Shown here: positions 1 to 34,522 of the stretch, one piece after another
How positions within the stretch are numbered: the first letter of the stretch is position 1
Layout: each line of letters opens with the position of its first letter
Source of the DNA: Bacteroidales bacterium
Lineage (GTDB): Bacteria; Bacteroidota; Bacteroidia; Bacteroidales; F082
Direction of reading: 5' to 3'
DNA length: 34,522 nucleotides
NCBI GenBank assembly: GCA_030683155.1
Contig: JAUXMV010000060.1
Coordinates: forward strand, 1 to 34,522
Made by a program: the position numbers and the translations under genes
Notes under the pieces: generated by a model
Database searches by the model: none
Told to the model about the DNA's origin: nothing
Seen by the model: only the letters and a program-made list of their open reading frames with translations

Positions 1-65
1 CCGAAAAATTTCGGAATGAACCTGGGACCTACTGTGCCGAAAGCTTTCGGCAGAGTCAGTTGCTC
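1..65 (-). pseudogene. tRNA remnant A (partial, at window edge)
   Basis: The tRNA-derived blocks are 17-34 (T-arm 5' side, variable region and 3' anticodon stem) and 53-65 (GAGC of the D-stem plus the 5' anticodon stem). Between them sits the palindrome TGCCGAAAGCTTTCGGCA at 35-52. A second palindromic block, CCGAAAAATTTCGG, occupies 1-14 and replaces the T-loop/T-stem 3' bases. It is cut by the window edge. The remnant has no acceptor stem and cannot fold into a tRNA. Confidence 0.85.
35..52. repeat. 18-nt perfect palindrome, copy 1
   Basis: TGCCGAAAGCTTTCGGCA is its own reverse complement. Identical copies lie at 171-188 and 292-309. All three sit at the same position inside tRNA remnants. 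I saw no further copy in the rest of the window. Confidence 0.95.
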
Positions 66-126
66 CCTTCTCACTCTATGTCAAAAAAAAAGACTGCTTA
101 TGAAACAGTAATTTCTTCAAGTGAAA

Positions 127-201
127 GACCCACCTTCCGAAAAATTTCGGAATGAACCTGGGACCTACTGTGCCGAAAGCTTTCGGCAGAGTCAGTTGCT
201 C
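127..201 (-). pseudogene. tRNA remnant B with two palindromic replacements
   Basis: The tRNA-derived blocks are 153-170 and 189-201. The anticodon-loop bases are replaced by TGCCGAAAGCTTTCGGCA (171-188). The T-arm bases AGTCCT (minus sense) are replaced by an 18-nt imperfect palindrome at 135-152, plus-strand TTCCGAAAAATTTCGGAA. Both replacements share the core CCGAAA-NN-TTTCGG. The remnant is followed in the minus sense by a degraded terminator block at about 83-110. Confidence 0.85.
135..152. repeat. 18-nt imperfect palindrome in T-arm
   Basis: TTCCGAAAAATTTCGGAA has 8-bp arms (TTCCGAAA/TTTCGGAA) around an AA centre. It interrupts the T-arm of remnant B. The same element, truncated by the window edge, begins at base 1. 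It shares the CCGAAA...TTTCGG core with the anticodon-loop palindrome. Confidence 0.9.
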
Positions 202-218
202 CCTTTTCACTCTATGTC

Positions 219-250
219 AAAAAAAAAGACTGCTATAAAACAGTCTATTT
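219..250 (-). terminator. Repeated terminator-like hairpin in array
   Basis: This copy of the tRNA terminator block (AGACTG, 8-nt loop, CAGTCT, flanked by an A-tract) lies behind remnant C in the minus sense. The stem is intact. It would stop any transcript that had read through the first terminator. Confidence 0.6.
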
Positions 251-257
251 TGTGTAG

Positions 258-322
258 TGGGCCCACCAGGACTTGAACCTGGGACCTACTGTGCCGAAAG
301 CTTTCGGCAGAGTCAGTTGCTC
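258..322 (-). pseudogene. tRNA remnant C with palindrome in anticodon loop
   Basis: The acceptor 3' strand and complete T-arm (258-291) are identical to the functional tRNA. The palindrome TGCCGAAAGCTTTCGGCA (292-309) stands in place of five bases ATAAT of the anticodon loop and stem, and 310-322 matches the D-stem 3' strand and 5' anticodon stem. The acceptor 5' strand and D-loop are absent. Only one palindrome is present here, so the T-arm palindrome of copies A and B was probably a separate event. Confidence 0.88.
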
Positions 323-339
323 CCTTTTCATTCTATGTC

Positions 340-372
340 AAAAAAAAAGACTGCTATAAAACAGTCTTTTTT
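340..372 (-). terminator. Intrinsic terminator of the tRNA
   Basis: Read on the minus strand just after the tRNA: stem AAGACTG (362-368 side) with CAGTCTT (347-353 side), an 8-nt loop, then an uninterrupted T-run from the A-tract at 340-348. The same hairpin recurs at 219-250 and, degraded, at 83-110 inside the array. Confidence 0.75.
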
Positions 373-378
373 GTTTAG

Positions 379-452
379 TGGGCCCACCAGGACTTGAACC
401 TGGGACCTACTGATTATGAGTCAGTTGCTCTAACCAACTGAGCTATAGGCCC
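379..452 (-). tRNA. tRNA-Met (CAT anticodon)
   Basis: A full 74-nt cloverleaf reads on the minus strand. The acceptor stem is GGGCCTA/TGGGCCC with discriminator A. The D-arm is GCTC/GAGC with a 9-nt loop containing GG. The anticodon stem is ACTGA/TCAGT around loop CTCATAA. A 5-nt variable region and a T-arm CCAGG-TTCAAGT-CCTGG follow. The CCA end is not encoded; the DNA continues CTA after the discriminator. With anticodon CAT the gene could be elongator Met or the lysidine-modified Ile2 (AUA) tRNA. It does not have the usual initiator layout, because the 1-72 pair is a normal G-C. A terminator follows, and downstream of it lie partial copies of the same gene. Confidence 0.93.
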
Positions 453-491
453 GCTATTAGGAATTTTTAACAAGAAAAAACGTAGAACTCT

Positions 492-522
492 TTTGTTTTA
501 CAGCGGCAAAGTTACAACTTTG
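492..522 (+). promoter_or_regulatory. Possible promoter of the HAD gene
   Basis: TTTG at 492-495 is followed after 19 nt by CAACTTTG at 515-522, one mismatch from TAnnTTTG. It overlaps the divergent tRNA promoter, so the two transcripts may share or compete for this site. Confidence 0.35.
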
Positions 523-539
523 TATCGTTATTAAACAAA
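507..539 (-). promoter_or_regulatory. Predicted promoter of the tRNA
   Basis: On the minus strand the box TAACTTTG (514-507) matches the Bacteroidota -7 consensus TAnnTTTG. TTTG at 539-536 lies about 21 nt upstream, fitting the -33 element. Transcription would start roughly 50 nt before the tRNA 5' end. The assignment rests on the motif alone. Confidence 0.5.
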
Positions 540-556
540 CAAAAAAATCATTTCGT

Positions 557-1213
557 ATGAAATCAAGTACAAATATTCGCAATATCATCTTTGACTTCGG
601 TGGAGTTATACTTGATATAGATCCACAGCAAACCATTAATACACTTAAGAATCAAGGGGTTAAAAATGTTGAAGTTTTTAGCACACCTGAATTTCAAGAG
701 CAGGTAATGAATAAGTTTGAGCGGGGCATTCTCACTCCCGAGCTGTTTCGTGAAAAGGTAAGGTTCTTTCTTGATTCAAAAATGTCAGATCAGCATATTG
801 ATGATGCATGGAACGCACTTTTGCTTGATATCCCAAAAGAGCGCATCAAGGTGCTTGAACAGGTTAAGCAAAATTATAACACTTTTCTGTTGAGTAATTC
901 AAATGAGATTCATTATGATGTGTATGTGAGAGACCTGCAACTTCGTTTCGGATACCGGGAGTTTGATCAGCTGTTTCATAAAGCCTATTTCTCATTCGAT
1001 TTGCATCTGAGCAAGCCCAACCCAGAAATATTTGAGTTTGTTATGAACCAGCATAAAATGGTTGCGGAAGAGACTTTATTTATCGATGATACCCTCGAAC
1101 ACATTGAAGCTGCGCTTCGGCTTGGAATTCACTGCTATCAGCTAGTAAAGCCTGAAAGAGTGCGTGATCTGTTTACAGACGGCATTCTGAAGGAAGATCT
1201 GAAGATTCTTTAG
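557..1213 (+). CDS. HAD-superfamily phosphatase (YihX-like)
   Basis: This is a cytosolic haloacid-dehalogenase-type hydrolase of 218 residues, the usual size for the group with a small helical cap. Motif I is DFGGVILD at residues 13-20 with Asp13 as nucleophile. Motif II is LLSNSNE (111-117), the motif III lysine is Lys153 in SKPNPE, and motif IV is the acidic pair Asp177-Asp178 in FIDDT. Glycine at the usual +2 Asp position of motif I is also found in YihX-type sugar-phosphate phosphatases (E. coli YihX, alpha-glucose-1-phosphatase). The substrate is therefore likely a small sugar phosphate, but this is inference. The ATG at 557 has no Shine-Dalgarno sequence. The 3' end overlaps the convergent dusB gene by 41 bp. 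Confidence 0.85.
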   Translation: MKSSTNIRNIIFDFGGVILDIDPQQTINTLKNQGVKNVEVFSTPEFQEQVMNKFERGILTPELFREKVRFFLDSKMSDQHIDDAWNALLLDIPKERIKVLEQVKQNYNTFLLSNSNEIHYDVYVRDLQLRFGYREFDQLFHKAYFSFDLHLSKPNPEIFEFVMNQHKMVAEETLFIDDTLEHIEAALRLGIHCYQLVKPERVRDLFTDGILKEDLKIL

Positions 1214-2222
1214 ACTGTTCATCGTGCTGTTTGATCGGCATTACGCCATCATAAAGCTCGGCAATTTCATCTAAGATTGTGAGCAATTCCAGGTATTGGT
1301 CTGTCTGCATGATGCGTATGCGGAATGGTTTGAAATTTGGAAAAGCCTTGAAATAGTCTCCCCAATGTTTACGCATTTCCATCATGGCCTGCCGCTCGCC
1401 CTTCCACTCCACTGATTTGCTCAGATGAATCTTGCTTATGCGGATTCGTTCGTGGATATCGGGCAATTCGGGTGAGATTCCGGTTTCAAGGTATTGCTTC
1501 ACCTCTCTGAAAATCCAAGGATTTCCATAGCTTCCGCGTGCAATCATTAGTCCATCCACACCAAAATTATCACGAAAATATTTCGCTGAAGGCCCATCAA
1601 TAACATCTCCGTTGCCAAAGACCGGGATTATCATTCGAGGGTTTTGTTTCACTTTACCAATGAGTGTCCAGTCTGCCGGAACACTTGACCTTGTAGTGCG
1701 CAATCTTCCATGAATTGTCAGCGCCTGAATACCAACATCTTGCAGACGCTCTGCAATTTCAACGATGTCTTTTCTATCCTCATCGTAGCCAAGCCTTGTT
1801 TTCACTGTCACAGGCAGCTTCACAGCATTTACCACTGCCTGGGTCATGGCAACCATTTTTGGAATGTCGTTCATGATGCCTGAGCCGGCCCCTTTGGACG
1901 CCACTTTTTTTACCGGACAACCATAATTGATGTCAATAATATCAGGGCTTGCCCTTTCGGCATATTCTGCCGCTTTGATCATAGAATCGATATCGTGGCC
2001 GAAAATCTGAATGCCGATTGGTCTTTCAAATTCATTAAAGTCCAGTTTCTTTACACTTTTTGCAGCATCGCGTATGAGGCCCTCGGAGGAAATGAACTCG
2101 GTATACATGATGTCGGCGCCAAACATTTTGCATACATAACGAAACGGTGGGTCGCTCACATCTTCCATTGGAGCCAGCAGAATCGGAAAATCACCTATAT
2201 TTAAATTGCCAATTTTGATCAC
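1173..2222 (-). CDS. dusB: tRNA-dihydrouridine synthase, DusB type
   Basis: This FMN-dependent TIM-barrel enzyme reduces specific uridines in the D-loop of tRNAs with NADPH. The N-terminal LLAPMEDVSDPPF is the family signature. The catalytic cysteine is Cys102 in NYGCPVKKV, VKTR near residue 142 carries the conserved FMN-binding Lys, and LTIHGR gives the conserved His. WIFREV near 240 is shared with E. coli DusB. At 349 residues it is slightly longer than average, with a polar C-terminal tail that overlaps the end of the HAD gene. The start is GTG (2222-2220). No ATG lies nearby upstream in frame, and the next Met (residue 19) would remove the first beta strand. A TAnnTTTG box at 2300-2293 sits upstream. 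Confidence 0.93.
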   Translation of the reverse strand: MIKIGNLNIGDFPILLAPMEDVSDPPFRYVCKMFGADIMYTEFISSEGLIRDAAKSVKKLDFNEFERPIGIQIFGHDIDSMIKAAEYAERASPDIIDINYGCPVKKVASKGAGSGIMNDIPKMVAMTQAVVNAVKLPVTVKTRLGYDEDRKDIVEIAERLQDVGIQALTIHGRLRTTRSSVPADWTLIGKVKQNPRMIIPVFGNGDVIDGPSAKYFRDNFGVDGLMIARGSYGNPWIFREVKQYLETGISPELPDIHERIRISKIHLSKSVEWKGERQAMMEMRKHWGDYFKAFPNFKPFRIRIMQTDQYLELLTILDEIAELYDGVMPIKQHDEQSKESSDLPSECRL

Positions 2223-2290
2223 TTATACAGTTTTTGTTTGCATTTAGTTCTTTATCTCGTCAATGTCTGTAATAATCAACTCAAACAGGC

Positions 2291-2311
2291 GGCAAAAATA
2301 CTATTTTTGCC
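2291..2311. promoter_or_regulatory. Palindromic back-to-back promoter between dusB and CPBP gene
   Basis: The inverted repeat GGCAAAAATA-C-TATTTTTGCC has 10-bp arms and a 1-nt centre. Each arm contains TATTTTTG, a match to the -7 element TAnnTTTG, one pointing at dusB (2300-2293) and one at the CPBP protease (2302-2309). No convincing -33 TTTG was found for either direction. It could also act as an operator or hairpin. Confidence 0.5.
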
Positions 2312-2336
2312 TTTAAACAGATTATCAGACAGAAAT

Positions 2337-3287
2337 ATGATTCCCCGCCCACTATTCAAAGACACTTCCTCAGGATTTCAACTATTTACTTTTCTTTTTC
2401 TGATGCTTTTTGGCATCCTGCTTGGCACACTTGGAGGATTGGTCATTTTAAAACTATTTATGGGCATTGGATTCGCTGAGGCTGGTAATTTACTCAAAGA
2501 GAGCATTGACCTTAATCCTGCAAGGATACTGCAGATAACCAGCCAGTTTGGTTTATTTATTCTCCCACCTTTAGCTTTCAGTTGGCTGTTTATGGAAAAG
2601 CCAATTTATTCATTGGGCTTTTCAAAAATCGCAGATAAAAAAGTGCTTTTGGCCGGTTTGATACTGATGTTTGCGGGGCTGCCTTTCATTCATTTTCTTG
2701 CAGAAATGAATGAGTCGATACAATTACCGGCTTCTTTATCCAACCTTGAAGCATGGATGAAAGACAAAGAAGAAGAGGCCAAACGGCTTACCGACATTTT
2801 TCTGGGTGTTTCCAGCATTTCCGGATTGATGATCAATCTGCTGATGATTGCTGTAATTCCGGCTATTGGAGAGGAACTTGTTTTCAGATCGGTTTTGCAG
2901 CCTGTTCTGGGAAAACTTTTTAAAAATATCCATTTTGGAATCGTGATCTCAGCGCTCGTTTTCAGCCTTATGCATTTCCAGTTTTATGGCTTGATACCAC
3001 GCTTTGTTCTGGGCCTTTTTATGGGTTACTTTTATTACTGGTCTGGTTCAATCTGGGTGCCGATTTTGATGCATTTCATTAACAATGGCGCCGCTGTGAT
3101 TGTTTACTACTTGTTTTTTACCGGCCAATCGAGTGTTCCGCTTGAAGAATTTGGCGCCATGGAAAATATACCGCTGCTTATAGTAAGTATTGTTGCTACT
3201 TTGGCGCTGCTCTATGCCGGATTCAGATGGAAATCAGGCATAGAAAAAGACATACTGAATAAGCAAGCACAGGAAGAGAGAATCTGA
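2337..3287 (+). CDS. CPBP-family intramembrane metalloprotease
   Basis: This is a polytopic membrane protein of 316 residues from the ATG at 2337, in the CPBP (CAAX protease and bacteriocin-processing) family, a set of Rce1-like intramembrane proteases. The family motifs are present in order: EELVFR (EExxxR) in the middle, FSLMHF (FxxxH) about 35 residues later, and a final MHFINN (HxxxN). Hydrophobic segments fill most of the rest, beginning with FTFLFLMLFGILLG near the N-terminus. The frame is open upstream to 2238, but the TAnnTTTG box at 2302-2309 lies inside that extension, so I chose 2337. The substrate is unknown; family members act in peptide maturation or self-immunity. The C-terminal tail is short and charged. 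Confidence 0.88.
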   Translation: MIPRPLFKDTSSGFQLFTFLFLMLFGILLGTLGGLVILKLFMGIGFAEAGNLLKESIDLNPARILQITSQFGLFILPPLAFSWLFMEKPIYSLGFSKIADKKVLLAGLILMFAGLPFIHFLAEMNESIQLPASLSNLEAWMKDKEEEAKRLTDIFLGVSSISGLMINLLMIAVIPAIGEELVFRSVLQPVLGKLFKNIHFGIVISALVFSLMHFQFYGLIPRFVLGLFMGYFYYWSGSIWVPILMHFINNGAAVIVYYLFFTGQSSVPLEEFGAMENIPLLIVSIVATLALLYAGFRWKSGIEKDILNKQAQEERI

Positions 3288-3290
3288 TCT

Positions 3291-3320
3291 GCCGGCGAAG
3301 ATAGATGTCCGGCGCTTTTT
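3291..3320 (+). terminator. Weak intrinsic terminator after CPBP gene
   Basis: The stem GCCGG/CCGGC (3291-3295 and 3309-3313) has a 13-nt loop and is followed by a T5 run. It starts 4 nt after the stop codon. The stem is short, so support is modest. Confidence 0.35.
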
Positions 3321-3395
3321 AATGTGAATTCAATCTTGCTTATATTGACATGAGCTACTCTTTCGAAAAAATTAGTGAAGTGATTCTGTCAATAA

Positions 3396-3428
3396 AAAAA
3401 CCGCAGTGATTTGCTCGCTGCGGTTTTT
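3396..3428. terminator. Bidirectional terminator
   Basis: The 11-bp stem AAAAACCGCAG (3396-3406) / CTGCGGTTTTT (3418-3428) is flanked by A and T runs. It lies between the convergent CPBP and subtilase genes and can serve both. Confidence 0.85.
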
Positions 3429-3447
3429 ATATTCAATTTTTTAGTGA

Positions 3448-6189
3448 TTAATTGATCAGAAGTTTGGTATTCTTCTCAATGCCGGAACCTTTAATGCTGA
3501 TAATATACACGCCGGTAGTGAAGTTCATTGCTCTTTCAAAACGTTTAAGTCCATTGAGTTTTTCGCTCAACAAGGTCTGACCTGATGCATTGATTACTTT
3601 CAGTTCAATCTGACCCAAATCGATCTCAGATACTACCGTAAGTATTCCATCACGATGGCTTACCTTAATTTTACGTTCCGGGCTGTCAATTACACCAACC
3701 GGACCCCAGTCTTCAACAAGTACATTGTCGATAAACTGACCTCTGCCGTTGGCTGTGTTGGCATGCCATGAAAGGAATACATAGCCATCGATACCGGGAA
3801 CCATCAAAGCGTTCCCGACCGACCAGCTCTGAAGATTGAAAGATGGATTTTGGAACAATACATTGGTTAAAGAACTTGTGTCAGGCATTGTACCCCATAC
3901 TAAACGCAAAGATTCAGGGAAAGTAGGCAAGAAGCCTCTGTATCCAAAAGTAACATTGTATTCTTTTGAAGCTTCAACCTGAAATGGTGGAGAAATGAGC
4001 CAGTTGTTAAACTGTGCGGCTGCACCGGAGGCAATATAACAAGCAAAAGACTTCTGGCTATTCTGGCCGAGGCTTCCGGTTGTGATCCAAGACATTGGAG
4101 AATAATTAACTGACGACCAATAATCTGGCATTGCAGGAGGTGTAACAGCTTCAACATTCATCAGATAAGGGAATGTAGAAATAACATCCATGGTAGTAAA
4201 ACTATAAATTGTCTGGCAATCGTTCACACCAAAATTATTTTTTGGCTTCACCATCAGATAATATGTTGTAACAGGATCGAGGCTCAACCTGAAAAAGTTA
4301 TCGATTTGTGCTGCGCCATTCAAAATATTTGATGGAGGTGTAACGCCTCCGCCATTTGTTCCGAAATAAACTTCGTAGCCTGTTGCAAAAGCTGCAGGGC
4401 TCCAGGTAACTTTGTGATTGAGCAAGGCCTGATCATATCCATCCACTGGATCTATCATACCCTCTGAACATTCTGGTAAGCCCTGATAATCGTCGATGCC
4501 TGAAACAATAATTGAAAAAACCTGATTTGGGACAAGAGATCCTACATGATCAACAATAATTGTATAAGTTCCCGGAGTTGGCTCAGGAATATAAACCATT
4601 TCAACATTGTCTACAAGATTTTTAGAGTCTGTAGTTGCAGCTGCGGCAGGATTATCAGGATCTAATTTGTACGGATAATATACAATCTGGTTTTCATCTA
4701 CGATACGAAGATCGAGGTCATGAATCAGAGAAGGTGTGCGGTTATTCAAACTTGCCGCAAGCACATTACCCTGTCTGTCAGTCCAGCTGATAGTAACACG
4801 GAAAGGCGCATTGCCCGAAACAGTAACTTCACGTGTGTAAGTAGCATTATTTTCGAGCACAATTTCATTGATAACACTTTGTGCTTCTGCATCTTCAATA
4901 ATAACTTCAGCAGCGCGGGCTGTATTCATCAAGCCCCAGCCAAAACGATAATCAGGACCGGGATGCGCTCCAGCTTCGTCAGCAGTATGTATTGCCAAAC
5001 CTTTTAGTGTGGATGCGCGCATTCTGGTTCCATTGTGTGTATTCTGATATAGTTGCTGAAGCAGGACAAGGCTTCCTGTAACATTCGGGGATGACATACT
5101 TGTTCCCTGCAAACTTTGATAAGAAGTGTTTGATGTGTTATATGGTGAGTTGACTCCAACCCCTTTACCAACGAGATCAGGTTTGATACGCCCGTCGTCA
5201 GCCGGACCCCAGCTGCTGAAATTACTCATTGAAACACTCTGTGGCCCAACATAATTTAGCACTTCACTCACTGCGCCAATAGAAAGTACGTTTTTCGATA
5301 CCCCGGAACCTTCAATGCAATCATATCCATCCAAACCACCGTCTTTTTCAGCCCAATTTTCTGTACCGGCATAGCTAGGACCTTCTCCTCTGTCGTTTCC
5401 GGCAGCTTTAACGATTAAAAAATATGGATTGTTGTAGGCAATTATGTCCCAGCTACGAGCCTGTGAATTATAAAAACCAAAAAGATAATCTTCCAATGGA
5501 GAAACGGATGCATTTCCATACCATGTCCAGTTTCCTGTTGTCTGATTCTGATCCCATCCGCGAATTTGGCCCCATGAATGGTTGGAGATTTCCATTCCTG
5601 CTCCGGCAGCAACAGTCATTTCGCTTTCAACGTTTGTCCAGTTATAACCTTTTAGAATGGCTTTATGCGCCATTCCTTTGGCGCTTGAATTAACGCCACC
5701 TGCAACAATGGTACCGGCAACGTGGGTTGCATGGCCTGACTGAGCAGCAGTTCCATCGCCATCCGTTACTCTGGGGACGCCGGTATTGTTAAATTCCTGA
5801 TGTGTACGTCTTACGGCTCCACCATCCCATATTCCTACTTTGTCATAGCCTTCTCCTTCAACAATAACTCCAACGCCGCCACCTTGCCAGAGTTGGTTGG
5901 CACGTGTCGTAATTGCTGCTCCGAGATTAAGCGTTTTGTAATAAACAGGCATGCCATCTACAACATCAATCAATTCAACAATTGTTCCATTGGCATGTTC
6001 TTGCCTGATTTCCAGATTATTGGCACGCGCATATTGTTTAGCGCGTTTGGCCATTTGTTTCCATTCTTTTTCTTGTTCGCGGGCCATTTTCTTGGTGGCT
6101 TCACTGCTCATACTTTGCTGTGTAAAGGCAGGAAAAGCCATTAGCAGCGCAAGAAATAAAATAAATGCTTTTGGTGTCAGATGCTTCAT
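3448..6189 (-). CDS. Secreted subtilisin-like protease (S8) with T9SS tail
   Basis: This is an exported serine protease of 913 residues. A Sec signal peptide occupies about residues 1-24 (hydrophobic core FILFLALLMAFPAF), followed by a charged helical pro-region. The S8 domain carries Asp122 (GIWDGG), His153 (GHATHVAGT), the oxyanion Asn265 (AAGND) and Ser364 (GTSMSSP), so the triad is complete. Residues about 440-567 form a P-domain-like beta module (ISWTDRQG, LIHDLDLRI). A fibronectin III-like domain follows (about 573-667), then a choice-of-anchor J/MAM-like jelly roll (about 670-832, ending FIDNVLVED). Residues about 840-913 form a type IX sorting domain (LKVINASGQ, GVYIISIKG). It is likely surface-attached or released after tail cleavage. 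A TAnnTTTG box lies at 6228-6221, about 32 nt upstream of the ATG. Confidence 0.93.
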   Translation of the reverse strand: MKHLTPKAFILFLALLMAFPAFTQQSMSSEATKKMAREQEKEWKQMAKRAKQYARANNLEIRQEHANGTIVELIDVVDGMPVYYKTLNLGAAITTRANQLWQGGGVGVIVEGEGYDKVGIWDGGAVRRTHQEFNNTGVPRVTDGDGTAAQSGHATHVAGTIVAGGVNSSAKGMAHKAILKGYNWTNVESEMTVAAGAGMEISNHSWGQIRGWDQNQTTGNWTWYGNASVSPLEDYLFGFYNSQARSWDIIAYNNPYFLIVKAAGNDRGEGPSYAGTENWAEKDGGLDGYDCIEGSGVSKNVLSIGAVSEVLNYVGPQSVSMSNFSSWGPADDGRIKPDLVGKGVGVNSPYNTSNTSYQSLQGTSMSSPNVTGSLVLLQQLYQNTHNGTRMRASTLKGLAIHTADEAGAHPGPDYRFGWGLMNTARAAEVIIEDAEAQSVINEIVLENNATYTREVTVSGNAPFRVTISWTDRQGNVLAASLNNRTPSLIHDLDLRIVDENQIVYYPYKLDPDNPAAAATTDSKNLVDNVEMVYIPEPTPGTYTIIVDHVGSLVPNQVFSIIVSGIDDYQGLPECSEGMIDPVDGYDQALLNHKVTWSPAAFATGYEVYFGTNGGGVTPPSNILNGAAQIDNFFRLSLDPVTTYYLMVKPKNNFGVNDCQTIYSFTTMDVISTFPYLMNVEAVTPPAMPDYWSSVNYSPMSWITTGSLGQNSQKSFACYIASGAAAQFNNWLISPPFQVEASKEYNVTFGYRGFLPTFPESLRLVWGTMPDTSSLTNVLFQNPSFNLQSWSVGNALMVPGIDGYVFLSWHANTANGRGQFIDNVLVEDWGPVGVIDSPERKIKVSHRDGILTVVSEIDLGQIELKVINASGQTLLSEKLNGLKRFERAMNFTTGVYIISIKGSGIEKNTKLLIN

Positions 6190-6220
6190 CTTTTTTTGCT
6201 TGAAATAATATTAATAAGAA

Positions 6221-6228
6221 CAAAAGTA
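6221..6228 (-). promoter_or_regulatory. -7 element of the subtilase gene
   Basis: CAAAAGTA on the plus strand reads TACTTTTG on the minus strand, matching TAnnTTTG. It lies 32 nt from the ATG. No good -33 TTTG was seen. Confidence 0.45.
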
Positions 6229-6434
6229 TGCATTTTCTATAAAAAGAGATAAATTTTAAACCAGATTATTAGATTTATTCTGTGCGTATTTTGTTTGAAG
6301 CACAATACTGCACTTTATCATACAGAAATTTGTTCTTGTGATGTTTTTGCAAAGTGCAGACTTCTGTTTGAGGTTACAAAACTTTTTTTGAAAGCACGGT
6401 TTTAGAACGATTATGGAAGTAATTAAATGTAGAA

Positions 6435-6464
6435 TTTGAAAATATGTTGAAAGCAGTATCTTTG
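6435..6464 (+). promoter_or_regulatory. Promoter of the phosphofructokinase gene
   Basis: TTTG at 6435-6438 and TATCTTTG at 6457-6464 are separated by 18 nt, a close match to the Bacteroidota -33/-7 promoter. The ATG is 17 nt beyond the -7 box, giving a very short leader. The rest of the 292-bp divergent region (6190-6481) is AT-rich, and I see no other feature in it. Confidence 0.65.
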
Positions 6465-6481
6465 CGCAAATTTTTAAAAAT

Positions 6482-7699
6482 ATGCAACAATCTATAGTAA
6501 TTCTGGCCGGTGGTGGACCAGCACCAGGCATCAACACAGTTATAAGTACTGTGGCAAAGGTTTTTCTGAAAAGCGGATTCAGGGTCATCGGATTGCATGG
6601 AGGCTACAAGAGTCTCTTTTCGAGCAAGCCGGATATGATTGAATTTGATTTTTCGTTTGCAGACGACATTCAAAAGCAGGGAGGATCCGCCATTCAGATG
6701 AGCCGTCACAAGCCTAAAGATGAGGAGTTTAATACAAGATTTTTCATTCAGAACAATGTAAAACTACTTGTTACTATTGGTGGCGATGACACAGCATCTA
6801 CCGCAAACCGTATTTCGAGATATCTTGCTGAAAATAATTTCAAGATACAGAATATCCATGTGCCAAAAACCATCGACAATGACCTTCCACTTCCGGAAGG
6901 TTCTCCAACTTTTGGTTATTATTCTGCTAAAGATGAGGGTGTTCGTATTGCACAGACTGTGTATGAAGATGCCCGCACCAGTGGCAACTGGTTTGTGGTT
7001 TCTGCCATGGGCCGCGAAGCAGGTCATCTGGCATTTGGTATCGGAGCGGCATGTCACCTGCCGATGATCATTATTCCAGAGATGTTCAATAAAACTGAAG
7101 TGACTTTTGACCGCATCGTTCGCCTGATAATTTCATCGATGGTAAAAAGAAAACTTTTAGGAATTAAATATGGTGTGGCTATCGTCAGCGAAGGCGTATT
7201 CCATTTTATGACAGATGAAGAAATTGTTTCATCCGGCGTCAATTTCACCTTTGATGATCACGGACATCCTGAGCTCGGAAATGTGAGTAAAGCCCACATT
7301 TATAATATGTTGCTTCAACACAAACTCAAAGAGCTGAATATAAATATCAAAAGTCGACCAGTCGAATTAGGCTATGAACTTCGTTGTGTGCGTCCTACGG
7401 CGTTCGACCTTATGTATTGCGGATTGCTCGGTTATGGTGTCAAGGAACTTTTTGATCGCGGCATCAGTGCTGCAATGGTAACATCAGATCCAGCCGGAAA
7501 AGTTGCACCACTGTACCTGAAGGATGTAGCCGATGAAAATGGTAAGGTTAAGCCACGTCTGGTGGACATGGACAGCGAAAAAGCACATATGGTTTTTAAC
7601 AACGGATTACAATTTATTGGTCCTGAGGATCATGTTGCTGCCCGAAAATATCTTGACGATCCGGAACATTACGACTTTAATAATATCTTAAATTGGTAA
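6482..7699 (+). CDS. pfkA: 6-phosphofructokinase, residues of the PPi-dependent type
   Basis: This glycolytic enzyme phosphorylates fructose-6-phosphate to the 1,6-bisphosphate and has 405 residues. The phosphoryl-donor loop is AGGGPAPGIN (9-18). GGDD at 100-103 and PKTIDND at 128-134 follow; Asp132 is the catalytic base. MGREAGH (176-182) and IIPE (197-200) shape the sugar-phosphate site. In this family a second Asp in GGDD together with Lys in PKTIDND marks pyrophosphate-using enzymes, whereas ATP-using ones have Gly at both positions. The enzyme is therefore probably PPi:fructose-6-phosphate phosphotransferase, which is reversible and usually not allosteric. It is longer than classical 320-residue bacterial PfkA. 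It is a single gene with its own promoter and a terminator at 7712-7749. Confidence 0.92.
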   Translation: MQQSIVILAGGGPAPGINTVISTVAKVFLKSGFRVIGLHGGYKSLFSSKPDMIEFDFSFADDIQKQGGSAIQMSRHKPKDEEFNTRFFIQNNVKLLVTIGGDDTASTANRISRYLAENNFKIQNIHVPKTIDNDLPLPEGSPTFGYYSAKDEGVRIAQTVYEDARTSGNWFVVSAMGREAGHLAFGIGAACHLPMIIIPEMFNKTEVTFDRIVRLIISSMVKRKLLGIKYGVAIVSEGVFHFMTDEEIVSSGVNFTFDDHGHPELGNVSKAHIYNMLLQHKLKELNINIKSRPVELGYELRCVRPTAFDLMYCGLLGYGVKELFDRGISAAMVTSDPAGKVAPLYLKDVADENGKVKPRLVDMDSEKAHMVFNNGLQFIGPEDHVAARKYLDDPEHYDFNNILNW

Positions 7700-7711
7700 T
7701 TTGATTTAAAC

Positions 7712-7749
7712 AAATGGCCGGATTTGCAGTGATGTAAATCCGGCCATTT
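7712..7749. terminator. Bidirectional terminator
   Basis: The 14-bp perfect stem AAATGGCCGGATTT / AAATCCGGCCATTT (7712-7725, 7736-7749) has a 10-nt loop and A/T-rich flanks. It lies between the convergent phosphofructokinase and dehydrogenase genes. Confidence 0.88.
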
Positions 7750-7770
7750 TGTTTTCGAAGCCTTTTTCTT

Positions 7771-8715
7771 TTATCTGAAAGCCTTTTCAATTTTTTGCGC
7801 CAAAACCGAAGCCATACGCACATTTGATTCAAAAGTCCAGCCGGCAATATGCGGGCTTAAAATTACGTCCATTCTGGCAATTAATTTTCTGAAGGCTTCG
7901 GGCAGGCTGCCAGCCTGAATATCTTCGAACGAAAATTTCTCATATTCCAGCACATCCAGACAACCGCCCTTCACGATTCCATTCTCTAAAGCTTCTATCA
8001 AGGCAGCAGTTTTAACGACAGCACCGCGTGAAGTATTGATCAGGTAAATCGATTTTGAGAACCGCGATAAATAGTTTTCATCAACGAGATAGTGGGTTTC
8101 GTCTGTCAAAGGCACATGAAGACTCAGGATATCAGCTTGTTCAAAAATTTGATTCATGTCCGCTTCCTCCACCAAAGCTGAACCAAAGCCTGTTTTATAT
8201 TTATCATAAGCCAGCACTCTTGCTTCAAAACCAGCCAATTTACGGGCAAAAGCAGCGCCTGTGTTGCCATAACCTATGATACCAATCGTTTTCCCTTTGA
8301 TTTCGTGTCCGCGGTTTTCTTCGCGCTGCCAAACACCCTGACGCACTTCGGCATCCGCTTTCAACAAATTATTGAACAACGCCAAAAGCATCCCTAAGGC
8401 CTGCTCTGCAACTGCATCCCTGTTTCCTTCGGGCGCATTCAAACAGAGTATTCCAAGTTTTTCAGCATAGGTAGCATCGATATTTTCCATGCCTGCCCCT
8501 ACCCTTGCGATAAATTTCAACTGTGTTGAGGCATCAAGTATTTTTTTGTCAATTGGTATTTTGCTGCGAATGACAAAGCCAGAATACTCATCTGCCACTT
8601 TCACATAATCTTCATTACGGAAACCGGGGAAATATTCACAATGAAACCCCATGTTTTCGAGGCTATCCTGTAACGAAGGATGGGCTGAATCAATAAACAA
8701 GACTTTCTCTGACAT
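7771..8715 (-). CDS. D-isomer 2-hydroxyacid dehydrogenase (phosphoglycerate dehydrogenase-like)
   Basis: This NAD-dependent oxidoreductase has 314 residues from the ATG at 8715; a TTG three bases upstream is less likely to be the start. The nucleotide-binding loop is GYGNTG (148-153), with an Asp at 171 ending the second Rossmann strand, which favours NAD over NADP. Catalytic residues are Arg230 (NTSRG), Glu257 (CLDVLE) and His289 (SPHIAGW). The length matches the short form, without the ACT or ASB regulatory domain of long SerA. D-3-phosphoglycerate is the likeliest substrate, but other 2-hydroxyacids are possible. It lies 30 bp behind the lipoprotein gene on the same strand and is probably cotranscribed. 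No serC is adjacent. Confidence 0.9.
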   Translation of the reverse strand: MSEKVLFIDSAHPSLQDSLENMGFHCEYFPGFRNEDYVKVADEYSGFVIRSKIPIDKKILDASTQLKFIARVGAGMENIDATYAEKLGILCLNAPEGNRDAVAEQALGMLLALFNNLLKADAEVRQGVWQREENRGHEIKGKTIGIIGYGNTGAAFARKLAGFEARVLAYDKYKTGFGSALVEEADMNQIFEQADILSLHVPLTDETHYLVDENYLSRFSKSIYLINTSRGAVVKTAALIEALENGIVKGGCLDVLEYEKFSFEDIQAGSLPEAFRKLIARMDVILSPHIAGWTFESNVRMASVLAQKIEKAFR

Positions 8716-8745
8716 CAATATGAGCGTTCAGTTATTTATATATTA

Positions 8746-9921
8746 TTATCTGTCCGTCCTTTTCATGAGTCCGGTTTCATTCCTTATAATTTTTCGCACC
8801 AGATAATTCAATTGTCTGGCCGCATCCATAACAAGCACACCATCAGGAGGAAAAGGCGCCGGACCTCTGCGCATCATTTCAAGTGTTTCGGGCGTACAAG
8901 CTTTCAAATCACCGTTTACGACAGCAAAACTGTGTGCAAAGTTTGAGGTGGCTTCCATTGGAGTCGTATGGATGGTTCGGCGGGCTGCATTATCGACAAA
9001 ATCAACTGATCCTCTCAGCAATGCATTTTTAAGCAGAATTGTTTCATTTACAATTGCCTCAACCACCCTGTATCTAACGACTTCAATTACTTTTCCAGTT
9101 GAGTCGAGCATTACATTTCCGTTTGCATCCCTTTTAGGCTGTTTGCCATCTTCAATTTCTTTTTGTTCGGTAAATCGCCGGTTTTCCATCCTTTCAGGTG
9201 AAATAATAATTTGCTTAAGGGTTGCATAAATCGTGTAATCGTAAACAACATTCTTCTGTTCAATGAGGTCGTAACGAACAAATTCTCCATCAAATTCCTT
9301 CATAGAAAAGCTTAATAATTCTTGCTCAAACTCATTTGGGACAGGCATTCCGGTTTGATTGTCAAAAAGTATTAAAACCTGATTTGTGCCTTTAAGCAAG
9401 GCTTCACGCATAAGCTGGTCAATCTGAGGATAGTCGGGACTTAGGATCTTGAGGTCGTTGAGTACATTAAAGGCTTGTCGGGCATCGGCTCTGTTTCCGT
9501 TTTTCAGCAATGCTTCGGCCTTTGTAAAAAGATATCTCTGCGCCTTTGCCTTTGCCTCATTAATCTCGGGAATCAGATCAATCGGAACAAAGTTAATTGC
9601 AGTCTTCACTTCAGTGGGTAATGTTTTCACCTTTGCCTGTCTGTTGTTCATTGCCTGATAAAGGCTAAAAACTTCAGGCCAGATATCTGGGTTTTCACTT
9701 GCGCGTAACAACCTTATACGATCATGGTTGGCCTGATTTGCAGTATGATAAGCCTGTTCCAGAATAGACAGATCAGCTGCTTTAATTTTACCTCCACGAA
9801 TTTTCCGGCTCACTTTTTCTATTGCATCATCGTAGCGTTCATTTTTGATAAGCCGCGATGGTGAACTGCATGAAACTACTGCCAGAAACAGGAAAATTAC
9901 GATAGTAAATTGTATCTTCAT
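8746..9921 (-). CDS. Uncharacterised lipoprotein with helical repeat N-terminus
   Basis: This 391-residue protein starts with a lipoprotein signal peptide: MKIQ, then a hydrophobic run, with the lipobox AVVSC and Cys18 as lipidation site. Residues about 20-180 are helix-rich with TPR-like patterning (NERYDDAIEKVSRKI, ALLKNGNRADARQAF). The second half looks alpha/beta (VLILFDNQTG, EFVRYDLIE) and contains several charged strands. I do not recognise a named family. It is probably anchored in the inner or outer membrane facing the periplasm. It leads a two-gene transcript with the dehydrogenase and is divergent from the MMPL exporter across 154 bp, with no clear TAnnTTTG box. Confidence 0.8.
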   Translation of the reverse strand: MKIQFTIVIFLFLAVVSCSSPSRLIKNERYDDAIEKVSRKIRGGKIKAADLSILEQAYHTANQANHDRIRLLRASENPDIWPEVFSLYQAMNNRQAKVKTLPTEVKTAINFVPIDLIPEINEAKAKAQRYLFTKAEALLKNGNRADARQAFNVLNDLKILSPDYPQIDQLMREALLKGTNQVLILFDNQTGMPVPNEFEQELLSFSMKEFDGEFVRYDLIEQKNVVYDYTIYATLKQIIISPERMENRRFTEQKEIEDGKQPKRDANGNVMLDSTGKVIEVVRYRVVEAIVNETILLKNALLRGSVDFVDNAARRTIHTTPMEATSNFAHSFAVVNGDLKACTPETLEMMRRGPAPFPPDGVLVMDAARQLNYLVRKIIRNETGLMKRTDR

Positions 9922-10075
9922 ATCAATAAATATTTGGAGATTTCAAGTTTTATGCTGCTTTTAAAACAAATATTGAACCAATTTTTATATTACAATTTAT
10001 TGTACTAATTTCGAGTGCTTAAATCGATTGGAAATTTCACTCGGAAATAAACGCTGATATTGTCTAAACTATTTG

Positions 10076-12484
10076 ATGATGTGGACATTGCTCATAAGGT
10101 TGATTCTTAGAAACCGACTTGCAAATTTAATAATTATTGGTCTTATCACCCTGTTTATGGGTTGGCAAGGCTCAAAAGTACAAATGTCTTACGAATTTGC
10201 AAAGATGTTACCATCGAGCGATACTGCCAGTATCGTTTACGAGGAATTCAAGGAAATTTTCGGACAGGACGGCAGTGTGATGTTTGCCGGAGTTCAGGAT
10301 GAGCGGTTGTTTGAGCTGGAACATTTCAGGGCATGGCATGAATTGACAGAAGAAGTACTCCGTATTGAGGGCGTGGAAGAAGTCGTTTCTATTACAAGAA
10401 TGTATCAGCTTATCCGCAATGACAGTCTTAAAAAGTTTGATTTCCTTCCCGTGATGGAAAAATTTCCTGACAATCAGGAAGAACTTGATTCATTGAGGAA
10501 AGTGATTTTCAATCTCCCGTTTTACGATGGAATACTCTACAACAGTGAAACCAACGTCAGTATGATGATGATTACACTGGACAAAAATATTCTGAATACA
10601 AAAAACAGGGTGGCTTTGGTTTATGAAATCAAGAAGACACTTGATACTTTTACTGATCAATATGATATTGAGTTGCGCTATTCAGGGCTGCCCTACATTC
10701 GTACGATTACAGCCGAGAAAATTCAGCATGAGCTCATGCTTTTTGTATTTCTCTCCCTGTTGATAGCCTTCATCATTCTGATAACCTTTTTCAGATCAGG
10801 CAAAAATGTAATGTTTATCATCCTTATTGTACTGATATCAGTTGCGTTTATGTTTGGTATTTTGCAGCTGCTGGGATACAAAATCACCATTCTTACAGGC
10901 ATCCTTCCTCCGCTGCTCATTGTAATTGGGGTAGAAAATTCCATTTTTCTGCTCAACAAGTATTACAGTGAATATTTTATTCACCGAAACAAAATGAAGG
11001 CGCTGACAAGAGTAATCAGACGCATCGGTGCAGCCAATTTTCTTACCAATGCAACCACTGCAGCTGGCTTTGCCGCATTTATCATAACCGGTAATGAAAT
11101 GCTGGTGGAATTTGGAATAGTAGCCTCTATCAATATCCTTGTGGCCTATGTTATCAGTCTGTTTATGATACCCATTGTATTCAGCTATCTGCCGGAGCCA
11201 AAGCCAAAACACTATCAGCACTTCGAAAAAGGCAATGTAAACAACATTCTTAAAAAAATTGTCTATGTCATCCTGAATCACAGAAACAAAGTATATATCG
11301 TTACCGCAATACTTATCATTGGAGCTATTTTTGGTATTACAAAACTTAAAACTACAGGAAACGTAGTAGATGATATCTCTCATAAAGATCAATTGTATAA
11401 AGACCTGATGTTTTTTGAAGAACATTTTAACGGAGTGATGCCTTTTGAAATCAGTATTGACACCCATCGTAAAAGAGGTGTATTGCGGGCTTCCACCATC
11501 TCGAAAATTGATCAGCTTCAGGATACACTTGCAACCTATCCGCAATTCAGCAAACCGATTTCCATCGTAGAATTGATAAAATTTTCGAAACAGGCTTTCT
11601 TTTATGGCGATCCTGATTTTTATAGTTTGCCCAACAGTCAGGAAAGGAACTTCATCCTTTCTTACATGCCTGATTTCAAAGGAGATAAACGGACTATTTT
11701 AAATTCTTTTGTTGATACAAGCCTTCAGATCACACGGGTCAGCGTTCAGTTGGCCAATGTAACAACAAAACAGATTGACAGTATTCAGCAGAATCTGATG
11801 CCCAAAATTGATTCAATTTTCCCTCCTGCAGATTACACTGTTAAAAACACAGGAACGAGTATTGTCTTTCTGAAAGGAACCAACTATCTGGTTCAGAATC
11901 TGATTTCATCCTTGTTGCTTGCATTGTTTGTCATAGCCCTTTTGATGGCACTAACATTCTCGTCCTTCAAAATGATTGTTATTTCACTCATTCCCAATCT
12001 TATACCGCAGCTACTTACAGCAGCCATGATGGGATATGCAGGCATTTCGATCAAGCCCTCAACAATTTTGATATTCAGTATTGCATTAGGTATAAGTGTG
12101 GACAATACTATACATTTTCTTTCCCGTTATCGTCAGCAGCTGCTTCTGAACAACTGGAAAATTCACGAATCTGTGTTGGCAGCGCTTCTCGAAACAGGAT
12201 TCAGCATGATCTACTCCGCAGTTGTATTGTTTTTTGGCTTTGCCATATTTATCCTATCCTCATTTGGCGGTACTGAAGCTTTGGGATATCTTGTTTCATT
12301 TACACTGATTATTGCTATGTTATCGAACCTTTTTGTGTTGCCTTCGTTATTATTGACACTCGATCGCTGGAGCACAACCAAGGCGTTCAGGGAACCTCTG
12401 CTCGAAATACTTGATGAGGAAGATGACATCGATTTAGATATTCTGGAAATAGAAACGCTGGAAGAACTTGAAAAAAAAGAATAA
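10076..12484 (+). CDS. MMPL/RND-superfamily exporter
   Basis: This inner-membrane transporter of 802 residues has the duplicated RND layout. One helix near residues 15-30 precedes a soluble periplasmic loop (about 38-220) and five helices (about 222-372, including FVFLSLLIAFIILITFF). A second half follows with a helix near 410, a loop to about 640 and five more helices. The second half keeps an Asp in GISVDNTIHF, the place of the proton-relay Asp of RND pumps. The first half has GVENSIF, with Glu. The acidic tail (DEEDDIDLD...) is cytosolic. Related proteins export lipids or hydrophobic compounds, and the substrate here is unknown. The start is the ATG at 10076 or 10079, since the frame also opens at a TTG three bases earlier. 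It is followed after 18 bp by rfbA. Confidence 0.9.
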   Translation: MMWTLLIRLILRNRLANLIIIGLITLFMGWQGSKVQMSYEFAKMLPSSDTASIVYEEFKEIFGQDGSVMFAGVQDERLFELEHFRAWHELTEEVLRIEGVEEVVSITRMYQLIRNDSLKKFDFLPVMEKFPDNQEELDSLRKVIFNLPFYDGILYNSETNVSMMMITLDKNILNTKNRVALVYEIKKTLDTFTDQYDIELRYSGLPYIRTITAEKIQHELMLFVFLSLLIAFIILITFFRSGKNVMFIILIVLISVAFMFGILQLLGYKITILTGILPPLLIVIGVENSIFLLNKYYSEYFIHRNKMKALTRVIRRIGAANFLTNATTAAGFAAFIITGNEMLVEFGIVASINILVAYVISLFMIPIVFSYLPEPKPKHYQHFEKGNVNNILKKIVYVILNHRNKVYIVTAILIIGAIFGITKLKTTGNVVDDISHKDQLYKDLMFFEEHFNGVMPFEISIDTHRKRGVLRASTISKIDQLQDTLATYPQFSKPISIVELIKFSKQAFFYGDPDFYSLPNSQERNFILSYMPDFKGDKRTILNSFVDTSLQITRVSVQLANVTTKQIDSIQQNLMPKIDSIFPPADYTVKNTGTSIVFLKGTNYLVQNLISSLLLALFVIALLMALTFSSFKMIVISLIPNLIPQLLTAAMMGYAGISIKPSTILIFSIALGISVDNTIHFLSRYRQQLLLNNWKIHESVLAALLETGFSMIYSAVVLFFGFAIFILSSFGGTEALGYLVSFTLIIAMLSNLFVLPSLLLTLDRWSTTKAFREPLLEILDEEDDIDLDILEIETLEELEKKE

Positions 12485-12502
12485 CAATTAAAAAATTGAG
12501 CC

Positions 12503-13363
12503 ATGAAAGGAATAATCTTAGCAGGCGGTTCAGGAACCCGGCTTCACCCATTGACACTTGCAGTGAGTAAGCAGCTGATGCCAATTTACGACAAACCAAT
12601 GATTTATTATCCCATGTCGATACTGATGATGGCAGGAATTAATGAAATACTTATTATTTCAACACCGCAGGATCTGCCAAATTTCAAGAAATTGCTGGGT
12701 GACGGCAAGGGTCTTGGTTGTTCTTTTACATATGAAGAACAAGCTGTTCCCAACGGTCTGGCACAAGCTTTTGTAATTGGCGAGTCGTTTATCGGCAATG
12801 ACAAGGTAGCACTTGTTTTAGGAGATAATATATTTTATGGAAGCGGTCTTCAAAACCTGATGGTTGAAAATAGTGATCCTGTAGGCGGTGTGGTGTTTGC
12901 TTACCATGTCTCCGACCCTGAACGTTATGGTGTTGTTGAGTTTGACGGAAATAATAAAGCCATCTCGATTGAAGAAAAACCAAAAGCGCCAAAATCAAAT
13001 TATGCTGTTCCAGGACTTTATTTTTACGATAATTCTGTTGTTGAGGTAGCCAAAAATATACAGCCCAGTGCAAGGGGCGAATACGAAATCACTGATGTGA
13101 ATAGATATTATCTGAATAAAGGACTGCTAAAAGTAGGAATTCTTGGCCGTGGCACAGCCTGGCTGGACACAGGCACTTTTGAATCACTTTTGCAGGCTTC
13201 ACAGTTCGTTCAGGTCATTGAGCAGCGTCAGGGTCTTAAAGTGGGTTGTATTGAGGAAATTGCCTATTACAAAGGTTTTATCAAAAAAGAACAACTTGAA
13301 AAACTTGCACAGCCACTCATGAAAAGTGGTTATGGCGAGTACCTGATGAATCTTATAAAATAA
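12503..13363 (+). CDS. rfbA: Glucose-1-phosphate thymidylyltransferase
   Basis: It converts glucose-1-phosphate and dTTP to dTDP-glucose, the first step of dTDP-rhamnose and related deoxysugar synthesis. The 286 residues match RmlA/RfbA. The nucleotide-binding signature is [13 protein letters not shown] (6-18), followed by [23 protein letters not shown] with the metal-binding Asp, and [20 protein letters not shown]. The region [10 protein letters not shown] near residue 215 is also typical. It sits 18 bp behind the MMPL exporter and 11 bp before a prenyl synthase, without rfbB, rfbC or rfbD in the window. A surface polysaccharide or O-antigen role is likely but is inferred. Confidence 0.95.
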
Positions 13364-13374
13364 TTGTTTTTCCA

Positions 13375-14349
13375 ATGGTTAAAATTCAGGAATTTCAACA
13401 AATAATTAACGAACTTATTGAATCTCAGGATTTCAAAAAGTCACCATCAGAGCTCTACGAGCCGATATGCTACGTGATGTCGCAGGAAGGAAAGCGTCTC
13501 AGGCCTCTGTTAACTTTACTTGCCTGTGATTTATTTGATGGTGACATTCAGAAAGCCCTCTATCCGGCAATGGCGATAGAAGTTTTTCACAACTTTACCC
13601 TTGTGCATGACGATATCATGGACAATGCACCGCTCAGAAGAGGGAAAGAGACTGTTTATAAAAAATGGAATTCAAATATTGCCATTCTTGCAGGAGACAC
13701 AATGTTTGCAATGGCCTATCAATATGCGGTTAAGACAGATCCGGAATTGATTTCTGAAATCCTTGGTGTATTTAGTCAGGCTGCAATTGAAGTATGTGAA
13801 GGACAGCAACTTGACATGAATTTTGAAAATATAGAGCAGGTTACTATTGACGATTATTTAAATATGATTCGTCTTAAAACTGCTGTGCTATTGGGTGCGA
13901 GTCTTAAAATTGGTGCCATTGCCGCAAAAGCAGACATTCAATCAGTAAAAGATATTTACGAATTTGGGATCCATCTTGGAATAGCTTTTCAACTTAAGGA
14001 CGACCTTTTGGATGCGTTTGGCAACGAACAGAAGTTTGGGAAAAAAAGTGGTGGTGATATCGTAGCCAACAAAAAAACTTATCTGTATCTCAAGGCCAGA
14101 GAACTTGCCAATCAACAGCAGGCAGATGAATTATCCTTATTGTACAAAAGTCAGCCTGAAGATCCGGCAGAAAAGATATTCAAGGTAAAAGAAATTTTTA
14201 ATCTATACGGAATTGAGGGATATGTATTAAATGTTATGGAGGAATATTACGAAAAAAGCCTTGGATTTCTGGATGCTGTCAATGCAGACAAGGGCAAAAA
14301 AGATGCTTTGCGCACTTTTGCAGCGCAATTATATCATCGGGTTCACTGA
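13375..14349 (+). CDS. Trans-polyprenyl diphosphate synthase
   Basis: This 324-residue all-helical prenyltransferase condenses isopentenyl diphosphate with allylic diphosphates. The first Asp-rich motif is DDIMD at 79-83 followed by LRRG. The second is DDLLD at 209-213 in FQLKDDLLDAFG. EGKRLRP at 38-44 binds diphosphate. The residue five before the first motif is Phe74, an aromatic gate that in this family tends to limit chain length to about C15-C20. That length is inferred; a long-chain quinone-tail enzyme is the alternative. It is the last gene of the exporter-rfbA-prenyl synthase operon. Its stop overlaps the convergent ABC-F gene by 7 bp, with no terminator between them. Confidence 0.92.
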   Translation: MVKIQEFQQIINELIESQDFKKSPSELYEPICYVMSQEGKRLRPLLTLLACDLFDGDIQKALYPAMAIEVFHNFTLVHDDIMDNAPLRRGKETVYKKWNSNIAILAGDTMFAMAYQYAVKTDPELISEILGVFSQAAIEVCEGQQLDMNFENIEQVTIDDYLNMIRLKTAVLLGASLKIGAIAAKADIQSVKDIYEFGIHLGIAFQLKDDLLDAFGNEQKFGKKSGGDIVANKKTYLYLKARELANQQQADELSLLYKSQPEDPAEKIFKVKEIFNLYGIEGYVLNVMEEYYEKSLGFLDAVNADKGKKDALRTFAAQLYHRVH

Positions 14350-16304
14350 TACATTTTTAAACTTTGCTCATGAGTTTCCATCTCAAGATGAAGTTTTTCC
14401 CAGGCTTCCATTAAGTTTGAGAGCTCATTTTTAGTTTTTTCATACGATAAATACCATGCTTTGTCCAGACTAACATCAGGATAATCCGTAGGATTTGCCA
14501 GAACTTCATTCATAGCACTTAGTTTATCTTCATGATCACTAATTTGTTTTTCAACTTTCTCGATTTCTCTTTCTGATTTGCGTCTTTCTTTTTCTATTTG
14601 TTTGCGTTTCTCCCAATTCTGCTTTCCAACAGAAGATTCAACCTCTTTTTCTTCGGTGTTTTGTGATTTTAAAACCACCTCAAGCTCTTGCAGCCTTACC
14701 ATATCACGATCGTTGAGAAAGTCGTATATATCGCCGATATATTCTTTAATTTCAGGTTTTTTAAACTCATATACCTTATTGGTCAAGCCCTGAAGAAAGT
14801 CCCTGTCATGAGAAACAATGATCAATGTGCCATCAAATTGAATGAGTGCGCTTTTAAGGATATCCTTAGACTGCATATCCAGGTGGTTGGTTGGCTCATC
14901 TAAAATTAAAAGATTGGTTGGAAACAATAACATCTTTGCCAGAGACAAGCGTGCTTTTTCGCCACCAGATAAAACTTTGACTTTCTTATCAACAGCATCT
15001 CCACTAAACATAAAAGCCCCAAGAATGGATTTAAGTTTAGTCCTGATATCACCCACAGCAACATCATCCAATGTTTGAAAGACAGTTTTTTCAACATCAA
15101 GCATATCATGTTGATTCTGTGCGTAATAACCAACAGAAACCTGATGGCCGTATTTCAATTCACCTTCAAATTCCAGCACTCCGGCAAGGATCTTGGCAAG
15201 TGTCGATTTGCCTTCACCATTTCGTCCAACAAAAGCTATCCGCTCACCACGTGTAATGAGCAAATCCTTATTCTCAATAACTTTCAGACTGTCATAGGAT
15301 TTGGACAAAGCTTTTGATTCGATGGTAATTTTACCGGCATGAGGGGCTGGTGGAAACCGGAAAAATATGCCCTTTTTATCTAAGTCTTCAATTGAAATCT
15401 CGTCAATCTTTCCCAGCATTTTAACGCGTGATTGTACCTGTCTGGCCTTCGAAGCTTTGTATCTGAAGCGTTCAATAAAACGCTCAATTTCTTTAATCTC
15501 CTTTTGCTGGTTTTGGAATGAGGCTGTTTGTGTTTCAATCCGCATCGATCGCATGTCTAAATACTCAGTGTAGGAAGCCTTATAATCATAAATTTTTCCC
15601 TGACTGATCTCAATAGTCCGCTTTGTAACATTATCCAAAAAAGCACGGTCGTGAGAGACAAGCATTACCGCTCCATAATAGCTTTGCAGGAAGCTCTCAA
15701 GCCATTGAATTGATTCAATATCCAAGTGATTGGTTGGCTCATCGAGCAAAAGCAAAGAGGGTTTTTTAAGCAGAATTTTAGCAAGTTCAACGCGCATCTG
15801 CCAGCCATTGCTAAACTCATTCATATTGCGATGCATATCAGCATGCGAAAACCCAAGCCCAATTAAAATCTGCTCCGATTCCCCTTCGATAGAATGTGCG
15901 CCAAGGAGCGCCATTCGTTCATTCAGCGCTGATAGTTTTTCAATAAGTTGATGGTAAGCAGCAGATTCAAAATCTGTGCGCTCATTAAGCGCTTTGCTAA
16001 TCTGTAAAATTTGCGCTTCAGTTTCGTGGATGACATCAAATGCTGTTAACGCTTCCTGCAAAACAGTTTGCTTGCTGCCAAGTTCCTTTTCCTGAGGCAG
16101 GTAGCCCAAAGAAACTTCATCAGGAATCACAATTTCACCTTTGTGCGGCATCTCCAAACGGCAGATGAGCCTTAGAAGGGTAGTTTTTCCAGCGCCATTT
16201 TTACCAACAAGACCAATTCTATCCTTTTCCTTTATCAGAAAATTTATGTTGCTGAAAAGGTCATCGCCCGTAAAATGAATTGTTAAATTTTGAATTGAAA
16301 CCAT
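14343..16304 (-). CDS. ABC-F family ATPase (Uup/EttA-like)
   Basis: This soluble protein of 653 residues carries two ABC cassettes and no membrane segments. The family acts on ribosomes, resolving stalled states or conferring antibiotic protection. Walker A motifs are GKNGAGKT (34-41) and GRNGEGKS. The signature loops are FSNGWQMR and LSGGEKAR. Both Walker B motifs read LDEPTNHLD. A charged linker with the P-site tRNA-interaction pattern lies between the cassettes (RMSIRTQT-like helices, FIERFRYKASKARQVQSR). The C-terminal ~100 residues form a Lys/Glu-rich coiled coil as in Uup. The frame is open upstream to 16340, but a TAnnTTTG box at 16330-16323 overlaps that extension, so the ATG at 16304 is preferred. 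Confidence 0.93.
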   Translation of the reverse strand: MVSIQNLTIHFTGDDLFSNINFLIKEKDRIGLVGKNGAGKTTLLRLICRLEMPHKGEIVIPDEVSLGYLPQEKELGSKQTVLQEALTAFDVIHETEAQILQISKALNERTDFESAAYHQLIEKLSALNERMALLGAHSIEGESEQILIGLGFSHADMHRNMNEFSNGWQMRVELAKILLKKPSLLLLDEPTNHLDIESIQWLESFLQSYYGAVMLVSHDRAFLDNVTKRTIEISQGKIYDYKASYTEYLDMRSMRIETQTASFQNQQKEIKEIERFIERFRYKASKARQVQSRVKMLGKIDEISIEDLDKKGIFFRFPPAPHAGKITIESKALSKSYDSLKVIENKDLLITRGERIAFVGRNGEGKSTLAKILAGVLEFEGELKYGHQVSVGYYAQNQHDMLDVEKTVFQTLDDVAVGDIRTKLKSILGAFMFSGDAVDKKVKVLSGGEKARLSLAKMLLFPTNLLILDEPTNHLDMQSKDILKSALIQFDGTLIIVSHDRDFLQGLTNKVYEFKKPEIKEYIGDIYDFLNDRDMVRLQELEVVLKSQNTEEKEVESSVGKQNWEKRKQIEKERRKSEREIEKVEKQISDHEDKLSAMNEVLANPTDYPDVSLDKAWYLSYEKTKNELSNLMEAWEKLHLEMETHEQSLKMYQ

Positions 16305-16322
16305 ATCTACTGTAAAAGATAG

Positions 16323-16330
16323 CAAAAATA
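16323..16330 (-). promoter_or_regulatory. -7 element of the ABC-F gene
   Basis: The minus strand reads TATTTTTG here, matching TAnnTTTG, 19 nt upstream of the chosen ATG. No clear -33 TTTG was found. Confidence 0.45.
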
Positions 16331-16370
16331 CAGAATACATCCGTTATAGCCACTTAAGGCGATATAATAA

Positions 16371-16399
16371 AAAAGGGGAGCCTTTTGAGCTCCCCTTTT
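16371..16399 (-). terminator. Terminator of the 2875-residue protein gene
   Basis: The 11-bp stem AAAAGGGGAGC/GCTCCCCTTTT has a 7-nt loop and is followed in the minus sense by a T-rich run. It separates the giant gene from the ABC-F gene on the same strand. Confidence 0.88.
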
Positions 16400-16417
16400 C
16401 ATTAGGTATTCGGATTG

Positions 16418-19400
16418 TTATTTGGTAACAACGATCGTCTTGTTAAATGTTCTGCCTTCAGCATTGATAAACTGCAGTGTGTAGGCGCCGCTGCGCAGAC
16501 CATCGAGACTGAAGGTCTTTGTGCTTTCGCCATTGATACTGCTTTCTATCACAACCTGACCCATAAAGTTGAACATGCGAATGATTTTCACACCTTCAAC
16601 TAGATTGATATTCAGTTCGCTGCGGGCTGGAACAGGATAAACTGTAATAGCCGACATTGGGTTTTCGTCAACGCCTACTGCGATGTCCATGATTACAGGA
16701 ACGATTTTCACCGGTGTAGCAGGATCATTGCTTGCAATACGGATGTTGGCATTATAAATACCGATTGCTAATCCGGTAGAGTTGAAGCTCACATTTCTGA
16801 TCTGTGTTGCTCCCGGAGCAATAGTACCAGATGGGCTAGCAAAACTCAACCATCCGCTACCATCAATATATTCTATTGTTGCAGTCCAGTTTAGCGCACC
16901 ATCTCCGACATTTCCAAGTGTCAACTGTCTGATAGCAGAATTACCTGAAGTGAAGAAGTAATGATACAACTGTGCAGGAGTAACAGTAATTACAGGAGCT
17001 GTAACAGTGACATCAATGGTTACTATATCAGATTCTCCAGGATATGGCTGACCATATACAGCAGATACACCATAAACATAACTGCCAGGAGTTACATTGC
17101 TGTCGATATAGGTGCGTACATTAGCAACTGTATTGCCAATTTCTACACCATCACGATATACATTGTATCCAAGGAGTGGTCCGTGTGTACATCCGCCACC
17201 GCCGCCGCCGGCTGTTCCTTCAATCAGGAATGGAAGGCCTTGTGCTGGTGTGTCGGTGCCTGTGTCAAGGAAATCCTGCCATGTTGAGCTGGAACCAAGG
17301 AATTGCTTAGCATTTCCTGTAACAGCCTGTCCGTTGATAGTAATTGGAGGAGCCCATGGGCCACTTGCAAGACTTCCTGCAAGGGTATAGTCAATCCAAT
17401 AAGTACCAGGTTCGAGTACAAGATCTGGAGTAGCCATTACGACACTCATGATTGGACGAGTAGTTCCGGGAGTACCTTCACTCAAACGGTAGCTATTGGT
17501 CCATGCAGTAGAAGCCATTCTGTTGGTAACAACGTCACCCCAGATCACTTGTCCGCCTGCTGTTGGATCGCCATCCCATACCTGAACATAACCACCTGTT
17601 ATGGTGCTTGTAGTAGGAGAACCAGTTTGGTAGGTATATACAGTAATGGTTTCTACTGTCCAAGTTTCATCGACAACGATATCATCAGCCATGCGATTTC
17701 CTGAAGCAAACTGGATGCCAGCGCCAAGGGTGTTCATGCCCAATGTTACGTTTTGAAGTATACTCTGGTCAGTGCCGTTAGGACCTGTACCAGGGCTGTT
17801 GATGAATGGTCCATTGTCGTGCAACAAGGTGCGGTTACGGCTTCCACTCATATGTTTAATTCCGGAAGGAATGATATGAGCTTCTCCACCAATTGTGGTA
17901 GTTTCAGCATTATCACCGCTTACATAAACAAAAGTTGGATTGAGTTTTTCATCAATCTCTCCTTGTGTCATACCGGATGTTCTGAAGAAGATTTCGTTGT
18001 TGTGTACAACAGCTACAGGTGCTGTATAAGCAGCTTTTGTAGCGGTATTTGTAACAGTAACATCGTCTATCTTGATAAAGAACATATCAGTAACGTTGGC
18101 ATGCTGGAATGCAATATAGATCGTCTGACCTGCATAAGCGCCAAGGTTTAGTACAACCTCAGTCCAATTTGCAGGAGAAATGGCACTATGCAGCGTTGTA
18201 GTGAAATTAGCTACAGCATTACCTGTTGTGCTTACCTTCACATAATACTGCTCTTGTGACCATGATGGGTCTTGTGCATCTACCCAGAATTTAAGTTCTG
18301 AAGTTGCAGTAACAGCAATAGGAGGAGTTACAAGCCAATTGTTTGGTGTAAGGGCTCCAACATCATTGCGGTAGCTGGCACTTGTCATACAATAAAGTCC
18401 GGTATGCGCATCAAATACACTGAATTCAATTGCTGAATTATTCCAGATGTATCCATCACCATCAACATCATAAGTAACCCAACCTGTTGGAAGGACACCA
18501 GCTTCAAAGCCTTCAAAGAAGTCTTCTGTGGTGCCACCGCCGCCACCTAAATCAGGTTCTTGCCATGTTAAAGTAACATTTTGTCCGTTAACAGCACTTG
18601 CGAGGTTACGTGGAACAGGATAGCAAATGGTTGAAGGCTCTACTTCCAAGGTAACAGGAACAGTAACTACAGGTGTTACAGGGTCATTTGATGTAAACAC
18701 CAAACTTCCGGTATAACTACCAACAGCTAATCCTGTTGCATCAAACATTACTTCAATTTCAGCTGTTTCACCTGGTGCAATTACTCCTGATAAAGGAGAA
18801 GCTGACAACCATTCGTCCGGAGTAACTGTGCTACCGGTATATTCAAATGAATCAATACCAATGTAGTTTGAGTTATTTCCGCTTGGGCCACCACCTGTTA
18901 CAAAGTAACGGAAAGCGATACGGCCTGTTGTTGGAGCAGCAAGACCACTGATTGTGGCAGTAAACTGTGTCCAAACTTCAGGATAGCCACCTACAGTAAG
19001 TCCGGCATTAACACTTAACATCAAAGTGGTAAAATCACCAACATCTGTTGCAGATGTGCCAACATTCTGGCTTGCACCATTGGTACTCATACGTACTTCA
19101 AGTCTGTCAGGCCATGAAGAAGCCGCTGGAACGCGTGTCCAGAAACTGATTGTATTGCCATTGACAAGAGAAGTTTCTGGCGTGAGCAACCAATTGCTGA
19201 TTGTTCCGGTACCAGCGGTATTGTTAAAGTTTGCGCCAATATAAGATGTAGCAGCACCTGAATGTGCAGGGAATGGTGCAGTAGCACTTGCCTGGAACCA
19301 GCTGGTGGTACCAACAGGTGCACTCTTATTAATAAGCGCCCAACCTGCTCCCGGAAGTGTTGTGATATCATCAAAACCTTCTGAGAATGAAGAACGCATT

Positions 19401-22400
19401 AATACATTGTTCTGTGAAGGAACAACAGCACTTGCAATAATATCAGAAGCTAACGGATTCGCACGGTCGCCACCAACAGGAAGATCGAAATTAACCTGTG
19501 TAGGTGCAGTAGCTGTGCTGTTTACAACTAATTCATAGTTCAAAGCAGCGCCACCAATATTAGATACAGTAACAATCTGTGTAGACATCATATCTTGTTC
19601 CAGTGTTTCCGCCAGGGAAGCTGGTTCAACAACGATAATAGGATCAGTAGGTCCGGTAACTTCCAAAGTAACAGGAACTGTTACAGTTGGGTTGGTACCA
19701 TCATTTGATGTAAATACAAGACTTCCCTGATAAGTTCCAACAGCTACATCTTCAGCACTAAAGGCAACGTCGATAGTAACAGTTTCACCAGGAGCTACAG
19801 TACCCATTAAAGGAGAAGCAGATAACCATTCTGTTGGAGGAGGTGTATCACCAGTTACGCGAACAGTATAATCTTCAACTTCGCCCCATGAAGCAGCGCC
19901 ACAAGGTAGAGGATCTATGCTATAGGTTAAGCGGATACGCATTCTGTAGTCGCCAGCAGGAGTGCCGGCTGGAACCATAATATTACCAGTAAAACTAGCA
20001 CCGGTTCCACCAACATTGGTTAGGATAAACTCTTCAGCATTACCTATTCCAAAAGTGTAATCCATGTTCCAGTCAACCCATGCAGTAACTTTATTAGATG
20101 CATAGAAATTAGTAACAGAAACCGTTAAAGCTTCCGAATTACCAGCCGCAATTTCAGTATTTAAAGCAGTATAATTAGCTACACCACCTTGCCATCCTGA
20201 ACTATTATTGATGCTTCCAAATAAAACATTTGAAATATATTCATCATCTCCAGGACTGGTAGTAGCAGCACAATAGGAAGGAGCAACATTTGTTATACTT
20301 GCAGAAACACAATTGTTAGCAGCGAGTTCATCACCAGCAAGCGCTGTGCATGCGTTGATAACATAGGTTTGTCCAACAGTGCTCAAGTTTACTGTACCGG
20401 CAAAAGTGTAGTTAACAGAAGCGCCACCGGCTAATGGGCCAGGAACAACACCTGTAACAGCTGCGCCACCATCAAGTGTGAAAGAAACAGGAATATTGCT
20501 TTGTGAAGCAGTTCCATAATTTCTTACAGTGATTGTAACAGTTTCATTTCCAAGGTTTGGAGCAGAAACTGGTGAAACAATTGCTTGAACACCAACATCA
20601 TTCGCTGCACCACTAGATCCTTCTATGAGACAGAATCCCAAAGGAGCAGTTTGCGTAGTCCATGCATTGGTTGATGTGTTTAATTGCATACAAACACCGG
20701 CACCACCTGGTTGATTCAATGTCAGGTTCCAGCAATTTACGGCTGTACCTGTCATACTTTGAATTGAGAACCATCCCTGAGCAACGAATACATTAGGGAA
20801 AGTAGCGGTATATTCATAAATTGGGTAAGTACCGGCAAACATATCACCAGTAGCTGTACGTGTGAGTTGAATATTGGTGTAGAGGGCAATTTGTGCACCT
20901 GGTTGTCCGGCATTGTCAGCGTAGAAACCAATGTTAAATGGTCTTGGATCAATTCCTGTGCAAGGGCCCCATGCTGTTCCATTAAAGAAAGCACTGATAG
21001 TCCAGAAACGCAGACCAGAAATTGTACCACCGCCTGTAAAGCTTTGGTAAGAAGCAAAATTACCACCTTGATCAGAATTATATGCTGTAGCAAAGTTTAC
21101 TGCAGGCTGACTGATCAGACTTCCAGCAGGGCAAGTAATTGCATCTGTTGGTGCAGGAAGAACTTTTGTCTCAATATAAGCTGGAGATTCAACATCACCA
21201 TTTGCATTGTATAAAGCGATTCTGTCAAGAAGTCTCTGATAGTCTTCTTTTGAATCAACTTTAGGAGCTCTTACAGAAGTATTAACTACCAGTTCGAAAT
21301 CAAGATCAGCAGTTCCGTTATTCGTTACTGTAACTTGTTGCACTGAAGTTTCACCAACTCCTAAAGTTTCAGTTAAAGAAGCAGGAGCAACAGCAATAAG
21401 TGGTGCATATACAGGCTCATCGACAAGAACGTCGTCAACAAACCATGTGTGTGCATCACTTCCCTGATATCTGAAGGCAATAAAAATATTCTGTCCGGCA
21501 TAAGCAGATAGATCTACTACTGTTTCCATCCAAGGGGATGTTACAGAAGGCGTTGTCCAGACTTCTACGAAATCACCACTCGCTGGTGTATTTCCCGCAG
21601 TACTGATAAGCACACTGTTCTTTCCGTAATATGAAACGAAACCATTATAACTCCAAAAGCTAAGTTTAATTTCGATACCTGCTGGTAGCGGAATTTTTGG
21701 TGTAACCATCCAGCCATCTTCTGTTTGAGTAGAAGGACCATAATTATGGAACGCTGATTTGGAACCACCTGTAGTATGATTCTGAGCAATTGAACTAACC
21801 CATGTTCTAACATTAGCATTTGCATCTACATCGTAAATACCCCAACCAAGCGGAGGGAATGTAGCACCTTCATAATCTTCAAAGAATGGGAAGGTAGCAA
21901 CGTAAGCTAGGTTGAAATTAGCAATCAATGTAAGATTTCCGGTAATAGTAATATTGTTAGCAGGTACAGTAGATACAACATCGCCATTCAGGTTTGTCCA
22001 GTTGACAAACTCATAACCAGCAGCAGCTACAGCGTTTACCGGTACAACAGCACCATAGTTATAAACACCAGCACCTGTAACAGTACCACCAGCAACAGGA
22101 TTGGCTACAAGCGTGAGCGTGTAATCAATCAGAGTAAAGTTAGCTGTCAAAGTCAGGTTATTTGCAGGCATGGTAAATGCGTAAGCAGCAGCGGTTGAAA
22201 CAACCGTTCCGCCAGCATCAGTCCAATTTGCAAATGCATAACCCGTGGCCGGAACAGCAGTTGCTGTCACAGCATTTCCAAAGTTATAAACACCACCACC
22301 TGTAAGACTTCCACCAGCAACTGGATTGGCTACAAGCGTAAGCGTGTAATCAACCAGCGTGAAATTGGCTGTCAAAGTCAGGTTATTTGCAGGCATTGTA

Positions 22401-25045
22401 AATGCATAAACAGATGCGCTAGAAACAACAGTTCCGCCAGCATCGGTCCAATTTGCAAATGCGTAACCCGTGGCCGGAACAGCAGTTGCTGTTACAGCAT
22501 TGCCATAGTTAAATACTCCACCACCTGTAACAGTGCCACCAGCAACTGGATTGGCAACAAGTGTCAGCGTGTAATCAATCAGTGTAAAGTTGGCAGTTAA
22601 AGTAAGGTCACTCGCAGGCATTGAAAATGCATAAACAGATGCGCTAGAAACAACGGTTCCCCCAGCATCAGTCCAATTTGCAAAAGCATAACCAGTGGCC
22701 GGAACAGCAGTTGCTGTCACAGTATTGCCATAGTTATAAACTCCGGCACCTGTAACAGTTCCGCCAGCTTCCGGATTAACATTCAGTGTAAGTGTGTAGT
22801 CGATCATTGTAAAAATGGCAGTAACGCCAAAATTATTGATCATATTAATAGTAGTCGAAGCTGTAGTTGTGTTAGCAACAGAACCAGTCCATGCACTGAA
22901 TTCCCAGCCTTCATCACCGGTAGCAGTGAGTGTTAACTCAGTACCATAAAAGACAGTAAATTCATTTGCTGTGTTTTCATCAGGACTTAATACTAGGTCG
23001 CCATTTTTTACTTCAACATCACCATTTCCGGTAATATCAAGAGTAAGTGTTCTATACTCGATGTTACAATTAACCAGTCCGTCAATGAAGCTAACAGGTA
23101 AAACAACTGCACCAGGTCCAGTTACTTCAGCACCAGGATTAAAAACAATTGGACTGTTGAGACCTAAATGACTAAATACAAGGTCAAATAATTTTCCGTC
23201 GAGATTTTGAGGTATCGTATTATTCCAGCCGATATTAATAAAATCTGCTCCGGCATTTACGATTAAACCCTCAAGTAAAGGATTTACAGAGGCTAATTCA
23301 ACAAAAGTCAAATTTGCCGCAGAAAATCCGATTGGTAAAGTAAATGAAGTAACATCACCAATCTGATTAAAAGTAACAGGAACAATTGCAGTGTTGCCAG
23401 CGCAACTTGTGATGCTACCAATTACAACTTGAGAGTTACTTTGTCCAAGACCAACACTTCCGTTAAGGAAATTAACAATCATTGGCAAAGCATTCACACC
23501 GGTAACAGCAGTATTTGCACCAAAGGTTACAGGTGTTAAACCGCCGCCAAGATACAAGAACTCTAAGTTAATGAGTTCGCCATTCGTAACGGTGGCGCCA
23601 CCGGCAAGATTCCAGCCAAAAGTAATTTGACCAGCTGCTTGATTAACTTCCCAACCTGAAAGTTGAGTCAGATCAATTTCTATGAGTGTAAGTTTAGTAT
23701 TGTCGTAATTAACAACAATATCAAAAGCCCCGACTTCATCAAGGTTTGTTGCAATAATCGGAACATCAACAAGCTGTCCGGTTAAGGCAAGTACATCACT
23801 TATTTTAAGGCTTGATGTGCTTTCCAATGGGCTTACAAGGCCATTCACATAGTTAGTGGCCAAAGGAGTAGTATTTACATTATTCACTTCGCAACCAGGT
23901 AAGAAAGTAACCTGAGCAGGAGCGATACCAGTGTAGATAAAATCAAGGTGTAGAGCTGTCAGATTGCTAAAATCTGCCGCTGCACCTTGCCAAGCGATAT
24001 TAATTTGATTTCCAACATGATTTACTTCAATAGCAGCACTAATCAGGTTAGATGTTCCTTGGTAAACTAATTTTGCAGCGTCGTAGCTGATAAAAAGGGT
24101 AAACGCTGAAACGTTAGTAAAACCCGCACCACTAAAAGATACAGGCAAACTAACAGTACTATTTGTTACACTAGCTGTAGATCCAACTGTTACAGTACCT
24201 ACTGCAGGCAATTGATTTACAGATCCTTTGATATAGGAAATATTGCTTACAACAGTCCCTGAATACGTAACTTCATTACCTGTAGACCAGGTAATATCAG
24301 TATTGAAGCCACCAACATAATTTAAACGAAGATTAAAAACATGGCCATCAGGAATAAATCCTGTAACATTGTTCCAACCGATTGACAATAAATTGCCGGT
24401 TAAATTAAGTTCAGGTGCTCCAATCATTGCCGGATTAATGTTTGTAAGTTCGATGAACTGTAACAAATTGGAAGGCACATTAATCTTAAACTGTATTGAA
24501 TTAACATTTTGAGTGAAGTTCAGCATTTCTACACCTACGTTAACAGCACCGGGAGCGGTGGTAACATCGGCAATCTTGACTACCGGATCAGGTACAGGCT
24601 GAGTAGTGGTTATGACTCCATTGGTATAGGTTATATTACCAACATTAACAATACCTGCGGTCACTTCACACAGTTCAACCTGAAAAGTAAGGTTGGTATT
24701 TGCGGCAGCGGTATAGTTAAACTTCAGGTCGAAAACCTTTCCGTTTGGTTGGTAACCGGTAAGATCAAAATATCCAATATTGAGTGTGTTACCACTCTGA
24801 TTGGCAATTACCGAATTAAAACCTGTGACATTGGCAAGCCCATCAAAAGTTAATAAGTTACTGTTAGCTGTGATTCTGAAAGTGAAAGAGTTTACATTTT
24901 GCGTAAAATTCAACATTTCCACCGGAACGAGTATTTGACCAGGTCCGGAGGTTACATTGCCAATCTTTACTTCAGGATTTTGGGCATATAAACCCGAAAA
25001 AGCCAACAGCAAAGCCAACATGGTTAGGTAGATTCTTTTTGTCAT
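16418..25045 (-). CDS. Giant T9SS-exported multidomain surface protein, 2875 aa
   Basis: A signal peptide (1-21, ending LYA) precedes five cohesin-like beta modules (about 25-148, 155-275, 283-404, 411-533, 539-659). An InlB-like repeat (665-745) and four 75-residue InlB-like repeats starting at 749, 824, 899 and 974 follow. Next come a choice-of-anchor J jelly roll (1052-1210), short Ig-like anchor modules (1213-1256, 1739-1842, 2078-2135), a CARDB-like domain (1483-1585) and a GEVED domain (1603-1731, WGEVEDYTV). A second jelly roll lies at 1886-2072. A fibronectin III domain starts at 2141, is interrupted at 2167-2618 and resumes at 2623-2682. A BACON-like domain (2685-2790) and a type A sorting tail (2797-2875) end the protein. 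No catalytic motif was recognised. An adhesin or matrix role is inferred. The gene has its own terminator. Confidence 0.92.
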   Translation of the reverse strand: MTKRIYLTMLALLLAFSGLYAQNPEVKIGNVTSGPGQILVPVEMLNFTQNVNSFTFRITANSNLLTFDGLANVTGFNSVIANQSGNTLNIGYFDLTGYQPNGKVFDLKFNYTAAANTNLTFQVELCEVTAGIVNVGNITYTNGVITTTQPVPDPVVKIADVTTAPGAVNVGVEMLNFTQNVNSIQFKINVPSNLLQFIELTNINPAMIGAPELNLTGNLLSIGWNNVTGFIPDGHVFNLRLNYVGGFNTDITWSTGNEVTYSGTVVSNISYIKGSVNQLPAVGTVTVGSTASVTNSTVSLPVSFSGAGFTNVSAFTLFISYDAAKLVYQGTSNLISAAIEVNHVGNQINIAWQGAAADFSNLTALHLDFIYTGIAPAQVTFLPGCEVNNVNTTPLATNYVNGLVSPLESTSSLKISDVLALTGQLVDVPIIATNLDEVGAFDIVVNYDNTKLTLIEIDLTQLSGWEVNQAAGQITFGWNLAGGATVTNGELINLEFLYLGGGLTPVTFGANTAVTGVNALPMIVNFLNGSVGLGQSNSQVVIGSITSCAGNTAIVPVTFNQIGDVTSFTLPIGFSAANLTFVELASVNPLLEGLIVNAGADFINIGWNNTIPQNLDGKLFDLVFSHLGLNSPIVFNPGAEVTGPGAVVLPVSFIDGLVNCNIEYRTLTLDITGNGDVEVKNGDLVLSPDENTANEFTVFYGTELTLTATGDEGWEFSAWTGSVANTTTASTTINMINNFGVTAIFTMIDYTLTLNVNPEAGGTVTGAGVYNYGNTVTATAVPATGYAFANWTDAGGTVVSSASVYAFSMPASDLTLTANFTLIDYTLTLVANPVAGGTVTGGGVFNYGNAVTATAVPATGYAFANWTDAGGTVVSSASVYAFTMPANNLTLTANFTLVDYTLTLVANPVAGGSLTGGGVYNFGNAVTATAVPATGYAFANWTDAGGTVVSTAAAYAFTMPANNLTLTANFTLIDYTLTLVANPVAGGTVTGAGVYNYGAVVPVNAVAAAGYEFVNWTNLNGDVVSTVPANNITITGNLTLIANFNLAYVATFPFFEDYEGATFPPLGWGIYDVDANANVRTWVSSIAQNHTTGGSKSAFHNYGPSTQTEDGWMVTPKIPLPAGIEIKLSFWSYNGFVSYYGKNSVLISTAGNTPASGDFVEVWTTPSVTSPWMETVVDLSAYAGQNIFIAFRYQGSDAHTWFVDDVLVDEPVYAPLIAVAPASLTETLGVGETSVQQVTVTNNGTADLDFELVVNTSVRAPKVDSKEDYQRLLDRIALYNANGDVESPAYIETKVLPAPTDAITCPAGSLISQPAVNFATAYNSDQGGNFASYQSFTGGGTISGLRFWTISAFFNGTAWGPCTGIDPRPFNIGFYADNAGQPGAQIALYTNIQLTRTATGDMFAGTYPIYEYTATFPNVFVAQGWFSIQSMTGTAVNCWNLTLNQPGGAGVCMQLNTSTNAWTTQTAPLGFCLIEGSSGAANDVGVQAIVSPVSAPNLGNETVTITVRNYGTASQSNIPVSFTLDGGAAVTGVVPGPLAGGASVNYTFAGTVNLSTVGQTYVINACTALAGDELAANNCVSASITNVAPSYCAATTSPGDDEYISNVLFGSINNSSGWQGGVANYTALNTEIAAGNSEALTVSVTNFYASNKVTAWVDWNMDYTFGIGNAEEFILTNVGGTGASFTGNIMVPAGTPAGDYRMRIRLTYSIDPLPCGAASWGEVEDYTVRVTGDTPPPTEWLSASPLMGTVAPGETVTIDVAFSAEDVAVGTYQGSLVFTSNDGTNPTVTVPVTLEVTGPTDPIIVVEPASLAETLEQDMMSTQIVTVSNIGGAALNYELVVNSTATAPTQVNFDLPVGGDRANPLASDIIASAVVPSQNNVLMRSSFSEGFDDITTLPGAGWALINKSAPVGTTSWFQASATAPFPAHSGAATSYIGANFNNTAGTGTISNWLLTPETSLVNGNTISFWTRVPAASSWPDRLEVRMSTNGASQNVGTSATDVGDFTTLMLSVNAGLTVGGYPEVWTQFTATISGLAAPTTGRIAFRYFVTGGGPSGNNSNYIGIDSFEYTGSTVTPDEWLSASPLSGVIAPGETAEIEVMFDATGLAVGSYTGSLVFTSNDPVTPVVTVPVTLEVEPSTICYPVPRNLASAVNGQNVTLTWQEPDLGGGGGTTEDFFEGFEAGVLPTGWVTYDVDGDGYIWNNSAIEFSVFDAHTGLYCMTSASYRNDVGALTPNNWLVTPPIAVTATSELKFWVDAQDPSWSQEQYYVKVSTTGNAVANFTTTLHSAISPANWTEVVLNLGAYAGQTIYIAFQHANVTDMFFIKIDDVTVTNTATKAAYTAPVAVVHNNEIFFRTSGMTQGEIDEKLNPTFVYVSGDNAETTTIGGEAHIIPSGIKHMSGSRNRTLLHDNGPFINSPGTGPNGTDQSILQNVTLGMNTLGAGIQFASGNRMADDIVVDETWTVETITVYTYQTGSPTTSTITGGYVQVWDGDPTAGGQVIWGDVVTNRMASTAWTNSYRLSEGTPGTTRPIMSVVMATPDLVLEPGTYWIDYTLAGSLASGPWAPPITINGQAVTGNAKQFLGSSSTWQDFLDTGTDTPAQGLPFLIEGTAGGGGGGCTHGPLLGYNVYRDGVEIGNTVANVRTYIDSNVTPGSYVYGVSAVYGQPYPGESDIVTIDVTVTAPVITVTPAQLYHYFFTSGNSAIRQLTLGNVGDGALNWTATIEYIDGSGWLSFASPSGTIAPGATQIRNVSFNSTGLAIGIYNANIRIASNDPATPVKIVPVIMDIAVGVDENPMSAITVYPVPARSELNINLVEGVKIIRMFNFMGQVVIESSINGESTKTFSLDGLRSGAYTLQFINAEGRTFNKTIVVTK
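17192..18547 (-). other. Nested insertion inside a fibronectin III domain
   Basis: Codons 2167-2618 of the giant gene lie between a Fn3 first half (NLASAVNGQNVTLTWQEPD) and a Fn3 second half (LLGYNVYRDGVEIGNTV...YVYGVSAVY). Both borders carry Gly runs (GGGGG and GGGGGG). The insert holds a choice-of-anchor J jelly roll (2175-2333) and a second, unrecognised beta domain (about 2345-2610). Confidence 0.7.
21902..22801 (-). repeat. Four tandem 225-bp repeats (75-aa InlB-like)
   Basis: The landmark GTAATCAATC or its variants recurs at 22121, 22346, 22571 and 22796, a period of exactly 225 bp. Each unit encodes DYTLTL-ANPVAGG, GNAVTATAVPATGYAFANW and FTMPANNLTLTANF with few changes. The fourth unit in protein order has diverged most (GYEFVNW, ITGNLTLIANF). 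Confidence 0.92.
23069..24973 (-). repeat. Five cohesin-like modules
   Basis: Five segments of about 120 residues share the pattern of a cohesin-fold sandwich: VPV-(x)n-N-(x)n-FTF-I at the start, a central L-F-x-G-L or FVEL strand, N-x-I-x-I-G-W, then V-F-(D/N)-L-x-(F/L), and a closing Y-x-N-G-x-(V/I). Divergence between copies is high, so the duplication is old. They lie at the N-terminus of the 2875-residue protein. Confidence 0.7.
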
Positions 25046-25258
25046 TTGCTGTATTTTTTTGAATTGATTTTTATAAGTTTTGAATGTTTCTGCAGAGATA
25101 ACATCGGATTAAAATCACTATTGGGAAACAAAATACGCTTTAATAAAACGGAATGTCGTTAATGAGAAAAAAGGCAAATGTTCTTGCCCTGTAATTAATG
25201 GTATGAAACCAATTCTATGATAAAAACAATTTTGCATCACAAGTGAATTTTAAAAAAT

Positions 25259-25289
25259 GCTGTTCCGGAGGACAAGCCTCCGGAACAGC
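25259..25289 (-). terminator. Terminator of the second giant gene
   Basis: The 13-bp perfect stem GCTGTTCCGGAGG / CCTCCGGAACAGC (25259-25271, 25277-25289) has a 5-nt loop and is followed in the minus sense by ATTTTTTAAAA. It begins 17 nt after the stop codon. The remainder of the 260-bp spacer to 25046 is AT-rich and must hold the promoter of the downstream giant gene. The best candidate, GTATTTTG near 25130, matches TAnnTTTG poorly. Confidence 0.88.
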
Positions 25290-25305
25290 AAAGGGGGGGA
25301 TATTC

Positions 25306-28300
25306 CTATTTCACTAAAATAAGAGTTCCGTTTGCAGTGTAGGTTTTAGCAGTTCCTTCTACGAGGATTCTGTAGAAGTATGTTCCGCTACCAGTTAAAT
25401 CGTAGCTATTAAGTTCAACTTTGTACTGAACACCAGCTTCGCGGTTATCATTCACAAGGGTCTTAACTTCCTGACCGAATTTGTTATAAACTACGATGGT
25501 AACTTTTCCAGCTTCTGGCAGGGTAAAGTTAATTGTAGCCATATCCTTGAAAGGATTCGGGTAAGCAGAAGAGATCATTTCACCAGATTCGAGTACTGAT
25601 AAAGCTTCACCAGTAATAGATTTGGTTGTGAGTGTGATTCCGTCGATTGGAGCAGCAGTTCTGTCATTGAACTCAGCTTCGTCGATTTCAAAGTAACGGG
25701 TGCTAGCTTCTATCGGAGCCAAAACCTTAGCAGTAATTATAACGATGTTTTCGTTAGCAGATACATTCTTAGCGTTCAGACTCATGTCAGCGATACGAAT
25801 TGTACCGTTTTTGTTGTCAACTGTGTAAACATCATAACCTTCAACACTTAATACCTCGAGGAGGTTGTTGTTGAATGACAGACCTAATGTCATAGCGCCA
25901 AGTTGAGCACTTTGATCAATAGATACAGGGATGCTTACTACATCACCAACTTTGGCTGAAATCTGACCACTATAGTTAAGGTTAACTTTTGCTTTTGCAC
26001 TTTGTGGTACATATGAAGCATTAATATCACCTGTGGATACAAAGTATAGATTCATGATTGTCTGACCAGCTTTTCCAGTCCAGCTTCCTGAGTATGCACC
26101 AGCAGCGAAGCTGAATACATTTCCTGGAGCCTGTGGATAAGTTTTCGCAGTGTATGAAGGTACCTCTGCAGCAGCTACCTGGAAGTCAGGTGTGTTCGGG
26201 TATGCAGTGATATTGTTAACAGTACGGTAAAGGATTGTTAAGGCATCGAGAGCAGTAACGCCACCCATTGAGTTAACATCGGCTACCTTGTTAGCGAATG
26301 GAGTGTAAACAGGAGGTGTAACACCTGATGCATCAATCCATGGGAAACTGGCAAGGATAGGACTTTGAATTACCATATAGTTAGCAATAAGGGCGTCTGC
26401 AGCACTTACACCACCGAAAGGAGTATTAATTCCGCTTGCCATCACTCTAACAGTGTAGTTAAGACCAGGTTGAATACCAGTGAATTCGTAACGTCCTGAA
26501 GCATTCAAGGTTGAAGTACCTACGAGGCTTGTACCATCATAGAGTCCAACAGTGAAGTCTGATTTAACAGGTAACATTGATTCGAACTGATTGAAGTACT
26601 TAATGCTACCAGTTAATGTATTACCAAGAGGTGCAAAAGTTGCAGTCAAAGTAACATTGCCGGCAGGCATAGTAAAGCTAACAGTTGGACTAGCAAGGTT
26701 AACAGGAGTTACACCAACAGCAGTCCATCCTGTAAATTCAAATCCGGCAGCAGGAGTAGCAGTAACAGATACCGTCTGACCAACAGTGTATGATGGGTTA
26801 ACAGCACTGAATGTACCACCGTTAGCAGGAACAGCGATTACAGAAACAGTATATGGATTAGCAACGAAGGAAGCCTTGAGCGATACATTGTTATTAGGCA
26901 TTGTGAAGCTCAATGGGTTCATTGTATTTGTTACAGTAGCACCAACTACATCAACCCAACCATTGAAGGTATAACCAGGTAAAGCATTAGCTGTAACAGT
27001 TACGGCATCACCATAGTATTTGATTTGTGTAGCAGGAGTTGCTGTTCCACCAGTTTCAGCAGTAGCTGTTACTGTATAAGGAATCTTTGAGAACTTGGCA
27101 AGCAATACAACATTGCTGGCTGGCATTACAAAGGTTGCTGTGAGGCTTGTTGCAGTAAATGTAACAGTACCTGAAACAACTTCCCATCCGTCAAACTGAT
27201 ATCCCATATTGGCAGCAGCAACAACAGTTGCAGTTTGTCCAATAGTGTAGGTAGCAGTTACAGGTGTAACAGTACCGCCCATTTGAGCGCTGGCAGTTAC
27301 AGTGTAATTAATTGCTTCGTATACAGCGATAAACTGCATGCTTTCGCAATTAACCTCATGGTTAAATGTTTGCTGAGTAATGTACAGTGTATTTGTTGGG
27401 TCAGTCCAGTACTGGAATGCATAACCTGCAGCAGGCGTAGTGCTAATAACGAGGTTAGTACCATTTACGTAAGGAGCAGTAGGACCAGTAATTGTTGTAG
27501 TACCAACACTGTTGTTCAGGTTAGCAGGGGTATTCAAAGCGGTTGCAGCAGTTACAGTGTAAGTATTGCTAACTGTTCCGAATTTAGCCCAGATGTTCAC
27601 TGAAGTTTGTGTTCCTGGTAATGCATAAGGGATAAAGTTAAACTGTGGATCAGTTATAACGTTGCCACCAGCATCAGTCAAAGGAATAGTACCCAAAGCA
27701 TTGGTAAACCAACCCATGAATGCATATGTATAGTTGCAATCACCTGTAGAAGGAGTAGCAGCAACTGGCATTGGTAAAGACTCTACAGTAAACGATCCTG
27801 TTCCGGATACAGTACCTGCACCGATAGCATAAACGTTCAGATAATAGTTCTTCAGTCCATAGTTTGCCACAGCTGTCTGGTTGCTAGTCATATTAACATA
27901 AGCAACCGGAGTTGTGGTAACGTTATTTGACCAGTTAACAAATTCCCAACCAGGCTGAGTTGGTGTTTGACCAACAAGCGCCTGGATACCATAAGCATAT
28001 GTTCCAGCACCGGTAACAACACCATAGCCAACAGGATTAGCTGCAGTTGTGAGTGTTAATCTTGGATATTCTGGAATAGCAATTTCAACAAATATAGCAT
28101 ATACGTTTCTTAATGGGTTACCCATAACCGGAGGAACAACATAGTTCAAAGTTGTGCTCTCAGTTAATTGACGACCACGAAGAATACGACCATCACCACT
28201 TACAATCTCACCTTCCATCCAGTTCACAAAGCGGAAGCCAGGAAGTGGTGTAGCAGTGAAGGTAGCAGTTTGACCGAATGTGAAAGTACCCGTAGCAGGA

Positions 28301-31300
28301 GTTACTGTACCACCATAGCTAACAACTGTGAAGTTGTCGATTGGAGTAGCACGTAAATATGTACGAACATTGGCCTGAACGGTATACTGTGTAGGTACAA
28401 AATTGGCTGTGACTGTAACAGTATTAGCAGGCATAGCAAATGTTTGCGTTGTAAGCGTTGGAGTTACAAGTGAAACTCCCTGAGCTGTCCAGTTTGTAAA
28501 GGTATAACCTGGAGCTACGCTAAAGGTTGCTGTTACAGAAACTGCTCCTGGTGAGCTATTAGCTACATAATTGCCAGCTCCGAAAAGAGCGGATGCACCA
28601 GCAGCTGGATTAGCCATGACAGAAACAGCATAAGTTGGTGCCGGAGGAAGTGTGCTTACAAACACTGCTGTAAGATCCATTCCAGTCTGAATGTTATTCA
28701 CAGTATAATTTCTGTCATAAGAAACGATACCAGCATCAGTTGTTGTTCCTGTAACTCTCCAGTAAGCGAATGCCCAGTCAGTTTTGTCTGTTGCACGGAA
28801 TGTAACAGAACTTGTGTTAACACCAGCAATTGTTCTTTGGAACCAACCTTCACCATATACTTTGGTAGTAGCAGTATTTCCGCCAACACCTGTAGTGAAG
28901 CTGAAGCCCAAACCACGACCAGGCATACCGCTTGTGTTTGCAGTAAACGCAGGAATACTAGTTTCAACAGTACCACGTGTTCCACTTTCAGAACGTACGA
29001 TAATTTGATATTCCTTAGGTCCGATAACAGCTTTCAGATGTGTACTGAAACATCCAACAGTGTAGGTCCATTCGGAACGGTCTTCGTAGCGTTGTTGAAG
29101 AACAACGGAACTTGTATTTGTTACACCACCAACGATATCCCAACGCCATGTATAATAATCCGGTTCCGGGAAGCTTGTAATGTACAAGGTTGTTCCAGGA
29201 GCGAAGTTTCCACCATTCACGTCATTGATATGAATTGGGTTTGTGCGTGCAGCATCACTGAAGATAATAACAGTACCCAAAGCAGGATTCATGGCTGTAG
29301 CGCTAACGTTGACGTTAGTTCTCATTTGGTAAACAGCCTTGAAACGAATGTTTTGGTCCATCTTGAAGGTAATAGGATTAGCTCCTAGAGGATTACCTGC
29401 AGATACATAGTCAACCCAAGCAAGTGTTGATGGGTTATAATATTGCCATTTTATGAATTGATATTCACATGGAGCTCCATGAGCCAACAATGTAACAAGA
29501 GTATCATATTTAACATCAACTTGTTCGTATTGCAGACCTTGGAACAAACCTGATTCCTGACCAGGGTTGCTGATACTGCTTACGAAGTTGGTAGTAAATT
29601 GGATCAATCCAATCATTGTAGCTGGCTGGGTACCTGTTCCGGCAAATCCGGCAGAAGCTTTCAAGCGTGGTGTCCAGGTATCAAAGATAGCAGTAAATGT
29701 ATAGGTTACATTTTCAACTAATGATGGACTGTTGAATGTAAAGCTAGCAACACCAGGAGCAGGAGTTAAGGTTGCATAAGCATCCGGAACAGCTGGTAAA
29801 GTAGCTCCAGGTACGTTAGTTGACCAAGAAGCGAGTTTCTTGCCTGGAGCTGGTGTAGCTGTCCAAACAGGAGCTGTTCCATGGTTATGACCAGTAGTTG
29901 AAGAATTGATAGTGTTGGTCATGCCTGTTACACTTACAATACCACCAGCTGTGTTAGCAATTGGTGAACGTTCAACTTTGTAGTTTTTGATCACAAATGT
30001 TGCTCTGAAACCAAGTCCTTGTGTACAAAGCGGAGCCTGAGCTGCTGCGTTGAAGGTCCAGGTATTAGAAACAGTATAGAATGACCAGTTAGCTCCACCG
30101 TCGAGTGTGCGTTCCCAGTTTACAAATTTATATCCTTCGCTGGCAACAGGAGTCATAGTCATTGTAGCTGAAGCAACGCCTACGTTAAAGGTAGCAGTAG
30201 TTGAATAAGTTCCAACTCCACCAACAGTAACAGCATTATATGGGGTTGCACCAAATCCGGTAGCTACCGGGGTAACAGCAACTGTTAAAGGATACATGCC
30301 TGTAGTTGTCCAGTTCCAGCCTGAGCCTTGTGTATGTACAGAAGCGAATTCGCTGTCCATCCAAGCTTGATTAGGGTAGTTGTATACCTTGTCGGTGAAT
30401 CCACGTAAACCATCTACAAGACTTACATTCATTCTAACACGATATTCTGTGTTATAAGCGAATTGTGAAGGCACGTAGTTAAAGGTAAATACTTTAGGAT
30501 TACCAGGTACATCGATTGCAACACTCCAGTCAGCTGCAGGAACATCGTTCCAACCTGAGCCACTGTTGGCTTGAAGTGTAAACTTATGTTTAGGATTGTC
30601 AGTAATCTGGTTACCATTGCGATACTCTACAGGGTTACGGAAAGTAAGAACGATGGTTTTGTTACAAACACCAATGTTCGGTCCGAAAGGAGTAACAACA
30701 GGTAATGTCCAGGTATATTCGCTCATTGTATTGAAACGAACTTCATTTCCAACAACAAGTGCATTAGCAAGTGTATTATCACGTGTTTCACCATCCAATG
30801 TATAAACAAGTGGTGAAAGTGGCGCTGTTCCGGCAATATAAACTCCAGTAAATACGATACGGTATTGGGTAGCAAAATTAAGCATGCCCACATTAGTAAT
30901 CGTAATGGTTCTGTTGCTTCTTGTTGCTGACCAACCGGCTACATCAATCCAGTTAAAGCCGTCGTTGAATTGGAAGTCGATAAAGTCACCAAGGTCATTT
31001 GTTGGAAGAGCATCACCATTGATGTCAACAACGTTTACACTGAACTCAACTTTAAGAGGAGTATTGATCGGCACGTTTTGTACAGGTACAAACGGACGAT
31101 TTACAGCATAAGTAGGTGTGAACATTGCATAAGCAGGAGGAAGTATTGTTCCGGTTGTGTTAATCGGATAAACAATCTCATAGTTTCCTGCATTGTAGGT
31201 AGCTGTGTGTCCAACATTGGTACTCATTGCAATACCACCGCTAACTGTAACAGGTTTTCCTGTACCAGGCCATTGGTTATTGAAGGAAGCTGAAGCACCA

Positions 31301-34300
31301 CTAACATTTACACTGAATTTGGCAGCATCGCCGCTGATTAAACCTGACCATGTTGTAGAAGCACCTACACTGGCTACAGTGGCAGTTGTATTTCCATCAA
31401 ATGGTTTAGGTGTAATTGTAACAGCAGTAAAGGTAAGGGTTCTTGGAGTAACATCACCTGTTAGAGTAGGCTGGATAAGCGTATAGTTAGCAGCAGTTGG
31501 GCCGGTAACGGTCATGGCTGTAACAACATTCTTATTATTGCTTACGTTGGCTCCGCTGTTAACGCCGGTTGCTGCAGTTCCTGCAAAAGTACCGGTAGTA
31601 TGGCTACCAATCACAAGTGTAGTTGACTCAGTTCCTACCATATCAGCAGGGTTAAATTCTGCATTGATAATTGTAGCAATAGCCGTTCCATTATAAGGAC
31701 GTGATGGAACAGAAGCATTGATAACAGTCAGATTTTTCTTCAAAATGCTTGAAGTAGTTGTTTGCGTAACAACACCAGGAGCAAGTTGATAATAGGTATT
31801 TGGCACAAGACCTAAACCACTGAAAGTTACGAGCTTATTGTTTTCAGCAAGTGCATTTGGGTATGTAGCACTTGTCCAGGTAACTGCAGGCGCTGGCTGC
31901 TGATGAGCCGTGCCTTGTCCATAAAGAACACCATTGTAATATGCAGAACCACCAACTACGAGGTTATTACCATCGTAAGTTTTGTTTGGAGCTACAACAA
32001 CGATATCGCTTTGATAAACAACCTTCTTGAAGGTAGCAGTAACAACTTTACCACAATCCATCACAAGTGTACCAGGATTTGTCATACCTGTAAGGTCTTG
32101 TGTCCATCCTGTGAATACATAACCGACATCAGCAACTGCTTCAAGGGTAATGATTTCGTTGAATGAGAAACCTGAAACGGTAGTACCAACAACAGGACCA
32201 TCAATCTCAGCAGCTACAGAACCGTTTTGCTTGCGAACAATAACGTTACCAAAGCCAACGATAGTAGTAATGAGGTCAGCTGGACCATCAATGATGGTAA
32301 GCGTACCAGGAACAGTTGAAACATTTGAATAATTCAGAGGGTTACCTGTAATTACAGTGTAGCTATCCACGTTAATGGTATAGGTACCTGGATCATTACC
32401 AGCAGGTGTGCGAGAAAGATCTGCAGTTACGGCATCACCAAAATACAATCCGGTGGTAGTTACTGTAAAGGTAGGATCAGCTGCACATCTGAATTTTGTG
32501 TAATTATCTGCTGTAATAACTAAAGGAGTAGTTGCAGGGGTAATTGCAAAACTACCAGCAGCTGCTGGCATAGCTGTATAGGTAATATTGTAGTTTGCAG
32601 TTACGTTATTGCTTCCGGCGTCAGTAATAGTGAGCGGGCTGGTAATATAATTATATGTACCAACATTTTCACCTGGTGTACGGCTTAAAGCACCTGTCCA
32701 AGTATGACCCGGAGCAAGGGTTCCTGTTACAGTATAATTGAATACTGGATCAGGTTGACCATAAGCTTTGCTTTGTCCGGTTGGAACATTTACAGTTAGA
32801 GGACGTGCGCTGATGGTAGCAGGAGCTACAACAGGAGCAGTCCAGGTATAGTTAGGAACATCAGCACCGGTAATACCGATGGTGTTGCTAACAGCCCATG
32901 TACCAACATTTGCTGAAGCAAAAGTACCAACAGTACCGTTTGTGAGTGTTACATCGTCGCCACCTACCAAACCAACAAGAGCTGAAGTTAAAGCAGCAGT
33001 TGTTGTTCCGTCATAAATCTTACCGGCAGCAACAGAAGTAGCTGTAAGAGCCTTTTGTGTGATATTGGCGGAAAGAACCGGGGTTACAGGCTGGATATAG
33101 TTAGCTATAGCAGCACCTGTTGCGCTCATATTGGTAGTAACAACTTTATTGCTTCCAACATTCTTATTGTCGAAAGTACCAACAGTTCCATTTACAAGTG
33201 TAATTACATCAGGAGAAACAATACCGTTTAAGGCAGCGCCGCTTACGAAAGCTGCAGCGTTTCCGTCATACACTTTGTTTTGAGCAACAGCACCAGTGAT
33301 GGTGAGTTGTTTTGCAGTGATAGCAAAGTTATCTCCGTTGAAGGTAACATTATAGTTGGCTATAGAACCACCAAAAGGAGGATTGACAATTGTCAATGTT
33401 CCCTGATTGATTGCATAACTACCAACTGTTTCGCCACCGGCACGTGCAAGAAGACCATCAAAACTTTGTCCTGGTGCAAGTCCAACATTTGGACCTGTAG
33501 CATAAGTGTATGCATACACAGGGTTAGCTTCGCCATAAACCTTGGTTTGACCAGGAGTCACAGTGATAACGATAGGTCTTGCTGTAATATTAGCTGTAAG
33601 GCTTGTAGCAGGATTGAAGCTATAATTAGCAGCATCAGTTCCACCAAGGGTGATAGCTGTAGTTACAGGCTTGCCGTTTGCTACAGTACCATCAGGCTGG
33701 AATGCACCACTGATATGGTTGTTGAGGAAGATATCATCACCAGGCATCATACCTGAAGGAGGTGCTAATACAAATGGAGCAGGAGCAGCGCCGGTTACAA
33801 CAGCAACTGTGTTGCCATCATAAACTTTGTTTTGTGCAACTGCACCAACAACTGTGAGTGGGCGTTGAGTGATAGTCAGGTTAGCACCATTATAGGTGAT
33901 AGTATAATTGCTGTTTGCAAGTGTACCTTGTAAAATAGCCCAAGTACCAACAGTTTCACCAGCTGTACGAGAAAGTGCGCCTCCAAAAGTAATTGCATCA
34001 CCATTAGGTAGTACAAATCCAACGATTGGGGCAGAAACAAATGTTAAAGCTGGATCAACTTCACCATAAACTTTGGTTTTTGCATCAGCTGTTACAACCA
34101 CAGGCAGCGGGGTGATAGCAAAAGTAACACCAGGGGTGAAGGTAATCGTGTAGTTCGTGTTAGCCAATGTTCCTTGAGTGATTCCATATGGGCTTGCGGC
34201 AACAGTTTCACCGGCAACGCGTGATAATGCGCCACCAAAACTAATTGCATCGCCATTTGGAAGTACAAAACCTACAGCAGGAGCTGAAGTGTAAGCAAAC

Positions 34301-34522
34301 ACCGGATCAAGATTACCATAAACTTTGCTTTGACCTGCGGTGGCTGTTACTGTAACAGGCAGCGGGGTGATAGCAAAAGTAACACCAGGGGTGAAGGTAA
34401 TCGTGTAGTTCGTGTTAGCCAAAGTTCCTTGAGTGATTCCATATGGGCTTGCGGCAACAGTTTCACCGGCAACGCGTGATAATGCGCCACCAAAACTAAT
34501 TGCATCGCCATTTGGAAGTACA
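25306..34522 (-). CDS. Giant T9SS-exported repeat protein, 5'-truncated by window (>=3072 aa)
   Basis: The frame is open to the right edge, so the signal peptide and an unknown number of repeats lie outside. From N to C in nucleotide terms: MBG (YGX-type) repeats 34522-33856; alternating YDG and MBG repeats 33855-32284; one InlB-like repeat 32271-32023; three YDG-like repeats 32016-31138; two SbsA/Big_5-like Ig domains 31131-30295; then 13 InlB-like repeats 30294-26623, each with a G-Y/F-x-F-x-x-W core. A CNA-B-like module (26622-26437), a dockerin-like segment (26436-26005), a cohesin-like module (25992-25612) and a type A sorting tail (25569-25309, SAYPNPF...LVK) end it. No enzyme motif was recognised. 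It is probably an adhesin or cell-surface fibre. The gene ends in its own strong hairpin and is followed by a second giant gene on the same strand. Confidence 0.92.
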   Translation of the reverse strand, partial: VLPNGDAISFGGALSRVAGETVAASPYGITQGTLANTNYTITFTPGVTFAITPLPVTVTATAGQSKVYGNLDPVFAYTSAPAVGFVLPNGDAISFGGALSRVAGETVAASPYGITQGTLANTNYTITFTPGVTFAITPLPVVVTADAKTKVYGEVDPALTFVSAPIVGFVLPNGDAITFGGALSRTAGETVGTWAILQGTLANSNYTITYNGANLTITQRPLTVVGAVAQNKVYDGNTVAVVTGAAPAPFVLAPPSGMMPGDDIFLNNHISGAFQPDGTVANGKPVTTAITLGGTDAANYSFNPATSLTANITARPIVITVTPGQTKVYGEANPVYAYTYATGPNVGLAPGQSFDGLLARAGGETVGSYAINQGTLTIVNPPFGGSIANYNVTFNGDNFAITAKQLTITGAVAQNKVYDGNAAAFVSGAALNGIVSPDVITLVNGTVGTFDNKNVGSNKVVTTNMSATGAAIANYIQPVTPVLSANITQKALTATSVAAGKIYDGTTTAALTSALVGLVGGDDVTLTNGTVGTFASANVGTWAVSNTIGITGADVPNYTWTAPVVAPATISARPLTVNVPTGQSKAYGQPDPVFNYTVTGTLAPGHTWTGALSRTPGENVGTYNYITSPLTITDAGSNNVTANYNITYTAMPAAAGSFAITPATTPLVITADNYTKFRCAADPTFTVTTTGLYFGDAVTADLSRTPAGNDPGTYTINVDSYTVITGNPLNYSNVSTVPGTLTIIDGPADLITTIVGFGNVIVRKQNGSVAAEIDGPVVGTTVSGFSFNEIITLEAVADVGYVFTGWTQDLTGMTNPGTLVMDCGKVVTATFKKVVYQSDIVVVAPNKTYDGNNLVVGGSAYYNGVLYGQGTAHQQPAPAVTWTSATYPNALAENNKLVTFSGLGLVPNTYYQLAPGVVTQTTTSSILKKNLTVINASVPSRPYNGTAIATIINAEFNPADMVGTESTTLVIGSHTTGTFAGTAATGVNSGANVSNNKNVVTAMTVTGPTAANYTLIQPTLTGDVTPRTLTFTAVTITPKPFDGNTTATVASVGASTTWSGLISGDAAKFSVNVSGASASFNNQWPGTGKPVTVSGGIAMSTNVGHTATYNAGNYEIVYPINTTGTILPPAYAMFTPTYAVNRPFVPVQNVPINTPLKVEFSVNVVDINGDALPTNDLGDFIDFQFNDGFNWIDVAGWSATRSNRTITITNVGMLNFATQYRIVFTGVYIAGTAPLSPLVYTLDGETRDNTLANALVVGNEVRFNTMSEYTWTLPVVTPFGPNIGVCNKTIVLTFRNPVEYRNGNQITDNPKHKFTLQANSGSGWNDVPAADWSVAIDVPGNPKVFTFNYVPSQFAYNTEYRVRMNVSLVDGLRGFTDKVYNYPNQAWMDSEFASVHTQGSGWNWTTTGMYPLTVAVTPVATGFGATPYNAVTVGGVGTYSTTATFNVGVASATMTMTPVASEGYKFVNWERTLDGGANWSFYTVSNTWTFNAAAQAPLCTQGLGFRATFVIKNYKVERSPIANTAGGIVSVTGMTNTINSSTTGHNHGTAPVWTATPAPGKKLASWSTNVPGATLPAVPDAYATLTPAPGVASFTFNSPSLVENVTYTFTAIFDTWTPRLKASAGFAGTGTQPATMIGLIQFTTNFVSSISNPGQESGLFQGLQYEQVDVKYDTLVTLLAHGAPCEYQFIKWQYYNPSTLAWVDYVSAGNPLGANPITFKMDQNIRFKAVYQMRTNVNVSATAMNPALGTVIIFSDAARTNPIHINDVNGGNFAPGTTLYITSFPEPDYYTWRWDIVGGVTNTSSVVLQQRYEDRSEWTYTVGCFSTHLKAVIGPKEYQIIVRSESGTRGTVETSIPAFTANTSGMPGRGLGFSFTTGVGGNTATTKVYGEGWFQRTIAGVNTSSVTFRATDKTDWAFAYWRVTGTTTDAGIVSYDRNYTVNNIQTGMDLTAVFVSTLPPAPTYAVSVMANPAAGASALFGAGNYVANSSPGAVSVTATFSVAPGYTFTNWTAQGVSLVTPTLTTQTFAMPANTVTVTANFVPTQYTVQANVRTYLRATPIDNFTVVSYGGTVTPATGTFTFGQTATFTATPLPGFRFVNWMEGEIVSGDGRILRGRQLTESTTLNYVVPPVMGNPLRNVYAIFVEIAIPEYPRLTLTTAANPVGYGVVTGAGTYAYGIQALVGQTPTQPGWEFVNWSNNVTTTPVAYVNMTSNQTAVANYGLKNYYLNVYAIGAGTVSGTGSFTVESLPMPVAATPSTGDCNYTYAFMGWFTNALGTIPLTDAGGNVITDPQFNFIPYALPGTQTSVNIWAKFGTVSNTYTVTAATALNTPANLNNSVGTTTITGPTAPYVNGTNLVISTTPAAGYAFQYWTDPTNTLYITQQTFNHEVNCESMQFIAVYEAINYTVTASAQMGGTVTPVTATYTIGQTATVVAAANMGYQFDGWEVVSGTVTFTATSLTATFVMPASNVVLLAKFSKIPYTVTATAETGGTATPATQIKYYGDAVTVTANALPGYTFNGWVDVVGATVTNTMNPLSFTMPNNNVSLKASFVANPYTVSVIAVPANGGTFSAVNPSYTVGQTVSVTATPAAGFEFTGWTAVGVTPVNLASPTVSFTMPAGNVTLTATFAPLGNTLTGSIKYFNQFESMLPVKSDFTVGLYDGTSLVGTSTLNASGRYEFTGIQPGLNYTVRVMASGINTPFGGVSAADALIANYMVIQSPILASFPWIDASGVTPPVYTPFANKVADVNSMGGVTALDALTILYRTVNNITAYPNTPDFQVAAAEVPSYTAKTYPQAPGNVFSFAAGAYSGSWTGKAGQTIMNLYFVSTGDINASYVPQSAKAKVNLNYSGQISAKVGDVVSIPVSIDQSAQLGAMTLGLSFNNNLLEVLSVEGYDVYTVDNKNGTIRIADMSLNAKNVSANENIVIITAKVLAPIEASTRYFEIDEAEFNDRTAAPIDGITLTTKSITGEALSVLESGEMISSAYPNPFKDMATINFTLPEAGKVTIVVYNKFGQEVKTLVNDNREAGVQYKVELNSYDLTGSGTYFYRILVEGTAKTYTANGTLILVK
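26005..26436 (-). other. Dockerin-like segment of the second giant protein
   Basis: Two half-sites resemble dockerin F-hands. INTPFGGVSAADAL lacks Asp/Asn at loop positions 1 and 3. ADVNSMGGVTALDALTI keeps Asp1, Asn3 and Asp12 but has Met at position 5. A later GDINASYVP is a third fragment. Calcium binding is therefore uncertain. It lies between a CNA-B-like module and a cohesin-like module. Confidence 0.6.
34100..34522 (-). repeat. Near-identical 255-bp tandem repeats at window edge
   Basis: Bases 34355-34522 match 34100-34267 with a single difference (34423 versus 34168, synonymous for Thr), a period of 255 bp or 85 residues. The unit encodes one MBG-type repeat (SKVYGNLDPVFAYTSAPAV, LPNGDAISFGGALSR, ANTNYTITFTPGVTFAITP). 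The next unit leftward (34098-33856) is clearly diverged. The array continues beyond the window. Confidence 0.95.

What the first reader, a model, noticed from the sequence alone, without database searches (positions are those of the whole stretch)
1..452. Tandem tRNA 3'-half remnants whose anticodon loop is replaced by an 18-nt palindrome
Behind an intact tRNA(CAT), at least three partial copies are stacked at 121-136 bp spacing. Each keeps the tRNA from the D-stem 3' strand onward plus the terminator hairpin. In all three, five anticodon-loop/stem bases are exactly replaced by TGCCGAAAGCTTTCGGCA. Simple decay would not give the same clean replacement in every copy, so a palindrome was inserted once and the unit was then amplified, or the palindrome is targeted to the loop. 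Transcripts reading past the tRNA would carry extended hairpins flanked by terminators. The array could be a miniature mobile element, a decoy tRNA-like RNA or a recombination product. The array leaves the left edge, so its full size is unknown.
Basis: partly seen in the sequence, partly recalled or inferred. Interest (0 to 1): 0.75.

Follow-up and report, generated by a model that had tools for sequence, protein, structure and literature searches.

The report
tRNA-invading nuclease elements with palindrome scars
The odd tRNA fragments look like multiplied leftovers of a tiny selfish element, a DNA-cutting enzyme gene that lodges beside a tRNA gene and leaves a palindrome where a tRNA loop should be; relatives sit beside tRNA genes in many Bacteroidota, and our searches found no published description.

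Summary
Behind an intact tRNA-Met(CAT) (378-452, minus) lie three remnants in which ATAAT of the anticodon arm is replaced by TGCCGAAAGCTTTCGGCA. The array runs on into contig C109, where it holds two GIY-YIG nuclease genes.

Relatives explain it. Small GIY-YIG genes sit beside tRNA genes (57 of 80 named loci; 1 of 30 loci of another GIY-YIG clade). On the far side of the gene lies a tRNA remnant with a hairpin: CCGAWAGCTWTCGG in the window's clade, other hairpins in other clades. Mirror forms occur (tRNA-ORF-remnant, remnant-ORF-tRNA). Palindromes sit mostly in anticodon, T, D or variable loops. ORF pairs tested show purifying selection; the same tRNA site is empty in two congeners; a one-contig genome carries six tandem 356-bp units.

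Best reading: a tRNA-gene homing element, like fungal mitochondrial mORFs and phage SegB, with the palindrome at the junction or cut site; the window holds ORF-less tandem derivatives. No cleavage or mobility was shown. The palindrome is also dispersed in genomes where no close ORF was found, so what moves it is open.

The parts
378..452 (-). intact tRNA-Met(CAT), the occupied target gene
   Evidence: ARAGORN; Rfam tRNA 76.4 bits; same gene empty in two congeners
340..375 (-). terminator-like hairpin with T-run after the tRNA
   Evidence: inverted repeat I6, 93% complementary; sequence
257..322 (-). remnant 1: tRNA from the 3' part of the D-arm onward, anticodon loop replaced, T-arm and acceptor strand intact
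   Evidence: 257-291 is 100% identical to the tRNA 3' part
292..309 (.). anticodon-loop palindrome TGCCGAAAGCTTTCGGCA, copy 1, in place of ATAAT
219..251 (-). terminator-like hairpin of unit 1
   Evidence: (I1)
127..201 (-). remnant 2: as remnant 1 but T-loop also replaced by a palindrome
171..188 (.). anticodon-loop palindrome, copy 2
135..152 (.).
83..117 (-). terminator-like hairpin region of unit 2
   Evidence: arm 83-99
1..65 (-). remnant 3, cut by the contig end, continues in contig C109
35..52 (.). anticodon-loop palindrome, copy 3
1..16 (.). T-loop palindrome, cut by the contig end

Best explanation
The array is a decayed and amplified copy of a minimal mobile element that lives in tRNA genes. 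The element is a single-domain GIY-YIG endonuclease gene plus a copy of one end of its target tRNA gene (3' part with terminator in form A, promoter with 5' part in form B) and a palindrome. Proposed working: the nuclease cuts the uninterrupted tRNA gene in or next to a loop; the break is repaired from an element-bearing copy, using the tRNA half next to the intact gene on one side and the remnant's tRNA half on the other as homology arms. The invaded tRNA is rebuilt with the element's own copy, the displaced original end stays behind as a remnant, and the palindrome marks, and would block recutting of, the junction in the remnant. Recutting of the rebuilt tRNA and recombination between repeats gives tandem arrays; copies that lose the ORF, as in the window, can still be amplified. 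Shown here: anatomy, recurrence, association with tRNA, clade-specific hairpins, empty sites, tandem arrays, purifying selection on the ORF. Inferred: cleavage, homing, the blocking role of the palindrome.
For: Two GIY-YIG ORFs inside the array beyond the window edge (Pfam PF01541). Of 80 loci kept from 218 relatives in the genome scan, 57 have a tRNA within 700 bp upstream or 350 bp downstream (45 of the 53 with enough flank), against 1 of 30 for another GIY-YIG clade (p about 2e-11). A CCG..CGG hairpin next to the ORF in 61 of 80, against 14 of 400 windows in the same loci's flanks and 3 of 30 control loci. Mirror forms A and B. Congeners: at this tRNA-Met, G001 and G002 empty; G004 two tandem units; G006, G007, G008 an ORF, broken or incomplete; G003 ORF-less units; G005 not readable by the script. 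Six tandem 356-bp units plus a truncated ORF behind another tRNA-Met(CAT) in a one-contig genome. Tree of 129 of 156 ORFs: the exact core occurs with 55 of 94 rows of one clade and 0 of the other 35, which carry other hairpins or none; isotype needs 15 changes against a minimum of 39 in 300 shuffles, hairpin type 15 against 23. dN/dS 0.06-0.33 in the 15 of 19 chosen pairs that could be computed. Independent biochemistry in PMC13096335 (passages): phage SegB, a GIY-YIG homing endonuclease, cuts inside tRNA genes, its motif RAWTSGAAC is the reverse complement of a tRNA T-loop sequence, and it drives tandem amplification of a tRNA-segB unit.
Against: No cleavage, excision or transfer was observed. 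The rebuilt tRNA should itself be cut by the nuclease, a paradox the model leaves open. The core palindrome also occurs in 32 of 142 phylum genomes without a close ORF (E below 1e-20 as proxy), for example 10 copies in G202, which had no match at E 1e-3. The loop used follows the protein tree only weakly (18 changes, shuffle minimum 19) and the A/B side not beyond shuffles (9, minimum 9). 19 of 80 loci show no such hairpin in the region searched. Y1-type transposases, alternative movers of palindromes, were found in 8 of 8 genomes searched. No match to the ORF in the phage or plasmid collections, so no vehicle for transfer was seen.
Confidence: 0.6

Rival explanations
1. The palindrome is its own mobile unit, a REP-like element that is placed into loops of stem-loops, by the GIY-YIG protein or by a Y1/RAYT-type transposase; tRNA remnants are merely tolerant, hairpin-rich targets.
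For: Dispersed cores in 38 of 148 phylum genomes and 0-32 per genome in 20 chosen genomes; flanks of 40 dispersed sites are more complementary than reshuffled flanks (mean 6.85 against 5.63, sd 0.29, 1 of 500 shuffles as high; 9 of 40 above the 95% null level), for example inside a terminator loop in L254; one remnant (L179) has palindromes in D, anticodon and T loops; Y1_Tnp in 8 of 8 genomes.
Against: 31 of the 40 dispersed sites are not above the null level; some of the 40 share flanks and one (L198) is itself a tRNA-Lys remnant; palindromes keep the same five-base replacement in tRNA-Met remnants of many taxa, which looks inherited with the element; hairpin type follows nuclease clade even within one genome.
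Confidence: 0.25
2. Plain decay: duplicated tRNA ends became pseudogenes and happened to carry a common repeat; the neighbouring GIY-YIG gene is an unrelated hitchhiker.
For: Remnants vary, many are truncated, and ORF-less arrays exist.
Against: tRNA adjacency and hairpin enrichment against controls, purifying selection in the tested ORF pairs, the same anatomy in many taxa and for several tRNA isotypes.
Confidence: 0.08
3. The remnants act as RNA, as decoys or guides that mimic tRNA.
For: The first remnant folds as single-stranded DNA with the palindrome as an extended anticodon arm and an intact T-arm.
Against: Terminator-like hairpins lie between tRNA and remnants; remnants 2 and 3 lack the T-loop; no tRNA call by ARAGORN or Rfam for the remnants.
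Confidence: 0.04
4. The array is an assembly artefact.
For: It spans a contig break, and the join rests on a 140-bp repeat.
Against: The same anatomy inside long contigs, in a one-contig genome and in named isolate assemblies such as L119, L162 and L165.
Confidence: 0.03

Closest known systems
Fungal mitochondrial mobile ORFs (mORFs; Allomyces atp6 element, Glomus atp6/atp9/cox2/nad3)
   Same: An endonuclease ORF (LAGLIDADG, or GIY-YIG in atp9) inserted with a replacement 3' end for the target gene, the native end displaced downstream (PMC3630166, passages).
   Different: There protein genes in mitochondria; here tRNA genes in bacteria, a mirror form with the 5' end, and a palindrome in the displaced part. 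Palindromes were not among the terms looked up in that paper.
SegB, GIY-YIG homing endonuclease of T-even phages
   Same: GIY-YIG nuclease that cuts in tRNA genes, lies beside tRNAs and drives tandem amplification of a tRNA-nuclease unit (PMC13096335, passages).
   Different: Phage-encoded; the amplified unit is a whole tRNA plus segB; a search of that paper for 'palindrom' gave no hit. Its protein was not compared with ours.
REP elements and RAYT (Y1) transposases
   Same: Short dispersed palindromes in bacterial genomes.
   Different: The core here is a perfect palindrome without the GTAG or CGTC head described in PMC3733652 (passages) and in the window's clade it accompanies a GIY-YIG gene.
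Genomic islands and phages integrated in tRNA genes by tyrosine integrases (recalled)
   Same: Intact tRNA at one end, partial tRNA at the other.
   Different: No integrase gene: ORFs of 40 aa or more overlapping C109:1-1400 show only the two GIY-YIG genes, overlapping short frames and a long flanking gene; the repeat is interrupted by a palindrome.

Membership tests
GIY-YIG nuclease superfamily | GIY-YIG catalytic domain with conserved Y, G, R and E | tested here: met
   PF01541 36.0 bits against cut-off 22.6; Y6, Y17, G19, R28, E67 among the invariant columns of the 10-protein alignment
GIY-YIG nuclease superfamily | DNA cleavage | not testable with these tools
   no experiment; profile search reaches only weak PDB matches, UPF0213 1zg2 (2e-3) and SLX1 7cq2 (9e-3)
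Homing mobile ORF (mORF type) | ORF between a rebuilt target gene and a displaced native end | tested here: met
Homing mobile ORF (mORF type) | occupied and empty alleles of one locus | tested here: met
   G001 and G002 empty, G003, G004, G006, G007, G008 and G000 occupied; between species, not between strains
Homing mobile ORF (mORF type) | nuclease cuts the empty allele and not the occupied one | not testable with these tools
   needs biochemistry
REP/RAYT | GTAG- or CGTC-headed imperfect palindrome | tested here: not met
   sequence of the palindromes against the description in PMC3733652 (passages)
REP/RAYT | Y1 transposase next to the repeat | tested here: not met
   Y1_Tnp occurs in the genome (7 matches) but none of those listed is on C80 or C109; other dispersed palindromes were not checked for this
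tRNA-integrated island (tyrosine integrase) | integrase gene in the element | tested here: not met
   ORF list of C109:1-1400
Group I intron with endonuclease | intron RNA fold | tested here: not met
   no group I intron match in Rfam scans of window 1-3000 and C109:1-1500 at E up to 1

The most novel reading that the evidence does not exclude
Single-domain GIY-YIG nucleases of Bacteroidota are the machines of a hairpin-loop-targeting mobile palindrome: they recognise stem-loops of tRNA genes and place a clade-specific palindrome in the loop while copying themselves, a GIY-YIG counterpart of the REP/RAYT system that uses tRNA genes as its home.
Probability: 0.25. Interest if true: 0.88.

Novelty: new variant of a known kind. 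Interest (0 to 1): 0.7.

Why it matters
tRNA genes are the classic landing sites of bacterial islands and phages, normally by integrases. This family would be an integrase-free, roughly 350-bp element that invades tRNA genes with a single small nuclease and rebuilds them, the bacterial twin of fungal mitochondrial mORFs. It gives a likely function to many small GIY-YIG genes that are annotated only by domain, suggests why some tRNA loci carry tandem tRNA-like repeats, and makes testable what nuclease-driven amplification of tRNA loci does in cells rather than phages.

Tried and rejected
Rejected: decoy RNA, group I intron, integrase island, assembly artefact and pure decay (see rivals and membership test). 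Tried without result: the palindrome strings as literal search terms found no paper; phage and plasmid collections gave no match to the ORF; the T-loop/anticodon choice does not follow the protein tree clearly; the A/B side does not beat shuffles. Truncation of remnants at the palindrome's dyad centre was considered as a sign of cleavage there: 42 distinct anticodon arms are complete within one mismatch and 4 are not, but three of the four are congeners that may share one event, so nothing is built on it. Covariation of the palindrome arms is partly circular, because palindromes were chosen for pairing. Structure prediction was not run. Two first translations were in the wrong frame and were replaced by the ORF list.

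Rows dropped: for the tree 129 of 156 ORFs were kept; fragments under 75 aa, identical rows and 12 duplicates or fragments named in the script were left out. In the control set the ORF place was taken as nominal for all 30 loci, which is off for shortened loci such as L272 and L290; the direct tRNA scan of 29 of those 30 found a tRNA anywhere in 2. One automatic tRNA assignment (L084) maps to remnants that ARAGORN had called tRNAs.

Full report
What is in the window. The window is the start of contig C80 of an unnamed draft genome, inferred to be Bacteroidota from its relatives. A tRNA-Met(CAT) lies at 378-452 on the minus strand. Behind it, at 136- and 121-bp spacing, are three tRNA remnants. 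In each, ATAAT of the anticodon loop and stem is replaced by TGCCGAAAGCTTTCGGCA. In the two distal copies AGTCCT of the T-loop is replaced as well, by a sister palindrome. The remnants are not recognised as tRNAs.

Beyond the edge. Window 1-140 is the exact reverse complement of C109:1-140. Continuing there, the array has four more complete anticodon palindromes, one truncated one, and two ORFs of 98 aa, 96% identical to each other. They are GIY-YIG nucleases (PF01541). The stop codon of each ORF lies in the anticodon stem of the following remnant. Thus the window shows the ORF-less part of an array whose other part carries the gene.

Relatives. At a second tRNA-Met of the same genome the arrangement repeats: intact tRNA, terminator, a different GIY-YIG gene, and a remnant whose anticodon loop holds another hairpin. 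Homologs occur in 46 of 100 relatives. In the collection of species genomes 218 relatives were found and the best 80 returned, nearly all labelled as Bacteroidota or groups within it, with three Ignavibacteriales records and one each labelled Chlorobiota and Rickettsiales. 57 of the 80 have a tRNA close by, 45 of the 53 that have enough flank, against 1 of 30 in a control clade of GIY-YIG genes from related genomes. Targets include Met, Leu, Asn and Phe in this clade and Val, Asn, Met and Pro in others.

Two mirror forms. In form A the order is intact tRNA, terminator, ORF, short tRNA stretch, palindrome, rest of the tRNA. In form B it is promoter copy, tRNA 5' part with a palindrome in the D-loop, ORF, second promoter copy, intact tRNA (for example L163, L172, L152). 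Of 156 ORFs and fragments, with redundancy, 94 were labelled A, 14 B and 48 neither; a few of these labels rest on remnants miscalled as tRNAs.

The palindrome. Near the ORF a CCG..CGG hairpin is found in 61 of 80 loci, against 14 of 400 flank windows and 3 of 30 control loci. Ninety-eight palindromes could be mapped into tRNAs: 45 in the anticodon loop, 20 in the T-loop, 18 in the D-loop, 7 in the variable loop, 8 mixed or elsewhere. Against random placement this is a moderate enrichment for loops (91 of 98, random maximum 88; 48 of 53 distinct contexts, random maximum 48). The core CCGAWAGCTWTCGG goes with one protein clade (55 of 94 rows exact, 0 of 35 outside), and other clades have other hairpins, even in one genome, as in G041 and G032. 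Outer pairs covary, but the set was chosen for pairing.

The palindrome elsewhere. The core occurs in 38 of 148 genomes of the phylum. All 6 genomes with a close ORF (E below 1e-20, my proxy) have it, and 32 of the other 142 (p 2e-4). Away from tRNAs it sits sometimes in the apex of other stem-loops (9 of 40 above the null level; mean above 499 of 500 shuffles). So it is also a dispersed repeat, and what moves it is not settled; Y1 transposases are present in 8 of 8 genomes tested.

Dynamics. At the orthologous tRNA-Met two congeners are empty, one has two tandem units, one has ORF-less units, three have an ORF that is broken or incomplete, one could not be read. A one-contig genome has six units at 356-bp spacing behind a tRNA-Met(CAT) of the type seen at C63. 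dN/dS is 0.06-0.33 in 15 computable of 19 chosen pairs.

Mechanism. The best-supported reading is homing: cut of an empty tRNA gene, repair from an occupied copy with tRNA halves as homology arms, rebuilding of the tRNA, and displacement of the native end, with the palindrome at the junction. Anatomy and recurrence are shown; cutting, transfer and the blocking role of the palindrome are inferred. Two published systems work alike: fungal mitochondrial mORFs, which carry a replacement gene end and displace the native one (PMC3630166, passages), and phage SegB, which cuts in tRNA genes and amplifies a tRNA-segB unit (PMC13096335, passages). SegB's motif RAWTSGAAC reads GTTCSAWTY on the other strand, a T-loop sequence; the tRNA-Leu of L135 and L168 has it, and there the palindrome replaces ATT inside it (the comparison is mine). 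T4 Seg proteins are known for intronless homing (PMC1564403, passages).

Literature. Nine searches of the held open-access library listed no paper that by title or abstract describes GIY-YIG elements in bacterial tRNA genes with palindromes. Passages only were seen of five papers. Subscription journals and preprints were not searchable.

Verdict. This is a new variant of a known kind, homing mobile ORFs, with an unexplained and interesting palindrome component.

Noticed in passing
L035 (C45:9800-11800) and L271, L274, L290, L294: Another, UPF0213-like GIY-YIG clade is not linked to tRNAs, but some copies are flanked on both sides by the same hairpin repeat (for example ATGCCGAA-cttgt-TTCGGCAT; 4 clear cases of 30 loci). 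It may be a second pairing of GIY-YIG gene and palindrome.
   Followed up: partly
C27:51127-51144 and C58:3628-3645 (L026, L027); also L043, L045, L047, L049: The window's exact 18-bp palindrome recurs in another intergenic repeat (flanks TTTTGGCAA..CCAAAACCATCTGCCC) in this genome and in congener G003.
   Followed up: partly
L254: In genome G202 a TCCCGATAGCTATCGGGA copy sits in the loop of what looks like a rho-independent terminator (AAAAGCATTC..GAATGCTTTTTT).
   Followed up: no
L074, L079, L081, L087, L088, L098: In the tRNA-Asn clade the nuclease frame runs into the remnant, so the protein C-terminus (AQLVRVP..) is encoded by the D-arm and hairpin of the tRNA remnant.
   Followed up: no
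L270 (G163:C44): Three tandem units at 403 bp in which a TCCCGATAGCTATCGGGA copy lies inside the GIY-YIG reading frame region, apparently interrupting the gene.
   Followed up: no
L179: A tRNA-Leu remnant with palindromes in D, anticodon and T loops at once.
   Followed up: no
window about 560-2221: Next to the tRNA lie, by eye only, a HAD-like hydrolase gene and, on the minus strand, what looks like a tRNA-dihydrouridine synthase gene; the first stays beside this tRNA in most congeners.
   Followed up: no
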